The notes beneath the pieces were generated by a model that was not told the DNA's origin, did not search any database, and worked only from the letters and a program-made list of their open reading frames with translations. 64,000 nt of DNA from Alphaproteobacteria bacterium (GTDB taxonomy: Bacteria; Pseudomonadota; Alphaproteobacteria; Sphingomonadales; Sphingomonadaceae): positions 1 to 64,000 of the forward strand of contig JAHJHL010000159.1 in assembly GCA_018823905.1 (NCBI GenBank). The letters are read 5' to 3'. Shown here piece by piece: positions 1 to 64,000 of the stretch (positions within the stretch are counted from its first letter, which is position 1; each line of letters begins with the position of its first letter). The translations under genes were made by a program, and so were the position numbers.

Positions 1-940
1 GATGATGAACAAGAATTTGGAGGATGGCGAAGCGATCGGTTCGAAATGGCTGTCGAAAGCGATCGAGACCGCGCAGAAAAAGGTCGAAGCGCGCAACTAC
101 GACATCCGCAAACAGGTCGTCGAATATGACAACGTCATGAATGACCAGCGCAAGGTGATCTACGAACAGCGCGGCGACATCATCGACAGCGAAACCGTCG
201 ACGATGTGATGACCGCGATGCGCGCCGAGACCGTGAATGCGATCGTTGCCGATGCGTGCCCGCCGGGCAGCTATCCTGAACAATGGAATATCGAGCAGAT
301 GAAGGAGCGGGTGGCCAATATCCTCGACCTGAATCCGCCGATCGATGACTGGATGCAGGAAGACGCGGTCGATCCCGAAATTTTCGAGGAACGCATTCAG
401 GCGATGGCCGATGCGGTCGCCGCCGAAAAGGCCGGGCTGGTCGATCCGGACACCTGGAAGGGTATCGAAAAATCGGTGCTTCTCCAGACGCTCGACCATC
501 AATGGAAGGAGCATCTGGCGACGCTCGACGCGCTGCGCCAGGTCGTGTTCCTGCGCGCCTATGCCCAGAAACAGCCGATCAACGAATATAAGCAGGAAGC
601 CTTTGCGCTGTTCGAACGCATGTTGTCGAACATCCGTGAGGATGTGACGCGCACCGTGGCGCGCATCGACCTGCGCTTTGACGAGCCCGAAGCGATGCCG
701 CTGCCCGACCTGCCCGATTTCCTGACCACCCACATCGACCCGTTCACCGGCGAGGACAACAGCGCCGATATCGACAGCGGCGGTTTGGGCGTAATCGCGA
801 ACACGCTGCCGCCGATGCAGATCCCGCGTCCCGATATGCCGGAGGGTGAAAATCCCTATGCGTCGCTAGAAATCAGCCGCAACGCGCCGTGCCCTTGCGG
901 ATCGGGGCGCAAGTATAAGCATTGTCACGGCCAGATCTGA
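1..940 (+). CDS. secA: Protein translocase subunit SecA, C-terminal part (5' end outside window)
   Basis: SecA is the ATPase motor that pushes unfolded preproteins through the SecYEG channel at the inner membrane. Only the last 312 or so codons are visible; the nucleotide-binding and preprotein cross-linking domains lie upstream of the window. The visible part begins in the helical scaffold and wing region ([19 protein letters not shown] is a SecA hallmark). It ends in the SEC-C zinc-binding motif [14 protein letters not shown] at about residues 296-309, which binds SecB and ribosomes. A TGA at 938-940 closes the gene. The intact reading frame and complete SEC-C tail indicate a functional gene. 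Confidence 0.97.
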
Positions 941-955
941 CGCTGATCTGACGCG

Positions 956-1690
956 ATGACCGGGCTCGCCGCGCTCTTTGGCTTGACCGCGCTGCTTTAT
1001 GCCGCGGTCGGGTTCGGCGGCGGGTCGACCTACACCGCGCTGCTGTTGCTGAGCGGCGTCGCGGTCGGACTCGTTCCTGCGACCAGCCTTGCGTGCAACG
1101 TCATCGTCGTCAGCGGCGGGACGATCCGCTTCGCGCGGTCGGGCGTGATGCCGTGGGCGAAGGCGCTGCCGCTGGTCGCGGTTGCAGCGCCGCTTGCCTT
1201 CCTTGGCGGGCTGACCCCGGTGAAGCAGGGGGTGCTCGTCACGCTGCTCGGCTTGTCGCTGCTGGCCTCGGCGCTCGCGCTGCTGGTCCAGCCGCAGTCG
1301 GCGAGGCCGGTGCAGCTGTCGCCCAAGCTGTTACTGCCGATCGCGGCGGCGCTCGGCTATCTCGCGGGCGTCGTCGGCATCGGCGGCGGTATCTTTCTGG
1401 CGCCGATCCTGCACCTGATCCGCTGGGCCGAAGCCCGGGCGGTCGCCGCGACCGCGAGCCTCTTCATCCTCGTCAACAGCCTGTTCGGGCTGACCGGACA
1501 ATTGATCAAGGGGAAGGGTAGCGAGATGGTCGGCGCCGTCGCCAGCCACTGGCCGCTGCTGGTCGCGGTGCTGATCGGCGGCGCGATCGGGACTCAGCTT
1601 GCGGTGAAGAGCGGACCCGCGGTGCTGATCCGGCGGCTGACTGCCTTGCTCGTCGGTTTCGTCGCACTCCGCCTGTTGTTTGGTTTCTAA
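956..1690 (+). CDS. TauE/SafE family membrane permease
   Basis: This 244-residue, strongly hydrophobic protein looks like a TauE/SafE permease, a family linked to export or uptake of sulfite and small organosulfonates. Several predicted membrane helices cover most of its length. It has the paired glycine-rich motifs of the family: GFGGGSTYTALLL near the N terminus and a second copy, GVVGIGGGIFLAPIL, near the middle, as expected from the internal duplication. It starts 15 bases after the secA stop and has no strong ribosome-binding site, so it may be translated from the secA transcript. The substrate cannot be read from the sequence. Confidence 0.85.
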   Translation: MTGLAALFGLTALLYAAVGFGGGSTYTALLLLSGVAVGLVPATSLACNVIVVSGGTIRFARSGVMPWAKALPLVAVAAPLAFLGGLTPVKQGVLVTLLGLSLLASALALLVQPQSARPVQLSPKLLLPIAAALGYLAGVVGIGGGIFLAPILHLIRWAEARAVAATASLFILVNSLFGLTGQLIKGKGSEMVGAVASHWPLLVAVLIGGAIGTQLAVKSGPAVLIRRLTALLVGFVALRLLFGF

Positions 1691-1837
1691 CGCTTTTTTG
1701 GGCGCTTGCCTTCCCGTGCGGCGGTGCTAGCATCGCGTGTATAAGCTTGGCGGCCACGTAGCTGACGGGCGACGCAGCAGCTGGAACAGGATGCGCCGCG
1801 CGGGCTGAAAACATCGGGCGCGGCATGGGTTGGCACG

Positions 1838-3274
1838 TTGCGTGGAAAGGGCAGGCGCATTTCCTTTTTTGACGAAATGAACAGCCAGGAAGGCGAAACC
1901 CGGTCGCCTTATCGAGACTATTGCGGGTGGTTCGAGGCCGAGGATGTGGCGCGCATCCAGCACAAGGCGGTGCAGGCCGAGGCGCTGTTCCGCACCACCG
2001 GGATTACCTTCAACGTCTATGGCGCGGTCGATGGCGATGAGCGGCTGATCCCCTTCGACGTCGTGCCGCGGATCATCTCGGCCAGCGAATGGCGCCGCCT
2101 GTCGCGCGGCATCGAACAGCGCGTGCGCGCGCTGAACGCGTTTCTCTACGACATCTATCACCGGCAGGAGATTTTGCGCGCCGGCCGGGTGCCGACCGAT
2201 CTGATCGCTGGCAATGCGGCGTTCCTGCCGATGATGATGGGGCTCGACCCGCCAGGCGGCATCTATACCCACATCAGCGGCACCGACATTGTCCGCACCG
2301 GCGCCAATGAATTTTATGTGCTCGAGGACAATGCGCGCACCCCGTCGGGGGTGTCGTACATGCTCGAAAACCGCGAAACGATGCTCCAGATGTTTCCCGA
2401 GCTGTTCGCGAAAGTGCCGGTGCGCGAGGTCAGCGATTATCCGATCAACCTGCTCAAATCGCTCGCCGCCTGTGCGCCGCCCGCATGCGGTGGGACACCG
2501 ACGGTCGCGGTGCTGACCCCGGGCATCCACAACAGCGCCTATTATGAGCATAGCTATCTGGCCGACCATATGGGCGCCGAACTGGTCGAGGGGCATGACC
2601 TGCGCGTCGTTGACGGGCGCGTCGCGATGCGTACCACGCAGGGGTATAAGGCGATCGACGTCATCTATCGCCGCGTCGATGATGATTTCCTCGATCCGCT
2701 GAACTTCCGACCCGATTCGATGCTGGGCGTGCCCGGCATCTGGGACGTCTATCGCGCTGGGGGCATCACCATCGCCAATGCGCCGGGGACCGGCATCGCC
2801 GATGATAAGGCATTGTACAGCTACATGCCCGACATCATCGAATTTTATACCGGGGAAAAGGCGCTGCTGCCGAACGTGCCCACCTGGCGCTGTTCCGAGC
2901 CCGAGCATCTCCGCGAAGTGCTCGACCGCTTGCCCGAACTGGTGGTCAAAGAAGTGCATGGATCGGGCGGCTACGGAATGCTCGTCGGCCCCGCCGCGAG
3001 CAAGAAGGAACTCGCGGCCTTCCGGGCCAAGCTGGAAGCCAACCCGAGCAACTATATCGCGCAGCCGACGCTGTCGCTCTCGACGGTGCCGATCTTTACG
3101 AAGAAGGGGCTGGCGCCGCGTCACGTCGATCTGCGGCCGTTCGTGCTGATGTCGCCGCAGGGGATCACGATCACGCCGGGCGGGCTGACGCGGGTTGCGA
3201 TGACACGGGGGTCGCTGGTGGTCAATTCGAGCCAGGGTGGTGGCACCAAAGATACGTGGGTATTGGAAGACTGA
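1838..3274 (+). CDS. Circularly permuted ATP-grasp protein of the Anbu cassette
   Basis: The 478-residue product matches the circularly permuted type 2 ATP-grasp family (DUF404/DUF407 type). Members are predicted to form amide bonds between a carboxylate and an amine using ATP. Typical segments are GITFNVYG, FYVLEDNARTPSGVSY, VDVIYRRVDDDFLDPL-like sequence and KEVHGSGGYGMLVG. The frame opens with TTG at 1838; an ATG at 1877 (465 residues) is an equally plausible start. The stop overlaps the next start (TGATG at 3272-3276), so the four genes 1838-5795 form a coupled operon. The acceptor substrate is unknown; peptide or small-molecule ligation is inference from the family. Confidence 0.88.
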   Translation: MRGKGRRISFFDEMNSQEGETRSPYRDYCGWFEAEDVARIQHKAVQAEALFRTTGITFNVYGAVDGDERLIPFDVVPRIISASEWRRLSRGIEQRVRALNAFLYDIYHRQEILRAGRVPTDLIAGNAAFLPMMMGLDPPGGIYTHISGTDIVRTGANEFYVLEDNARTPSGVSYMLENRETMLQMFPELFAKVPVREVSDYPINLLKSLAACAPPACGGTPTVAVLTPGIHNSAYYEHSYLADHMGAELVEGHDLRVVDGRVAMRTTQGYKAIDVIYRRVDDDFLDPLNFRPDSMLGVPGIWDVYRAGGITIANAPGTGIADDKALYSYMPDIIEFYTGEKALLPNVPTWRCSEPEHLREVLDRLPELVVKEVHGSGGYGMLVGPAASKKELAAFRAKLEANPSNYIAQPTLSLSTVPIFTKKGLAPRHVDLRPFVLMSPQGITITPGGLTRVAMTRGSLVVNSSQGGGTKDTWVLED

Positions 3275-4215
3275 TGCTGGGCAAGACCGCAGGCAGCCTC
3301 TTCTGGATGGCGCGATACCTTGAGCGCAGCGAGAATAATGCGCGGCTTATCGACGCTGGGTTCCGTATTGCGCTGACGCGATCGAGCACCGCTGCCGCCG
3401 AATGGAAATCGGTGCTGGTCACTGCTGGGGTCAATCAGGCATTTCAGGCGGCGCATGGCGATTATAGTTCGGCGCGGGTGATCGATTTCCTGCTCCGCGA
3501 CCCGGCCAACCCGTCGAGCATATTGTCGGTGATCCGCCAGGCGCGCGACAATGCGCGCACCGCGCGCACCGCGCTGACCCGCGAGACATGGGAGGCGGTC
3601 AACACCAGCTGGATGACGCTAACCGCGCTGCTCAAACGGCAAGTGCGCGAGGATGATCTCCCCGATGTACTGACAACGATCCGCCAGCAGAGCGCGCAGG
3701 TGCGCGGTGCGCTGAATGGCACGATGCTGCGCAACGACGGCTATCATTTTGCGCTGCTCGGCACCTATCTCGAACGCGCCGACAACACCGCGCGCATCCT
3801 CGACGTCAAATATTATCTGCTGTTGCCTTCGGTCGCGCATATCGGCACCTCGATCGATAATGTGCAGTGGGAGACGATCCTGCGCTCGGTGTCGGCGCAC
3901 CGCGCCTACCGCTGGCTGTACGGGGCAGAGATCAGCGCGCTGAAGATCGCCGAATTCCTGATCCTGTATCCGCAGATGCCGCGCAGCCTGGCCTTTTGCA
4001 GCGAGCGGATGGAGAATCATCTCGCCCAGCTGCAACGCCATTATGGCGAGGAGACCGAGGCGTGGCGGCTGGCGCACGCGCTGAGCCACGAAAAACTCAA
4101 CGCGCCGATCCAGTCGATCTTCGACGGCGGGCTCCACCAATATGTGACTGGCTTCCTGCGCGATACTGCCAACCTCGCGCGGCAGGTCGAGCGCGATTAT
4201 CGGTTTGTCGAATGA
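3274..4215 (+). CDS. Alpha-E domain protein of the Anbu cassette
   Basis: The 313-residue protein starts MLGKTAGSLFWMARYLERSE, the signature opening of alpha-E domain proteins. These are all-helical proteins of unresolved biochemical role that nearly always sit beside the circularly permuted ATP-grasp gene. The ATG at 3274 overlaps the preceding TGA, which fixes the start better than the GTG six codons upstream. Its own stop overlaps the following ATG at 4212-4215. A helical partner or scaffold for the ATP-grasp enzyme is the usual inference; no catalytic motif is visible. Confidence 0.88.
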   Translation: MLGKTAGSLFWMARYLERSENNARLIDAGFRIALTRSSTAAAEWKSVLVTAGVNQAFQAAHGDYSSARVIDFLLRDPANPSSILSVIRQARDNARTARTALTRETWEAVNTSWMTLTALLKRQVREDDLPDVLTTIRQQSAQVRGALNGTMLRNDGYHFALLGTYLERADNTARILDVKYYLLLPSVAHIGTSIDNVQWETILRSVSAHRAYRWLYGAEISALKIAEFLILYPQMPRSLAFCSERMENHLAQLQRHYGEETEAWRLAHALSHEKLNAPIQSIFDGGLHQYVTGFLRDTANLARQVERDYRFVE

Positions 4216-5015
4216 AACTTCGTGTCGAACATATCACCCGCTATCAATATGATGCGCCGGTCAAATATGCGCTGCAGCAGCTCAAGCTGACGCCCAAGGA
4301 CCGGCCGGGGCAGCAGCATATTGTCGACTGGGCGATCGACATCGAAGGCGGCACGCAGCAGCTGCATTATACCGATCATCACGGCAATGGCGTCGATCTG
4401 ATTGCGATCGATGGCGGGGTGACCGAGCTGACGATCCGTTGCCATGGCACGGTGGAACTGGAGACATGGGATGGGGTGATCGGGGCGCACCGCGGCGCCA
4501 TGCCGCTGTGGACCTTTCTGCGGCCGACCCCGCTGACGCGCGCGGGGCGGCAAGTGCGCGCGCTGACCGCGCAGCTGGGCCGCGATTACGCCAATGACAT
4601 CGAACGCGCGCACGCGCTGTCGGCATTGATCATCGACCGGCTGGCGTACCGGATCGGCTTTACCGATGCGGAGACGACCGCCGAACAGGCGCTCGGCAGC
4701 GAGGGCGGGGTGTGCCAGGATCACGCCCATATCTTCATCGCCGCGATGCGCCATCTGGGGCACCCCGCGCGCTATGTGTCGGGCTATCTGATGATGAATG
4801 ACCGGACGCAGCAGGACGCGACCCATGCGTGGGCGGAGGCGCATTTCGATCACATTGGGTGGATCGGGTTCGACGTCAGCAACGGCCATTCGCCCGATCA
4901 GCGCTATATCCGGGTTGCCACCGGCCTCGATTACCGCGATGCCGCGCCCGTTCGGGGGATGCGTTATGGTGCGGCGCAGGAAAATCTGGTTGTCCAATTG
5001 CAGGTCCAGCAATAA
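4212..5015 (+). CDS. Transglutaminase-like cysteine protease family protein
   Basis: The 267-residue protein has the bacterial transglutaminase N-terminal beta region (MKLRVEHITRYQYDAPVKYA) followed by a transglutaminase-like core. The expected catalytic triad is visible: Cys168 in GGVCQDHAH, His205 in DATHAWAEA and Asp221 in GFDVSNGH. Enzymes of this fold hydrolyse or form amide bonds. The ATG overlaps the alpha-E stop by four bases, so translation is coupled. Position between the ATP-grasp/alpha-E pair and the Anbu gene suggests a role trimming or processing the product of the ATP-grasp ligase. That is inference from conserved neighbourhood. Confidence 0.9.
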   Translation: MKLRVEHITRYQYDAPVKYALQQLKLTPKDRPGQQHIVDWAIDIEGGTQQLHYTDHHGNGVDLIAIDGGVTELTIRCHGTVELETWDGVIGAHRGAMPLWTFLRPTPLTRAGRQVRALTAQLGRDYANDIERAHALSALIIDRLAYRIGFTDAETTAEQALGSEGGVCQDHAHIFIAAMRHLGHPARYVSGYLMMNDRTQQDATHAWAEAHFDHIGWIGFDVSNGHSPDQRYIRVATGLDYRDAAPVRGMRYGAAQENLVVQLQVQQ

Positions 5016-5063
5016 GCGGACCGAGGGCGGCTGAAACGATCCGGGGCGGGGATACGGGATTCG

Positions 5064-5795
5064 ATGACTTATTGCGTTGGCATGCGTTTGAACAAGGGGC
5101 TGGTGTTCATGTCGGACACCCGTACCAACGCGGGTGTCGACGACATCGCGCAGGTGCGCAAGATGCGCAGCTGGCACGTGCCGGGCGAGCGCGTCATCAC
5201 TTTGATGTCGGCGGGCAATCTGGCGACGACGCAGGCCGTGGTCAGCCTGCTCGACGAACGCACCAAGGCGCCCGAAGACCGCCACCCGTCGATCCTTGAA
5301 GCGCCATCGATTTTCCAGATCGCGACGATCGTCGGCGAAACGCTGCGCCAGATCGTCATGCGGCATAATCCCGAAGGACCGGCGGCCGCCTCGCCGTTTC
5401 GCGCTTCGCTGATCGTCGGCGGGCAGATCAAGGGCGCCGAACCGCGACTGTTCCTGATCTATCCCGAGGGCAATTTTATCGAGGCGGGTGAGGACAATCC
5501 GTTCTTCCAGATCGGCGAGACCAAATATGGCCGCCCGATCATCGTGCGTTCCTATGATCCGGCGATGTCGTTCGAGGATGCGGTCAAGCTGCTGTGCGTG
5601 TCGTTCGATTCGACGATCCGCGCGAACGCGGGGGTCGATTTGCCGATCGACCTCAAGATCCACGAACGCGACGATTATACGACGGTGCGCGAGCGGCGCT
5701 TCGAGCGCGGCGACCGCTATTTCGACAGTGTCGCCAACGGCTGGGCCGAAGCGCTGGGGATCGCGCTGGCCGAGCTTCCCGACTTTCATTTCTGA
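5064..5795 (+). CDS. Anbu-type proteasome-related peptidase
   Basis: This 243-residue protein belongs to the Anbu (ancestral beta subunit) group of proteasome-like N-terminal nucleophile hydrolases. It starts MTYCVGMRLNKGLVFMSDTR, so Thr2 becomes the catalytic Thr1 after Met removal; the following Asp in SDTRTNAGVDD and the Lys in KMRSWHV fit the Thr/Asp/Lys active site. Length fits the family. Anbu proteins lack a known ATPase partner and are repeatedly encoded with the ATP-grasp, alpha-E and transglutaminase genes found directly upstream here (48 bases apart). The physiological substrate is unresolved. Confidence 0.92.
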   Translation: MTYCVGMRLNKGLVFMSDTRTNAGVDDIAQVRKMRSWHVPGERVITLMSAGNLATTQAVVSLLDERTKAPEDRHPSILEAPSIFQIATIVGETLRQIVMRHNPEGPAAASPFRASLIVGGQIKGAEPRLFLIYPEGNFIEAGEDNPFFQIGETKYGRPIIVRSYDPAMSFEDAVKLLCVSFDSTIRANAGVDLPIDLKIHERDDYTTVRERRFERGDRYFDSVANGWAEALGIALAELPDFHF

Positions 5796-5841
5796 TCGCC
5801 TTCGGCCACCGTCATCGGGTGCCGGATCGGGAGGGGTTGCT

Positions 5842-7029
5842 ATGATACGCTGGATTGCCGCTGCGTTTGTTTTGACCGCGACGCCAGCGGCTGCCGATGA
5901 GGCGCGCTTCGACAAGGCGCTGGACGATTTCCGCGCGGTGCATCGCGCCGAAATGCGCAAGGCGAATATCGTGGGCAGCAGCCTCTACGTTGTCCGCAAT
6001 GGGCAGACCGTCGCTGCCGATCATCTGGGCGAGCAGGATGTCGAGGCGAACGTCCCGGTCGATGCCCGGACGATCTATCATTGGGCATCGGTGACCAAGA
6101 CGATGACCGGCATCGCGATCATGCAGCTGCGCGATCGCGGGCTGCTTTCGCTCGATGACCCGGTCGTCAAATATGTGCCGGAGCTGACGGCGGTGCACAA
6201 TCGCTATGGCGATACCGGCGCGATCACGCTGCGCCAGCTGATGAGCCACAGCGCAGGGTTTCGCAGCGGCACCTGGCCGTGGCGCGAGCATGACTGGCAG
6301 CCGTTCGAGCCGGCGGGCTGGTCGCAGCTGGCGGCGATGCTGCCCTACACTGCGGTCGACTTCAAACCGGGCAGCCGGTTCGGCTATTCCAACCCGGGTA
6401 TCGTCTATCTGGGTCAGGTGATCGAGCGGCTGTCGGGCGAGGATTATGAAGTCTATATCGACAAAAATATCCTGAAGCCGCTGGCCATGCACGACAGCTA
6501 TTTCGACCGCACGCCGCCGCACCTGCTGCCGCATCGCTCGCACAGCTATTTTGTCCGCGATGGCAAGTGGGTCGCGGCGCCCTTCGATGTCGATACCGGG
6601 GTGACGGTGTCGAACGGCGGGCTCAACGCGCCGATGCCCGACATGGCCAAATATCTAGCGTTCCTGCTCGGCAATCCGGCGCGTGCCGCCGATTACGATC
6701 TGGTGCTAAAACGCTCGTCGCTGGAGGAAATGTGGGTGCCCCAGATTTCGGCGGGCGAGGATTCCACCCAAGGCCGCATGGCGACGACGACGCAGAGCGG
6801 CCTTTCGTTTTTCGTCGACCGCGCCCGGGGCGTGCGTATCGTCGGGCATAATGGCGACCAGAACGGGTTTCGCGCCTATCTGAGCTTTTGTCCCGACCAG
6901 CGTGTTGGCAGCCTGTTGGCGTTCAATACCGAGACGAAGGGCGTGCAGAACAGCCCGGCCAATCGCGAGACGGCGGAATCGCGGATAGCGCTGGCGACTG
7001 ATCGCTTGTGCGAGGCATTGGCAGAATAG
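5842..7029 (+). CDS. Secreted serine hydrolase, class C beta-lactamase/DD-peptidase fold
   Basis: The 395-residue precursor has an export signal (MIRWIAAAFVLTATPAAADE) and the three motifs of class C beta-lactamase-like serine hydrolases: SVTK with nucleophile Ser83, YSNPG for the Tyr-Asn motif, and a C-terminal HNG. The family includes esterases, D-amino peptidases and beta-lactamases, so the substrate cannot be fixed. The ATG at 5842 follows GGGAGGGG, a strong ribosome-binding site. It sits 46 bases after the Anbu gene and could share its transcript, but it is not part of the conserved Anbu cassette as generally known. Confidence 0.87.
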   Translation: MIRWIAAAFVLTATPAAADEARFDKALDDFRAVHRAEMRKANIVGSSLYVVRNGQTVAADHLGEQDVEANVPVDARTIYHWASVTKTMTGIAIMQLRDRGLLSLDDPVVKYVPELTAVHNRYGDTGAITLRQLMSHSAGFRSGTWPWREHDWQPFEPAGWSQLAAMLPYTAVDFKPGSRFGYSNPGIVYLGQVIERLSGEDYEVYIDKNILKPLAMHDSYFDRTPPHLLPHRSHSYFVRDGKWVAAPFDVDTGVTVSNGGLNAPMPDMAKYLAFLLGNPARAADYDLVLKRSSLEEMWVPQISAGEDSTQGRMATTTQSGLSFFVDRARGVRIVGHNGDQNGFRAYLSFCPDQRVGSLLAFNTETKGVQNSPANRETAESRIALATDRLCEALAE

Positions 7030-7035
7030 CCCATC

Positions 7036-7154
7036 ATCGTCGCCCCCGCGAAGGACGTTTCAGAGTCACGTGCCTCTGAACGCGGCCGCAATCGGCCTTA
7101 CCCTGCCTCGCTGCGTAAACCGACAGCGGCCCCCGCCTTCGCAGGGGCGACGAT
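7036..7154. repeat. Intergenic inverted repeat with CCCGCGAAGG-type arms
   Basis: Two 19-base arms (7036-7054 and 7136-7154) are inverted copies matching at 18 of 19 positions, ending in CCGCGAAGG/CCTTCGC-type sequence. Inner short stems include TCAGAG and CTCTGA around a short loop. It fills the gap between the convergent serine hydrolase and acs genes, where such an element could also act as a bidirectional terminator. A related element with CCCGCGAAGG arms lies at 45366-45513. Confidence 0.75.
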
Positions 7155-7156
7155 TC

Positions 7157-9121
<1,965 letters not shown>

Positions 9122-9219
9122 GTCTGCTTCTCCCGCTTTCGATTTGACTCGGTTGCTGGCTGCGATAACCCGCGAGCCACAAGTTGCAAGGCGCGATGGC
9201 GCCGACAAAGGGGCGGAAT

Positions 9220-10722
9220 ATGGTTCAACTGGGCCAAGCGATAGGTGATCTGCTCGACCGGCTGGGGGTTTCCCGCGCGGCGTGGACCGAAGGGACAATG
9301 CCAGCCGTGACGCCGCTGACCGGCGAACAGCTTGGCATGGTCCAGACCGTCGATGCTGCGGCAATCGACGAGTCGCTCGATCGGGCGAGCGCCGCGTTCC
9401 GCAGCTGGCGTCATGTTCCTGCCCCGCGCCGCGGCGAACTGGTACGGCTGTGGGGCGAAGAATTGCGCGCAGCGAAAGATGATCTGGCCCGGCTGGTGAC
9501 GATCGAGGCGGGCAAGATCCCGTCCGAGAGCGCGGGCGAGGTGCAGGAGATGATCGACATTTGCGACTTCGCGGTCGGGCTGTCGCGCCAGCTTTACGGG
9601 CTGACGATTGCGACCGAGCGCCCGGGGCATCGGATGATGGAGGTCTGGCACCCGCTGGGCGTCGTCGGCGTGATTTCGGCGTTCAACTTTCCGGTCGCGG
9701 TGTGGGCGTGGAATGCGGCGCTGGCGCTGGTGTGCGGCAACAGCGTGGTTTGGAAGCCGTCGGAAAAGACGCCGCTCACCGCATTGGCGGTGCAAGCGGT
9801 GTTCGCGCGCGCGATGGCGCGGTTTGGCGATGCGCCGGAAGGGCTCGCGCAATTGCTGATCGGTGGGCGTGAAGCGGGTGAGACGCTGGTCGACGACAAG
9901 CGCGTCGCGCTCGTCTCCGCAACCGGCTCGACGCGGATGGGACGCAGCGTGGCGCCGCGGCTTGCGTCGCGTTTTGCGGGCGCGATTCTGGAGCTCGGCG
10001 GTAACAATGGTGCGATCGTCGCGCCGTCGGCGGACCTCGATCTGGCGCTGCGCGGCGTGGCGTTCGGCGCGATGGGGACGGCGGGGCAGCGCTGCACGAC
10101 GACGCGGCGGTTGTTCCTGCACGACAGTATCTACGACGGCTTCGTCGCGCGGTTGAAAGCCGCCTATGCCAGCGTGGGCGTCGGCAATCCGCTGGAGGGC
10201 GAGGCGCTGGTCGGGCCGCTGATCGACCGGGTCGCCTACGAGATGATGCAGGAGGCGCTGGCAGCGGCCAAGGCTGTGGGTGGTGTCGTCCATGGCGGCG
10301 AGCGGGTCGGCGAGGGAGCAAGCCATTATGTCCGTCCCGCGCTCGTCGAAATGCCGGGCCAAGTCGGGCCGGTGCTCGAAGAGACCTTTGCGCCAATCCT
10401 TTATGTCATACGCTATTACGATCTCGACGCGGTGATCGAGCTTCACAACGACGTCGCCGCAGGGCTGTCGTCGGCGATCTTCACCACCGACGTGCGCGAA
10501 GCCGAGCGGTTCCTGGCCGCCAGCGACTGCGGGATCGCCAACGTCAACCTGGGGACGAGCGGCGCCGAGATCGGCGGAGCGTTCGGCGGCGAGAAGGAGA
10601 CCGGCGGCGGGCGCGAAAGCGGGTCGGATTCGTGGCGCCAATATATGCGGCGCGCGACCAATACGATCAATTATTCCGATGCACTGCCGCTGGCGCAGGG
10701 TGTGAGTTTCGATATCGGCTAG
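9220..10722 (+). CDS. Aldehyde dehydrogenase, ALDH7-like (piperideine-6-carboxylate dehydrogenase type)
   Basis: The 500-residue protein is an NAD(P)-dependent aldehyde dehydrogenase. Glu258 in LELGGNN and the nucleophile Cys292 in GQRCTTTR are in place. The segment [19 protein letters not shown] and the overall layout resemble the ALDH7 group, which oxidises aminoadipate semialdehyde in lysine breakdown; the substrate is inferred from that resemblance. The ATG at 9220 follows AAAGGGG; an in-frame ATG at 9196 is possible but has a weaker site. No other lysine-catabolism gene is adjacent. Its TAG stop shares the tetranucleotide CTAG (10719-10722) with the stop of the opposite-strand gene. Confidence 0.85.
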
Positions 10723-12824
10723 CGTCGGGGCAGCGGGGTGGTGAGATCGACCCGCGCGACCTCGCGGATCTGTCCCCGATCGATCCGTGCCTCGACAAGA
10801 TGGGTGCCCATAAGGCCAAAAATGCGGCCCGCGAGGAAAACGGGTCGTGAATTGCCGTACCAATCGATGCACGACACCTCGCAGGCATAAGCGGGGTGGG
10901 TAGCGACTTTGTCTTTCGGCACGGCGATCAGCGCGCCGGCATCGGCAAGCTGACCGGCTGGCGATTTGGTCAGGAAGCTGATGTCGCTGCTTTTCGAACG
11001 CCACCACCGGCGACCTGAGTCATTCTCGCTCTTGACGGTCGGCACGCCGATCAATCCGCTGCCATCGGCATCGACAACGCTGTTAAAGGCGTGGCTGCGC
11101 CCCTCGCTTTCAAAGCGTTGGGGCAGGAACGTCGACGACAATATCCGTGCGTCCTTGCCGAGTCCCAACAAGGTCAGGTGCAATCCTTTGCCGTCACGAT
11201 AGCCATTGAGAATGACGTCGTTGCCGACGCGTTCGGTCCGAACAATATTATGCGGGATGTCGATGACGACGGCTTCTCGGGGGCGCTTGACCGGGACGGC
11301 AACGGCCTTGCTGGATTGCGGGCCATCGTCGGCATCCGGTGGATATCCTCCCCATCTGTCGCGACCGCCGAATACCAGCCAGTCGTCCGCAAACCGGTTC
11401 TCGATGACACGTTTGCCGGTCGAGGGGAGCGGCGTGAAATTGCCATCCGGAACCGGCTCGAACACGGTACCAAAGGCGCTGGTCCGGATTTTCAGGAAAG
11501 CACTGTCGGCGGCCGCGCCATAGGGACGCTCGCAGCGGATGGTGCCCCAGTCGACGAGCGCGCGAAACTCGCCATCACGCTCGTCCATCGAAAGATGGTC
11601 ATAAGGGAAACCCGAAACGGCGGCGACAGTCGCGTCGCGTTCGCGGATCGGCAGGCGATAAAGCGCGGCCGGTCCAACGTCGCGCCGGGTGGCGCGCGGT
11701 AGGGGGGGATTGGGTTTGTCTTCATCCCAATCCTTTACGCATTCGTCCACGTGCGAGTAATCGTCTTCGTCCATCGCCGCATTCCACAGATAGATGGCTT
11801 TAGGCGACACGAACATTTCCGCAGCGCGCGGGCCGACGAAGCCGGTGGTGCGGCAGTCGAGGCTGCGCTTGCGGTCGAAATCGCCCAGCGGGCAAACCGA
11901 AATGGCATGGATGGTCGGTTCGGCGGTACGCAGCACCGGCTTGTAGATCGACCGGGCGTCGAGCAGCTGCGTGCCGCCGGCCTTTCTTTCCTTGCGCTCG
12001 GCCTCTGGCAGCCAGCGGCGAAGCACCGGGCGGGCATCCAATTGTTCGAATTGTTCGAGCGAATAGGGGGTGTAGATGACAAGCTGGTCGCCAACGATAC
12101 GTGTCGCATAATTGTCGACGTCGTAATAATCGTCGGAGGTGATGAGAAATACGCCTTCGCTCTTTACCTGGCCGCTGGCTTGATCGAGCTTGAAGATCGA
12201 CATTTCGGTCGCGCTATCGTCATAGCTATAGGCAGTGACGATGATATGGTCGCTCTGCACCAGCATTTCGTCATACCAGTCGGCGCCTTCGAAACCGTCC
12301 TTGACGTTGCCGCGATAAACATCCGTGCGGTCGGTTAGCTGCATCGTCTTGACGTTGATCGCAAAGATGCGGCCGTCCTGCAGCACGAGCAGATAGTCGC
12401 CGATCTGTTTGACGATATCGCCTTCGTCGACGCCGGTGGTCTGGACGTTGGTGATCGACGTCGGCGCGGCGGCGATCACCGAACCGGTTACCATGACCGA
12501 AGACAATTCATCCTCGGCGGGGCATAATTTGGGGTCATCGCACGTTGCCGGCTCGGCGTCCTGTATCGTCGCGGCGGCGATCACGATTTGGCGATCGATG
12601 CCGGCTGATCTTTTTCCCCTGCGATCGTTGACCCGCTCGAGCGTCCGCAGATAGCGACGGAACTCGCCCTCGCCCGAATAGCGGGCCAGTTCGGACGCGG
12701 TAACGGGGTCGAGCGCCCTATCCTCGAACGCAGGAACCCGATGGCCACCGCTTGCCACGTCGCGCGACGTCGCTGCGCAACCCGCCGTCGTCAGCAATAT
12801 ACCCGCCAGAAAAAGCACCCGCAT
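10719..12824 (-). CDS. Lipoprotein with C-terminal beta-propeller domain (Beta_propel family)
   Basis: The 701-residue precursor starts with a lipoprotein signal (MRVLFLAGILLTTAGC), so Cys16 should be lipidated and the protein anchored in the cell envelope. Residues from about 120 onward match the secreted beta-propeller family distantly related to WD-40 repeats (TTGVDEGDIVKQIGDYLLVL is typical of its opening blade). Function is unknown; propellers usually mediate binding. The ATG at 12824 follows GGGGAG. The gene ends inside the CTAG shared with the aldehyde dehydrogenase gene. There is no obvious operon partner. Confidence 0.82.
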   Translation of the reverse strand: MRVLFLAGILLTTAGCAATSRDVASGGHRVPAFEDRALDPVTASELARYSGEGEFRRYLRTLERVNDRRGKRSAGIDRQIVIAAATIQDAEPATCDDPKLCPAEDELSSVMVTGSVIAAAPTSITNVQTTGVDEGDIVKQIGDYLLVLQDGRIFAINVKTMQLTDRTDVYRGNVKDGFEGADWYDEMLVQSDHIIVTAYSYDDSATEMSIFKLDQASGQVKSEGVFLITSDDYYDVDNYATRIVGDQLVIYTPYSLEQFEQLDARPVLRRWLPEAERKERKAGGTQLLDARSIYKPVLRTAEPTIHAISVCPLGDFDRKRSLDCRTTGFVGPRAAEMFVSPKAIYLWNAAMDEDDYSHVDECVKDWDEDKPNPPLPRATRRDVGPAALYRLPIRERDATVAAVSGFPYDHLSMDERDGEFRALVDWGTIRCERPYGAAADSAFLKIRTSAFGTVFEPVPDGNFTPLPSTGKRVIENRFADDWLVFGGRDRWGGYPPDADDGPQSSKAVAVPVKRPREAVVIDIPHNIVRTERVGNDVILNGYRDGKGLHLTLLGLGKDARILSSTFLPQRFESEGRSHAFNSVVDADGSGLIGVPTVKSENDSGRRWWRSKSSDISFLTKSPAGQLADAGALIAVPKDKVATHPAYACEVSCIDWYGNSRPVFLAGRIFGLMGTHLVEARIDRGQIREVARVDLTTPLPRR

Positions 12825-12904
12825 TGATGTAGCTCCCCTGCTTATCCCGGCAGGAGTATCATTGATGCGCTACGCCGGTTAGCGTTGTGATAGGCTGGTA
12901 CATT

Positions 12905-14407
12905 TTAGCTGGCGCGCCAACCAAAGCCTTGGTCCGACGCGACAAGCTGACCGGCGGTCCCCACCGGCTCGTTCATGCCATCGGTCAGAAACGCCAGCAT
13001 CGCCGCGTCGCCTATATCGACATGCGCGAGCGTGCGATCCCCCGTAGGCGTCCGCGCGACAACCACGCCCGCTTTTGGCGCACTGTCGCGGCCATAAAAG
13101 ACCGTGTAGCTCTCGATCGTCGCCGACCCCGCATAATCCTCGACCAGTTCAGGAACAGGTCCACGCTTCGCTTCGGCCTCAGCCTGATAGTCGAAATCCT
13201 GCGGGAAGCTCGCCGCGGCGATCGGCTCGCTGCCCAGCACGATGCAATGATTGTCGGTCGCGAACCCGCCGTTGGCGAACAGGAAGCCATAGCGACCCTC
13301 GGCGCGTAGCCGGTCGACCATCGAGACGATCGCATGGCTCATATAATTGGCGATCGGGCCGCCGCCGAACGTCAACCCGCCGAATACCGTCGCGGGGCGG
13401 TCCCATGGCCAGCCGAGGATGCGCCGTGCCATCTTGGGCACGCAGGGGAAGCAGCTGTAGAGTTCGACATGGTCGAAATCCTGCGCCGTCATGCCGTTGA
13501 GCGCGAGGGTGCGGGTGATCGACGTCTCCATGCTGACGCTGCCGTCATAGCGGTCGCGGTGAAGGATGCTCGCGGGCTCCTTGGCCGCGGCGCCCATGCC
13601 GACGTAAATCAGCCGGTCTTCGGGGATGCCGCGCCGCCATGCTTCGGCAAGGCTGGCGACGATAAAGCCCGCGCCCTGATTGACCGACGAATTGGCGACC
13701 ATCAGCTTGGAATAGGGGAAAGCGATCGGCCGATTGCGTTCGTCGACGCGCAGGATGTCCTCGGGCGACGCCGCTTTGCGGATCCATGCGCCGTCGTTCG
13801 CTGCGGCGACTTCGGAAAAACGCGACCAGATTTCGGCGCTCTCGGACTGCGCTTCTTCGAGGCTCTGGCCCCAGGCGGCGCGTGTTGCATTCTCGTACAG
13901 TGGATAGACGTCGACGGGCGCAGCGAGGCCATGCTTTTGTGCATAATTGGGTTCGCGCCGCGTCGCGACCTGGCGGATCGCATTATAGCTTTTGTCTTCG
14001 CCGCTCGCCGCCTTGGCGGCACGGCCCGCGGCGGTGCGCAGCGCTTCGGCGCCGACGATCGCGGCAAGTTTAACCTCACCCGCGCCGATGCGGTTCGCCG
14101 CCTCGTTGAGCAGGCGCACCGGGGTGTCGCCATGCGGCGCGGCCGACTGATAGTTGATCGCAGGTGCCGCGCCGATCGCGGCGGCAAGCGGTTCGCACAG
14201 TTTACCGAGATGGTGGAAGCTGATCTGATCGACGATTGCCAGACTGTCGAGGTCGGCTAGCGACACGCCAGCGTCCGCAGCGGCGACTTGAAGCGCCGCG
14301 ACCATCAACCCGAGCGAATCGAGACCGTCGTCGGGATCATCGGGACGGTCATTGACCTGTCCGACGCCGATGATGACGGGGATGCGTTCGGGGTCGATTA
14401 TCGCCAT
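12905..14407 (-). CDS. Acetyl-CoA acetyltransferase / thiolase-fold protein
   Basis: The 500-residue protein is of the thiolase superfamily, in the group annotated as acetyl-CoA acetyltransferase with similarity to sterol-carrier-protein-x thiolases (IPVIIGVGQVNDRP at the start; HVELYSCFPCVPKMA with the likely nucleophilic Cys). These act in beta-oxidation-like CoA thioester metabolism. The ATG at 14407 lies two bases past the stop of the crotonase gene, so the two form an operon, with the start favoured over the upstream GTG at 14425, which would overlap that gene. The exact substrate is not visible. Confidence 0.86.
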   Translation of the reverse strand: MAIIDPERIPVIIGVGQVNDRPDDPDDGLDSLGLMVAALQVAAADAGVSLADLDSLAIVDQISFHHLGKLCEPLAAAIGAAPAINYQSAAPHGDTPVRLLNEAANRIGAGEVKLAAIVGAEALRTAAGRAAKAASGEDKSYNAIRQVATRREPNYAQKHGLAAPVDVYPLYENATRAAWGQSLEEAQSESAEIWSRFSEVAAANDGAWIRKAASPEDILRVDERNRPIAFPYSKLMVANSSVNQGAGFIVASLAEAWRRGIPEDRLIYVGMGAAAKEPASILHRDRYDGSVSMETSITRTLALNGMTAQDFDHVELYSCFPCVPKMARRILGWPWDRPATVFGGLTFGGGPIANYMSHAIVSMVDRLRAEGRYGFLFANGGFATDNHCIVLGSEPIAAASFPQDFDYQAEAEAKRGPVPELVEDYAGSATIESYTVFYGRDSAPKAGVVVARTPTGDRTLAHVDIGDAAMLAFLTDGMNEPVGTAGQLVASDQGFGWRAS

Positions 14408-14409
14408 CG

Positions 14410-15204
14410 TCAGCGTGCCTTCCACTCAGGCTTGCGCTTTTCGGCAAAGGCGCGCGGGCCTTCGCGCGCGTCTTCGCTGCGCATCAGCGCGGTGCGTTCG
14501 AGCGTGTTGGCTTCCCAATAAGGTGCGTCGGCGGCGATGCGGCCGTCGTGGATGCCGAGCGCGACGCGCTTTGACGCCTGCACCGACAGCGGCGCGTTGG
14601 CAGCGATCTTTTCGGCGAGCGCGATCGCGGTGGGGAGCAGGTCGGCGAGCGGTACGACATGATTGACGAGGCCGAATTCGGCGGCGCGCGCGGCGGGGAT
14701 CGGGTCGCCGGTCAGCATATATTCCATCGCCAGCTTGCGCGGGATTTGCTGAGCAAGGCGAAACGCACCGCCCGCCGCGGCGAACAGCCCGACCTTGACC
14801 TCGGGCAGGCCGAATTGCGCATGATCGGCCGCAATGATGATGTCGCTCATCAGCGCGATCTCGCAGCCGCCGCCAAAGGCGAAGCCGTTGACCGCGGCGA
14901 TGATCGGTTTCGAGATCGGGTGCGACACCATGCCGGCGAAACCCCACAACTGCTGCGCGGGATCGTCGGGGTAGAGGCTTTCGCCGCGCGACAGCGCGAC
15001 GAGGTCGGCGCCGGCGCAGAAGCTTTTGTCGCCTGCGCCGGTGATAACGACAGCGCGGATTTCGGGGTCGTTTTCAGCCTCTTCGAGCGCGGTGCCGATG
15101 CCGACATGAACTGCGGCATTGACCGCGTTGCGCGCCTCGGGTCGATTGATCGTGACGATCAGGACGTGGCCGCGGCGTTCGGTAAGGATGGTGGTGTCGG
15201 TCAT
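14410..15204 (-). CDS. Enoyl-CoA hydratase/isomerase (crotonase) family protein
   Basis: The 264-residue protein hydrates or isomerises enoyl-CoA thioesters. It has the oxyanion-hole segments SFCAGADL and GFAFGGGCEIAL, and Glu in GLPEVKVGL at the usual catalytic position. The ATG at 15204 follows GGGAGAG; the frame upstream of it runs into an intergenic repeat and is not coding. It is the first gene of a two-gene operon with the thiolase-like gene. A perfect palindrome at 15241-15258 lies 37 bases upstream of the start and is a likely operator. Confidence 0.92.
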   Translation of the reverse strand: MTDTTILTERRGHVLIVTINRPEARNAVNAAVHVGIGTALEEAENDPEIRAVVITGAGDKSFCAGADLVALSRGESLYPDDPAQQLWGFAGMVSHPISKPIIAAVNGFAFGGGCEIALMSDIIIAADHAQFGLPEVKVGLFAAAGGAFRLAQQIPRKLAMEYMLTGDPIPAARAAEFGLVNHVVPLADLLPTAIALAEKIAANAPLSVQASKRVALGIHDGRIAADAPYWEANTLERTALMRSEDAREGPRAFAEKRKPEWKAR

Positions 15205-15240
15205 CGCGAATCTCTCCCTTTGGCAGGAGTATCGCGGTTG

Positions 15241-15258
15241 GTTGACGTTTACGTCAAC
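15241..15258. promoter_or_regulatory. Perfect palindrome, likely operator of the crotonase-thiolase operon
   Basis: GTTGACGTTTACGTCAAC has two perfect 8-base arms around TT. It lies 37 bases upstream of the crotonase start on the minus strand, the right distance for a promoter-proximal operator. The TTGACGT-ACGTCAA form resembles operators I associate with MerR-family LiuR-type regulators of branched-chain and fatty acid catabolism, which would fit the genes, but that assignment is from memory of the family and not proven here. Confidence 0.6.
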
Positions 15259-15262
15259 TGTA

Positions 15263-15402
15263 ATCCTCCCCGGAACGGGGAGGGGGACCACCGAAGGTGG
15301 TGGAGGGGGCGGGCTGCACAAAGCGGCATCGCGCAAGGACGCAGACCCCCTCCGTCAGCGCTTCGCGCTGCCACCTCCCCATCGCTGCGCGAGGGGGAGG
15401 AT
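15263..15402. repeat. Structured intergenic repeat, family A copy 1
   Basis: The element is bounded by ATCCTCCCC and its inverse GGGGAGGAT. It contains inner hairpins CCACC-gaa-GGTGG and CAGCGC-ttc-GCGCTG. Its right half shares long near-identical blocks with the element at 42576-42722 (20 of 21 bases for the core 15351-15371 against 42665-42685, and 18 of 19 for 15374-15392 against 42691-42709). No coding content is apparent. Confidence 0.8.
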
Positions 15403-15405
15403 CAA

Positions 15406-16056
15406 TCAGATCGACTGCCCGGTCTTCGCCCAATCCGCGAGGAAGCCTTCGATGCCCTTTTCGGTCAGGATATGCTTGAACAGCCCCTTGATCACTGACG
15501 GCGGCGCGGTCATCACGTCGGCGCCGATCTTTGCGGCTTCGAGCACATGGATGCCGTGGCGCACGCTGGCGACGAGGATCTCGGTCTCATAGCCATAATT
15601 GTCATAAATCAGCCGGATGTCCGAAATCAGCTGCATCCCGTCGAAACCATTGTCGTCGTGGCGGCCGACGAAGGGCGAAACAAAGGTCGCGCCGGCTTTG
15701 GCGGCGAGCAGCGCCTGCGCCGCCGAGAAGCAAAGCGTCACATTGACCATCGTACCGTCGCTGGTCAGCGCCTTGCAGGTCTTCAGCCCGTCGATCGTCA
15801 GCGGTACCTTGATGCAGACATTGTCCGCGATGCGGCGGAGGATTTCGGCCTCTTTCATCATCGTATCGTGGTCGAGCGCAACGACTTCGGCCGACACCGG
15901 GCCGGTAGTCAGCGCGCAGATTTCGCGGGTCACTTCCTTGAAATCGCGGCCCGATTTCGCGATCAGCGACGGGTTGGTGGTGACCCCGTCGAGCAGGCCA
16001 GTCGCGGCGAGTTCCTGGATGTCGGCGATTTCGGCGGTGTCGGCGAAGAATTTCAT
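15406..16056 (-). CDS. Transaldolase, fructose-6-phosphate aldolase type
   Basis: The 216-residue protein is the short form of transaldolase (FSA/TalC-like). Lys83 in [10 protein letters not shown] is the Schiff-base lysine, and [23 protein letters not shown] is the usual C-terminal helix region. It transfers or cleaves a dihydroxyacetone unit in the pentose phosphate branch; sequence alone does not separate transaldolase from fructose-6-phosphate aldolase activity. The start ATG at 16056 ([10 protein letters not shown]) matches the family; frame upstream is not conserved-looking. It is divergent from radA across an inverted repeat. Confidence 0.92.
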
Positions 16057-16143
16057 GGCGCGGGCTTTCTGTCGGAAGGGCGATTCGGCGGTTGCTGATT
16101 GCCCTAGAGCAATGGCTACGAAAACTGAACCGTCGTCACCCTT

Positions 16144-16219
16144 CCTCGTCATGCCGGACTTGATCCGGCATCCATAGCCGTTGCGCCGCATGGGCCCCGG
16201 ATCAAGTCCGGGGAGACGA
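16144..16219. repeat. Intergenic inverted repeat with CCGGACTTGATCCGG arms
   Basis: The left arm (16144-16168) and right arm (16197-16219) are inverted copies built on CCGGACTTGATCCGG and CCGGATCAAGTCCGG, matching at about 20 of 23 positions. The stem can extend outward through short CCCTT/AAGGG blocks. It sits between the divergent transaldolase and radA genes. I know such CCGGACTTGATCCGG elements as common in alphaproteobacterial intergenic DNA. Confidence 0.75.
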
Positions 16220-16268
16220 AACAGGAAAGGGCTGGCGTTCCATCTTTGTTCCGATTATGCGCGAACGC

Positions 16269-17630
16269 ATGGCTAAAGCGAAACGCCAATATGTCTGCCA
16301 GAATTGCGGCTCCGCCACCTATCGCTGGCAGGGGCAGTGCGCTGATTGCGGCGAGTGGAACACGTTGGTCGAGGAAGCAGGCGAAACCGTCTTTTCGGCC
16401 AAGCACGACCTGAGCAAGGGCGGGCGGACAATTGCGCTCGAAACGCTGAATGCCGAAAGCAAGATGCCGGAGCGGATGCTGTGCGGGATCGCCGAATTCG
16501 ACCGCGCGCTGGGCGGCGGCTTCGTCGCGGGGTCGGCGACGTTGATCGGCGGCGATCCGGGGATCGGCAAATCGACCTTGCTGTTACAGGCGGCCGGACG
16601 GCTCGCGCAGGCGGGCAAGTCGGTCGTCTATATCAGCGGTGAGGAAGCGGCGGCGCAGGTGCGGCTGCGCGCGCAGCGGCTGGGGCTCGGCGACGCGCCG
16701 GTCGCGCTGGCGAGCGCGACATCGGTGCGGGACATTCTCGCGACGCTCGACCGGCAGACCGCCGATTTTGTGGTGATCGATTCGATCCAAACGATGCACA
16801 GCGACCTGATCGACAGCGCGCCGGGGACGGTGAGCCAGGTCCGCGCGTCGGCACAGGAACTGATCCGCTATGCCAAGGACAGCGACGCCGCGATCGTGCT
16901 GGTCGGCCATGTCACCAAGGACGGGACGATCGCCGGACCGCGGGTGCTCGAGCATATGGTCGACACCGTGCTGGCGTTCGAGGGCGAGCGCAGCCACCAG
17001 TACCGCATCCTGCGTGCAGTAAAAAACCGCTTTGGCGGCACCGACGAGATCGGGGTGTTCGCGATGGGCGAGGAGGGGCTGGGCGAGGTGAGCAACCCGT
17101 CGAGCCTGTTCCTGACGGACCGCAGCCGCGACGTCCCGGGATCGGTGGTGTTCCCCGCGCTGGAAGGCACCCGCCCGGTGCTGGTCGAGGTGCAGGCGCT
17201 GACGGTACGGCTGGCGAGCGGCGCGACCCCGCGCCGCGCGGTGGTCGGTTGGGACAGCGGGCGACTGGCGATGGTGCTGGCGGTGCTGGAAGCGCGCTGC
17301 GGGCTGCAGATGGCCGCGGCCGAGGTCTATCTCAATATCGCGGGCGGCTACCGGCTGACCGACCCCGCCGCCGATCTGGCAGTGGCGGCGGCGCTGATTT
17401 CGGCGTTCAGCGAGCGGCCGGTTCCAGCCGATGCGATTGTGTTCGGCGAATTGTCGCTGTCGGGTGAGGTGCGGCAGGTGTCGCACGACGGGTTGCGGCT
17501 GCGTGAGGCGGCAAAGCTGGGTTTTTCGCGCGGCTGGGGGCCAAAGGGAATGAAGCCGGTCGGCGGAATTTCGGTGACCGGTTTCGAACGGCTCGGCGAA
17601 CTCGTTGACCTGATGCTCGGTCGCGACTAG
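16269..17630 (+). CDS. radA: DNA repair protein RadA
   Basis: RadA is a RecA-related ATPase that drives branch migration and processing of recombination intermediates. The 453-residue protein has the N-terminal zinc finger (Cys10, Cys13, Cys24, Cys27), Walker A GDPGIGKST at 95-103, the RadA-specific KNRFG motif and a Lon-like C-terminal domain (SLSGEVRQV). The ATG at 16269 gives the standard MAKAKRQYVCQNCG start; an ATG four codons upstream is less likely. CvpA follows ten bases later, so the two are probably cotranscribed. Confidence 0.96.
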   Translation: MAKAKRQYVCQNCGSATYRWQGQCADCGEWNTLVEEAGETVFSAKHDLSKGGRTIALETLNAESKMPERMLCGIAEFDRALGGGFVAGSATLIGGDPGIGKSTLLLQAAGRLAQAGKSVVYISGEEAAAQVRLRAQRLGLGDAPVALASATSVRDILATLDRQTADFVVIDSIQTMHSDLIDSAPGTVSQVRASAQELIRYAKDSDAAIVLVGHVTKDGTIAGPRVLEHMVDTVLAFEGERSHQYRILRAVKNRFGGTDEIGVFAMGEEGLGEVSNPSSLFLTDRSRDVPGSVVFPALEGTRPVLVEVQALTVRLASGATPRRAVVGWDSGRLAMVLAVLEARCGLQMAAAEVYLNIAGGYRLTDPAADLAVAAALISAFSERPVPADAIVFGELSLSGEVRQVSHDGLRLREAAKLGFSRGWGPKGMKPVGGISVTGFERLGELVDLMLGRD

Positions 17631-17640
17631 CCACCCCTGA

Positions 17641-18186
17641 ATGGGAAGTCTGACAGCTCTGGATGTCCTCGTACTGACGCTCGTCGGCGGCAGCGCGGTG
17701 CTCGGTTTTTCGCGCGGCCTGGTGCAGGAAGTGACGACGTTGCTTGCCTGGATCCTGGCGATTGCGGCGGTGCGTTTTTTCCATCCCGTCGTCACCGACC
17801 TGTTGACCGGCTGGGTTGGCAGCGCTGGCGGCTCTGCGATGCTGGCGTTCGTGTTGCTGTTCGGCGGCGTCTTTGCCTTTGCCAAATGGGGATCGCGGGC
17901 GATGGGGCAGCGCAGCCGCGCGTCGCTCGTCGGCGGTTTTGACCGCGGGCTGGGCGCCGGGTTCGGCGCGGTGAAGGGGCTGATGATCGCCGCCCTTGGC
18001 TTCATGGCAGTGACGCTGCTGTACGACATCGGCTACGGCAATGCACAGCGTCCGGCGTGGATGACCGACAGCCGCACCTATCCCGCGCTCAATGCGACGA
18101 GTCAGGCGCTGAGCAAGGTGATCGCCGAGCGCCGCGCGGAAGCGCGCGAGGCCGAGGCCGGTCAGAAGGACGCGCCGACGCCATGA
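17641..18186 (+). CDS. cvpA: CvpA family inner-membrane protein
   Basis: The 181-residue membrane protein belongs to the CvpA family, known from colicin V production and from envelope stress and purF-linked operons. About four hydrophobic helices cover residues 1-135 (ALDVLVLTLVGGSAVLGFSR at the start is typical), followed by a charged C-terminal tail. It starts ten bases after radA and its stop overlaps the next start (ATGA at 18183-18186). Its molecular role is not established. Confidence 0.88.
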   Translation: MGSLTALDVLVLTLVGGSAVLGFSRGLVQEVTTLLAWILAIAAVRFFHPVVTDLLTGWVGSAGGSAMLAFVLLFGGVFAFAKWGSRAMGQRSRASLVGGFDRGLGAGFGAVKGLMIAALGFMAVTLLYDIGYGNAQRPAWMTDSRTYPALNATSQALSKVIAERRAEAREAEAGQKDAPTP

Positions 18187-18611
18187 GCGCGCCGTTGTAC
18201 AACCGCGACATTTTGGCGCTGGCGGTGGCGACGTCCGAACATCTACCCAATCCCGACGCGCGCTATCACGCCACCGCGCGCGCGCCGCTGTGTGGCAGCC
18301 GTATCCTCCTCGATCTCGACGCTGATGATGGGGGGCGAGTGACCGGGATCGGCATGCATGTCGAGGCGTGCGCGCTGGGACAGGCGGCGGCGACGCTGCT
18401 GGCGCGTCACGTCAAGGGACGCAGCCGCGACGAGATTCGCAAAGCGCGCGATGCGATCGTGGGCTGGTTCGGCGGCACCGGCGATGTTCCCGACTGGCCG
18501 GGCTTCGCTCTGCTCGCCCCGGCGCGCGACTATCCGGCGCGGCAGGGCGCGATCCTGCTGCCGTTCGAGGCGGCGATCTTGGCGCTCGAGAAACAGGGCG
18601 CGCGAGTGTGA
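18183..18611 (+). CDS. NifU/IscU-like iron-sulfur scaffold homologue lacking the third cysteine
   Basis: The 142-residue protein resembles IscU/NifU-type Fe-S cluster scaffolds. Two family cysteines are recognisable (PLCGS and EACALGQA), but where IscU has its third ligand Cys the protein reads FALLAPARD, with no Cys. It may therefore bind clusters differently or have another role. The ATG overlaps the cvpA stop and its stop overlaps the next start (GTGA at 18608-18611), placing it tightly in the radA-cvpA-antiporter run. No isc or suf gene is nearby. Confidence 0.78.
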   Translation: MSAPLYNRDILALAVATSEHLPNPDARYHATARAPLCGSRILLDLDADDGGRVTGIGMHVEACALGQAAATLLARHVKGRSRDEIRKARDAIVGWFGGTGDVPDWPGFALLAPARDYPARQGAILLPFEAAILALEKQGARV

Positions 18612-20488
18612 ACCTGCTCGTCCTTACCGCCGCGGCAACCGAGGTCGCCGCCGAACAGACGTCCGCTGCCGCGCTCGTCGAGGGTGCGATCCTGCTCGGC
18701 GTCGCGACGCTCTTCGTGCTGCTGTTTCGCCGTCTCGGTCTGGGCGCGGTGCTGGGATATCTGGTCGCGGGCTCGCTCGTCGGACCCTACGGGCTCGGCC
18801 TCGTCGGCGGAGGCGAATCGAAACTGGCCTTTGCCGAAATCGGGATCGCCTTCCTGCTGTTCCTCGTCGGGCTCGAACTGCATCCGCGGCGCTTGTGGGA
18901 CATGCGCCGCGCGATTTTCGGGCTTGGTCTGGCGCAGGTCGTCATCACCGGATTAATCCTCGCGGGCTTGATCTTTCTGACCCTGGGTTTCAGCTGGCAG
19001 GCCGCGCTCGCGCTCGGCCTGCCGCTCGCGCTATCGTCGACCGCGCAGGTACTGCCGGGACTGAAAAGCTCGGGCCGGATCAATTCGCCTTTCGGCGAAA
19101 AGGCCTTTTCGGTCCTGCTGTTCCAGGATCTGGCGATCGTGCCGATGATCACGATCATCGCGGTGCTGTCGCGCGCACCCGCCAATCCCGACGCGCCGCC
19201 GGGATGGCAGATGGCGTTCTACACCGTCGCCGCGATCATCGTCCTCGTTGTAGTCGGGCGCTTTGTCGTCAACCCGTTGCTGCGGATCATCGGCCGCTAT
19301 GGCGAGCGCGAGCTTTTTGTCGTCGTGGGTCTGCTCGTCGTGCTCGCCAGCGCGGCGTTCATGCACAGCCTGCATCTGTCGACCGCGCTCGGCGCCTTCA
19401 TTGCCGGGGTGATGCTCGCCGACTCGCCCTATCGGCACGAGATCGAGGCCGATATCGAGCCTTTCCGCCTCGTGCTGCTCGGGCTGTTTTTTCTTGCGGT
19501 CGGCATGGTGCTCGACCTCAATGTCATCCGCGAAGACCCACTGCGTGTCGTGGCGCTCGCCGCCGGGCTCGTCGCGGTGAAGGTTGCGGTACTGACTGTC
19601 ATCGTCCGCCTGTTCGGCAAGCCGTGGAGCGTCGCGCTCGGGCTGGGGCTGTTGCTCAGCCAGGGCGGCGAATTCGGCTTCCTCTTGTTCACGCAGGCGA
19701 CCCAGGCGCAGTTGATCGCGCCCGAAGCCGCCAGCCTGTTCAGCGCGGTCGTGACGCTGTCGATGATATCGACGCCGTTCCTGATGCTGTTCGCGCGCAA
19801 CCTGGAGTTTGCGCCCGAAAGCATCGAAGCCGATCTCGACGATCCCGAACATGCGCCGCGCGGGTCGGCGATCGTCGTCGGCTACGGCCGCTTCGGGCAG
19901 ATCGTGACGCAGATGCTCCATGCGGTCGATTGTTCGGTGACGCTGATCGACAAAAAGCCGAGCCAGATTGAAACGTCGGGACGCTTTAATACCAAAGTCT
20001 ATTATGGCGACGGATTGAAGGTCGATGTGCTGCGCCGCGCTGATGCCGAGGACGCAAGGCTGATCATTTTCTGCATCGACGACCGCGGCTTTGACGCCGC
20101 GGTGCTGGCGCCGATCGTCAAGGCGTTTCCCAAGGCCAAGATATTGACCCGGGTGTTCGACCGCCGCCAGTTGATGGCGATCGATGGCGCCGGGGTTGAC
20201 GGCGCGGTGCGCGAAACCTTTGAAAGTTCGATCGCGCTCGGGCTGCTCGCATTAAGGCAAATCGACATCGACGATGATGAAATCGCCGATGTCGAGATGG
20301 CGCTCCGGCATCTTGATGAAGAACGGCTCCACGCGCAGATCAGCGAAGGAACGATGTCCGCGGGGATGGACCACCGGTTCGTACCAGGCGGCGGCCGACA
20401 AGCGGCGAGCATTCTCGAAAGGCTACGCGAACGGCGTCAAGCTGCCAAATTGGCAAAGGACGAGGAAGAGGCGGCGGCGGGCGCCTAG
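18608..20488 (+). CDS. CPA2-family monovalent cation:proton antiporter (KefB-like)
   Basis: The 626-residue protein has an N-terminal membrane domain of about 12 helices in the CPA2 antiporter family (FLLFLVGLELHPRRLW, SALIGAFIAGVML-like segments) and a C-terminal Rossmann domain of the TrkA-N/KTN type with GYGRFGQIV for nucleotide binding. A charged coiled tail ends the protein. KefB/KefC relatives export K+ in exchange for H+ under electrophile stress; ion and gating ligand are not determined here. The GTG at 18608 overlaps the preceding stop. Its TAG lies in a CTAG shared with the stop of aroB on the other strand. Confidence 0.92.
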   Translation: MNLLVLTAAATEVAAEQTSAAALVEGAILLGVATLFVLLFRRLGLGAVLGYLVAGSLVGPYGLGLVGGGESKLAFAEIGIAFLLFLVGLELHPRRLWDMRRAIFGLGLAQVVITGLILAGLIFLTLGFSWQAALALGLPLALSSTAQVLPGLKSSGRINSPFGEKAFSVLLFQDLAIVPMITIIAVLSRAPANPDAPPGWQMAFYTVAAIIVLVVVGRFVVNPLLRIIGRYGERELFVVVGLLVVLASAAFMHSLHLSTALGAFIAGVMLADSPYRHEIEADIEPFRLVLLGLFFLAVGMVLDLNVIREDPLRVVALAAGLVAVKVAVLTVIVRLFGKPWSVALGLGLLLSQGGEFGFLLFTQATQAQLIAPEAASLFSAVVTLSMISTPFLMLFARNLEFAPESIEADLDDPEHAPRGSAIVVGYGRFGQIVTQMLHAVDCSVTLIDKKPSQIETSGRFNTKVYYGDGLKVDVLRRADAEDARLIIFCIDDRGFDAAVLAPIVKAFPKAKILTRVFDRRQLMAIDGAGVDGAVRETFESSIALGLLALRQIDIDDDEIADVEMALRHLDEERLHAQISEGTMSAGMDHRFVPGGGRQAASILERLRERRQAAKLAKDEEEAAAGA

Positions 20489-21591
20489 CGCGCCCGCTCG
20501 GCGTCCAGAAAAGCCGCTACTTTATCGAGCCCAAATTCGTCGGTGACAAAGCTCTGTCCGATCCCGCGCGTCAGGATCAGCGGCAGCTTGCCGCCGCGCA
20601 CCTTTTTGTCGTGCGCCATATGCGCCGCCAGCGTCGCGCCGTCGGCATCGACTCCGGCGCTCGCCAGATCGTGCGGCAGGCCGACCGCGGCGAGATGCGC
20701 GGCGACGCGGTCGGCGTCGGCGCTCGGGCACAGACCCTGCACAGCGGAAAAACGGTGGGCCAGCGCCATGCCGGCGGCCACGGCCTCGCCGTGGAGCAGC
20801 TTGTCGGAATAGCCGGTTGCGGCCTCAAGCGCGTGGCCGAAGCTATGACCGAGGTTGAGCAATGCGCGAATGTCCTGCGTCTCGCGCTCGTCGGCGGCCA
20901 CAATGCGCGCCTTTGCCGCGACGCTGTGGGCAATCGCCGTATGCCGGGCGGCGCTGTCGCCCGCGAGCAGTGCTTCGCCATGCGCTTCGCACCAAGCGAA
21001 GAAATCAGCGTCGTCGATCAGGCCATATTTGACGACTTCGGCATAGCCAGCGGCCAGATCGCGGCGCGGCAGCGTTTCGAGTGTCGTCGGGTCAATGACG
21101 ACGAGCGCAGGCTGGTGAAACGCGCCGATCATATTCTTGCCCGCCGCGACGTTGATCGCGGTCTTGCCGCCGACGCTGCTGTCGACCTGCGCCAGCAACG
21201 TCGTCGGCACCTGGATGAAGTGGCAGCCGCGCTTCACGATGCTGCATGCGAAACCGACGAGGTCGCCGATCACGCCACCGCCGAGCGCGATGACATGGTC
21301 GCTGCGCTCGATGCCTTCGCCGATCAGCCATTCGGTCAGGCGCGCGAGCCCGGCCCAGCTTTTCGTCGCCTCGCCGGGGTCGAGAACGAAGGACGAGAAG
21401 GAGATATTCTCCATCGCCAGCGCGGTGCCGAGCGAAACGAGATAATGGTCCGCGACATGGGTATCGGTGACGATCATCGTCCGCGGGCGTTTGAGCATCG
21501 GCGCGACATGCGCGCCGATGCTGCGAATCAGCCCGTCGCCGATCAGTATCGGATAGCTGCGGGCGCCCAGCTCGACGGTCAGGCTTTCCAT
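20485..21591 (-). CDS. aroB: 3-dehydroquinate synthase
   Basis: AroB makes 3-dehydroquinate from DAHP in the shikimate pathway, using NAD and a divalent metal. The 368-residue protein has the hallmark segments GGGVIGDLVGF, QVPTTLLAQVDSSVGGKTAIN and EVVKYGLI, and a metal-site His in LNLGHSFGHALE. The ATG at 21591 (MESLTVELG) lies 13 bases inside the end of aroK, so the two genes are coupled, the usual arrangement. It converges on the antiporter gene with a shared CTAG stop. Confidence 0.97.
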   Translation of the reverse strand: MESLTVELGARSYPILIGDGLIRSIGAHVAPMLKRPRTMIVTDTHVADHYLVSLGTALAMENISFSSFVLDPGEATKSWAGLARLTEWLIGEGIERSDHVIALGGGVIGDLVGFACSIVKRGCHFIQVPTTLLAQVDSSVGGKTAINVAAGKNMIGAFHQPALVVIDPTTLETLPRRDLAAGYAEVVKYGLIDDADFFAWCEAHGEALLAGDSAARHTAIAHSVAAKARIVAADERETQDIRALLNLGHSFGHALEAATGYSDKLLHGEAVAAGMALAHRFSAVQGLCPSADADRVAAHLAAVGLPHDLASAGVDADGATLAAHMAHDKKVRGGKLPLILTRGIGQSFVTDEFGLDKVAAFLDAERAR

Positions 21592-22154
21592 GTTGACAAG
21601 GCCTCCAATATCGCACGCACCGTTTGGTCGTGCGGGGTGCTCGCCGAGCTGACGCGCAGATGCGCTTCGGCATAGATCGGGTTGCGAACCGCCGCCAGTT
21701 CGCGGAGTACCTCGGCAGGGTCGCGGTTTTTGAGCAGGGGGCGGTGGCTGCGGCGCCCGACGCGCTCGACCAATGTCGCAATATCGGCGTCGAGCCAGAT
21801 GCACAGGCTATCGCGCAGGATCAGCGCCCGCGTATCGGGGTTGATGAAGGCGCCGCCGCCGGTCGCCAGCACCATGGGTTTCCCCGCGAGCATGCGCGCG
21901 ATCACGCGCCGTTCTCCATCCCGAAAATGCGCTTCGCCAAAGCGTTCGAAAATATCGGCGATCGTCATGTCGGCGGCGCGTTCGATTTCGTCGTCGGCGT
22001 CGGCAAAGCGCATGCCGAGCCGCCCCGCGAGACGGCGGCCGACGGTCGATTTTCCCGACCCCATCAACCCGACAAGCACGATCGACCGGTCGCGGATCGC
22101 GGCGGGGATCGCGCTCGCGCTGCTTGGCGCCGGGCTTTTCGGGTTTCGCGACAT
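21579..22154 (-). CDS. aroK: Shikimate kinase
   Basis: AroK phosphorylates shikimate at O3 in the pathway to chorismate. The 191-residue protein has Walker A GLMGSGKST, the shikimate-binding DADDEIE, the GGGAF motif and the lid segment RSHRPLL. The chosen ATG at 22154 adds about 20 residues ahead of the conserved core, which is common in alphaproteobacteria. Its 3' end overlaps aroB by 13 bases. It is divergent from the periplasmic-protein gene at 22282. Confidence 0.95.
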   Translation of the reverse strand: MSRNPKSPAPSSASAIPAAIRDRSIVLVGLMGSGKSTVGRRLAGRLGMRFADADDEIERAADMTIADIFERFGEAHFRDGERRVIARMLAGKPMVLATGGGAFINPDTRALILRDSLCIWLDADIATLVERVGRRSHRPLLKNRDPAEVLRELAAVRNPIYAEAHLRVSSASTPHDQTVRAILEALSTWKA

Positions 22155-22281
22155 GATGCGCGCGGCTATACCGTCCGGGACGCGCGGAACAACGGTTTTC
22201 GCCGACAAACGAAGGCGCGACCGACCGAGCGTGCAGGATTGAGGTGGACGTGGCCGACAAGATTGGCGAAAGCGCAGCGCG

Positions 22282-24099
22282 ATGACGAAAAAACTGCTGA
22301 CGCTGACCCTGGGCCTGTCGAGCACCGCGCTGGCCGCCGCGCTGGTGCTGCCCGCGCTCGCGCAGGAATCGCTGCTGCCCGAAGGCTTTGGCAATCCTGC
22401 CGAGACCCCGGCGCCGCGCCCGACCCCAACCCCATCGCAAACCCCCGCGCCAACGTCGGCACCAAAAAACGGCACGACCCCGCCGCCGGTCACTTCGACC
22501 GTCGGTACCACCGACACCGCCGGGACGCCTGCCGACGCCGCTGACGAAGAGGGCGATGACGGTGAAGATGTCGCCCCCGGCACGCTGAAATACGACTTGC
22601 CGCCGGGCGCCCGCCGCCTGCTTACCCGCATCGGGCCGCTCACTCCCGAATCTGGCGGGCTTGCGCCGGATGCCTTTGGGGTGCGCGGGCAATATGCCGC
22701 GGCGATCATGCGCCGCACCAACGGCCAGTTCGCGTCGCGCTGGGGCCAGATCCTGCTTCGCCGCGCGCTGGTGTCGGCGATCGACACCCCCGACACGATC
22801 AACGGCGCCGACTTGGCCGCCGAACGCGCGTCGCTGCTCCTTCGCATGGGCGAATCGATCGCGGCGCGCTGGATCGTCCAGGCGGTCGATTATGACCGCG
22901 CGAGCCCGCGCCTGGTCGCCGCGGCGCAGCAGACCTATCTCGCCAATGCCGATCCGGCGGGGATGTGTCCCTATGTTCCCGCGGGTTTGGCCCATGGTGA
23001 TGAGCATTCGTGGCGCTTGTCGGCGGCGATCTGTTCAGGACTCACGGGTGAAGCCGGACCAGCGGGCTGGGCGATCGGGCGCGTGCGGTCGAGCGGCAAG
23101 ATTTCAAATTTCGACATATTGCTCACCGAACGTGTGCTCGGCGCGACCGGCAGCGGGCGCCGGTCGACGACGATCGAATGGGACAATATCGATAGGCTGA
23201 CCAGCTGGCGGTTCGGCATGGCGACTGCGACCGCGGTGCCGGTTCCCGAACCGTTGCGCACGTCGGCGCCCGCCAATATAAAGGGGTGGACGGTGCTCGC
23301 CCCGATGACCGACATGGCGAACCGCGTCGCGGCGGCGCCCGAAGCCGCGGCGCGCGGCGTGTTGTCGAGCGAAGCCTATGTGTCGTTGCTGAGTGCGGCG
23401 GCGAGCGAAGAAGAACCTGCCGAAGCTCTGGCGTTGCAAACGGACCAGCTTCGCGCGGCCTTTGGCTCGGCGCAGGGTGCCGATCGTTACACGGCGATGC
23501 AGGGGATCTGGTCCGCGGGTATAACCCCGGTGCAAACCTATGCCGCGATGGTATCGACCGCACGCGCTGCCGCGGCGTTGCCGGTCGGCACCGAAGTCGG
23601 CGACGATCCCTGGCAATTATTGGGGTCGATGCTGGCGGGCGGGTACGACGACAACGCGATCGATTGGGTGCCGACGATCACCGTGGGCAGCCGCGCGTGG
23701 GGCGTACTGGCGGTCGGGTCGCCGCGGCCGCTGAACGGCACGACGGCTGGTACCGTCGGACAATTTTCGGGCAATGACGACAGTGCGGATTATCTGCGCT
23801 CGAAATTCCTGCTCGCCGGACTGGCGGGCCTCGGTCGGATCGATTCCGGCGCTGCCGCGTCTGCGGCAAGCGATCTCGAGGTCGATCTGGGAAAGCAGAC
23901 GCGCTGGTCGCGCGCGATCATGGCGGCGGCTGAGCGGCGTGAACCGGGGATGGTGGCTTTGCTCGCCGCAGCGGGGATGCAGGGCGAATGGTCGAAAGTG
24001 CCGCCCTATCATCTCTATTATATCGTCCGCGCGCTGCGCGAGGTGGGGCTGGCGGCCGAAGCGCGGATGATCGCTGCCGAAGCGCTGGTGCGTGTCTGA
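22282..24099 (+). CDS. Periplasmic protein of unknown function with Pro/Thr-rich linker
   Basis: I do not recognise a named family. The 605-residue precursor has a signal peptide (MTKKLLTLTLGLSSTALAAAL, cleavage near residue 30), a linker of roughly residues 38-85 rich in Pro, Thr and Ala, and a long alanine-rich C-terminal part from about residue 95 that looks helical and repeat-like, without visible catalytic motifs. It lies between aroK and a tyrosine recombinase gene that follows 26 bases downstream. The start ATG overlaps the stop of an 11-codon mini frame. A structural or lipid/peptidoglycan-related envelope role is possible but unsupported. Confidence 0.75.
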   Translation: MTKKLLTLTLGLSSTALAAALVLPALAQESLLPEGFGNPAETPAPRPTPTPSQTPAPTSAPKNGTTPPPVTSTVGTTDTAGTPADAADEEGDDGEDVAPGTLKYDLPPGARRLLTRIGPLTPESGGLAPDAFGVRGQYAAAIMRRTNGQFASRWGQILLRRALVSAIDTPDTINGADLAAERASLLLRMGESIAARWIVQAVDYDRASPRLVAAAQQTYLANADPAGMCPYVPAGLAHGDEHSWRLSAAICSGLTGEAGPAGWAIGRVRSSGKISNFDILLTERVLGATGSGRRSTTIEWDNIDRLTSWRFGMATATAVPVPEPLRTSAPANIKGWTVLAPMTDMANRVAAAPEAAARGVLSSEAYVSLLSAAASEEEPAEALALQTDQLRAAFGSAQGADRYTAMQGIWSAGITPVQTYAAMVSTARAAAALPVGTEVGDDPWQLLGSMLAGGYDDNAIDWVPTITVGSRAWGVLAVGSPRPLNGTTAGTVGQFSGNDDSADYLRSKFLLAGLAGLGRIDSGAAASAASDLEVDLGKQTRWSRAIMAAAERREPGMVALLAAAGMQGEWSKVPPYHLYYIVRALREVGLAAEARMIAAEALVRV

Positions 24100-24125
24100 A
24101 CCGGGCAAAGCGCCGGACATCGAGC

Positions 24126-25055
24126 ATGTCTGACGGGGCAGCGATCGACCGTTTTCTGGAGATGATGGCGGCCGAACGCGGAGCGTCGCGCAACACGCTC
24201 ACCGCCTATCGCCGCGATCTGGAGCAGGCGACCGAATTTGTGACCGGTCGCCTCGCTGATGCCGATGTTACGATTTTGAGAAAATTGATGGCTGATTATC
24301 AATCACTTGCGGCAAGCAGTGCGGCGCGCAAGCTGTCGGCGCTACGGCAGTTCTTTGCCTTTCTGCTCGACGAAGGCGACCGCGCGGACAATCCTGCGCT
24401 CGATATTGCACGGCCAACGACGCGGCGCCCGCTGCCGCGCATCCTGACGCACGATCATGTCGGGCGGCTGTTTGCACAGGCCGAAGAGGACGCCGCGGGC
24501 GAAGCGCCAGCCGCGGCGGCGGTGCGGATGCTGTTGCTGCTCGAACTTCTTTATGGATCGGGACTGCGCGCGAGTGAACTGGTAGCACTGCCGCGGCGGG
24601 CGATTGCCGGCGAGCGCGAATATCTGATCGTGCGGGGCAAGGGCGACAAGGAACGGCTGGTACCGCTGTCGGATCGCGCCCGCGGCGCGCTCGATCGCTG
24701 GGTTCCCTTGCTCGCCGACGGTTCGCCCTGGCTGTTCCCGTCGGGCAAAAGCCATGTTTCGCGCGTGCGGCTGTTTCAGATGCTCCGCGATCTGGCAGCG
24801 CGCGCGGGGATCGATCCGACCGCGGTCAGCCCGCATGTGCTGCGCCACGCCTTTGCCACCCATTTGCTTGAGGGCGGCGCCGACCTGCGTGCCTTGCAGT
24901 TGATGCTGGGCCATGCCGACATCGCGACGACCGAAATCTATACCCATGTCGACAGCCGCCGCTTGGTAGAGTTGGTCAACAAGCGTCATCCGCTCGCGCA
25001 CATGGACGTCGAACCGGAGTCGCCAGACGTTGACGTCGTCCGGCCTTCGTCCTAG
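24126..25055 (+). CDS. xerD: Tyrosine recombinase, XerD type
   Basis: XerD with XerC resolves chromosome dimers at dif. The 309-residue protein has the N-terminal SAM-like core-binding domain (DRFLEMMAAERGASRNTLTAYRRDL) and a catalytic domain with Arg in LYGSGLRASELV, HxLRHAFATHLL, LGHADIATTEIYTHV and the nucleophilic Tyr in IYTHV. Length and composition fit chromosomal Xer proteins; no phage or integron genes are near, so a mobile-element integrase is unlikely. The ATG at 24126 is preceded by GAGC, a weak site. Confidence 0.9.
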   Translation: MSDGAAIDRFLEMMAAERGASRNTLTAYRRDLEQATEFVTGRLADADVTILRKLMADYQSLAASSAARKLSALRQFFAFLLDEGDRADNPALDIARPTTRRPLPRILTHDHVGRLFAQAEEDAAGEAPAAAAVRMLLLLELLYGSGLRASELVALPRRAIAGEREYLIVRGKGDKERLVPLSDRARGALDRWVPLLADGSPWLFPSGKSHVSRVRLFQMLRDLAARAGIDPTAVSPHVLRHAFATHLLEGGADLRALQLMLGHADIATTEIYTHVDSRRLVELVNKRHPLAHMDVEPESPDVDVVRPSS

Positions 25056-25066
25056 CGACTCCCGCC

Positions 25067-26014
25067 ATGACAGCCTTTCTGGACTTCGAAAAACAGGTCG
25101 CCGCGCTCGATCGGCAGATCGCCGAATTGCGCGAAATGGGGGACGACCCCACGCTCAACATCGACAATGACATCGCACGGCTGGAGGACAAATCCTCGAA
25201 ATTGCTGCGCGATATCTATACGAAGCTGACGCCTTGGCAAAAGACGCAGGTCGCCCGCCATCCCGATCGACCGCACTTTAAACATTATGTCGCGGAGCTG
25301 TTCGACGACTGGATGCCGCTCGCCGGCGACCGTAATTTCGGCGACGATCAGGCGATTTTAGGCGGTCTCGCGCGCTTTCGCGGTCGCCGTGTGATGGTCA
25401 TCGGCCATGAAAAGGGCGACGATATTCCGTCGCGGATGAAGCATAATTTCGGGATGGCGAAGCCCGAGGGCTATCGCAAGGCGATCCGCCTGATGCAGCT
25501 CGCCGACCGTTTCGGCCTGCCGGTGATCACGCTGGTCGATACCTCGGGCGCCTTTCCGGGCATTCAGGCCGAAGAGCGCGGTCAGGCCGAAGCGATTGCG
25601 CGCTCGACCGAGCAATGCCTTGCCTTGGGCGTTCCCATGGTTGCGGCGATCGTTGGCGAGGGCGGGTCGGGCGGCGCGATTGCGCTCGCCGCGGCCAACC
25701 GCGTGCTGATGTTCGAACATGCTGTCTATTCGGTGATTTCGCCCGAAGGCTGCGCGTCGATCCTGTGGCGGACGTCCGACAAGGCGGCCGATGCCGCGGC
25801 GGCGATGAAGATGTCGGCACAGGATCTTCTTGGGCTGAAAATCATCGATCGCATCGTTCCCGAACCCGTCGGCGGGGCGCATCGCGATCCCGCCATGGCG
25901 ATTGCCGCGCTCGGCGATGCGATCGCACAGGAGCTCGACAGCCTGTCGGGTATGCCGCGCGACGCAGTCCTTGCCGCGCGTGAAGAGAAATTCCTCGCGA
26001 TGGGGCGCGCCTGA
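25067..26014 (+). CDS. accA: Acetyl-CoA carboxylase carboxyltransferase, alpha subunit
   Basis: AccA with AccD transfers carboxyl from biotin to acetyl-CoA to give malonyl-CoA, the first committed step of fatty acid synthesis. The 315-residue protein has the usual N-terminal helices (MTAFLDFEKQVAALDRQIAEL) and the crotonase-fold core (PVITLVDTSGAFPGIQAEERGQ, GEGGSGGAIALA). It starts 12 bases after xerD and may share its transcript. Length and motifs are normal. Confidence 0.97.
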   Translation: MTAFLDFEKQVAALDRQIAELREMGDDPTLNIDNDIARLEDKSSKLLRDIYTKLTPWQKTQVARHPDRPHFKHYVAELFDDWMPLAGDRNFGDDQAILGGLARFRGRRVMVIGHEKGDDIPSRMKHNFGMAKPEGYRKAIRLMQLADRFGLPVITLVDTSGAFPGIQAEERGQAEAIARSTEQCLALGVPMVAAIVGEGGSGGAIALAAANRVLMFEHAVYSVISPEGCASILWRTSDKAADAAAAMKMSAQDLLGLKIIDRIVPEPVGGAHRDPAMAIAALGDAIAQELDSLSGMPRDAVLAAREEKFLAMGRA

Positions 26015-26165
26015 CGCGCCGCGATAGCGGAACCCGTCGCCCGGATTTGCGTTCACCGTCAAGATATTGGCCGCGTCGTTGGGAAACCGCGGTTGCGCCA
26101 CGGCTTGCCTCGTGGCGAATAGGGGATATTCCTTGGGTAACAAACGGCATGTGGGAGGCGCAGCG

Positions 26166-27677
26166 ATGAGCAAGATCAAGAAAAATGGCTTGGCGATCAA
26201 GCTGGCGGCATCGGCGGCGCTTGGCAGTCTCGCTTTGACCGGCGTTGCCGACGCTCAGCTGAGGGCAATCAAGACGGCGACCAACATTTCGCCGTCTGAA
26301 CGCAAGCAGGGCGATGAAGCGCATCCGCAACTAATGGCCGAATTTGGCGGCGCCTATAACGGCCCGCAAGCGTCCTATGCCGTCCGCGTCGGACAGAATA
26401 TCGCACTGCAATCGGGGCTGTCGAACGCGCGCAGCGATTTTACCGTCACGCTGCTCAACTCGCCCGTTAACAACGCCTTCGCGATCCCCGGCGGCTATGT
26501 CTATGTCACGCGCCAGCTGATGGCGCTGATGAACGACGAGGCTGAACTCGCCGGGGTGCTGGGGCATGAGGTCGGCCATGTCGCGGCGCAGCACAGTAAA
26601 AAACGGCAAAAGGCAGCGACCCGCAACCAGATTCTGGGCGTCCTCGGCGCTGTGCTCGGCGGCGCGATCGGCGACAGCGGCGGCGTGCTCGGCGGGCTTG
26701 GCGGGCTGCTCCAGAATAATGCTATGCAGGTCGCGCAGTTTGCAACGCTGGGCTTTTCGCGCAGCCAGGAATTGCAGGCCGACCAGCTCGGTGTTCAATA
26801 TCTTCGCAGCGCTGGCTATGATCCGCTGGCGCTGTCGACGATGCTCGCGAGCCTCGCGAACCAGACCAACCTCGACGCGCGCCTGTCGGGCGGCGATGCG
26901 CGGTCGCTGCCCGCGTGGGCGAGCACGCACCCGGACCCCGCCTCGCGCGTCCGCAATGCCCAAATGCTGGCCAGCCGCGTTGGCGGCACCGGCGGCGTGC
27001 GCAATGCCGACGCCTTCCTCGCCGCCGTCGACAATGTCCTGTATGGTGACGATCCGGCGCAGGGCGTCGTCGAAGGCAACCAGTTTCTGCACCCCGATCT
27101 GCGCCTGCGTTTCGAAGTGCCGCGCGGATATGGCATGCAAAATGGTGCTACTGCAGTTTCGGTTAGCGGCAATGGTGGACAGGGGCAGTTTACGACCGGC
27201 CCCTACAGCGGCGACATGAACGCTTATATCGCTGCGGCATTCAAATCGGTCGCGGGCAATACGGCGATCAGCCCCAGCGCGGTCCAGCGCACCACGGTCA
27301 ACGGCATTCCTGCTTTTTATTCGACGGCGCGCGTCGCCAGCCAGTCGGGGCAGGTCGATGTGACGGTTTTCGCGTATGAGTTTTCGCGGAGCAGTGCGTT
27401 TCACTTCGTTACGTTGACGAAGGCGGGGGGCACCGGCGTGTTCAACCCGATGTTCAACAGCGTGCGGCGGCTGAATGCGGCCGAAGCAGCGGCGATCAAG
27501 CCGCGGCGGATCGATGTGGTGACCGTGGGGCGCGGCGACACGATGGCCAGCCTGGCGCGGCGCATGGCGTACAACAATTATCAAGCCGAGCGGTTCCAGG
27601 TACTTAACCGGCTGACCGCATCGAGCCGGTTGGCGCCGGGGCAGAAGGTGAAAATTGTGGTGTATTCCAGCCGTTAG
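26166..27677 (+). CDS. M48 family zinc metalloprotease with C-terminal LysM-like domain
   Basis: The 503-residue precursor has a signal peptide (to about residue 30). The M48 zinc motif is HEVGH at 134-138, with the downstream acidic ligand in RSQELQADQLG. A middle domain follows, and the last 50 residues resemble LysM (TVGRGDTMASLARRMAYNN ... LAPGQKVKIVVY), suggesting binding to peptidoglycan. Periplasmic M48 proteases of the BepA/LoiP kind take part in outer-membrane quality control. The ATG at 26166 follows GGGAGGCG; the longer upstream frame lacks a signal sequence. Confidence 0.9.
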   Translation: MSKIKKNGLAIKLAASAALGSLALTGVADAQLRAIKTATNISPSERKQGDEAHPQLMAEFGGAYNGPQASYAVRVGQNIALQSGLSNARSDFTVTLLNSPVNNAFAIPGGYVYVTRQLMALMNDEAELAGVLGHEVGHVAAQHSKKRQKAATRNQILGVLGAVLGGAIGDSGGVLGGLGGLLQNNAMQVAQFATLGFSRSQELQADQLGVQYLRSAGYDPLALSTMLASLANQTNLDARLSGGDARSLPAWASTHPDPASRVRNAQMLASRVGGTGGVRNADAFLAAVDNVLYGDDPAQGVVEGNQFLHPDLRLRFEVPRGYGMQNGATAVSVSGNGGQGQFTTGPYSGDMNAYIAAAFKSVAGNTAISPSAVQRTTVNGIPAFYSTARVASQSGQVDVTVFAYEFSRSSAFHFVTLTKAGGTGVFNPMFNSVRRLNAAEAAAIKPRRIDVVTVGRGDTMASLARRMAYNNYQAERFQVLNRLTASSRLAPGQKVKIVVYSSR

Positions 27678-27697
27678 TTGATCGCTGACGGCGGCAG

Positions 27698-27728
27698 AAA
27701 AAAAGGGCGGTGATTGCTCACCGCCCTT
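27698..27728 (-). terminator. Rho-independent terminator of the Flp pilin gene
   Basis: A 9-bp stem GGGCGGTGA/TCACCGCCC (27705-27713 and 27718-27726) with a 4-base loop is followed, in minus-strand sense, by seven T (complement of A at 27698-27704). It lies downstream of the pilin gene at 27772 and also just after the M48 gene end; the T tract favours the minus strand. Confidence 0.8.
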
Positions 27729-27771
27729 AATTTCGTACCTCTCCGCGCCGAAACGCGTGAGTGGCGCAATA

Positions 27772-27936
27772 TTACGGATTCAGGCCATTGTTGACGTTCG
27801 TGAACGTCGACTTGACGCTGGTACCAACCGAGGTCATCGCGGCGATGCCGGCGACGGCGATCAGCGCGGCGATCAGGCCATATTCAATGGCGGTTGCGGC
27901 TTTGGTATCGCGAACGAACTTTTTGATGAACTTCAT
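27772..27936 (-). CDS. Flp family type IVb pilin (54 residues)
   Basis: The small gene encodes an Flp pilin: a short basic leader (MKFIKKFVRDTKA) and the diagnostic ATAIEYGLIAALIAVAGI core, with Glu18 at the +5 position. Flp pilins are the major subunits of Tad pili, used for surface attachment, and are processed by a dedicated prepilin peptidase after position 13. Here residue -1 is Ala rather than the usual Gly. No tad/cpa genes lie in the window, so assembly machinery must be elsewhere. A terminator follows at 27698-27728. The frame is shorter than typical gene callers expect but the match is clear. Confidence 0.88.
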   Translation of the reverse strand: MKFIKKFVRDTKAATAIEYGLIAALIAVAGIAAMTSVGTSVKSTFTNVNNGLNP

Positions 27937-28076
27937 GACTGGTCTCCTGATATCACTTACCCTGTTGACGGTCTGGTCTGGGTCAACAGTTGCTGGTTTA
28001 GGACGAATAGGTTTTGAAAATATTAATGGCGGGACCTCGGCAGATCAGGCGCCGGGTCCCATTTTAGAACAGCTGA

Positions 28077-28247
28077 TCACATGGCGTTGCTTGAGGCCGA
28101 TGATACGCCGGTCCACATATTTATCGTGGACCGACCGACCTCGGTGATCATTCCCATGGCAGCAAGAAAGATGAGGGCCAATATAAGCCCGTATTCGACG
28201 GCTGTGGCGGCCCTGGTCGACCGCAACAGCCTGTAAAGATTGCCCAT
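28077..28247 (-). CDS. Second Flp family type IVb pilin-like protein (56 residues)
   Basis: The 56-residue product has the Flp layout: leader MGNLYRLLRSTRA and core ATAVEYGLILALIFLAAMG with Glu18 at +5. As in its neighbour, residue -1 is Ala. Its C-terminal tail (STINMWTGVSSASSNAM) differs from that of the 27772-27936 gene, so this is a diverged paralogue and not an exact duplicate. The ATG at 28247 is preceded by GGGGTGGAAC in minus-strand sense. The 140-base gap between the two pilin genes probably holds a promoter for the downstream one. Alternative start at 28289 adds 14 residues and is less likely. Confidence 0.8.
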   Translation of the reverse strand: MGNLYRLLRSTRAATAVEYGLILALIFLAAMGMITEVGRSTINMWTGVSSASSNAM

Positions 28248-28312
28248 TGTTCCACCCCTGACTGAAATATAGTTCCCGAGGATGCCCATGTTCGCACAGG
28301 AAGGTTAACAAT

Positions 28313-28741
28313 TTGACCGTCGTCAGCCCCGGAAAACCGCCAAAAAACGACCTAGTTGTGGTCGCTGCGGCGCTTGTCGATCGCGATGGCCGCCTGCTGG
28401 TGCAACAGCGCCCCGAAGGTCTGTCGATGGCAGGGCTATGGGAGTTTCCGGGCGGCAAGGTCGAACCCGGCGAAACCCCCGAACAGGCGTTGATCCGCGA
28501 GCTTGCCGAAGAACTGGGCATCGACGTCGAGCAAGCCTGCCTGGCTCCCGCCTGTTTCGCCAGCGATATGCTGGGCGACCGGCACTTGCTCCTGCTGCTC
28601 TATGTGTGCCGTAAATGGCGCGGCACCGCGATTGCCCACCATGCCAGCGCGCTGCGGTGGGTGCGTCCGGTCGAACTGCACGGGCTGGCGATGCCGCCGG
28701 CCGACAAGCCGCTGATCGGCTTGCTGGAGGCGCTGCTCTAG
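28313..28741 (+). CDS. mutT: 8-oxo-dGTP diphosphatase MutT-like Nudix hydrolase
   Basis: The 142-residue Nudix protein has a full Nudix box from Gly48 to Ile70 (GKVEPGETPEQAL ... RELAEELGI) and the MutT-like opening VVVAAALVDRDGRLLVQQRP. MutT hydrolyses 8-oxo-dGTP to keep oxidised guanine out of DNA. The start is TTG at 28313, supported by AGGAAGG seven bases upstream. Its TAG is the CTAG (28738-28741) shared with the stop of the methyltransferase gene on the other strand. Confidence 0.9.
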   Translation: MTVVSPGKPPKNDLVVVAAALVDRDGRLLVQQRPEGLSMAGLWEFPGGKVEPGETPEQALIRELAEELGIDVEQACLAPACFASDMLGDRHLLLLLYVCRKWRGTAIAHHASALRWVRPVELHGLAMPPADKPLIGLLEALL

Positions 28742-29589
28742 CCTTTCGGCTTGAGCGCGTCGGCGAGCGAGGCGGTGCCGCTGCCGCGTCGGGCAGGCTG
28801 CGGCTGGTCCGGATGCGGCGCCCAGCCGCTGAAATGAACGATCCGCAGGCGTTCGGCGATGCGGCCGTCGGGATCGGCCTGCGCCGCAAAAGCGGCAGCG
28901 ATCTGTGCTGCCTCGATGCGCGTCAGCGGCGGCGGGGCGGGAGCAAGGCGGCTTGCCAACCCTGCTGCCCGCAGATCGCCGACCAGCGCGAACCAGTCAC
29001 CGTAACGCACCGTCAGCGCCTCGATATCGACCACGGGCAGCGTGAATCCGACGCGCTGAAGTAGATTGCCCATCGCCGCGAGGTCGATCTGAGGGTGCAA
29101 CCGTCCGATCGGGCGCACGCCGTCGGTCATGACTGCGCGGCGCAGCCGCGGCAGGCTGCCGTCGCCGACAAATGCGCCGAGCAGCAGGCCGTCAGCCGCG
29201 AGCAAAGCGCGCAGACGGAGCAGCGCCCCGGGCACGTCGTTGACGCTGTCGAGCCCGCCGGGCCAGACGATCAGGTCGAAACTGGCAAAGGGCAGGTCGA
29301 TCGCGTCGGCCTCGACGACCAGCGCGCCGCTGGTCGCTGCTAGCCGGGGACCGACCTCGATGATCGTCAGTTCGCCCCCGGTGCCGCGCAAATAATCGAC
29401 CAGCGTCCGGTCGTGGGCGCCGATGAGCAGGATGCGCGGAAAGTCGCGCGTCACCATTGCCAGCCGGTCGAGCAAGGTTTCGGTGATGATCGGGGCGAGG
29501 AAGTTGGCGGACGCGGGTAGGCGCGCCATGCGGTCGCGCTGGGCGCTGTGGCGGGCGGCGGAAAAAAGCGAGCGGGGCGGCTGCGACAT
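28738..29589 (-). CDS. SAM-dependent methyltransferase family protein (NDUFAF5/BioC-like)
   Basis: The 283-residue protein has a Rossmann methyltransferase fold: the nucleotide-binding strand-loop ILLIGAHDRTL, an acidic residue ending the second strand (IEVGPRL), and DLPFASFDLIVWPGGLDSVND. The layout and alphaproteobacterial context beside comF resemble the family of mitochondrial NDUFAF5, which hydroxylates an arginine of complex I, but that link is inference. The ATG at 29589 is chosen over longer upstream frame, which reads into comF antisense. Divergent from comF with 42 bases between starts. Confidence 0.75.
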   Translation of the reverse strand: MSQPPRSLFSAARHSAQRDRMARLPASANFLAPIITETLLDRLAMVTRDFPRILLIGAHDRTLVDYLRGTGGELTIIEVGPRLAATSGALVVEADAIDLPFASFDLIVWPGGLDSVNDVPGALLRLRALLAADGLLLGAFVGDGSLPRLRRAVMTDGVRPIGRLHPQIDLAAMGNLLQRVGFTLPVVDIEALTVRYGDWFALVGDLRAAGLASRLAPAPPPLTRIEAAQIAAAFAAQADPDGRIAERLRIVHFSGWAPHPDQPQPARRGSGTASLADALKPKG

Positions 29590-29631
29590 CCGGCGCTTGT
29601 GCCGTCCCTGGCGATGCTTCACAAGCGGCGG

Positions 29632-30495
29632 ATGGCAACGGCGACCGGGGATGTCGAAGAAAAACATGCGCCCACGGGGGCATTGTCCCGCGGCCTGCGG
29701 ATCGCGGCGCGGACGATCGTCGACTATGCGCTGCCGCCGCGCTGCCCGGGCTGCGGGGGCATCGTCGGCGAAGACCGGCAATTCTGCCTGACCTGCTGGA
29801 CGTCGCTCGAATTCCTCGACGGCCCGGCTTGCGCGCATTGCTCGATTCCCTTGCCGACCGCGCTGCCCGGTGGGGCGATCGCTTGCGGTGCATGCTTGGC
29901 CAGCCCGCCGCCGTTTGACGGCGCGCCCGCGGCGGTTGCTTATGGACCCGTTGCGCGCACCGTCGCGCTGCGGCTAAAATATGGACGGCGCACAGGACAT
30001 GCCCGGTTGATGGCGCGGCTGATGGCGCGGCAACTGGCGACGCTTGGCGACGCCGCGGACATGCTGCTGGTACCGGTGCCGCTCCACCGCTGGCGGCTGT
30101 GGTCGCGCGGGTTCAACCAGGCGGCGCTGGTCGCCGACGAGCTGGCGCGCGTGAGCGGAGCGCCGCGCGACCATCACCTGTTGCTCCGCGTCAAATCGAC
30201 CGCATCGCTGCGCGGCAAAGGGAGGCGCGAGCGCGAAAAGATCGTGGCCGGGGCGTTCGCTCTGGCCGCCGATGCCAAAGCGCGGGCAGCGGGGCGCCAC
30301 ATCATCCTGGTCGACGATGTCCACGCCAGCGGCGCCACCTTGCGCGCCGCGGCAAAAGTGTTGCGGCGCAGCGGCGCGGCGCGCGTGTCGGCGCTCACCT
30401 GGGCGCGGGTGGTTCCCGAGGCGCTGATGACGAGCAACATATTTGACTTTGCTTCGTTGGATTCCGATATGTCGGACCAGTTGATGACAGGATAG
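29632..30495 (+). CDS. ComF family phosphoribosyltransferase-like protein
   Basis: The 287-residue protein starts with a double zinc-ribbon (CPGCGG, CLTC, CAHC, CGAC) and ends in a phosphoribosyltransferase domain with the PRPP loop IILVDDVHASGAT. ComF/GntX proteins take part in DNA uptake in competent bacteria and have uncertain roles elsewhere. ATG at 29632 is chosen; an ATG at 29614 is possible. grxC follows four bases after the stop, so they are probably cotranscribed. Confidence 0.9.
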   Translation: MATATGDVEEKHAPTGALSRGLRIAARTIVDYALPPRCPGCGGIVGEDRQFCLTCWTSLEFLDGPACAHCSIPLPTALPGGAIACGACLASPPPFDGAPAAVAYGPVARTVALRLKYGRRTGHARLMARLMARQLATLGDAADMLLVPVPLHRWRLWSRGFNQAALVADELARVSGAPRDHHLLLRVKSTASLRGKGRREREKIVAGAFALAADAKARAAGRHIILVDDVHASGATLRAAAKVLRRSGAARVSALTWARVVPEALMTSNIFDFASLDSDMSDQLMTG

Positions 30496-30498
30496 GCC

Positions 30499-30759
30499 AT
30501 GGCCAAGATCGAAGTTTTTACCAAATTCCTCTGCCCCTATTGCTCGCGCGCGAAAGCGCTGCTCGATCGCAAAGGCGCCGAATATCAGGAAATCGACGTG
30601 ACAATGGACCGCGCCGGCTTCAATGCGATGGTCGAGCGTGCGGGGGGAGCACGCACGGTGCCGCAGATATTTATCGACGGACAGCATATCGGTGGCAGCG
30701 ACGATATGGCGGCGCTCGACGCGCGTGGCGGGCTCGACCCGCTGCTGGGGATCGCCTGA
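30499..30759 (+). CDS. grxC: Glutaredoxin 3
   Basis: The 86-residue thioredoxin-fold protein has the active-site motif CPYC at 12-15 and the glutathione-binding TVPQIFIDGQHIGG segment with its cis-proline. It reduces protein disulfides and mixed glutathione disulfides in the cytoplasm. Starts four bases after comF and is followed two bases later by the DUF1178 gene, a typical alphaproteobacterial arrangement. Confidence 0.96.
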   Translation: MAKIEVFTKFLCPYCSRAKALLDRKGAEYQEIDVTMDRAGFNAMVERAGGARTVPQIFIDGQHIGGSDDMAALDARGGLDPLLGIA

Positions 30760-30761
30760 CC

Positions 30762-31235
30762 TTGATCGTTTTCGACCTCTGCTGTGCTGCCGGAGATCAT
30801 CGTTTCGAAGCGTGGTTCGCGAGCAGCGACAGCTTTGCTGATCAGCAGGCGCGCGGGCTGATCAGCTGCCCGGTATGCGGCGATAGCGCGGTTAAAAAGG
30901 CGGTGATGGCCCCGCGCATCGGTGCGAAGTCGAACCAGCTGACAGTCAAAGCGCCGACTAAACCGGACGATGCCGCGACAGCGGGCGAAGTTTCGCCCGA
31001 ACTGGTACGCAAAGTGATGGCCGAAATCGCAGCGAAGCAGGCCGAGATGCTGCCGCAGTCGCGCTGGGTCGGGCGTGACTTTGCCGACGCGGCGCGCGCC
31101 ATGCACGAAGGTCGCGCGGCCGAGGATCTGATCCACGGTCAGGCTTCGCCGCAGGAGGCGCAGGCGCTGCGCGACGACGGGATCGCGGCGATGCCGCTGC
31201 TGGTACCGATCGTTCCGCCCGACGCGGTTAATTGA
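30762..31235 (+). CDS. DUF1178 family protein
   Basis: The 157-residue protein is of the DUF1178 family, of unknown function. It has an N-terminal region with CCAAGDHRFEAWF and a CPVCG zinc-ribbon-like motif, followed by a helical acidic C-terminal part. The start is TTG at 30762, two bases after the grxC stop. Conserved co-location with grxC suggests a redox- or metal-linked role, but there is no direct evidence. Confidence 0.85.
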   Translation: MIVFDLCCAAGDHRFEAWFASSDSFADQQARGLISCPVCGDSAVKKAVMAPRIGAKSNQLTVKAPTKPDDAATAGEVSPELVRKVMAEIAAKQAEMLPQSRWVGRDFADAARAMHEGRAAEDLIHGQASPQEAQALRDDGIAAMPLLVPIVPPDAVN

Positions 31236-31284
31236 CCCGGCCCGATTGACGCTGCGCGTGCGGCGCCGCTACACGAACCGCGGC

Positions 31285-31361
31285 GCACCCGTAGCTCAGC
31301 AGGATAGAGCATCAGATTCCTAATCTGGGGGCCACAGGTTCGAATCCTGTCGGGTGCACCA
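31285..31361 (+). tRNA. tRNA-Arg (anticodon CCT)
   Basis: A complete cloverleaf fits: acceptor GCACCCG (31285-31291) pairs with CGGGTGC (31351-31357); the anticodon arm has the loop TTCCTAA with anticodon CCT, which reads the arginine codon AGG; the T arm carries GGTTCGAATCC. The discriminator A and encoded CCA end at 31361. It is preceded by the DUF1178 gene and followed by a short hairpin (31375-31396) without a T tract. Confidence 0.95.
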
Positions 31362-31472
31362 TTGCAACTAGCTTCCGACCTCGCCGAAAAGGTCGGTGTT
31401 GGATAGCAAGCGGGGGAGGGGTAGCGGAGAGGGGCGGCGGCCCGGTCAATCCAATTGCGCGCGTTGGCGGTG

Positions 31473-31919
31473 CTATTTCAGAATAAGATGCAAAGACGAT
31501 AGCCGCTCGTATGCTGCGTCACTGAGCGCGGTTTTCTCTTCAGCATAGCTGACGACTTCATATTCGATGCCGTCGTGGTCAAGGAAATAGAAGCGGCGGC
31601 CGGGCTCGTAATCGCCGTGGCTAAAGGGGATCAGGCCCGCTGCCATGACCCGCGCCTCGACCGCATCGAGATCGTCAACCTGAATACCGAGATGATTGAG
31701 CGGCTCACCCTTGGCGTAGCGGGTGTCCGCGCGCTGGCCGTCGGGGCCGGTGTAGAGCGCCACATAGGCGCGGTCGCTGCCAAGATGGATCGTGCGCCCG
31801 CCATCGCGAGCGGGGCCGCGCCAGCGTTCGTGCCAGCCGAAGATGGTCGACAGCAAAGCTGCGCTGCGGTCGGGGTCGCTGACCGTGACATTGACATGCT
31901 CGATGAAGGGATGCGTCAA
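31473..31919 (-). CDS. VOC (glyoxalase/bleomycin resistance/dioxygenase) family protein
   Basis: The 148-residue protein shows the VOC fold, in which two beta-alpha-beta-beta-beta units bind a divalent metal: HVNVTVSDPDRSAALL at the start, LNHLGIQVDDLDAVEARV in the middle, FYFLDHDGIEYEVVSY at the end. Ligand His and Glu positions are present, but the substrate is unknown. The start is TTG at 31919 with CAGGAG upstream. Divergent from soxR across a SoxR-box-like sequence, which suggests SoxR controls it. Confidence 0.88.
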   Translation of the reverse strand: MTHPFIEHVNVTVSDPDRSAALLSTIFGWHERWRGPARDGGRTIHLGSDRAYVALYTGPDGQRADTRYAKGEPLNHLGIQVDDLDAVEARVMAAGLIPFSHGDYEPGRRFYFLDHDGIEYEVVSYAEEKTALSDAAYERLSSLHLILK

Positions 31920-31957
31920 TTTGTTGCTCCTGATTCGGGTTGACGCAGCGACATTTG

Positions 31958-31972
31958 CAAGTTCAAGTGAGG
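31958..31972. promoter_or_regulatory. SoxR-box-like sequence between VOC gene and soxR
   Basis: CAAGTTCAAGTGAGG in the 86-base divergent intergenic region matches the SoxR operator (from memory CCTCAAGTTAACTTGAGG) at about two thirds of positions, and the following TTTAGAT is at a suitable place for a -10 element. The palindrome is imperfect, so the assignment is tentative. Confidence 0.45.
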
Positions 31973-32005
31973 TTTAGATCAAGGCCTGATTTCGAAGGAG
32001 CTGCG

Positions 32006-32473
32006 ATGCACCGAACCGACCTCATTCCGATCGGCGAACTGGCGGCACGCACCGGGGTCGCGGTGTCGGCGATCCGCTTTTACGAGGCCAAGGGGCTGGT
32101 CGAAGCGCTGCGCACGCGCGGCGGTCAGCGGCGGTTTCTGCGCGCCGACATTCGCCGCGTGTCGTTCATCCTGATCGCGCAGCAGCTGGGGCTGAGCTTG
32201 GAGGAGATTGCCGCCGAGCTGGCGCGGCTGCCCGCGGGGCGCACGCCCAATGGCGCCGACTGGACGCGGATCAGCACCGCATTGCGGGCGCGGATCGATG
32301 GGCAGATCGCGGCGCTAGAGCGGACGCGCGAATTGCTCGGCACCTGCATCGGCTGCGGGTGTTTGAGCCTGAAGAAATGCGGGCTGTATAACGCGCAAGA
32401 CAAGGCGGCGCAGCGCGGGGCGGGGCCGCGTTATGTGCTGGGCGACAGGGCGGGGGAGATTGCGGAGGTTTGA
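32006..32473 (+). CDS. soxR: Redox-sensitive transcriptional activator SoxR
   Basis: SoxR is a MerR-family regulator whose [2Fe-2S] cluster senses redox-cycling compounds. The 155-residue protein has the winged-helix start (IGELAARTGVAVSAIRFYEAKGL), the dimer helix, and the cluster ligands Cys114, Cys117, Cys119 and Cys125 in CIGCGCLSLKKC, at the spacing found in SoxR. The ATG at 32006 follows AAGGAG. It has no soxS beside it, consistent with direct regulation of targets outside enteric bacteria. The divergent VOC gene and nearby monooxygenase-type genes may be targets. Confidence 0.95.
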   Translation: MHRTDLIPIGELAARTGVAVSAIRFYEAKGLVEALRTRGGQRRFLRADIRRVSFILIAQQLGLSLEEIAAELARLPAGRTPNGADWTRISTALRARIDGQIAALERTRELLGTCIGCGCLSLKKCGLYNAQDKAAQRGAGPRYVLGDRAGEIAEV

Positions 32474-32494
32474 GGGTAGCGGGCGATTCCGCCC

Positions 32495-32782
32495 CTAAAC
32501 TGCGCTCAACTTCTCAATCTCCGGCGCGCCCGCCAAGCATGGCCCAAGCTTCGCGCCCAGCGTGCGGAAATGCTCCGACGCGCGGTGCGCCTCGACCGCC
32601 GCGCCATCGTCATAACATTCCAGCACCTTGTAAACGCCCGCCTCTTCGGTGCGGAACAGACGGTAATAGCTGTTTCCGGGCTCGTTCGCCGCGACCGCGG
32701 GCGCCAGCTCGGCGAAGACGCCCTCGAATTCCGTTTCCTTGCCGGGCTGGACGCGCAGCGTGGCGATGATGCCTATGGCCAT
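32495..32782 (-). CDS. Antibiotic biosynthesis monooxygenase (ABM/YgiN-like) family protein
   Basis: The 95-residue protein is of the ABM/YgiN family, small ferredoxin-like proteins acting as cofactor-free monooxygenases or quinol-related enzymes (ATLRVQPGKETEFEGVFAEL, YRLFRTEEAGVYKVLECY). Start ATG 32782 has GAGGGAGAAAG upstream. It is the last gene of a minus-strand run MaoC - thiolase - CMD - ABM and converges with soxR over 21 bases. Confidence 0.88.
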   Translation of the reverse strand: MAIGIIATLRVQPGKETEFEGVFAELAPAVAANEPGNSYYRLFRTEEAGVYKVLECYDDGAAVEAHRASEHFRTLGAKLGPCLAGAPEIEKLSAV

Positions 32783-32813
32783 GTTTCTTTCTCCCTCGTC
32801 TATTTGCGAATGT

Positions 32814-33398
32814 CTATTTGCGAAGATCGGGATCGACGTCCCACCCTTCTTCGACCTGGATACCAAAGCTGTTCAAGATCATCGAAACCTGCGTGTATTG
32901 ACCGACGGTCATCACCAGATCCATGCGCCCCTTGTCGCCAAGCGGCGCGAGCGTAGCCCACGTTGCGTCGGTGACAAAATGACCCGCAGTCAGCTCGTCA
33001 GTGGCGCGCAGCATGGCGCGATCGAGGTCGTTCCAGCCGTCTGCGTCCGGCCCCGCCTTGATCAGCGCAATCTCATCTTCGCTGAGGCCGCAATCAAGAC
33101 CGATGCGCTTGTGCTGGGTCCATTCATATCCCGAGCGACAGTTGTAGCCGGTGCGCAGGATGACGAGTTCGCGGTCGCGTGGGCTCAGCGCGTTGCGCTT
33201 CGACAGGATATAATTGCCCCAACTCAGGAACGCGGTCAGCGCCTTCGGCGCATGGGCAAGGGTGCGGAAGATGTTGAGGATCTTGCCGCCCCCGACCTTG
33301 CCGCCGTCGGAGGCAAGGAAGGGTTCCAGCGCGGCGCGCTGGTCGGCATCGAGCCGGTCGAGATCGACCGGCTCGATACGCGGTTGGCTGAGTCTCAT
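32814..33398 (-). CDS. Carboxymuconolactone decarboxylase (CMD/AhpD-like) family protein
   Basis: The 194-residue helical protein belongs to the CMD superfamily. Where AhpD has a CxxC redox pair, it reads NCRSGYEWTQH, with one Cys only, so peroxidase-partner activity as in AhpD is not expected; this single-Cys form is common in the CMD subtype with YEWxQH. It could act as decarboxylase or detoxification protein. The ATG at 33398 lies 15 bases past the thiolase stop, so it is cotranscribed. Confidence 0.87.
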   Translation of the reverse strand: MRLSQPRIEPVDLDRLDADQRAALEPFLASDGGKVGGGKILNIFRTLAHAPKALTAFLSWGNYILSKRNALSPRDRELVILRTGYNCRSGYEWTQHKRIGLDCGLSEDEIALIKAGPDADGWNDLDRAMLRATDELTAGHFVTDATWATLAPLGDKGRMDLVMTVGQYTQVSMILNSFGIQVEEGWDVDPDLRK

Positions 33399-33413
33399 TT
33401 AACGGGCCGCAAA

Positions 33414-34595
33414 TCAGAAGACCTCGAACAGGCCCGCAGCGCCCTGACCACCGCCGATGCACATGGTCACAACCGCATATTTCACGCCGCGGCGCTTGCC
33501 TTCGAGCAGCGCGTGGCCGACGCAACGCGCCCCGGTCATGCCGAAGGGATGGCCGATCGAGATCGAGCCGCCATTGACGTTGAGCAGTTCGTTGGGAATG
33601 CCAAGCTTGTCGCGGCAGTACAGCACCTGCACCGCGAACGCCTCGTTCAATTCCCACAGGCCGATGTCGTCTATCTTCAGCTCGAAGCGTTCGAGCAGCT
33701 TGGGGATCGCGAACACGGGGCCGATGCCCATTTCGTCGGGCTCGGTACCCGCCACCGCCATGCCGACATAGCGGCCGAGCGGGGTCAGGCCGCGCTTTTC
33801 GGCGACCTTTGCTTCCATCACGACACACGCCGACGAACCATCGGCGAGTTGGCTGGCGTTGCCCGCGGTGATCGTGTGGCCTTCGCCCATCACCGGCTTC
33901 AGGCTCGACAGACCTTCCAGCGTGGTGTCGGCGCGGTTGCACTCGTCCTTGTCGGCGACGACGTCCTTGAACGAAACTTCCTTGGTTTCCTTGTCCATCA
34001 CCGCCATCGTCGCGTTGCACGCGACAATCTCGTCGGCGAAGAGGCCCGCGGCCTGCGCGGCGGCGGTGCGCTGCTGCGACTGGAGCGAATATTCGTCCTG
34101 CGCTTCGCGGCCGATGTTGTACCGCTTGGCGACGACCTCGGCGGTGCCGATCATCGGCATATAGGTGTCCTTGTGCATCGCGATCAGCTCGGCGTCGGTC
34201 TCGACGAACACCTTGCCGCTACCGCTGACCTTCGAGATGCTTTCGATGCCGCCGGCGACGCAGATGTCCTGGCGGTCGACGATGATCTGCTTCGCCGCAG
34301 TCGCGATCGTCATCAGGCCCGACGAGCACTGGCGGTCGATGGACATGCCGGGGACGGTGACGGGCAGGCCCGACCGCAGCGCGATCAGGCGCGCGACGTT
34401 CATCGTCTGCGATCCCTGCTGCATCGCGGCGCCGAACACGACGTCGTCGATCTCGCCGCCTTCCAGGCCCGCGCGCTCGACCGCGGCCTTGACCGAGAAC
34501 GAACCCAGCGTCGGGGCGAGGGTGTTGTTGAACGAGCCGCGGCCCGCTTTGGTCAGCGGGGTGCGGGCGGTGGAAACGATGACGGCGTCACGCAT
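33414..34595 (-). CDS. Acetyl-CoA C-acyltransferase (thiolase)
   Basis: The 393-residue protein is a complete thiolase II-type enzyme with nucleophile Cys90 (DRQCSSG), His349 (IGHPFG) and second Cys379 (CIGGGQG). It cleaves or condenses 3-ketoacyl-CoA and acetyl-CoA in fatty acid breakdown or polyester synthesis. The start ATG 34595 follows GAGGAATATT. The upstream MaoC gene is 54 bases away, supporting a CoA-thioester operon. Whether degradative or biosynthetic cannot be settled from sequence. Confidence 0.94.
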   Translation of the reverse strand: MRDAVIVSTARTPLTKAGRGSFNNTLAPTLGSFSVKAAVERAGLEGGEIDDVVFGAAMQQGSQTMNVARLIALRSGLPVTVPGMSIDRQCSSGLMTIATAAKQIIVDRQDICVAGGIESISKVSGSGKVFVETDAELIAMHKDTYMPMIGTAEVVAKRYNIGREAQDEYSLQSQQRTAAAQAAGLFADEIVACNATMAVMDKETKEVSFKDVVADKDECNRADTTLEGLSSLKPVMGEGHTITAGNASQLADGSSACVVMEAKVAEKRGLTPLGRYVGMAVAGTEPDEMGIGPVFAIPKLLERFELKIDDIGLWELNEAFAVQVLYCRDKLGIPNELLNVNGGSISIGHPFGMTGARCVGHALLEGKRRGVKYAVVTMCIGGGQGAAGLFEVF

Positions 34596-34649
34596 GGTAA
34601 TATTCCTCTTCGAAGAGTTTGAGAAAATCTTTGCCGGGGAGGGCGGCGC

Positions 34650-35108
34650 TCAAACGAAAAACTGGCTGATCCATTCGGCGATCAGGGCGGGCTTTTCCTC
34701 GCCCTCGATCTCGACGGTCACTTCATTGGTCTGTTGCCACTGGCCGGGGCGCTTTTCCTCCAGCTCAAGCAGCTTGATATGGCTGCGCACGCGCTTGCCC
34801 GAGCGGACCGGCGACAGGAAGCGGACTTTGTTGCAGCCGTAATTGACCCCCATCTTGACCCCGCCGACCTTCGGGCCGTCGGTGCTCTGGCCCAGCATCG
34901 GCATCAGCGACAGGGTCAGGAAACCATGCGCGATGGTGCCGCCGAAGGGCGTCAGCTTCGCCTTTTCCTCGTCAATATGGATGAACTGGTGGTCGCCGGT
35001 GGCATCGGCAAACTTGTTGATCATGTCCTGATCGACGAGCACCCAGTCCGACGTTCCGAGATGCTCACCGACCTTGGTCTGCAATTCCTGCGGCGTGATT
35101 GTGGCCAT
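34650..35108 (-). CDS. MaoC family (R)-specific enoyl-CoA hydratase
   Basis: The 152-residue protein has the hotdog-fold MaoC hydratase motif with Asp and His in ATGDHQFIHIDEEKA and the following PFGGTIAHGFLTLSL. Such enzymes hydrate trans-2-enoyl-CoA to (R)-3-hydroxyacyl-CoA. Being the first gene before the thiolase gene, it probably supplies the same CoA-thioester pathway. It is preceded by an 94-base gap to the mechanosensitive channel gene, where the promoter should be. Confidence 0.92.
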   Translation of the reverse strand: MATITPQELQTKVGEHLGTSDWVLVDQDMINKFADATGDHQFIHIDEEKAKLTPFGGTIAHGFLTLSLMPMLGQSTDGPKVGGVKMGVNYGCNKVRFLSPVRSGKRVRSHIKLLELEEKRPGQWQQTNEVTVEIEGEEKPALIAEWISQFFV

Positions 35109-35202
35109 CGCTCATCCCCTTGATCATTGGTTCGGCGCGCGTTCTAGGCCTGTCCGGAGGCGTTGCACAAGGCCCAAGCCCCAGAGCCGCGTCGCCGTAG
35201 CG

Positions 35203-36408
35203 TCAGCTCTTCGCGGGCTTGGGCGTCTTCATCGTGACGCTTTCGGCATAGGGCAGAATCATCGTGCCGTCGGGCGCCGCGGTAAAGGTCGTCTGGGTTG
35301 GATAAGCGAAGTCGTAACCGGCGCGGGTCAACTCTTCGAACAGGCGGATGCCGATCTCGGTCCGCGCCGCGATGACTTCATTATAATCATCGCTGTGGAC
35401 GTCGACGACCAGTTCGAAATCAAGGCTGGAGGGGCCGAAGCCGATAAAACTCGAACGGACGAATTCATGGCCTTCGCCCTCGACCTGTGCCTTCAGCAGC
35501 GCAGGGAGCGCGCGCAGCATTTCGGGCGTCGTCTGATAAATCACCCCGATCGCATATTGGACGCGCCGACGGTGGAGGTTGGCATAGTTGGTGATCTCTT
35601 TCGAGAGCAGGTTGGTGTTCGAGATGACGAGCAACTCGCCGTTGATCGAACGCAAATGCGTGCTTTTCAATCCGATGCGTTCGACCGTTGCGATACTCGT
35701 GTCATATTTGATCGTCTCGCCGACGCGGAACGGCCGGTCGAAGATGATCGACAGCGACGCGAACAGGTCGGAAAAGATGCCCTGTGCCGCAAGGCCGATC
35801 GCGATACCGCCGATGCCAAGGCCAGCGACAAGTCCGGTGACGTTGACCCCCATATTGTCGAGAATGACGATCGCGGCGATCGCGAACAGCGCGACGCTGA
35901 TCAGCAGCCGGATAATCCCCATCGCGTTCGACAGCGTTTCGTTATGCCCCTCCGCCGCGCGGCGCTGGATCAGTCCGAGCACGATCTCGCGCACCCAGAT
36001 CGCGACTTGCATGACGACCGCGACGGTAAAGACGAACTGGATGATCTGCAGGACGAGGGCAGGCGGCTGGGCATAGCCGGCGACCAGCCGGATCGAAATG
36101 ATCGCCAGAACCAACGACTTGGTCTTGTGAATGACGCGACCTACAATGTCGGTGAGCGTGAACTGGCCGGGCGCCGACTGCGCGCGCTTGAGCGCAAAGC
36201 CGCGGATCATCGACAACAGGAAATAGATGATCAGGCCGGCCGCGATCGCGATTCCGATCTGGAGCCAATGGCTTTCGACCCATGCGACACTGCTGTCCCA
36301 CCAGATCCGTACATCCTGGAGCGGGTTGGTATTTGCGGCAGCGACCGGTTCGGCAGCGCTGGCTTTTGTGGGGACGGTTTGAGCGGCGGCAAGGATAGAA
36401 AAAGTCAT
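35203..36408 (-). CDS. Mechanosensitive ion channel (MscS family)
   Basis: The 401-residue protein has an N-terminal region with a signal-like segment, several membrane helices, and the MscS pore helix and beta domain (GLGIGGIAIGLAAQGIFSDLFASLSIIFDRPFRVGE). It opens under membrane tension to release solutes on osmotic downshift. The start ATG 36408 (MTFSILAAAQTVPTK) is chosen; the longer frame upstream is out of keeping with the family. It follows the topoisomerase gene in the same direction. Confidence 0.93.
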   Translation of the reverse strand: MTFSILAAAQTVPTKASAAEPVAAANTNPLQDVRIWWDSSVAWVESHWLQIGIAIAAGLIIYFLLSMIRGFALKRAQSAPGQFTLTDIVGRVIHKTKSLVLAIISIRLVAGYAQPPALVLQIIQFVFTVAVVMQVAIWVREIVLGLIQRRAAEGHNETLSNAMGIIRLLISVALFAIAAIVILDNMGVNVTGLVAGLGIGGIAIGLAAQGIFSDLFASLSIIFDRPFRVGETIKYDTSIATVERIGLKSTHLRSINGELLVISNTNLLSKEITNYANLHRRRVQYAIGVIYQTTPEMLRALPALLKAQVEGEGHEFVRSSFIGFGPSSLDFELVVDVHSDDYNEVIAARTEIGIRLFEELTRAGYDFAYPTQTTFTAAPDGTMILPYAESVTMKTPKPAKS

Positions 36409-36440
36409 AGCGGAGCTTTGTGGTCCTCTTTGGTACGGGT

Positions 36441-37451
36441 TCAGGCGGTGCGGAGCAGTGCTGCGGCGTCGGGCGCACTTTGCAGATAGGCCAAAAATCC
36501 GCGTTCGTAACGCGAAAGATATTTGGCCACGCGCGGTAACGGACCCACCGCCGCGGAAAAATCGCCGCGCTCCTGCGCCGCCGCGATCATCGCCGGGTGG
36601 ACATAGGCCTTGCGAGCAACCGCGGGGGTATTGCCCAGCCGGTCGGCCACATGCTCCAGCATCGCTTTCAGGGTTGGGGCTTCGGCGGCATCGTAAAGGA
36701 AGGTGAAGGCTTCGACGCTCGCCGACCATGTGCGGAAATGCTTGGCGCTGAATTCATCGCCCATCGCGTCGCGGATATAGGCGTTCACATCTTCCGACCC
36801 GATCGTGCAGATCTCGCCATCCTCCTCATATTGGAACAAATGCTGTCCGGGCAGATCCTGTAGCCGCCGCACCAGTGTCGTCAGGCTGCGGTCGCTGATT
36901 GCGACCTCCTTTTTTGCGCCGCCCTTGGCGCGATAGCGCAGACGAAGCGTTTGGCCGGTCAGTTTGGCGTGGCGCTGGCGCAGCGTCGTGGCGCCGAAAC
37001 TGTTGTTCGCCGCCGCATATTGCTCGTTGCCGACGCGCAGGGCCGCAAGGTCGAGCAGGCGGACGACGGCGCCGACCACGCGCTCCTGACACAGGTTACG
37101 CCGCGCCAGATCGTCCACCAGCCGCGCGCGCAACAACGGCAGCGCGTGGCCAAAGGCGGAGCAGCGATCATATTTGTCGGCATCCTGCGCCAGTCGGAAT
37201 TCGGGGTGATAGCGATATTGCTTGCGCCCGCGCGCGTCGTAACCGGTGGCAAGGATATGGCCGTTTGGCGCGGGGCAATACCAGGCGTCCTCGTAGGCCG
37301 GGGGCAGCGCAATCGCGCTGAGCCGCGCGATCTCGTCGCCGCCGCGGATGACCTTGCCCTTCGTATCGCGGTATCGCCACTGGTCGCCAACGCGCTCGCG
37401 GGTGATGCCGGGCAGGCCGTCGTCGACATGGATCAGGCGCGCGGTGGACAT
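36441..37451 (-). CDS. DNA topoisomerase IB (eukaryotic/poxvirus type)
   Basis: The 336-residue enzyme relaxes supercoils through a 3'-phosphotyrosine link. The active-site region KAYVHPAMI carries the nucleophilic Tyr near residue 285, and the conserved Arg/Lys segments (RVGNEQYAAANNSFGATTLR, HFRTWSAS) are present. Bacterial IB enzymes are sporadic and thought to have arrived by transfer, but composition here is like its neighbours. It lies between the O-ligase and MscS genes. Confidence 0.94.
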   Translation of the reverse strand: MSTARLIHVDDGLPGITRERVGDQWRYRDTKGKVIRGGDEIARLSAIALPPAYEDAWYCPAPNGHILATGYDARGRKQYRYHPEFRLAQDADKYDRCSAFGHALPLLRARLVDDLARRNLCQERVVGAVVRLLDLAALRVGNEQYAAANNSFGATTLRQRHAKLTGQTLRLRYRAKGGAKKEVAISDRSLTTLVRRLQDLPGQHLFQYEEDGEICTIGSEDVNAYIRDAMGDEFSAKHFRTWSASVEAFTFLYDAAEAPTLKAMLEHVADRLGNTPAVARKAYVHPAMIAAAQERGDFSAAVGPLPRVAKYLSRYERGFLAYLQSAPDAAALLRTA

Positions 37452-37488
37452 GGCGCATTAGCGCCTTGCCCCGCCCTTTGGTTCCGCC

Positions 37489-38871
37489 TCAACGCGCGTC
37501 GGGCAGCGAATGCCGGGGAGGAACCTGCGCCGGACGCGCCATCAAGGGGCGCCATCCGGCTTCCTGTTCGCGGCGGCGGCAATAGGTCGACAACCCCATT
37601 TCCAGCGCCAGCATCATATAGATGAATGGCTGGAACGCGATGCCGACAAACAGCGACCCGACCATATAGACGATATGGCCATGCTGAAGCGCGGTCGCCA
37701 GCGGCGCGATCCATTGTTCTTCGCCGCGCCGCGTTTTCAGATAGCGGCGGCGCAGGCGCTCCATCTGTACGATGCCGACAATGTGAAGCAGCAGCCACAG
37801 AGCCAGCCCCGGATACCCCTGCTCGCCCAGCATCTCGAAATAACTCGAATGATAGGCGCGCGACTTTTCGTCATGGACCGTCGCATCGGCATTTTGCGGC
37901 TGGTCGGGGTCATAGTCCGACCCGGTCGTTTCGACGCGCAACCGGTTCTGGATATAGGCCTCGAACCCGCCGCCGAACGGGTTTTCCTTGGCATAGTCCC
38001 ACGTCCACGCCCACACCGCGACGCGCGTCGAGGCGGACTGATCGGACTTGTAGCCCTGGATCGTTTCCATGCGTTCGGTGAAGCTTTGCGGCAGGAACGG
38101 CACCGCGGCGATCGCGAGCAGCCCGGCGCCGGTCATATAGAGGAAGCGGTGCTTGACCGCGCGCAGCGATAGCACCGCAAGCACCGCCAGGCAGACGAGC
38201 CCGGTGCGCGCCTGCGTCCCGATCGGCAACAACATGCACGCAAAACACAGCGCAAAGCAGAAGGTCGACACGCGCCAGTCCGACGGAAAGATCGTCCCAT
38301 GGCGGCGGTACCACAGGATCAGCGGGATGATCGCGATGCCGACGGTCGACATGATCGATCCCTCGTACAGTCCGTAATTTTCGTTGAGCAGCAATTGCAG
38401 CGTGCCATAGCCGCCGCCGCCCGCTGCGGTCTTGATCCCCCCGGCGATGGCGATCGACGCTGCCGACAGCAGCATGATGAGCGCGAGGGATTCGATCCGT
38501 AGCTTGGTTCGCAGGGTCAGCGGCAGGAAAATTGCCCAGATCAGCGCCTTCCACACCCAGCTCCATTTGTCCTGTGCTTCGACCGGGAAATCGGCCTGCA
38601 TCGTCGTGAGGCCGCAATAGATGAGCAGCGCGACGAGCAGGAATTGCCGCCCCGACCATCTGGTGTCGCGCTTGTCATCGACCGCGAGCCAGCCAGTGAT
38701 GGCGAGACCGAAGACGATCAGCGAGATCGGGATCGAATTGATCAGGAAATAGCTGAGCCGCTGCGGCGCGACGATGTCGATATAGCAAAAGCACAGCACG
38801 AACAGGAACGGCTTGCGAAATCCGAGCCCGATGAAGGCGAACAGGAAGGCGACGAACGCAATATCACGCAT
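37489..38871 (-). CDS. O-antigen/O-glycosylation ligase-like polytopic protein, exosortase A system-associated
   Basis: The 460-residue protein has about 10-12 membrane helices and a large periplasmic loop (residues about 290-370) as in Wzy/WaaL O-antigen ligases. The N terminus MRDIAFVAFLFAFIGLGFRK and IKTAAGGGGYG ... GSIMSTVGIAIIPLILW fit the group annotated as putative O-glycosylation ligase of exosortase A systems. It would transfer a glycan to an acceptor. The ATG at 38871 overlaps the end of a small upstream ORF. The matching glycosyltransferase is divergent at 39086. No exosortase gene lies within the window. Confidence 0.82.
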   Translation of the reverse strand: MRDIAFVAFLFAFIGLGFRKPFLFVLCFCYIDIVAPQRLSYFLINSIPISLIVFGLAITGWLAVDDKRDTRWSGRQFLLVALLIYCGLTTMQADFPVEAQDKWSWVWKALIWAIFLPLTLRTKLRIESLALIMLLSAASIAIAGGIKTAAGGGGYGTLQLLLNENYGLYEGSIMSTVGIAIIPLILWYRRHGTIFPSDWRVSTFCFALCFACMLLPIGTQARTGLVCLAVLAVLSLRAVKHRFLYMTGAGLLAIAAVPFLPQSFTERMETIQGYKSDQSASTRVAVWAWTWDYAKENPFGGGFEAYIQNRLRVETTGSDYDPDQPQNADATVHDEKSRAYHSSYFEMLGEQGYPGLALWLLLHIVGIVQMERLRRRYLKTRRGEEQWIAPLATALQHGHIVYMVGSLFVGIAFQPFIYMMLALEMGLSTYCRRREQEAGWRPLMARPAQVPPRHSLPDAR

Positions 38872-39019
38872 CGGGGAGGTCGTCCGGTTCCGCGTCGCGC
38901 CGCTGTTGCCACTGCGCACGCGGGCTGACCTCGCGGTCGAGATCGTCGCGGTGCAGCAGGCGCCAGAGCGCAATCGCCATCAAGACGTGCGTCAACCCGA
39001 TGGAAAAATTGTCGACCAT
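38864..39019 (-). CDS. Small hypothetical ORF (51 residues) overlapping the O-ligase start
   Basis: The frame MVDNFSIGLTHVLMAIALW ... runs 51 codons from ATG 39019 to TGA 38866-38864. The first 20 residues form a hydrophobic stretch that could be a membrane helix; the rest is charged (RDDLDREVSP, RRDAEPDDLPDA). Its end overlaps the O-ligase start at 38871, suggesting translational coupling. The ribosome-binding site is weak. I do not recognise a family. It fits the pattern of a small accessory subunit in front of a polytopic protein, but coding status is unproven. Confidence 0.5.
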   Translation of the reverse strand: MVDNFSIGLTHVLMAIALWRLLHRDDLDREVSPRAQWQQRRDAEPDDLPDA

Positions 39020-39085
39020 ATAGGATGTTGCCTAGGCTATCTGGGTTGACGCGGCGTTAAGCCTTGTCTGCCAGAGACCATCATA

Positions 39086-40294
39086 ATGACCCGAATATTG
39101 CACGTCCTCGACCATAGCCTGCCGACGCACAGCGGCTATACCTTTCGCACCCGCGCATTGATGAAGGCGCAGGTGGCGAAGGGGTGGGAGGTCGCCGGGG
39201 TTACCGGGGTGCGCCACCCCGAACCCGGACCGGACGGCGAAACCGTTGACGGACTGACCTTTTATCGCACCCCGCCGATCGCGCCCGCGCGCGCGCCAAT
39301 CCGCGAGTGGCGGGAAATCGGTGCGCTGGCCCGGCGGGTCGAGGCGCTGGCGCTGGAGTGGAAGCCCGATGTGCTGCACGCCCATTCGCCGGTGATGGAC
39401 GGGCTCGCGGCGCTGCGCGTCGGCAAGCGGCTGGGTATCCCCGTGATCTATGAAATCCGCGCCTTTTGGGAAGATGCGTCGGTCGGCAATGGCACCGGGC
39501 GCGAAGGCAGTTTGCGCTATTGGCTGACCAAACAGCTGGAGACTCACGCAGTGAAATCCGCCGATGCCGTCGCGGTGATCTGCGAAGGCCTGCGCGGCGA
39601 TCTGATCGCGCGCGGCATCGACCCCGCCAAGATTACTGTCTCGCCCAACGGCGTCGACCTCGACCTGTTCGGCGATCCGCCGCCGCGCGACGATGCGCTG
39701 GCGGACACGCTGGGGATCGCCGCCGACGATGCGGTGATCGGCTATATCGGCAGCTTTTACGATTATGAGGGCATCGACGATCTGATCGCGGCGATGCCCG
39801 CGCTAGTCGCGGCGCAGCCAAAAGCGCGGCTGCTGCTCGTTGGCGGCGGCCCGATGGAGGCGGCGCTGAAGGCGCAGGCCGCGGCCTCGTCTGCGGCGGC
39901 GCAAATCCATTTCGTCGGACGGGTGCCGCATCAGGAGGTCGAGCGCTATTATTCGCTGATCGACATCCTCGCCTATCCGCGCAAAAAGATGCGGCTGACC
40001 GATCTCGTCACCCCGCTCAAACCGCTGGAGGCGATGGCGCAGGGCAAACTGGTCGCGGCGTCCGACGTCGGCGGCCACCGCGAACTGATCGAGAATGGCG
40101 TCACCGGGACGCTGTTCGCCCCCGACGATCCCCAAGCGATCGCCGATGCGCTCGCGAAGCTGCTCGAAAATCGGGGCATTTGGGCGGAACGAAGGCGCAC
40201 CGCACGTATTTTTGTCGAAACCCATCGTAACTGGTCATCAAACATTTTACGTTACGAGCCGGTTTACCAGCGATTGCTGCGCGGCGCCGCCTGA
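39086..40294 (+). CDS. Glycosyltransferase, exosortase A system-associated (GT4-like)
   Basis: The 402-residue enzyme is a GT-B family 4 glycosyltransferase (ILHVLDHSLPTHSGYTFRTRAL at the N terminus is a hallmark of the exosortase-A-associated type; EAMAQGKLVAASDVGGHRELI is the nucleotide-sugar site). It would add a sugar to a glycan precursor at the cytoplasmic side. Divergent from the O-ligase with 66 bases between this start and the small ORF, so promoters probably overlap. The following membrane-protein gene lies 60 bases downstream. Confidence 0.87.
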   Translation: MTRILHVLDHSLPTHSGYTFRTRALMKAQVAKGWEVAGVTGVRHPEPGPDGETVDGLTFYRTPPIAPARAPIREWREIGALARRVEALALEWKPDVLHAHSPVMDGLAALRVGKRLGIPVIYEIRAFWEDASVGNGTGREGSLRYWLTKQLETHAVKSADAVAVICEGLRGDLIARGIDPAKITVSPNGVDLDLFGDPPPRDDALADTLGIAADDAVIGYIGSFYDYEGIDDLIAAMPALVAAQPKARLLLVGGGPMEAALKAQAAASSAAAQIHFVGRVPHQEVERYYSLIDILAYPRKKMRLTDLVTPLKPLEAMAQGKLVAASDVGGHRELIENGVTGTLFAPDDPQAIADALAKLLENRGIWAERRRTARIFVETHRNWSSNILRYEPVYQRLLRGAA

Positions 40295-40353
40295 GCGCGC
40301 TGCCCGAGAAAACGAGATTTTGGCCCCGCGCGGGCCGCACGGAATTGGACGAT

Positions 40354-41181
40354 ATGGACGAGACCAGCGACAACCCCGGCCACGGCAAAGCCAGCGCGCT
40401 CCTCCGCACGCTGCGCCCCGCCATGCCCGCGGTGATCGGCGCCGCGGCGCTGACCTTCCTGTTCGCCGCGGTCATGCCGATGTCGTGGGTCGCGGGGATC
40501 GCCTGGAACCTCTATCTCGATCGGCTGTCGGACTATTTTGTGCCGCCGGTCGGCAATGCTGCGCGGCTGATTCTGGCGCTCGGCATGGCGGCGATCGCGG
40601 CGCTGATCGCAGGCCTGGTCGCGCTGCTGATCGCGCAGCCCGAAGCGGCGGGACTGTCCTCGCTGCGCGGGCGTTTCCGCCGCGAGCCCACGGCGGATGC
40701 CGACGAGGATAGCGACGCCTTTTGGACGCGCCGCCGCCGCGTTGACCTGCATCCCGACGATCCGGTACGACCGCCGATCCGCGCCGGGCGCGATCTGCCC
40801 GCGGGCGGGCTGGGGCCGCTGAACGCTGAGGTTGCGGATCAAAGCGCCGAAGCCGATCTGTGGCTCGACGAATTTGCCGAGCAAAATGCCGACGAACTGG
40901 TGCTCGCCGATCTCGCACCCGAAGACCATGCCGCTGGCGACGAACCCTGGCTGCAACCCGCCGAGATGACGGCAAAGTCGCTGTCTGCCGCCTCCGACAA
41001 TTCGCTCGGCGCGATGGTCGCGCGGCTCGAAGCCGGTCTGGCGCGCCGCCGCGAACCGACCGCCGCCGCCGACATGACGGCGCCTGACGGTGCCGCCGTC
41101 GAACCGGAGCTCGAGGTCGACTTCGCGCTCGAAGCCGCGCTCAGCACCCTGCAACGGATGACGCGCCAGTCGGTGGGCTGA
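40354..41181 (+). CDS. Hypothetical protein with two membrane helices and acidic C-terminal domain
   Basis: No family is recognised. The 275-residue product (from ATG 40354; a TTG at 40345 is possible) has two hydrophobic segments around residues 25-55 and 65-95, then an acidic, alanine-rich cytoplasmic-type part with a helix near the C terminus (LGAMVARLEAGLARRREP). It follows the exosortase-A-associated glycosyltransferase and may belong to the same transcript. Its role is unknown. Confidence 0.6.
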   Translation: MDETSDNPGHGKASALLRTLRPAMPAVIGAAALTFLFAAVMPMSWVAGIAWNLYLDRLSDYFVPPVGNAARLILALGMAAIAALIAGLVALLIAQPEAAGLSSLRGRFRREPTADADEDSDAFWTRRRRVDLHPDDPVRPPIRAGRDLPAGGLGPLNAEVADQSAEADLWLDEFAEQNADELVLADLAPEDHAAGDEPWLQPAEMTAKSLSAASDNSLGAMVARLEAGLARRREPTAAADMTAPDGAAVEPELEVDFALEAALSTLQRMTRQSVG

Positions 41182-41192
41182 CGTCCCCACAC

Positions 41193-41519
41193 TCAATCTT
41201 CGACCGTCAGAATTTCGATCTGTAACGCGTCCTGCGCACCCCCGCATTCGACCACGACATCGGCGACGACATGACCCGGTAGCGTCCATTCGGCCGCGCT
41301 CAATTCGCTCTGTAAGGCGGTGCTGACCGCTTTTGCGTCATCTGCGGCCAGCAGGCACGGAAAGATGTGGCGCGCGCCGACAAAATTCGCGCTCGCCCAC
41401 GGCCGGAACGTCGAAGCGCCGATTGTCATCCCGGGCGGCAAAGCGCCCGCAAGCAGGTGCCGCAAACGGCGGTGCGGGCAACCGGGGCGGCGCGACTGCG
41501 CGGGCGACCAGCGCGTCAT
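41193..41519 (-). CDS. Hypothetical protein of the S24-repressor cassette (108 residues)
   Basis: The 108-residue product begins MTRWSPAQSRRPGCPHRRLR and contains LPPGMTIGASTFRPWASANFVGARHIF, with the C-terminal half strongly acidic and alanine-rich. I do not recognise a family. Its ATG at 41519 overlaps the stop of the upstream 87-residue gene (ATGA at 41516-41519), so both are translationally coupled. They face the S24-type repressor gene across a TAGGA-box region. Composition is like the neighbouring genes. Confidence 0.6.
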   Translation of the reverse strand: MTRWSPAQSRRPGCPHRRLRHLLAGALPPGMTIGASTFRPWASANFVGARHIFPCLLAADDAKAVSTALQSELSAAEWTLPGHVVADVVVECGGAQDALQIEILTVED

Positions 41520-41779
41520 GCCCGCGCTCCCTTGGCAGATTGGCGAAAGGTCCGCGTTCGCCGGTCGCCCTGCGGCGCGACGCGGCCCGCATGACGTTCG
41601 GCGCGCCATATGTTCATGAAATGTTCCACACGGCAAATAAGCTGGCCGCCGGGTTCGCGACCGCCGCGCAAATCGCTCACCAGCTTTGGATCGCGCACCG
41701 CGGCACGGCCGAACACGGTGGGCGGCATCGCCGATTCCTTCAAAAAGGCGTCGATCCGTTGCAACAATGTGCGCTCCAT
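41516..41779 (-). CDS. Small HTH-like protein of the S24-repressor cassette (87 residues)
   Basis: The 87-residue product has LLQRIDAFLKESAMPPTVF followed by GRAAVRDPKLVSDLRGGREP, a layout I know from short alphaproteobacterial proteins with a helix-turn-helix-like segment. GGGAGG five bases before the ATG at 41779 supports this start over 41818. It is coupled to the 108-residue gene downstream and divergent from the S24-type repressor at 41907. A DNA-binding partner of the repressor is plausible but unproven. Confidence 0.65.
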   Translation of the reverse strand: MERTLLQRIDAFLKESAMPPTVFGRAAVRDPKLVSDLRGGREPGGQLICRVEHFMNIWRAERHAGRVAPQGDRRTRTFRQSAKGARA

Positions 41780-41820
41780 AACTTCCTCCCTGACCGCGTC
41801 GATAACCGGGCGACTCACCC

Positions 41821-41896
41821 GATAGGATAAATCCTATCTGATGTTCAATTTCCTACTTGTCTAGGAAAAATCCGCTTGCTAGGAACGAAATAGGAA
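41821..41896. promoter_or_regulatory. Array of TAGGA/TCCTA boxes, candidate operator of the S24 cassette
   Basis: The 76-base divergent region holds a perfect palindrome GATAGGATAAATCCTATC (41821-41838), an inverted pair TTCCTA-n6-TAGGAA (41850-41867) and two direct copies TAGGAA at 41880-41885 and 41891-41896, the last overlapping the ribosome-binding site of the repressor gene. The copies are 11 bases apart, one helical turn. Repetition of one pentamer across a divergent promoter beside an S24-type regulator is a classic autoregulatory layout. Confidence 0.65.
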
Positions 41897-41906
41897 GGAC
41901 TAGTGC

Positions 41907-42575
41907 ATGAGCGACCATGTTGCCGATCCGCGCGCCGCGCTCGACCGCCTCTTGACCGACAAGGGCATCGACTATGCGCGCCTGTCGCAGGTGATCGGGC
42001 GCAATCCCGCCTATATCCAGCAATATATCAAACGCGGTTCGCCGCGGCGGCTTGCCGAACAGGACCGGGCGCGGATCGCTGCCTATCTGGGCGTTTCCGA
42101 AGCCCTGCTCGGCGGGCCGGTGCAGCGCGTTGCAACCCCGGCGCGGATGCGCGGGCCGGGGATGATCCTGGTCCCGAAACTGGCGATCGGCGCCTCGGCG
42201 GGCGCGGGGGCCAGCGTCGAGGGTGAGCCGATCGAGGGCGAAGTCGCGTTCGATCCCAAATGGCTGCGCGACCTCGGTGCCGATCCGCGCGCGCTCAGCA
42301 TCATTCGGGTCGAGGGCGATTCGATGGCGCCGACGCTGGACGACGGCGACGACATTTTAGTCGACGGCGGCGACGCCGCGGCGCGGCTGCGCGACGGCAT
42401 CTACGTGCTGCGCATGGACGATGTGCTGATGGTCAAACGCATTGCGCGGGCACCGGGACCGGGACGCATCTCGGTGATCAGCGACAATCCGCATTACCGC
42501 AGCTGGGACGACCTGCCGATGGGATCGGTGCAACTGGTCGGCCGCGTCGTGTGGACCGGGCGGCGGGTGCGGTAA
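41907..42575 (+). CDS. S24/LexA-like repressor with HTH domain
   Basis: The 222-residue protein has an N-terminal HTH (DYARLSQVIGRNPAYIQQYI) and a C-terminal S24 peptidase domain with Ser139 in EGDSMAPT and Lys177 in MVKRIA, spaced like the LexA dyad. A Ala-Gly pair in ASAGAG around residues 97-101 could be the self-cleavage site. Such proteins repress genes until RecA or another signal triggers cleavage. The ATG follows AGGAAGG. Divergent from two small unknown genes, with TAGGA boxes between. The family assignment is solid; the inducing signal is unknown. Confidence 0.88.
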   Translation: MSDHVADPRAALDRLLTDKGIDYARLSQVIGRNPAYIQQYIKRGSPRRLAEQDRARIAAYLGVSEALLGGPVQRVATPARMRGPGMILVPKLAIGASAGAGASVEGEPIEGEVAFDPKWLRDLGADPRALSIIRVEGDSMAPTLDDGDDILVDGGDAAARLRDGIYVLRMDDVLMVKRIARAPGPGRISVISDNPHYRSWDDLPMGSVQLVGRVVWTGRRVR

Positions 42576-42722
42576 TTGATCCTCCCTGTGGCGAAGCCAT
42601 GGGGAGGGGGACCGCTTGCGAAGCAAGGGGTGGAGGGGCCGCGACGGTAGTGTGAAAGCCCCTCTGTCAGCGCTTCGCGCTGCTTGATCCTCCCCATCGC
42701 TACGCGACAGGGAGGATCAAGC
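42576..42722. repeat. Structured intergenic repeat, family A copy 2
   Basis: Perfect 14-base arms TTGATCCTCCCTGT and ACAGGGAGGATCAA bound the element. It shares near-identical internal blocks with 15263-15402 (see there), including CAGCGC-ttc-GCGCTG. It begins directly after the S24 repressor stop and may serve as its transcription end; there is no T tract. Confidence 0.8.
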
Positions 42723-42736
42723 AGCGTTCCGCGGCG

Positions 42737-43042
42737 CTATCGCGGCGCCGCCATCACCGCTTCGATTTCATGATCTAGTACTTCGGCGCGCTGGCATTGG
42801 TCTTCATTGCCATCGCGGCACTTCTCGGCGGCCTTGTCGCGCTGGCGCGACAGCTTGCCCAGCTGCTCCTCACGCTTGCGCATCTCGCGGCCGCGGTTGC
42901 GATCCGATTCGTCCTGGCTCGTGGTCGTCCAGTCGGCGACCTGCCCAACCGCCTTGACCGGCGCGGTCACGACGGACTTTACTGCGCTAAAGCATCCGGT
43001 GAGCAGCGGCAGCGCCGCCACGGCGATGATGATGGCACGCAT
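42737..43042 (-). CDS. Small lipoprotein with coiled-coil tail
   Basis: The 101-residue precursor has a lipobox (LPLLTGC, Cys17), so it should be an envelope lipoprotein. The mature part contains a charged heptad-rich helix (REMRKREEQLGKLSRQRDKAAE) and a C-terminal stretch with two cysteines (KCRDGNEDQCQRAE). No family is recognised. The ATG at 43042 follows GGAGACAACC. Divergent from the chemoreceptor gene. Confidence 0.75.
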   Translation of the reverse strand: MRAIIIAVAALPLLTGCFSAVKSVVTAPVKAVGQVADWTTTSQDESDRNRGREMRKREEQLGKLSRQRDKAAEKCRDGNEDQCQRAEVLDHEIEAVMAAPR

Positions 43043-43247
43043 GGTTGTCTCCTCGCCGTCGCTACCCGATCGGTGCGCCGCCTCATCGCATAGCGGGCGC
43101 GATCTGAACAGAATATTGCGACGGGGCGCCTCACATTGCGGCCCTGTGTCACAGCATTGAAACAAATGGTTAAAGTCGTGTTTACCAACGTCGCTTAGGC
43201 CGAGCCGCGAAGCAGCAACCGCCGCGCACAGAGAGATCACGCCCGTC

Positions 43248-44525
43248 ATGGACCATATTTTGTCACCATCATCGGGCCATGCCGCCGCGGTCGCCACCGA
43301 CGCGCATATGGCCGACGTGATCGACCTGTTTCGCGGCAATCCCGATCTGCGCGCGCTGGCAGTGCTCGATGCGAACGCACGCCCGATCGGCGTCATCCGC
43401 GAACAGCGGGTACGCGAACTGCTTTTCTGTCCCTTCTGGTTCTCGCTGATGCAGAATCCGACGATCGGCGGATCGATCGCTTCCATGATCGAACCTTGCC
43501 CGACCGCCGATGTCTCACGAGCGACGACCGAATTGCTGCGCATCGCAGCGCAGGGCAGCGGCCATGGTGAGTTGATCCTCGTCGAGCGTGGCCGTTTTGT
43601 CGAAACGCTCGACAGCGGCCAGCTCGCCAAGCTGGCGATGCTGCGCGACGTCGAACTGGCGCGGGAGGACGCCGCGCGGGCGACAAAGGTCGACGATGCG
43701 GGTCGCCGGTTTCAACAAGATATTACCGCTCTGACCGCTGTATTGTCCGACATGGCGCATCAGGTCGAAACTTTTGCTGCGACCCTGTCCGATCGCGCGC
43801 GGCAGACAGGGCGCGACGCGGTGACGGTGGCGGGGGCGACGGCGCAAACGCTGACGGGGCTGCACGAACTGGGCGAACGCGGTCATGCGCTCGCGGCGAC
43901 GATGGCAAAGATCGTCGACGATGGCTCCCGCGCCCGCGTCATTCGCGGCGAGGCGCATCGCAAAGTCCAGCAGGCGGGCGAACGGGCAGAGGCGCTCAAG
44001 ACTGCCAGCCAGGCGATCGAGCAGATGTTGGCGCTGATCATCGACATGGCGAGCCGCACCAACATGCTGGCGCTCAACGCCGGGATCGAAGCCGCGCACG
44101 CGGGTGAAGCCGGGCGCGGCTTTGCGGTCGTCGCGTCGGAGGTGAAGACGCTGGCCAACCAGACACGGTCGGCTGCGGGTGACATTGCCCAATATGTCGA
44201 TCATATACGCGACATTGTCGGTCAGGTGGCGGCCGGTTTTGGCGAGGTCGAACGCGCGATCGACGCCAATAATGGTTTCTCCGACGCGATCGACAGTGCC
44301 GTCGACGGGCAGAGCGCCACGACGCTCATGATTGCGAGCTATGTCGAACAGGCGGTCTCGGCAGGTCGCGAGATCGACCTGCGCGTCCAGGAAATCGGGC
44401 ACGGCGCCACCGCGGTCGGCGATGGCGCGCAGGCGCTTGGCGAATTATCGGCGGGACTGTCGGAGGCAGCGCGCTCGCTCGATCAACGCGCACGCCATTT
44501 CGTCGAAGCGGTCGCCGCCGCCTGA
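43248..44525 (+). CDS. Soluble methyl-accepting chemotaxis-type protein with CBS-like N-terminal domain
   Basis: The 425-residue protein has no membrane helix. Residues about 20-125 resemble a CBS-pair-like or related sensory domain ([24 protein letters not shown]), and the C-terminal half is a receptor signalling coiled coil whose tip has the canonical [20 protein letters not shown] and [15 protein letters not shown]. It would relay an internal signal to a CheA/CheW complex. No che genes are in the window, and no HAMP domain is evident. Start ATG 43248; RBS is weak. Confidence 0.85.
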
Positions 44526-44623
44526 AATTCTGCGTCACCGCAAAGACTTGCTCGCCCGGCCAGCCCTGATAGGATGGCAGGGCGCCGGAGGCGTCCATGG
44601 CCGCCGGTGGGGAGGAGGGTCAC

Positions 44624-45349
44624 ATGACGAATATGCAAAAAGGCTTGGCCGAGTTGATCGGCACATTCTGGCTTGTCTTCGGCGGCTGCGGCAGCGCGGT
44701 GCTGGCGGCGGCGTTTCCCGATGTCGGCATCGGATTGCTCGGGGTGTCACTCGCGTTCGGTCTGACGGTCGTCACCATGGCCTATGCGATCGGCCATATC
44801 TCGGGCTGCCACCTCAACCCAGCGGTCACCGTCGGGCTGTGGGCGGGCGGGCGCTTCGACGCGCGCGACATCCCGCTTTATGTCGGCGCGCAGGTCGTCG
44901 GTGCCGTGATCGCGGCGTTCCTGCTGTTCTATATCGCCAGCGGCAATCCTGCCTATGATCTTGCGACCAACGGGCTTGCGGCCAATGGTTTTGATGCCGG
45001 ATCGCCGGGGGGCTACGACATCTGGTCGGGCTTCATCATCGAGATCGTGCTCACCGCCTTCTTCCTGTGGATCATCATGGGATCGACCGACGGTCGCGCG
45101 CCCGCGGGCTTTGCGCCACTCGCGATCGGCTTGGCATTGACGCTGATCCACCTGATCTCGATCCCGGTCACCAACACCTCGGTCAATCCGGCGCGCAGCA
45201 CCGGTCCCGCGCTGGTGGTCGGTGGCCTCGCTATCCAGCAATTGTGGCTGTTCTGGCTCGCCCCCCTGATCGGCGGGGCGGTCGGCGGCCTGCTCTACAA
45301 GACGCTGGGCGCCGACACCTTCCCGAAACCGAATATCGAGGGGGAATAG
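44624..45349 (+). CDS. aqpZ: Aquaporin Z
   Basis: The 241-residue membrane protein has six helices and both NPA boxes (CHLNPAVT and TSVNPARS), with an arginine after the second NPA and the Phe/His-type narrow filter expected for water-specific AqpZ. It passes water across the inner membrane under osmotic change. ATG 44624 follows GGAGGAGGG. A long inverted-repeat region follows at 45366-45513. Confidence 0.96.
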
Positions 45350-45365
45350 TCACGTCGAGTTAAGC

Positions 45366-45513
45366 GTGTGTCCCCGCGAAGGAGCATCGGGTTGGATCGT
45401 CCCCCGGACGATCCTTGACCATGCGGGGCATGGTCATCCCGATACTGACCCGTCTCCGGTGGGTTCAAGTTTGCGCCGACCGGAGATGGGCTCCCGCCTT
45501 CGCGGGAGCACGC
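45366..45513. repeat. Complex intergenic inverted-repeat element with CCCGCGAAGG arms
   Basis: Outer arms CCCGCGAAGG and CCTTCGCGGG enclose hairpins GGATCGTC/GACGATCC (45394-45414), GACCATGC/GCATGGTC (45417-45435), and TCTCCGGT/ACCGGAGA. It lies between aqpZ and galU. The outer arm sequence matches that of the element at 7036-7154. Confidence 0.75.
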
Positions 45514-45538
45514 GGCCAATTTAAAATCGCGGATAGCG

Positions 45539-46402
45539 CTACTTCAGCAGATCGATCGCAAATGCGCGGACTTCGGCGGCGATGTCAGGGCGTTCGAGCG
45601 CGACCGCCAGATTGGCCTGGATATAGCCCGCCTTTGATCCGCAGTCGTACCGCGCGCCGTCAAAGGTCACGGCGTGGAACGGCTGGGTGCCGATCATCGA
45701 CGCCATCGCGTCGGTCAGCTGAATTTCGCCACCCGCGCCTTTTTCCTGTCCCTCAAGTACCCGCATCACCTCGGGCTGGAGGATGTAGCGGCCGGAGACG
45801 ATCAGGTTCGACGGTGCGTCCTCGACCTTCGGCTTTTCAACCAGTCCGGTGACCTCGGTCAGCGCCCCGTCGCGCGCGCCCGGCGCAATCACGCCATAGG
45901 AGGACACCTGTGCGCGCGGCACCTCGAGCACCGAGATGAGGTTGCCGCCGACCTGGTGGTACGCATCGACCATCTGCTTCATGCAGCCTGGCGATCCGTG
46001 CATGAACTCGTCGGGCAGGAAGATCGCAAAGGGTTCGTCACCGACGATCGCGCGCGCGCACCAGATCGCATGGCCCAGCCCGAGCGGTTCCTGCTGGCGG
46101 ACGTAAGCGCAATTGCCGGGGCCAAGCCGCGTCGGTTCCAGCACCGACAGATGCTTGCCGCGCTCGGACATCGTCTTTTCCAGCTCGAACGCGACATCGA
46201 AATGATCCTCGATCGCGCTCTTGCCGCGGCCGGTGACAAAGATCATCTGCTCGATCCCCGCCTCGCGCGCCTCGTCGACCGCATATTGGATCAGCGGGCG
46301 ATCGACGATCGGCAGCATCTCCTTGGGGATCGCCTTGGTCGCCGGCAGGAAGCGCGTGCCGAGACCGGCAACGGGAAAAACGGCTTTGCGGATCGGTTTC
46401 AT
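45539..46402 (-). CDS. galU: UTP--glucose-1-phosphate uridylyltransferase
   Basis: GalU makes UDP-glucose, precursor of polysaccharides and lipid glycosides. The 287-residue protein starts with the nucleotidyltransferase motif GLGTRFLPATKAIPKEMLPI and continues RPLIQYAVDEAREAGIEQMIFVTGRGK, all typical of the GalU family. Length is normal. It is separated by 56 bases from the YfiB-like gene upstream. Confidence 0.96.
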   Translation of the reverse strand: MKPIRKAVFPVAGLGTRFLPATKAIPKEMLPIVDRPLIQYAVDEAREAGIEQMIFVTGRGKSAIEDHFDVAFELEKTMSERGKHLSVLEPTRLGPGNCAYVRQQEPLGLGHAIWCARAIVGDEPFAIFLPDEFMHGSPGCMKQMVDAYHQVGGNLISVLEVPRAQVSSYGVIAPGARDGALTEVTGLVEKPKVEDAPSNLIVSGRYILQPEVMRVLEGQEKGAGGEIQLTDAMASMIGTQPFHAVTFDGARYDCGSKAGYIQANLAVALERPDIAAEVRAFAIDLLK

Positions 46403-46457
46403 GGGCGGTGGCTTAGCCGCAATGCGCCCGCAAGAAAAGTCGAACCGGCCATGGATA

Positions 46458-46964
46458 TTACGGCAATTGCGGTGCCACGATCATCACGACCCGGCGGTTG
46501 TCCTGGCGACCTTCCTCGGTATCGTTGCTCGACATCGGCACAGCTTCGCCGCGCCCGACGATCTGGTCGGGCGAAAGCTGCATTCCGCTCGCCTGCATCG
46601 GCGCCGCGACTGCGGCGGCGCGCGCCTGTGACAGCGTCAGATTATAGGCAGCCGCGCCGACCGAATCGGTATGACCCTCGACGCGCGCGGTGGTGATGCC
46701 GACGCCGACCAGCCGGGATGCGATCCGGGCAATGTGCGCCTGCTGCTCGGCGGATATCGCACTCTCATTGGTCTGGAACAGCAAGCGTTCAGGCATGTTC
46801 AACGACCAGTCGAAACCCTGATCGACAAAGCCCTCGGCCTTCAGGACGGCGATTTGCTCGGGCGTGAAGCCGGTCGGTGCCGGCACGCTTTGGCAGGCCG
46901 CAAGCAGGGAAGCGCAGAGGATAAGAAGCAAGCTTCGGATCGAGTGGGGAATAGTCTGGGTCAC
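46458..46964 (-). CDS. OmpA-family lipoprotein, YfiB-like
   Basis: The 168-residue precursor has a lipobox (LLAACQ, Cys24) and a C-terminal OmpA-like peptidoglycan-binding domain (ARVEGHTDSVGAAAYNLTLSQARAAAV). In the Yfi system YfiB tethers YfiR in the periplasm and relieves inhibition of YfiN. It follows the diguanylate cyclase gene by 16 bases and, with YfiR-like at 48195, completes an operon in the order R-N-B. Confidence 0.82.
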   Translation of the reverse strand: MTQTIPHSIRSLLLILCASLLAACQSVPAPTGFTPEQIAVLKAEGFVDQGFDWSLNMPERLLFQTNESAISAEQQAHIARIASRLVGVGITTARVEGHTDSVGAAAYNLTLSQARAAAVAAPMQASGMQLSPDQIVGRGEAVPMSSNDTEEGRQDNRRVVMIVAPQLP

Positions 46965-46980
46965 GGGATATCTCCGATGG

Positions 46981-48198
46981 TCACACGCGGGAACGGTTGC
47001 GCAATTTGTCGGCGTACATGGCGGCGTCTGCGGCGGTCAGCAGGGCTGTCGCATCGCCGCCTTGGTCGGGATAAACCGCGACGCCGACACTGACCGATGC
47101 GTGATAGGTCTCGCCGCCAGGAAGCTCGACGGGTTGGGCTACGCAGGCGCGAATGCTCCTCGCCAGGTTGTCGGGAACGACGTCCGCGTCGAGGGGGTCG
47201 ACGATCACGACAAATTCGTCGCCGCCGATGCGCGCCGCGAAATCGCCCTTGCGCAACGTTTCCTTGATCCACGCTGACAGCGCGACCAACACCGCATCGC
47301 CTGCGGCATGGCCGAAGCTATCGTTCGCCGCCTTGAAATTGTCGGCGTCGATGAACAGCAGTGCAAAGCGCTCGCTGCGCGTGTCGGCGGCCGCGATGCG
47401 TTGCGCCAGTTGCTCGTCAAAAGAATCGCGGTTCGGCAGCGCGGTCAGCGTGTCGTGCGACGCCCGGTGCGCAAGCAGGGCGCGCTCGCTTTCCATGTTC
47501 CCCTGCCAGCCGTGCAATTCATCGAGCAAGGCATTGATGTCGCCGCCCAGCCGGTCGAGCTCCGCAATTCCCAATGGCTTGACGCGCTTGTCGAACCGGC
47601 GGTGCAGGCGCACATCGTGCGCGACCGTCGCGATCTCGTTCAGCGGCTTGACCAGTTCATATTCGAACCGCCGCGCCAGAAAGATCGTGCCGAACGCGGT
47701 GATCAGCAGGCAACCGAGCCCGGCGAGCAAGCCAATTCGGACATAATCGATCAGCGTCGAGCTATCGCCCCACACCTCGACCGTGCCGATCGCCGACCCG
47801 TTGCGCCGGACAGTCACGGCAAAAGGATGCGGAAAGAACAGGCGGCTGAGCAACGGCGCGGGGTCGGCGGTGGGCGATGCCCATTGCACCAGCGCCTGCC
47901 CGCGATCGTCAAGCACTCGTAACCTGGCGATGCCCGGGATGCGCGTCAGCGGCTCGATCCCCTCGCGCGCCGCTTGCGGGTCGTTGAACACAAGCGCAGG
48001 TTCGACGCCATAAGCGCCAAGCTGCGCCGCCAGTTCCATATTGCGATCGGCATAGCCGCGCAGCGCGGTCACGCCGGCGAGCAGGATGGTCAGGCCTGAC
48101 AGCGCGACGGCGAACAAGGTTATCCCGAAATGAAAGCGGGATAACAGCTTCTGTAAGGTCGTTCGCGCGCCGATCCGCTCGGGAGGCTTGCCGGTCAT
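46981..48198 (-). CDS. Diguanylate cyclase, YfiN/TpbB-like
   Basis: The 405-residue protein has two membrane helices flanking a periplasmic CHASE8-like domain (residues about 45-150), a HAMP-like linker and a GGDEF domain. GGDEF is at 325-329 and the inhibitory RxxD site (RKGD) is five residues before it, so the enzyme should be active and product-inhibited, making cyclic-di-GMP. In the Yfi system YfiR binds and inhibits the periplasmic domain. ATG 48198 overlaps the YfiR stop (ATGA). Confidence 0.88.
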   Translation of the reverse strand: MTGKPPERIGARTTLQKLLSRFHFGITLFAVALSGLTILLAGVTALRGYADRNMELAAQLGAYGVEPALVFNDPQAAREGIEPLTRIPGIARLRVLDDRGQALVQWASPTADPAPLLSRLFFPHPFAVTVRRNGSAIGTVEVWGDSSTLIDYVRIGLLAGLGCLLITAFGTIFLARRFEYELVKPLNEIATVAHDVRLHRRFDKRVKPLGIAELDRLGGDINALLDELHGWQGNMESERALLAHRASHDTLTALPNRDSFDEQLAQRIAAADTRSERFALLFIDADNFKAANDSFGHAAGDAVLVALSAWIKETLRKGDFAARIGGDEFVVIVDPLDADVVPDNLARSIRACVAQPVELPGGETYHASVSVGVAVYPDQGGDATALLTAADAAMYADKLRNRSRV

Positions 48199-48740
48199 GA
48201 CGCGCCTCCGTCGCTGCGCCCGATGCTCAGAACGCGCGGGTCGATCCGGAGCGGGCCGCGTGCGATGGCATCGAGATTGACCGAAAAGCTGAGACTGGCC
48301 GCGCGTTCGTTCATGCAAAACATCGCACCATAAATGCAGGCCGCGTCATCGTCGGTGATGGTCAGGACCGGGCGACCGCGAACCCACGCGATCAATTTTT
48401 GCCGGTCGGGAACGGGCATGCGGCCCATAAACAGGATGTCGCAGTCGTTACGACCGGTGACCGCCGTAGTGCTGATGCGCCGCACCAGAACGGTCCCGCG
48501 GCCGGGGACGCCGGGCGCCAGACGGTTGGTCAGCCGCGGCGTTCCGACCACGCACATGACACGAATGGTCTCCGCTGAACCCGTCGGCCACCACACATAG
48601 CTGGCGATGCCGCCAACCATCCGGTTGACCGCGCGAGCCATGCCATCCTCGTTATCATCGACGATCGTCTGGCTTGCGGCCTGGGCCGACATCTGGGGCG
48701 TCGTCAGCGACGCGCCAATCAGAAACAGCGATGCCAGCAC
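48195..48740 (-). CDS. YfiR family periplasmic repressor of the diguanylate cyclase
   Basis: The 181-residue precursor has a signal peptide (to about residue 20) and the YfiR fold pattern, with four cysteines (63, 100, 135, 142) that could form two disulfides as in Pseudomonas YfiR, where their oxidation state affects stability. Start is GTG at 48740. It is the first gene of the YfiR-N-B operon and is coupled to YfiN by a four-base overlap. The gap to msrA (48741-48880) is expected to carry the promoter. Confidence 0.83.
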   Translation of the reverse strand: MLASLFLIGASLTTPQMSAQAASQTIVDDNEDGMARAVNRMVGGIASYVWWPTGSAETIRVMCVVGTPRLTNRLAPGVPGRGTVLVRRISTTAVTGRNDCDILFMGRMPVPDRQKLIAWVRGRPVLTITDDDAACIYGAMFCMNERAASLSFSVNLDAIARGPLRIDPRVLSIGRSDGGAS

Positions 48741-48880
48741 CTTGCAGCGACCCCCAACTGCGCTTGACCCTAGTCTGCCCCAGCGCGGGGGTGTCCGCTA
48801 GTCAAAAGGATTGGAAAGTCAATGAAAAGTGACGTCATGCGGCCATTTGGCAACAGTTCGGCGCGGGGTGCGCGCGCCGC

Positions 48881-49417
48881 CTATTCGGGGCGCAGCCGGT
48901 CGGCAAACCCCTTGCGCAGTTTCGCCAGCTTCGGCGGGATAACCGCCATGCAATAGGGATTGCGCTGGCCTTCGCCGTCCCAATAGGATTGGTGGTAATC
49001 CTCGGCCGGGTACCAGGTGGACGCCGGCTCGATCATCGTGACGATCGGCGCCGACCAATCTGCCTGCGCCCGCTCGATTGCGGCGCGCGCGGCGTCGCCT
49101 TGCGGGGCATCAAGTGGAAACAGCGCGCTGCGATACTGGGTGCCGACGTCGTTACCCTGGCGGTTCAGCGTTGTCGGGTCGTGCGTCGCGAAATGGACGT
49201 CAAGCAGGTCGTCGTAGCTGATGACCGTTGGATCAAAGGTGATACGGATCGCCTCGGCATGGCCCGTATCGCCGCCACACACCTGCTTATAGGTTGGATC
49301 GGCGACCTGACCGCCGATATAGCCGCTTTCGACGCGCTCGACGCCCGCCAGCGATTGGAACACCGCCTCGGTGCACCAGAAGCAGCCTCCGGCGAAAATG
49401 GCGGTTTCGTGGGTCAT
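48881..49417 (-). CDS. msrA: Peptide-methionine (S)-S-oxide reductase
   Basis: MsrA repairs methionine S-sulfoxide in proteins with thioredoxin. The 178-residue enzyme has the active-site motif [11 protein letters not shown] with nucleophile Cys12 and the substrate-binding segments [26 protein letters not shown]. Length is normal. The terminal region lacks the extra recycling Cys pair seen in some MsrA forms. Confidence 0.96.
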
Positions 49418-49471
49418 TGGGTCGATCCTTGGTCGGGGGAGGGGAGTTTTACAGATAGGAAGCGACGGCGG

Positions 49472-50470
49472 CTATTCCAAGGGCGGCGGTGCGTCGATCA
49501 GTGGCGGATGCAGCGGCTGGTCCGATGCGCGCGCCGCAGCGATCAGCGCGGCTTCGGCTTCGAGCGAAGCGACGCGGTCGCGCCAACCCGGATGCGTCCC
49601 GGCCTGGAACAGCGGTCGCCCCTTGCGCTGACCGAAAGCGGTCCAGAAACGTGCCGCGGCCGCGGGGTCGTAACCCGCGCCGGCGAGTAGCCAAACCGAC
49701 AATCGGTCGGCCTCGACCTCGGTCTGCTTGAACAGCCGCGCGCTGCGCCCGAACTGTTTGCCCAGCCCGCGATCGACCCCGGCGGCATCAAGCCGCGCGC
49801 GATGGCGCAGGATATTGTGCGCCAGCTCGTGCGCGATCGCCGCGGCCAGTTCGTCGTCATCATTGGCAAATTGGGCTAATCCTTGATTGACCAGCACCAT
49901 CCGGCCATCGGCAACCGCGCCCGCCTTGGCGTCCGCTTCGACGCGGAAATCGCTGACGCATCCGGCGACGGGGGTGAGTGTAAACGCGCCTGTATCGCCC
50001 GTGTCGAGCGCGAGCGGAGCGGAGGGCGGAAGGGCGGCAAGCCATGTTTCAATCGCGGTGATCCGGGCAAAGGGGTGCGTATCGGCGCCTTCGGGGACGG
50101 CGCTGCCCTGCATCCCGGTAACCGCCGCACCGACGCGTAAGCCCGCATTCGCCGCGGGCGACGCCGGGGCTAACGCAGCGAGAAAAGGCGCGTCTCGGTC
50201 GGTGGCACCATAGACGGCAATCGCCTCCGCCCGCCGATCCGCATCGTAAAGCCTGGGATCGCCCCAGACCCAGCCGAATTGCGGCTGCTGCACCGGACAC
50301 CACGCGGCGTTGGCGGTGGTCAGGCGAAAGCCGATCGCCGCGACGCGCGCCTCCAGCGCCGCGAGCGCCGCATAGGGCGACGGATCGGCGGGCGCCGCGG
50401 CACCCGCTGGCCCGGCGGCGAGCAGCGACACGAAGGCAATAAAGGCGGAGGCGCGGTGCAACATCGGCAT
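49472..50470 (-). CDS. M48 family metalloprotease with PDZ-like region
   Basis: The 332-residue precursor has a signal peptide (to about residue 25). Residues about 95-150 have a PDZ-like stretch (SPAANAGLRVGAAVTGMQG). The zinc motif HELAH is at 214-218, with a later acidic ligand in EVEADRLSVWLL. It is unlike the other M48 protein here in size and C-terminal domain. A periplasmic or outer-membrane quality-control role is likely from the family. Starts ATG 50470, or ATG 50464. Confidence 0.83.
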   Translation of the reverse strand: MPMLHRASAFIAFVSLLAAGPAGAAAPADPSPYAALAALEARVAAIGFRLTTANAAWCPVQQPQFGWVWGDPRLYDADRRAEAIAVYGATDRDAPFLAALAPASPAANAGLRVGAAVTGMQGSAVPEGADTHPFARITAIETWLAALPPSAPLALDTGDTGAFTLTPVAGCVSDFRVEADAKAGAVADGRMVLVNQGLAQFANDDDELAAAIAHELAHNILRHRARLDAAGVDRGLGKQFGRSARLFKQTEVEADRLSVWLLAGAGYDPAAAARFWTAFGQRKGRPLFQAGTHPGWRDRVASLEAEAALIAAARASDQPLHPPLIDAPPPLE

Positions 50471-50567
50471 CGCTTATCAACGCGCGCCTGTCACGGCCAT
50501 GAATTTCCCCGCCCAGGACGCGCCCGCCTCTTGCCTATGACCGGGCAAGCGCCGATAGGGCGGGGCG

Positions 50568-51617
50568 ATGACGAACGCCGCTACCCTGTCCTCGCCCGCC
50601 GCCCGCCAACCCCGCCCCGCCGCGCTCGCACGCTGGCTTTGGGCCGTCGCCTTGCTGGTGGTCATCGTGGTCGGGGTCGGCGGGATCACCCGCCTGACCG
50701 AATCGGGGCTGTCGATCACCGAATGGCGTCCGGTATCGGGGGTGCTGCCGCCGCTGAACGAGGCCGACTGGATCGCGGAATTCGAGAAATACAAGCAGAT
50801 CCCCGAATATAAGGAGATCAACCTCGGCATGACGCTGGCCGGGTTCAAGGCGATCTTTTTCTGGGAATGGCTGCACCGCATTCTCGGCCGCGTGGTCGGC
50901 ATGGCGATGATCGTGCCGCTGGCGTGGTACGCTTGGCGCCGCGCGATCCCGGCAGGTTATGGCGTGCGGCTGTTCGCGCTGACGTCGCTCGTCGGGCTGC
51001 AGGGCGCGCTCGGCTGGTGGATGGTCGCTTCGGGGCTCGAATATCGCATCGATGTCAGCCATTTCCGCCTTGCGGCGCATTTGTTGACTGCACTGTTCTT
51101 GCTTGCCGGTCTGGTCTGGACGGCGCGTGACCTTGATGCCTTGGCGCGTGACCCGTCGGCGCGGCCCGCGCGGCTGACCGGCGGCGGCATTGCGGTGATC
51201 GCCATCCTGTTCATCCAATTGTTGCTTGGCGCGTGGGTCGCGGGGCTCAACGCGGGATTTGTCGCCAGCAGCTGGCCGCTGATGAACGATCATTTCGTGC
51301 CCGAAGGCATCGACTGGGCAGGGGGAGCATGGTTGGCGCTGACAAACGATTCCTTCCTGATCCATTTCCTGCATCGCTGGTGGTCGTGGATTGCGGCGCT
51401 GGCGCTGTTGCTGCTCGCGCGCGGTTTGTCGCGGTTCGGGGCAAAGCGTGAAGCCTCGCTGCTGATCGCGGTGGTCGCGGTGCAGATGCTGCTCGGTATC
51501 TGGACCGTCGTGTCGGGGGTGTCGATGTGGGTCGCCGTCGCGCATCAGGTAGTGGGGGCGATCCTCGTTGCTATCGCCGCCGCGGCGCTGCACCGGCTGG
51601 GGCGCACCGCCCAATGA
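50568..51617 (+). CDS. ctaA: Heme A synthase
   Basis: CtaA (COX15 type) oxidises the methyl group of heme O to give heme A for cytochrome aa3 oxidase. The 349-residue polytopic protein has the ITRLTESGLSITEWRPV signature, the FKAIFFWEWLHRILGR segment and the later HFLHRWWSW, with paired His heme ligands. It starts 98 bases after the divergent M48 gene. Its stop overlaps the start of the next gene (ATGATG at 51614-51619). Confidence 0.95.
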   Translation: MTNAATLSSPAARQPRPAALARWLWAVALLVVIVVGVGGITRLTESGLSITEWRPVSGVLPPLNEADWIAEFEKYKQIPEYKEINLGMTLAGFKAIFFWEWLHRILGRVVGMAMIVPLAWYAWRRAIPAGYGVRLFALTSLVGLQGALGWWMVASGLEYRIDVSHFRLAAHLLTALFLLAGLVWTARDLDALARDPSARPARLTGGGIAVIAILFIQLLLGAWVAGLNAGFVASSWPLMNDHFVPEGIDWAGGAWLALTNDSFLIHFLHRWWSWIAALALLLLARGLSRFGAKREASLLIAVVAVQMLLGIWTVVSGVSMWVAVAHQVVGAILVAIAAAALHRLGRTAQ

Positions 51618-52417
51618 TGCTGATCGGCGGTCTCGGCGGCGCGCTGCTGCTGATCGCTCAACCCTTGCCCGGCGAAGGCGCTGCGCCGCTCGCGCAGGGC
51701 ATGGCGCAGGTCCAGTTCGCTCCGCCCCTCGATCGCCCGATGACCTATCGCGTCACGACACGCCGCATCGGCCGCGACGGGTCGCTGATCAATTTCTCGC
51801 TGGTCTATGCGCTGCAATGGCAGTGGATCGGGCGTGGCTATCAGCTGCGATCGGTCTTGCAACGGATCGATTCGGACGCCCCGCCCGCGGTCACCCACGC
51901 GCTGACGCTGATGCTCCAACCGTTGATCGGTGAAGAACTCGTCTATCTTGTTGCCCCTGACGGCAGCCGTATCGATCTGGTAGATCCCGAAGGCCTGTGG
52001 GAGCGGGCGACGGCGCGGATCGAGACCGCCGCCGCCGATGATGGGCGTGCCGAGGCCCGGCAGCTGGCACAGCTGATCGCAGCACTGTCAGAGGCTGAAC
52101 GCGACCGGTTGACGACCGCCGATGTACGCGCGCTCGTTGCCCCTGCGAATGTCGCGATCCCTCTCTCGGCAGCGCGTGAGGGCTCGAGCGTGTCGATTTC
52201 GCACGACGGGACACGACGTACAATCGCCAAGGTTGAGCATAGTTCGGCGGCAGCCGGGGGCCGCACCCCGCCCCTCGAAATCGATCATCTTTGGACCATC
52301 GATACCGTCACTGGACTGTTGTTGCAGGAACGGCGACAAAGCTGGATTATCGACGCCGATGGCAGCGGACGGACACTGGTTGAAGAACGGGTGCGGGCGC
52401 TCGAGGGTGCTCCGTAA
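51614..52417 (+). CDS. Hypothetical exported protein between ctaA and rplM
   Basis: No family is recognised. The 267-residue product begins with a hydrophobic signal-like segment (MMLIGGLGGALLLIAQPLPGE) and continues as a beta-rich soluble domain, with a helical acidic part at about residues 140-175 (ARIETAAADDGRAEARQLAQLIAALSEAERDR). It is translationally coupled to ctaA by a four-base overlap, which hints at envelope or cytochrome-oxidase-related function, but nothing in the sequence proves it. Confidence 0.65.
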   Translation: MMLIGGLGGALLLIAQPLPGEGAAPLAQGMAQVQFAPPLDRPMTYRVTTRRIGRDGSLINFSLVYALQWQWIGRGYQLRSVLQRIDSDAPPAVTHALTLMLQPLIGEELVYLVAPDGSRIDLVDPEGLWERATARIETAAADDGRAEARQLAQLIAALSEAERDRLTTADVRALVAPANVAIPLSAAREGSSVSISHDGTRRTIAKVEHSSAAAGGRTPPLEIDHLWTIDTVTGLLLQERRQSWIIDADGSGRTLVEERVRALEGAP

Positions 52418-52423
52418 AACTCA

Positions 52424-52439
52424 GGGTATCATAATACCC
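52424..52439 (+). other. Short hairpin upstream of rplM
   Basis: GGGTAT-cata-ATACCC is a perfect 6-bp stem right after the ctaA-linked gene stop. No T tract follows, so it is not a typical rho-independent terminator; an mRNA end protector or a stop signal are possible. Confidence 0.5.
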
Positions 52440-52460
52440 GTCAGCAAAGCCGCGATCTGC

Positions 52461-52489
52461 TTGACTTTCCGCCCGCTTGGCGTCATTGG
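52461..52489 (+). promoter_or_regulatory. Possible rplM-rpsI promoter
   Basis: TTGACT at 52461-52466 is a good -35 hexamer; 17 bases downstream the -10 position reads CATTGG, a weak match. It would place a transcription start about 100 bases before the rplM start. Support is by sequence only. Confidence 0.4.
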
Positions 52490-52596
52490 CCCGCTCCGAA
52501 GCGCCGCTGCGTCCCTCGTGGATCAGGCGGCGCGGTTTGTTTCGGGCCGTGGGGCATTGCTCCATCGCCCAGTCCCTATCTGTCAAGGAGCGTGCC

Positions 52597-53079
52597 ATGA
52601 TGAAGGCGCTGACCAAGACGACCGTATCGGCGAACGCTGCCACGGTCGAAAAGAAATGGGTGCTGATCGACGCCGAGGGTCTCGTTGTGGGCCGCGTTGC
52701 ATCGATCATCGCCAGCATCCTGCGCGGCAAGCATAAGCCGAGCTTTACCCCCCACGTCGATTGCGGTGACAATGTCATTGTCATCAACGCAGAGAAGGTG
52801 GCGTTCACCGGCAAGAAATTGCAGGACAAGCGGTACTACAAGCACACCGGCTATGCCGGCGGCATCAAGGAAACCAGCCCCGCGAAGATCCTCGAAGGCC
52901 GTTTCCCCGAGCGCGTGCTCGAAAAGGCCATCGAACGCATGATCCCGCGTGGTCCGCTCGGCCGCCAGCAGATGCGCAACCTGCGCATTTTCGCCGGCAG
53001 CGAACATCCGCATGAAGGGCAGAGCCCCGAAGTGATCGACGTCGCGTCGATGAACCGCAAGAACAAGGTGGGTGCATAA
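52597..53079 (+). CDS. rplM: 50S ribosomal protein L13
   Basis: L13 is an early-assembly protein of the large subunit. The 160-residue protein starts [21 protein letters not shown]; the second ATG (52600) is also possible. AAGGAG six bases upstream supports 52597. Typical segments are [15 protein letters not shown] and [20 protein letters not shown]. It overlaps rpsI by one base (TAATG), the usual L13-S9 operon. Confidence 0.97.
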
Positions 53080-53576
53080 TGGCTGACGAACAGACCATGA
53101 CCGATCTCAAGGACCTCGGCGGCGCCGTTGAAGGCACTGTCGCAGCTCCGGTCTCGACCACGCCGCTGCGTGAGAAGATCGTCGATAAGCAGGGCCGCGC
53201 TTATGCGACCGGTCGCCGCAAGGACGCGGTTGCCCGCGTGTGGCTGAAGCCCGGCACGGGCAAGATCACGATCAACGGCCGCGACCAGGAAGTGTATTTC
53301 GCACGTCCGACGCTGCGCCTCGTGATCAACCAGCCCTTCGGCCTGACCGATCGCATCGGCAGCTATGACATTGTCGCTACCGTCAAGGGCGGCGGCCTTT
53401 CGGGCCAGGCGGGCGCCGTGCTGCATGGTATCTCGCAGGCGTTGACCCGCATGGAACCTGCGCTGCGCGGCGTCGTCAAGACCGCCGGCTTCCTGACTCG
53501 CGACAGCCGCACCGTCGAGCGTAAGAAGTACGGCAAGGCCAAGGCCCGCCGCAGCTTCCAGTTCTCGAAGCGTTAA
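53079..53576 (+). CDS. rpsI: 30S ribosomal protein S9
   Basis: S9 sits at the decoding-site side of the small subunit with its C-terminal tail reaching the P-site tRNA. The 165-residue protein has an N-terminal extension typical of alphaproteobacteria, then [19 protein letters not shown] and the conserved C-terminal [17 protein letters not shown] ending in the functional Lys-Arg. A rho-independent terminator follows at 53613-53641. Confidence 0.97.
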
Positions 53577-53612
53577 ACGACTTTCCTCGATCGACGGATC
53601 GGGAAACGGGAA

Positions 53613-53641
53613 GGGCGGTCCAGCGATGGACCGCCCTTTTT
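53613..53641 (+). terminator. Rho-independent terminator of rplM-rpsI
   Basis: A perfect 10-bp stem GGGCGGTCCA/TGGACCGCCC with loop GCGA is followed by five T. It lies 37 bases after the rpsI stop, in the right orientation to end the ribosomal operon. Confidence 0.92.
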
Positions 53642-53723
53642 GCATGGCGCGGCGATGGCGGTAGGATGCAACATCCGGGTCGCGGGCAGCGTTGCGGATA
53701 CTCCAGTATGAAAGGATTATCCC

Positions 53724-54284
53724 ATGGCAAACGCCGAGCCGCTCGTCTCGCACCGCATTCTCATCATGGCCACCGACGGCTTCGAGCAATCCGAACTTGA
53801 GGTGCCGCTTGAACGGCTCCAGGTGGTGGGCGCAGAGGTCGACATCGCGTCGCTCAAATCGGGCGACATTACCGGCTGGGACGGCGATGATTGGGGCGAC
53901 GACGTCGAGGTCGATCTGAAGATCAGCGACGTCAAAATCGATGATTATGCCGCGCTCGTGCTGCCCGGCGGTCAGATCAACCCGGACTTATTGCGCGTCG
54001 ATGATGCCGCGGTCGCGCTAATCCGCGACTTCGACGCCGCGGGCAAACCCGTCGCCGCTATATGCCACGCGCCTTGGCTGTTGATTGAGGCGGGGCTGGC
54101 CAAGGGCAAGCGCCTGACCAGTTACAAGTCGATCCGCACCGACGTGACAAACGCGGGCGCCGATTTTGTTGACGAAGCGGTCGTGGTCGATGGCAATATC
54201 ATTACTAGCCGCTGTCCCGACGATCTCCCCGCCTTTTGCGATGCGATCATCAAAGCTGTCGCTGAGAGTCGGGTTGAAGCCTAG
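53724..54284 (+). CDS. DJ-1/PfpI family protein (YhbO-like)
   Basis: The 186-residue protein belongs to the DJ-1/PfpI superfamily, with Cys114 in AAICHAPWLL as the nucleophilic-elbow cysteine and a Glu at about residue 24. Members act as stress-response glyoxalases/deglycases or have unclear function. It starts after the ribosomal operon terminator and appears monocistronic. ATG 53724 follows AAAGGATT. Confidence 0.9.
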   Translation: MANAEPLVSHRILIMATDGFEQSELEVPLERLQVVGAEVDIASLKSGDITGWDGDDWGDDVEVDLKISDVKIDDYAALVLPGGQINPDLLRVDDAAVALIRDFDAAGKPVAAICHAPWLLIEAGLAKGKRLTSYKSIRTDVTNAGADFVDEAVVVDGNIITSRCPDDLPAFCDAIIKAVAESRVEA

Positions 54285-54295
54285 TTAATCGAGCG

Positions 54296-55336
54296 TCAGA
54301 GTAAATCCAGACTCCCCAGCGCCAGCGCCTGCCGCGCTGGCCGCTCGGCCATCACCGCAAACATTTCGTCACCGCGGTCGGTGCGCTCGACGTTCATCGA
54401 TGCAAAGACGGCCATGAAATAGCCGCTGAGCGCGCCGACGCGGTAATCGTCCCATAGCGCCGCCGCGTCTGGCTCGACGCCCCGCGCTGTCAATGCCGCC
54501 AGCCAATGATCGAAAGCCGGACGGTCGGCGGCGGCGCGCTCGAACGGGTCGGCGATGCTGGTGCCGACCAGATAGGCAAGGTCTGTCGCCCCGCTGCCGC
54601 GCCCCAGCGTCTGCCAGTCGACGAGCCAGCAGGCATCGCCATCGGGGGCGAACAGGATATTGTCGATGCGAAGGTCGCCATGGACCAGCGTCCGTGCCGC
54701 GGGTTCGCGCGACAGATAGGCGTCGAGGCTGGCGACAATGCCCGCACCGACGTCGAGAATTTCGGGCGCGAGGCGCGCGGCATAACGCTCGCGAAATCCC
54801 AGATAGAGCTGCGGGAACAGTGCGCGGACCAAGTCGCCATTGTCGCGTGCAAGCCAAGGCAGCTGCGCGAGGCGCGGATCGTTCCAGAGGTAGGCATGGA
54901 GAGTGGCCGCCGCTTCGATGCACGGCACGAGACCGGTGAGGCCAAGCCCCGCAAGTTGGTCGCCCTGCCGCGCCGGGGCGAGGTCGGACAGGATCAGGAT
55001 GAAGTCGACCTCGTCTTCGGCAATCTCCGAATGGTGGCAGCGCGGTGCCGGAACCCCGCTCGCGGCGGCGAGCTCGCGGTACCAGCTGACCTCTTTGACA
55101 TAGGTGCCGGTGAGCTTGGCAATGTTGCGGCTCGCCTCGTCATGGCTCGGGCATTTGGCGATGACGGTCGCGGGGGCGTCGGTCCCGGCCTGCCAGCCGA
55201 GCATCAGGCGGTAGCTGTCGCACATCTGGCCAGTGCCGACCTGGGTCGCGGTGAAACCCTTGAGCCGTCCCGACTGCCCAAGCACGGCGCCGAGCCAGTC
55301 GGCGCTGATCGCCTCGGGCGAGGTCGGAAAGCTCAT
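54296..55336 (-). CDS. Aminoglycoside phosphotransferase-fold (ecdysteroid-kinase-like) protein
   Basis: The 346-residue protein has the APH/choline-kinase fold with the catalytic loop HGDLRIDNILF and the metal-binding VDWQTLGRG. The substrate is unknown; such proteins can phosphorylate sterols, CoA-linked or small metabolites. ATG 55336 overlaps the upstream gene stop (ATGA), so it is coupled to the 362-residue gene at 55333, which is the first in this two-gene unit. Confidence 0.85.
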   Translation of the reverse strand: MSFPTSPEAISADWLGAVLGQSGRLKGFTATQVGTGQMCDSYRLMLGWQAGTDAPATVIAKCPSHDEASRNIAKLTGTYVKEVSWYRELAAASGVPAPRCHHSEIAEDEVDFILILSDLAPARQGDQLAGLGLTGLVPCIEAAATLHAYLWNDPRLAQLPWLARDNGDLVRALFPQLYLGFRERYAARLAPEILDVGAGIVASLDAYLSREPAARTLVHGDLRIDNILFAPDGDACWLVDWQTLGRGSGATDLAYLVGTSIADPFERAAADRPAFDHWLAALTARGVEPDAAALWDDYRVGALSGYFMAVFASMNVERTDRGDEMFAVMAERPARQALALGSLDLL

Positions 55337-56421
55337 GCGGCGGGGTCCATCAGCCCGGTTAGGCCCGTCGGCGCGTGCGGGCCGACGAACAATTGTTCGA
55401 GCACACCGATGCCGACATCGGTGCGGTCGCCGTCGTTCAGCTCGGCGCGGACCAGCGCTTGCACGTGCATTGCCAGCGGATTGCCCCACGCCCGTTCGGC
55501 TTCGGACAGGCTGTCGTGTGCGACCTCCAATTCGCCATGATCGAAGCCATGACCCCAGACGGGGTGCGTATAGCCGAGCCCGCTCATCGCGAATAATGGC
55601 CCGCTCGGGGCAAGGGTCAAACGCGTGCTGCCATCAAAATCGGCGGTCAACCCGGTCAGGCGCCGCGTTCCCGGCTGCCATTCGGCGGCAAAGGCCGGAT
55701 CGGCGAAATGGCGTTCAGCACCGTTGCCGCTCACCAGCACCGCGCGGCGATTCCACGCGCTGCCCTCGCCATCGTCATTGCTGTGAAAAAATAGCGAGCG
55801 ATCGGCGAAATTGCATGGCGTCCACAGCCAGAAGAACTGGTGGAAATTGCCTTGCGGTGGCGGTTGCGGTTCGGCGGCGCCGACCGGGCGAATGCCCCAG
55901 CTGCGGTCGCGGGTTCCGGCCCAGTCGGCGCCAAACTCTATCCGCTGCCCATCGGCTGCCAGCCAGCCCGACCAATAGCCGTTCTGGGTCATCCGCGTGT
56001 AATCCATGAACAGCCGCGTGCCGTTGCGGCGGGTGAAGCGGGGTTCCTCGATGGGAAAATGGCGCGCGGTGAAACACAGCTCGCCGGTGAGCGGGCCGTC
56101 GTTTGCGACCACGGTCAGCGTCAACCGCTCGAGCGGTTCGTCGATGCGGATCGTAATGGGACCGACCGCCAGATCGAGCCGCTCGCCCGCCGAGCGGCGG
56201 CTGGCGCGGAGGTTATGCTGCACCCCGTCGATCAGCACGCAGAACGCCGCATCGACGATCCCGAGCTGTGGATAAAATCCCATTGCAGCAGCGAAAAACA
56301 CCGATCCATCGGGCGCATAGCCGTTGAAGAAATAGCGGTCGTAGAAATTGCGGTCGGTGCCCGCGAACGCGATCGGCTCGGCGCTCTGGTGCAGCGGGAA
56401 ATCGTCGCCCTTGGTTAGCAT
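55333..56421 (-). CDS. Hypothetical protein coupled to the phosphotransferase (lipocalin-like two-domain)
   Basis: The 362-residue protein starts MLTKGDDFPLHQSAEPIAF and contains DRNFYDRYFFNGYAPDGSVF and later GIRPVG ... FFWLWTPCNF. It looks like two beta-rich domains of the kind seen in the DUF7064/7065 group, which are often encoded beside phosphotransferase genes; that assignment is from memory. No catalytic motif is obvious. Coupled to the phosphotransferase gene by a four-base overlap. Confidence 0.7.
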   Translation of the reverse strand: MLTKGDDFPLHQSAEPIAFAGTDRNFYDRYFFNGYAPDGSVFFAAAMGFYPQLGIVDAAFCVLIDGVQHNLRASRRSAGERLDLAVGPITIRIDEPLERLTLTVVANDGPLTGELCFTARHFPIEEPRFTRRNGTRLFMDYTRMTQNGYWSGWLAADGQRIEFGADWAGTRDRSWGIRPVGAAEPQPPPQGNFHQFFWLWTPCNFADRSLFFHSNDDGEGSAWNRRAVLVSGNGAERHFADPAFAAEWQPGTRRLTGLTADFDGSTRLTLAPSGPLFAMSGLGYTHPVWGHGFDHGELEVAHDSLSEAERAWGNPLAMHVQALVRAELNDGDRTDVGIGVLEQLFVGPHAPTGLTGLMDPAA

Positions 56422-56486
56422 CGTCGTTCCTCATCCCGTTTTTTCTTGCAACCTAACGGGATGGGCAAGGGCGTCAATGGGCGGCG

Positions 56487-57335
56487 TCAATGCACCGGTG
56501 GGTCGACCGGGGGAACGGCGTGGATCGGCGCCACCGGCTCGCCCGGTTGGCGCGGCGGTAGCGCGTCGGTGGGAATGTCGGTGATCTGCATGTCGGGGGT
56601 GGGGACCGCAGCAACGTTGCGGACGCGGACTTCGACCTCGCCATCCTTGATCCGCAGCTCGTTAAAACTTGGCGGGGTCGACCGGATGCGCTGCGACAAG
56701 GTGCCCGCGCCGATCATGCGGATCGGACCCGCGGCGGTCGGAGCGACGAGGTCGAATGCGTCATGAACATGGCCCGTCAGCACCGCGGCGACGCCGCGCG
56801 CCGCCAGCGCTTCCAGCGCGCGCGCGCCGCCGCGGGTTAGGGCGCGCCCTTTCGTCCCGGCCTCGACCAGCGGATGATGCGCGGTGACGAGCGCCGCGGT
56901 GCCACGCGGGAGCGCGTCGATCGCGGTCAGCGTTTTGTCCAATGCATCGCGCGTGACCCAGCCCTTCGACCAGTCGAGCCGCCACTGCGCGCGCGCGGTA
57001 GTCTTGAGCGGCACCACCGCAACATCGGCAAAATCGAGCTCGCGCTCGACCAGCCGCTCGATCCGCCTGATCCGGCGATAGGGCCAGAAAAAGCGCGCGA
57101 ACGGGTTGAAATAGGGCAGATCGTGATTGCCAACCTCGACGGTGACCGGCACGTCAAGCGCCTCGATCCAGTCGCACGCCGCTGCAAACTCGCGGCTACG
57201 GGCGCGCATCGTAAGATCGCCGGTAATCAGCACCGCGTCGGGTTGTTCGCGGCGGACGCATTCGCGGAACCAGTCGAGCGCAGCACGATCCTCGAGTCCG
57301 AAATGCAGGTCGCTGATATGGAACAACCGCGTCAT
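56487..57335 (-). CDS. Calcineurin-like metallophosphoesterase
   Basis: The 282-residue protein has the calcineurin-like dimetal motifs: ISDLHFG at the start, ITGDLT, EVGNHD and the two later His motifs (TAHHPL, LTGHVHDAF). Substrate is unknown: the fold includes phosphodiesterases for nucleotides, lipids and UDP-sugars. It is coupled to the diacylglycerol-kinase-like gene by a four-base overlap at 57332-57335. Confidence 0.9.
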   Translation of the reverse strand: MTRLFHISDLHFGLEDRAALDWFRECVRREQPDAVLITGDLTMRARSREFAAACDWIEALDVPVTVEVGNHDLPYFNPFARFFWPYRRIRRIERLVERELDFADVAVVPLKTTARAQWRLDWSKGWVTRDALDKTLTAIDALPRGTAALVTAHHPLVEAGTKGRALTRGGARALEALAARGVAAVLTGHVHDAFDLVAPTAAGPIRMIGAGTLSQRIRSTPPSFNELRIKDGEVEVRVRNVAAVPTPDMQITDIPTDALPPRQPGEPVAPIHAVPPVDPPVH

Positions 57336-58162
57336 GCCGTCGCGATGAAATCGACCGCGCTGGACCCGAGCGAAAATGTTGCGGGCGACGCCACCTCGTT
57401 CAGTTCGCCATCGAACTCCAGGCTGATCGGCTTCTCGCTCTCCAGCATGATCGTGTCGGCGGTGGTGATCGGCTCGCTCGGCCCGTCACGGAAATCGCCG
57501 CCCAGCCACGCGAGACCGTGGCGCAGCACGTCTCCGGTGCCGTCGGTCAATATGCCGTCGGCGCGGATGCCGGTCGGCGTTGGGGTCAGGATGACCGCCG
57601 GATAGTCTTTACCGTCGGCGCCGACGCGGACGCCAGGGCCGTTCATCATCTCGTCGAGCGCTTCAGGTGCGGCGCGGCTCGCCTCGATGATCCCGTCTTG
57701 CCGCATCGTCTCGCGCACCTCGGCCCAGCGCGTCGCGGGGCCGGCGATGACCGTGATAAAGGCTTCGCGGGCATCGGAGAGGATCGTCGGGATCAGGCTG
57801 CGACGGGCGGTGCTTTGCAAGGCGTCGGTCAAAATCTCCGGCACCGGGCGATCGCCGTGCAGCGCCTTGGACAGCAGGTTGAGCGTCCCGCCGGGCAGCA
57901 CCAGAATCGCGCCGTCCCATCCCGCCGCCTTGGTCGCTGCGGCGTTGATCGTGCCGTCGCCGGTCCACGCCAGCAGCAAGTCGATGCCTTGCCGTTGTAG
58001 TTCGGCGGCATCAGGAATGTCGCCGTCGGGCAGTGCGAACGTGGCTACAAGCGGCGCGCCATTCGCGCGGCAAAGTTCGACGATCTGCTCACGAACGGCT
58101 TCGTCATGGCTGCCGCTCTGAGTGTTGCAGACAAGGGCGGGGCGGGAGAAGGGGCTGGTCAT
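57332..58162 (-). CDS. Diacylglycerol kinase catalytic-domain protein
   Basis: The 276-residue protein has the DAGK/LCB5-type catalytic motifs GDGTINAAATKA and LPGGTLNLLSKAL. It would phosphorylate a lipid such as diacylglycerol or a sphingoid base; in a sphingomonad both are reasonable. It is upstream of, and coupled to, the metallophosphoesterase. Shorter than typical lipid kinases of this family (usually about 300 residues) but motifs are intact. Confidence 0.88.
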   Translation of the reverse strand: MTSPFSRPALVCNTQSGSHDEAVREQIVELCRANGAPLVATFALPDGDIPDAAELQRQGIDLLLAWTGDGTINAAATKAAGWDGAILVLPGGTLNLLSKALHGDRPVPEILTDALQSTARRSLIPTILSDAREAFITVIAGPATRWAEVRETMRQDGIIEASRAAPEALDEMMNGPGVRVGADGKDYPAVILTPTPTGIRADGILTDGTGDVLRHGLAWLGGDFRDGPSEPITTADTIMLESEKPISLEFDGELNEVASPATFSLGSSAVDFIATA

Positions 58163-58266
58163 CGCCCTGTCCTACGCATGAGGACGAAAAAGGTGGCAGG
58201 TTTCGCCTCGGTTGAGCCGACGTCGGCCGCCTTGTTCAACACCGCGTCGCGCGGTAGGGCTCGACA

Positions 58267-59220
58267 ATGACAGCGCAGATTTCCAAAGGACGGCGGGTGC
58301 TCAAGTTTCTGGTGGTGGCCGTCCTGCTCGTGCTGCTGGTCGGCGGCGCGACGCGGATGATCGTCGCGGGCGGGGCGAAATCGCTCAACATCGGCGACCG
58401 GTTGCTCGGCGACAGCGAAGGCGCGACGTTGCAGGTCGCGGGGCAGCCCTATGGCGCTGGGGAGCGCAACAAACTCAACATCTGGGTGCCGACGGGAACC
58501 AAGAAAACCGACAAGCTCCCGGTGCTCGTCTGGCTCTACGGCGGCGGCTGGTACAGCGGTCAACGCGACGATTATGGTTTCGCGGGGCGCGCCTTTGCCA
58601 AACAGGGCTTCATCGTCGTCATCCCCGACTACCGCCTGGTGCCTGAGGGACATTGGCCTGACTTCCTGCAAGACAGCGCTGCGGCAGTCGCATGGACCGA
58701 GAAAAATATCGAAAACTACGGCGGCGATCCGGGTCGCATGGCGCTGGCGGGGCATTCGGCGGGGGCGTATAATTCGCTGATGTTGGCGCTCGACCCGCAG
58801 TGGCTGAAGGCGGCGGGCAGCGATGCGTCGGTCATCCGCGGCGTCTTATCGCTCGCCGGGCCGACCGATTTTTACCCGTTCGAAAAGGGCGGCCGCGCCG
58901 ATGTCGCGATGGGCGACATCCGCCCGGTCGAACAGACGCAGCCGATCACTTTCGTGCGCGCCGATGCCCCGCCGCTGTGGCTCGGTCATGGCACCGCCGA
59001 CACCGTGGTGCGGGTGCGTAACAGCCAGCGACTGGCGGCGGCGATGCACAAGGTTGGCGGTTCGACGACCCTGCGCGAATATGACGGGCTGAGCCACAAT
59101 GACCTGGTCATGGCGCTGACCAAACCGCTGGCGTACAAAGGGCCGATCCTGCCCGAGATGACCGATTTCCTGCGCGGCGTCACCGCGCGCCGTGTCTCGC
59201 CCACGCCACGCGCCGAATGA
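58267..59220 (+). CDS. Alpha/beta hydrolase (carboxylesterase-like)
   Basis: The 317-residue protein has an N-terminal signal anchor (residues about 10-30) and the esterase core: YGGGWYSG oxyanion region, GHSAGAY with the nucleophilic Ser, and the later DGLSHND with His. Likely anchored with its catalytic domain on the periplasmic side. Its stop overlaps the next start by four bases (ATGA at 59217-59220), so it may be the first gene of the locus that follows. Confidence 0.88.
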   Translation: MTAQISKGRRVLKFLVVAVLLVLLVGGATRMIVAGGAKSLNIGDRLLGDSEGATLQVAGQPYGAGERNKLNIWVPTGTKKTDKLPVLVWLYGGGWYSGQRDDYGFAGRAFAKQGFIVVIPDYRLVPEGHWPDFLQDSAAAVAWTEKNIENYGGDPGRMALAGHSAGAYNSLMLALDPQWLKAAGSDASVIRGVLSLAGPTDFYPFEKGGRADVAMGDIRPVEQTQPITFVRADAPPLWLGHGTADTVVRVRNSQRLAAAMHKVGGSTTLREYDGLSHNDLVMALTKPLAYKGPILPEMTDFLRGVTARRVSPTPRAE

Positions 59221-60002
59221 TCCCGGCGATCATTCTCGCGGGCAGCCGCCCCGGCCCCGACCCGTTGCTGACGGGCAGCGGCGTATCGACCAAGGCGCTG
59301 CTGCCGATCGCGGGCCACGCCATGCTGGTCCATGTCGTGACGGCGCTGCGCGCCTCGCCGCTGGTCGGGCGGATCACGATCCTGGCGCAGAACAGCGCCG
59401 AGCTGGCCGCAGAGCCGGGGCTGGCGGATTTCGCCGACCTGCAATTTGAGGATTCGGGGCAAGGGATCAGCAGCTCGCTCGCCGCGGCGCTGCCCGTCGG
59501 AGACGATCCGCTGCTGGTCACGACCGCCGACCATGTGCTGCTCACCCCGACGATGATCGCCGAATTCCTGACCGGTGCAGCCGACAGCGACGTCGCGGTG
59601 GCGATGGTCGAGCGCGCCGTGCTGCTCGCGCGCTATCCGGAATCCAGACGCACCTGGCTGAAGTTCGGAGGCGGCTGGTGGTCGGGGGCGAACCTATTCT
59701 ACCTGCGCGGGCGACGCGTGCTGCCGCTGCTCGATTTCTGGGGACGGATCGAACGCGACCGCAAAAAGGGACTGAAGATCATCGCGGCATTCGGCCCGTG
59801 GCTGCTGATCGGTGCGCTGCTCCGTCTGTTCACGATTCAGCAGGGGGTCGCACGCGCGGGGCTGCGTTTCGGGCTGAAAGCGACGGTTGTGCCGATGTCC
59901 GAGGCCGAAGCGTGCATCGACGCCGACAAACCCGCCGACATCGATCTGATCGAGCGGATATTTGCCGCGCGGGGCCAAGCCGCTATAGGGCCCAAACCAT
60001 GA
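59217..60002 (+). CDS. NTP transferase domain protein (MobA/GlmU-like)
   Basis: The 261-residue protein has an NTP-transferase fold with an atypical opening (AIILAGSRPGPDPLL instead of GGxGxR-type), KALLPIAGHAMLVH, and VTTADHVLL for the metal site. A GT-A-like nucleotidyltransferase, probably activating a phosphorylated alcohol or sugar. Coupled on both sides by ATGA overlaps. A hydrophobic stretch near residues 188-208 (FGPWLLIGALLRLF) may associate with membrane. Confidence 0.8.
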   Translation: MIPAIILAGSRPGPDPLLTGSGVSTKALLPIAGHAMLVHVVTALRASPLVGRITILAQNSAELAAEPGLADFADLQFEDSGQGISSSLAAALPVGDDPLLVTTADHVLLTPTMIAEFLTGAADSDVAVAMVERAVLLARYPESRRTWLKFGGGWWSGANLFYLRGRRVLPLLDFWGRIERDRKKGLKIIAAFGPWLLIGALLRLFTIQQGVARAGLRFGLKATVVPMSEAEACIDADKPADIDLIERIFAARGQAAIGPKP

Positions 60003-60763
60003 CCATCGAAAAAGCCATCATCCTGTCGGCCGGGCAGGGTTCGCGCCTGCTGCCGCTGACCCGCGACATCCCCAAATGCCTGATCGACCTGAACGGTCGC
60101 ACCCTCATTGGGTGGCAGGTTGCGGCGCTCGCCGCCAACGGCATTAAGGACATCGTCGTCGTCACCGGATTTCGGACCGAGCGCGTCGAGGATCATGCGT
60201 TGCAGCTCTATCGCGACACCGGGGTGCGCATCCGCACATTGTTCAATCCCTTCTTCCAGGTCGCCGACAATCTGGGTACCTGCTGGATCGCGCGTGAGGA
60301 AATGGACCGCAATTTCATCATCCTCAACGGCGACACCATCATTTCGGATGAGATCGTCGCGAAGCTGATCGCGGGCGCCAATGAGCCGATCACCGTCACC
60401 GTCGACGTCAAAGCCGACTATGACGACGACGATATGAAGGTGAACCGCGACAGCGAAGGGCGCCTGCATCATATCGGCAAGCGGTTGTTGCCGCCCGACA
60501 CCAACGCCGAATCGATCGGCATGCTGGCGTTTGTCGGCGACGGCCCGTCGATCTTTCGCAACCAGGTCGACCAAATGATGCGCACCCCCGAAGGGGTTGA
60601 GCGCTGGTATCTGCGCGCCATCGACGTCATCGCCAAAGGCAACCGCGTCGGCACCGTATCGATCGAAGGGCTGGAATGGCAGGAAGTCGATTTCCCGCAG
60701 GACGTCGAAGCCGCCGATGTGCTCACCGCCCGGTGGGCGGCGGCGGGACTCTACGCGAAATAA
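59999..60763 (+). CDS. Sugar/choline-phosphate nucleotidyltransferase (LicC-like)
   Basis: The 254-residue enzyme has the classic nucleotidyltransferase start AIILSAGQGSRLLPLTRDIPKCL, a second-metal ILNGDTI and EWQEVDFPQDVEAADV near the end. The layout fits phosphocholine cytidylyltransferase (LicC) and related sugar enzymes. It overlaps the preceding gene by four bases and converges on the HIT gene with a 13-base overlap of coding ends (60751-60763). Confidence 0.85.
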   Translation: MTIEKAIILSAGQGSRLLPLTRDIPKCLIDLNGRTLIGWQVAALAANGIKDIVVVTGFRTERVEDHALQLYRDTGVRIRTLFNPFFQVADNLGTCWIAREEMDRNFIILNGDTIISDEIVAKLIAGANEPITVTVDVKADYDDDDMKVNRDSEGRLHHIGKRLLPPDTNAESIGMLAFVGDGPSIFRNQVDQMMRTPEGVERWYLRAIDVIAKGNRVGTVSIEGLEWQEVDFPQDVEAADVLTARWAAAGLYAK

Positions 60764-61179
60764 GGCTTGAGCCAGTCGGTCAGCGCCGCGACCTGCGCCG
60801 CATCAAGCTTCACCGCCTGCGCCAGATCGGGCTGCCCCGACCAGCCCGCGTCGGCAACGGTCAAGCCCGCGCCCGAGCGTTCGCCGTCGTAGCGCGGCAG
60901 GACATGGAAATGGACGTGCGGGTCGACCATCATAAGCATCAGATAGTTGATCCTGGCATAGCCGACCGCGCTGGTCAGCGCCGCCTCGATCGCCGCGGTC
61001 ACGACCTTGAGCTCGGCATGCGCCGCGGCTGGCAGATCGCCGAACGCCGTCGTGTCGGACTTCGCCGCCAACACCAGCGCGCCGAGCGTCGGCTGTGCGG
61101 GACGCAGCAGCACGACCCAATGATCATATTCGGCGATCAGCGTTGCGGGGTGGCCGAATCTCACAATGGTGTCGTTCAT
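60751..61179 (-). CDS. HIT family protein
   Basis: The 142-residue protein has the histidine-triad motif HVHFHVLPRY, so it should hydrolyse or transfer nucleotidyl groups. Its ATG overlaps the stop of the CDP-alcohol transferase gene (61176-61179), so it is translated from the same transcript. It converges with the nucleotidyltransferase gene over 13 bases. Expected substrates are nucleotide derivatives. Confidence 0.85.
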   Translation of the reverse strand: MNDTIVRFGHPATLIAEYDHWVVLLRPAQPTLGALVLAAKSDTTAFGDLPAAAHAELKVVTAAIEAALTSAVGYARINYLMLMMVDPHVHFHVLPRYDGERSGAGLTVADAGWSGQPDLAQAVKLDAAQVAALTDWLKPYFA

Positions 61180-62279
61180 GCTTCTTCCATCCAGCTGACA
61201 ATCGGGCGGCCGGCGCGCCGCTCTGCATAGGCCTGCACCAATTGCACCGCGTGGACCACCAGCGAGATGATCGTCCACCAGGCGACTGCGATCAGCCCGA
61301 TGTCGGGGCGTCCGGCGAGGGTAGCGAAGAACAGGATCGCGATATTCGGGTTGCGCCGCGCCGTGATCAGGCGGAACTGGCTGTCGAAGCGGCGCCAGAC
61401 ATGGACGTCCATGCCGAAATCCTTGATGAACATCCCTTCGATCACGCGCTGGAGCACATAGCCCGCGACGACCGCGATCATCACCAGCAGAAAGGTTTGA
61501 TCGGAGAGCGCCAAGCCCCAAGTACCAAGGCCGACACCCCAGAAATACCACCAGAAGGGCGGGTGAACCAGATCGACGCCATGGTCGGCGACATTACCCC
61601 ATTTCGACGAAGTGATCGTGCAGCGCGCCAGCTTTCCGTCGACGGTGTCGAACACCATGAAGATGAAGGCGGCGAGCATTCCGGTCCAGTAATGGCCGTA
61701 GGCGAAGAGATAGGTCGCATAAATGCAAAGCGCCGCGCCGATCGCGGTGACCATGTTTGGGGTCATCCCGATGCTTGCGGCGATCCGCGTCAGCCACAAC
61801 GCCAGTTCGGGCCACAAATATTTGGTCAGCAGATCGGTGACGCCTTTGTACGCCCCGAAATAGCTTTTACGCTCGATTTCGCGCCGCGTGTCGGGGGTCA
61901 GCCGCTGGATGAAGGGGCATTCGAGCTTGCGCAGCTGGCGGTTATAGATTTGCGGATTGTCGCGGTAGTCGATGATCGTCAGCGCGTCGCGGTGCGCTGC
62001 GATATTATCGGGGGTCATGCCGCCGGTCAGATGCGCCATGACCAGCGCGTCGCCGTCCATCACCACCGTGCCCGGCAGGGTGACGATATGGCGCAGCCAC
62101 ACCGGATCGAAGACATAGTCGAGATTGACGTATAATTGCGCGCCCGACGGCGGCACGGTTTCAGGGAAGCCTTCCGCACGGGCCATTCGGCGCAGCCGTT
62201 CGGCGTTCGTCATGCCCCACAGCAAAGTCGGATTGTCGCCGATCGGCGTCAGGGCGGGCAGCGTCGTTGGTTCGCTCAT
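61176..62279 (-). CDS. CDP-alcohol phosphatidyltransferase family protein with extra N-terminal domain
   Basis: The 367-residue membrane protein has the complete family motif D211-x2-DG-x2-AR-x8-G-x3-D-x3-D236 in the C-terminal domain of about six helices. It transfers a phospho-alcohol from or to a CDP-activated partner. The first roughly 150 residues are soluble and have segments such as AQLYVNLDYVFDP and LPGTVVMDGDALVMAHL, reminiscent of a degenerate nucleotidyltransferase domain as in IPCT-DIPPS fusions. Coupled on both sides by overlaps. Confidence 0.87.
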   Translation of the reverse strand: MSEPTTLPALTPIGDNPTLLWGMTNAERLRRMARAEGFPETVPPSGAQLYVNLDYVFDPVWLRHIVTLPGTVVMDGDALVMAHLTGGMTPDNIAAHRDALTIIDYRDNPQIYNRQLRKLECPFIQRLTPDTRREIERKSYFGAYKGVTDLLTKYLWPELALWLTRIAASIGMTPNMVTAIGAALCIYATYLFAYGHYWTGMLAAFIFMVFDTVDGKLARCTITSSKWGNVADHGVDLVHPPFWWYFWGVGLGTWGLALSDQTFLLVMIAVVAGYVLQRVIEGMFIKDFGMDVHVWRRFDSQFRLITARRNPNIAILFFATLAGRPDIGLIAVAWWTIISLVVHAVQLVQAYAERRAGRPIVSWMEEA

Positions 62280-63415
62280 CCGCCGCTCTTATCCGCTGCC
62301 GCGTCCTTTGCAAGGAAGCGCGCGATCGCTTCGGCCCCGCGCCGTGCCGCGCCCGCGGGGTCGCCGCCAATCGATTCAGCCAGCCGTTCGCGCTGCGCGT
62401 CGATATAGCGCGGATGATGCGCAGTGGCCTGATCGAGCGCGTCAGGGAGGTCGGAGATATCGTCGATCACGTCGCCAAGCGTCCAGAACAGATAGTCAGG
62501 ATCACCTTCCCAATCGACTTCATGCGCGTTGAGGAACAGGCATGGGCGCGGGGTCGACAGAAATTCATACACCTGGCTGCTGACATCGCCGAGATAGATG
62601 TCGGCGCCGCTGGTATAGCTCATGTCGAACAGGCGATCGGAGCCGAGGTCGATCAAAATCTTGCCCGGGACGGCGAATGCCTTCACCGCGGCGCGGTCGG
62701 CATCGCTGGCTTCGGCGAACAGGCGGATATGCGGTGCGACGACCAGATTGTAGCGATCCTGCGCCGCGAACCAATCGATGATGTCGCGTCCGAAACAATC
62801 CCACGACGACAATCCGCGGTGGAAATGCGGCGCATAAAGGACGGTTGGGCGACCATTGTCGAACAGCGGTGCGCGCGTCTTGTCCAGCCGCGCCATCAGG
62901 TCCAGCTTCACATAGCCGTTCAGGGCGTAATGGCCCGCTCGGATCGTCCCAGCCTCGAGCAGTCGCTGCTCGCTCTTTTCCCCCGCGACCAGCACAAAAT
63001 CGAAATGCCGATCGCGCGGGTCGAGCATGATCGCCCGGTCGCCCGCGCCATGCGGGGTAAAGATCAGCCGCGTCCGGCGCGGCAGGAAGTGGCGGATTGC
63101 CGTCGTTGTCCGCTCGGGGACGACGATCGCATCGAACTGGCGCAGATAACGCAGCGCGCCGAACAGGATCGGCAGGCGCGGATGGCGAATGATCGCGCGG
63201 GCGCGCAGCCAGCGGCTGATCCCGCGCTGGCCGAGCAGCCCGATCCGCGGCGCAAAGCCCGGATAGGCCGCCGCCACCTGCTCGACCACCGGCAGATGTG
63301 CGGCGCTCGCCACCGCGACCTCAACGTCGGAACCGGTCGCTGCCATCTCGGCGGCAATGGGCAGCGCGTGGAAAATCTGGTGCGGTTCGCCGATAAACAG
63401 GAAGAGAATTCGCAT
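62276..63415 (-). CDS. CDP-glycerol glycerophosphotransferase family protein (TagB/TagF-like)
   Basis: The 379-residue protein resembles the TagB/TagF GT-B-type polymerases of wall teichoic acid (TPHGAGDRAIMLDPR, YAPHFHRGLSSWDC, TSGADIYLGDVSSQVYEF). It would transfer a phosphoglycerol or similar unit from a CDP donor. Membership in an otherwise Gram-negative locus suggests capsule or phospho-polyol modification, as seen in several capsule clusters. It overlaps the CDP-alcohol gene and the HAD gene by short stretches. Confidence 0.85.
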   Translation of the reverse strand: MRILFLFIGEPHQIFHALPIAAEMAATGSDVEVAVASAAHLPVVEQVAAAYPGFAPRIGLLGQRGISRWLRARAIIRHPRLPILFGALRYLRQFDAIVVPERTTTAIRHFLPRRTRLIFTPHGAGDRAIMLDPRDRHFDFVLVAGEKSEQRLLEAGTIRAGHYALNGYVKLDLMARLDKTRAPLFDNGRPTVLYAPHFHRGLSSWDCFGRDIIDWFAAQDRYNLVVAPHIRLFAEASDADRAAVKAFAVPGKILIDLGSDRLFDMSYTSGADIYLGDVSSQVYEFLSTPRPCLFLNAHEVDWEGDPDYLFWTLGDVIDDISDLPDALDQATAHHPRYIDAQRERLAESIGGDPAGAARRGAEAIARFLAKDAAADKSGG

Positions 63416-64000
63416 TATCGAACCTTGGCGGCGGCGCCTGCCGTCGTTTCTTCAAAATCGGTCGTCTGCCAGCCGTGCTGTGTCGCCAGCCGGACAAATT
63501 TGTCGCCGCGTCCGACGAGCCAGGCTTCATCGGCGAGAGCGAAGGTCGGCGCATCGCTGATATGGTCTGAATAGGCGCGGATATGCGCGGTGCCGGGCGC
63601 GTGGGTGCTCAGCCATTCGGCTACCCGCCGCGCCTTTTCGGCGCCGTAGCAATTGGGTCCGTCGAGCATCGGCAACCAATTGCCGTCGGCGTCGCGCTGG
63701 TGGCGCGAGGCGACGATCGCGTCGAAGCCGAGCGCATCAGCAATTGCGCCTGCGTAAAATTCGGGCGCCGCGGTGGCCATCAACAGCTGGTATCCCTCGG
63801 CCCGGTCGCGCGCGATGCTGGCCTGCGCGCCTGGCGGCACATCGCGCTGCACGCGCCAGGCGGCGAAATGCGCGGCAAGCCCTGAAGCGCGTGCGGGGGT
63901 CAGATGCGGTCCGAGCATCAGGCGGATCGCGCTAGGTTTGAACCGGTCGCGGCCATAGAGACGTAGCGCATAGCCGATCATCAGTGCGGCGAGCGCAGGC
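63415..64000 (-). CDS. HAD-family phosphatase, partial (5' end beyond window)
   Basis: About 190 C-terminal residues are visible and the frame stays open to the window edge, so the N-terminal DxDxT motif is not present here. The visible part resembles phosphoserine-phosphatase-like HAD-IB hydrolases (LLMATAAPEFYAGAIADALGFD, RAYSDHISDAPTFALADE). It would dephosphorylate a small alcohol phosphate. Its stop overlaps the start region of the TagB/F-like gene. Confidence 0.8.
   Translation of the reverse strand, partial: PALAALMIGYALRLYGRDRFKPSAIRLMLGPHLTPARASGLAAHFAAWRVQRDVPPGAQASIARDRAEGYQLLMATAAPEFYAGAIADALGFDAIVASRHQRDADGNWLPMLDGPNCYGAEKARRVAEWLSTHAPGTAHIRAYSDHISDAPTFALADEAWLVGRGDKFVRLATQHGWQTTDFEETTAGAAAKVR

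Follow-up and report, generated by a model that had tools for sequence, protein, structure and literature searches.

An array of TAGGA boxes as the putative operator region of an S24 repressor switch conserved across sphingomonads

The TAGGA boxes between two divergent genes of a sphingomonad chromosome are almost certainly binding sites, here predicted from sequence, of the S24 (CI-like) repressor whose gene starts at position 41907. The array very probably contains the operators of a switch of the CI/Cro type that has become fixed in the host chromosome, with the mechanism and the origin proposed below. The window analysed is a stretch of 64,000 nucleotides and, judging from the nearest named relatives, its source genome is a Sphingopyxis. 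The gene divergent from the S24 gene encodes a small helix-turn-helix (HTH) protein and is called H, and the gene that follows it is called D.

Results

The 127-bp gap between the divergent starts at 41779 (minus strand) and 41907 (plus strand) holds six of the 19 TAGGA/TCCTA pentamers found in the whole 64-kb window. They begin at 41823, 41832, 41851, 41862, 41880 and 41891 (boxes 1 to 6), exactly where the preliminary description had placed them. A perfect 18-base palindrome had been described for the first two boxes; its 8-base arms are indeed perfect, but the central AA is non-palindromic. The inverted TTCCTA/TAGGAA pair was found as described, and so were the two TAGGAA direct repeats (41880 and 41891), the second of which lies, as had been claimed, within ATAGGAAGGA, the Shine-Dalgarno sequence of the S24 gene. 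The features of the region are collected in Table 1.

Table 1. Genes and sequence elements around the TAGGA array, with positions in the window.
Feature	Position	Strand	Remark
Gene D, 108 aa	41193..41519	-	ATGA overlap with H
Gene H, small Cro-like HTH protein, 87 aa	41516..41779	-	ATG at 41779
LexA-type box GTTCATGAAATGTTC	41612..41626	.	Inside H, codons for EHFMN
GC palindrome CGGGCGACTCACCCG	41807..41821	.	Between H and dyad 1; conserved
Dyad 1, GATAGGAT-AA-ATCCTATC (boxes 1 and 2; TAGGA-N4-TCCTA, 41823-41836)	41821..41838	.	Half-sites invariant
Everted pair TTCCTA-CTTGTC-TAGGAA (boxes 3 and 4; TCCTA-N6-TAGGA, 41851-41866)	41850..41867	.	Invariant
Presumed -35 of the S24 promoter, TTGTCT	41857..41862	+	Conservation and geometry
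Degenerate half-site TCCGC	41871..41875	.	Absent from the list in the preliminary description
Presumed -10 of the S24 promoter, TAGGAA (box 5)	41880..41885	+	TA alone conserved
Box 6, overlapping the Shine-Dalgarno of the S24 gene (TAGGAAGGA)	41891..41899	+	Intergenic alignment
S24 (CI-like) repressor gene, 222 aa	41907..42575	+	Helix motif NPAYIQQY, Ser139/Lys177 dyad, Ala98-Gly99

The S24 protein matched two families, PF00717 and, over residues 12-220, the phage repressors of PHROG_4, and its N-terminal HTH had no match from Pfam itself. In 12 diverse homologues Ser139 and Lys177 were invariant and Ala98-Gly99 was present in at least 90%, and the Ser/Lys dyad and the Ala-Gly site are in register with LexA and UmuD. 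The model of the H protein is a four-helix HTH; among its best matches in the PDB are the P22 c2 repressor and 434 Cro, none of these matches having a significant E-value. D lies downstream of H with the same ATGA overlap in most loci. No match to D was found in Pfam, PHROGs or PDB sequences, and its model, with a predicted alpha/beta fold, resembled tail terminator or completion proteins of phages weakly and without significance.

In 72 aligned Sphingopyxis intergenic regions boxes 1-4 were 99-100% conserved, and the mean conservation was 0.95 for the box columns as compared to 0.78 for the other columns. The preliminary description had staked its claim in advance on conservation in those relatives that share the gene pair, and across Sphingopyxis boxes 1-4 proved invariant. 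Of box 5 nothing but the TA was conserved in the same alignment (TAnnnA). As only the TA is kept and the box begins 17 bp after TTGTCT, box 5 is taken here for the presumed -10 hexamer in front of the S24 gene; the promoter and terminator scan returned no consensus sigma-70 promoter and no terminator. The proposal that all six boxes are repressor sites is thus retained for boxes 1-4, while box 5 is better explained as a -10 hexamer and box 6 as a Shine-Dalgarno sequence. At the position of the degenerate half-site many relatives have TCCTA, which completes another TAGGA-N4-TCCTA dyad at a distance of 39 bp from dyad 1. It was also observed that the GC palindrome can be written as CGGGCGACTC(A/G)CCCG, and that CGANTCG occurs again in 24 of 44 distant loci where about one would be expected; the palindrome is possibly an H operator or a leader hairpin.

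The S24 gene was matched in 120 of 150 relatives (E<=1e-20). In the Sphingopyxis loci examined it was nearly always accompanied by the small divergent gene H and by 4-7 upstream boxes, and in the Sphingopyxis genomes G033 and G074, which had no S24 match, the dyad was likewise absent. Upstream boxes were retained also with S24 relatives of 40-60% identity in other genera and families. Judged from a single sequence, the highest count of TAGGA/TCCTA pentamers was four when the intergenic region was dinucleotide-shuffled 20,000 times, and six were never reached. When any pentamer was permitted, six copies were reached in 5 of 3,000 shuffles. This result and the legibility of boxes 5 and 6 as promoter and ribosome-binding elements would suit a mere coincidence of such elements in an AT-rich spacer, without any specific protein, but we consider this extremely unlikely, because boxes 1-4 stay unchanged while the remaining columns diverge, and because the boxes are seen again with distant S24 homologues of phages and plasmids. 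The single-sequence statistic is good in itself, and the comparative evidence for the array is far stronger.

Which of the two HTH proteins reads the boxes was addressed by comparing non-redundant upstream regions. Boxes were present upstream of 76 of the 85 S24 genes with the helix NxxY[ILV]x[QR][FYWH], as compared to 4 of the 55 without it (Fisher 6e-24, a p-value to be taken as indicative, since the motif was written after the family had been seen and the loci are phylogenetically non-independent). Boxes also precede several S24 genes of other families with no H detected. The presence of boxes without H, together with their link to the type of S24 helix, speaks for S24 as the protein that binds them. 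The array does adjoin the gene for H, itself an HTH protein, and the GC palindrome at 41807-41821 is conserved as well, so that H could be the main binder of the TAGGA boxes and S24 could act on another element such as this palindrome; given the boxes before S24 genes without H and their association with the S24 helix motif, such a division of roles is unlikely. H too might use the TAGGA half-sites. With S24 as the reader of the boxes, autoregulation is the natural reading, because the boxes go with the S24 helix motif and lie around the presumed S24 promoter, and the best reading of the region is a predicted autoregulation of S24 combined with repression of the divergent H-D operon.

The genome was searched for further copies, from which it had been hoped that a regulon could be defined, and no regulon was found beyond the local gene pair. 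One exact dyad occurs elsewhere in this genome (C169:16982) and is probably due to chance, as no array is present there, and the exact everted pair had no second copy in this genome. In 80 Sphingopyxis genomes the exact dyad was found 0-5 times per genome, with nearly all listed sites at the S24 locus. The array thus seems, as far as can be predicted, to serve a local switch. The exceptions were kept as leads (G022/G036, G026/G049 and G034). In G026 (L159, ~3149) and G049 (L160, ~2331) NYN-domain genes have a TAGGA dyad ahead of them, in a promoter-like context common to both; in G049 the next gene after the NYN-domain gene is a phage portal gene. These sites are possibly extra repressor targets. 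Similarly, TAGGATTTTTCCTATCTTTCCTA lies upstream of a gene for the same ~1,484-aa protein in G036 (L157, ~6416) and G022 (L158, ~6012), which is another possible target.

RogA of Caulobacter crescentus is a LexA-like HTH-S24 repressor that represses gafYZ and has a very small direct regulon; two promoters bound by it carry GGAA-N4-TTCC repeats, and it is reported to be without catalytic (cleavage) residues (PMC9632790). Compared by this published description, RogA and S24 have in common the HTH-S24 architecture and dyads of the GGA...TCC type. S24 could accordingly be the sphingomonad counterpart of RogA that silences activators of a gene transfer agent (GTA), with an array that is merely autoregulatory, and the NYN-domain genes behind a TAGGA dyad, with a phage portal gene after one of them, would agree with this. 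However, the catalytic residues reported missing from RogA are invariant in the S24 homologues studied here, the dyad spacing differs by 2 bp between the sites of the two proteins, class-wide S24 matches were obtained in only 29 of 192 genomes (E<=1e-12), and no other convincing site was found in this genome. We therefore regard a RogA counterpart as very unlikely. The domain GTA_TIM (PF13547) was not found in the 150 relatives, although sphingomonad GTAs may lack that domain.

The alphaproteobacterial LexA consensus is GTTCN7GTTC (PMC12700426), and boxes of this type were found at the locus and, in this genome, also upstream of recA. Here the box is intragenic, well inside the H-D operon. Its position inside H was filled in 102 of 115 Sphingopyxis loci and in 12 others. 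Among 44 non-Sphingopyxis loci, 27 had a LexA-type box in the intergenic region between H and S24 (0.12 expected). One of these two positions was filled in 141 of 159 loci, and both together in none of the 159. The peptide EHFMN was written exactly GAA CAT TTC ATG AAC in 74 of 77 genes, against about 10% expected from the codon use of the same genes. By sequence, the LexA-type box is a part of the S24-H module, and one that the preliminary description had overlooked.

The same layout was found on mobile elements. Proviruses in IMG/VR (L286-L351) have S24 with a divergent H, and boxes in most cases, and four of them (L286-L289) additionally carry a tyrosine integrase over the cut-off. The S24/H/box layout is also present on a Bradyrhizobium plasmid. 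As the same module is found in temperate proviruses and in conjugative elements, the chromosomal copy appears domesticated. We infer that the module came from the immunity region of a temperate phage or a conjugative element, the domestication and the direction of transfer being deduced from these occurrences. Paralogous S24/H pairs with TAGGA arrays of their own, mostly with LexA-type boxes, were observed as well (L094-L102, L143, L150, L152 and L154), and in sphingomonad genomes several such pairs have a gene for TrwC relaxase or for TraG as a neighbour.

Starting from IMG/VR contigs in which S24 is close to the contig end, Mu-like prophages were traced inside H or at its edge, in at least three genera, in both orientations and with 5-bp target duplications. 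Such loci beside the array are L369-L371 (G002), L428-L434 (G374, G600 and G054) and L272-L285. Junctions with the duplication were read for four genomes belonging to three genera: TCGAT at H codon 9 (G002), TCCGG at the H/D junction (G054), CTCGA near H codon 8 (G600) and TTGGC just before the H ATG (G374). Other junctions ranged from the first H codons to just beyond the H stop, again in both orientations. Every insertion read spares S24 and the array, and none lies in D. The prophages examined encode MuA, a TniB-like (MuB/TniB-type) ATPase and a Mu portal. A site-specific integrase as the cause of the H-adjacent prophages was rejected for most of them, as most contigs had no tyrosine integrase match, and it is also countered by the MuA/MuB genes of the examined prophages. 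The Mu portal of one phage (L353:13019-15058) carries a C-terminal Acb1 (anti-CBASS) domain.

A search with MuA, which is unbiased by S24, gave two prophages in 80 Sphingopyxis genomes, both at H. In 401 genomes of the family it gave six hits, with three at H (G002, G374 and G600), two elsewhere (G445 and G619) and one without a resolved site (G649). An insertion hot spot that results from selection for the loss of D is disfavoured because there is no insertion in D itself. We suggest tentatively, as an idea that could well prove wrong, that the SOS-linked, domesticated S24-H-D switch is a targeted landing site, where Mu-like phages would be steered into H so that S24 and its operators are kept and D is cut from the upstream promoter region. 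The Mu-like phage phiA of Citromicrobium inserts, in each of the 24 strains examined, into a single hypothetical host gene and there within a 40-bp zone (PMC12486242). It is, like the prophages at H, a Mu-like transposable phage with 5-bp duplications (PMC12486242), whereas the insertions described here are in other genera and are spread over the whole of H. Our guess would be that the phiA target gene is H.

Discussion

In the switch proposed here, S24 dimers on the half-sites would cover the -35 of their own promoter, giving autoregulation, and S24 bound at the half-sites would stop transcription of H and D. DNA damage would lift the repression by S24 self-cleavage and/or by loss of LexA. 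Once released, H would act as a Cro-like counter-repressor and thus create a two-state switch.

The arrangement resembles that of lambda CI/Cro in its CI-like S24 repressor, the small divergent HTH gene and the several symmetric half-sites between them, which overlap the presumed repressor promoter as in a lambda-type region. Unlike lambda CI/Cro, it is chromosomally fixed across a bacterial family with no phage genes attached, and it has a LexA-type box, the extra gene D and an unrelated operator sequence. In the integrative conjugative elements SXT/R391 SetR is an S24 repressor of ~215 aa with four intergenic operators, autoregulation, the divergent Cro-like gene croS and a link to the SOS response (PMC4542580). 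An S24 repressor, intergenic operators and a Cro-like gene in a divergent operon are shared with the SetR/CroS pair. SetR is element-borne and controls setCD, whereas the S24 gene described here is a chromosomal copy without conjugation genes.

A large group of S24 repressors in the alphaproteobacteria now has an operator consensus, TAGGA, and a recognition-helix signature to match, NxxYxQF, with which operators on phages and conjugative elements can be predicted from their sequence. H is a candidate for the fixed integration zone that a Mu-like phage has in a related genus, and guided transposition by relatives of Mu can thereby be put to the test. The putative switch is host-fixed and conserved across sphingomonads, which may thus have retained, as a host gene throughout the group, a two-state switch of the phage type and wired it to the SOS response.
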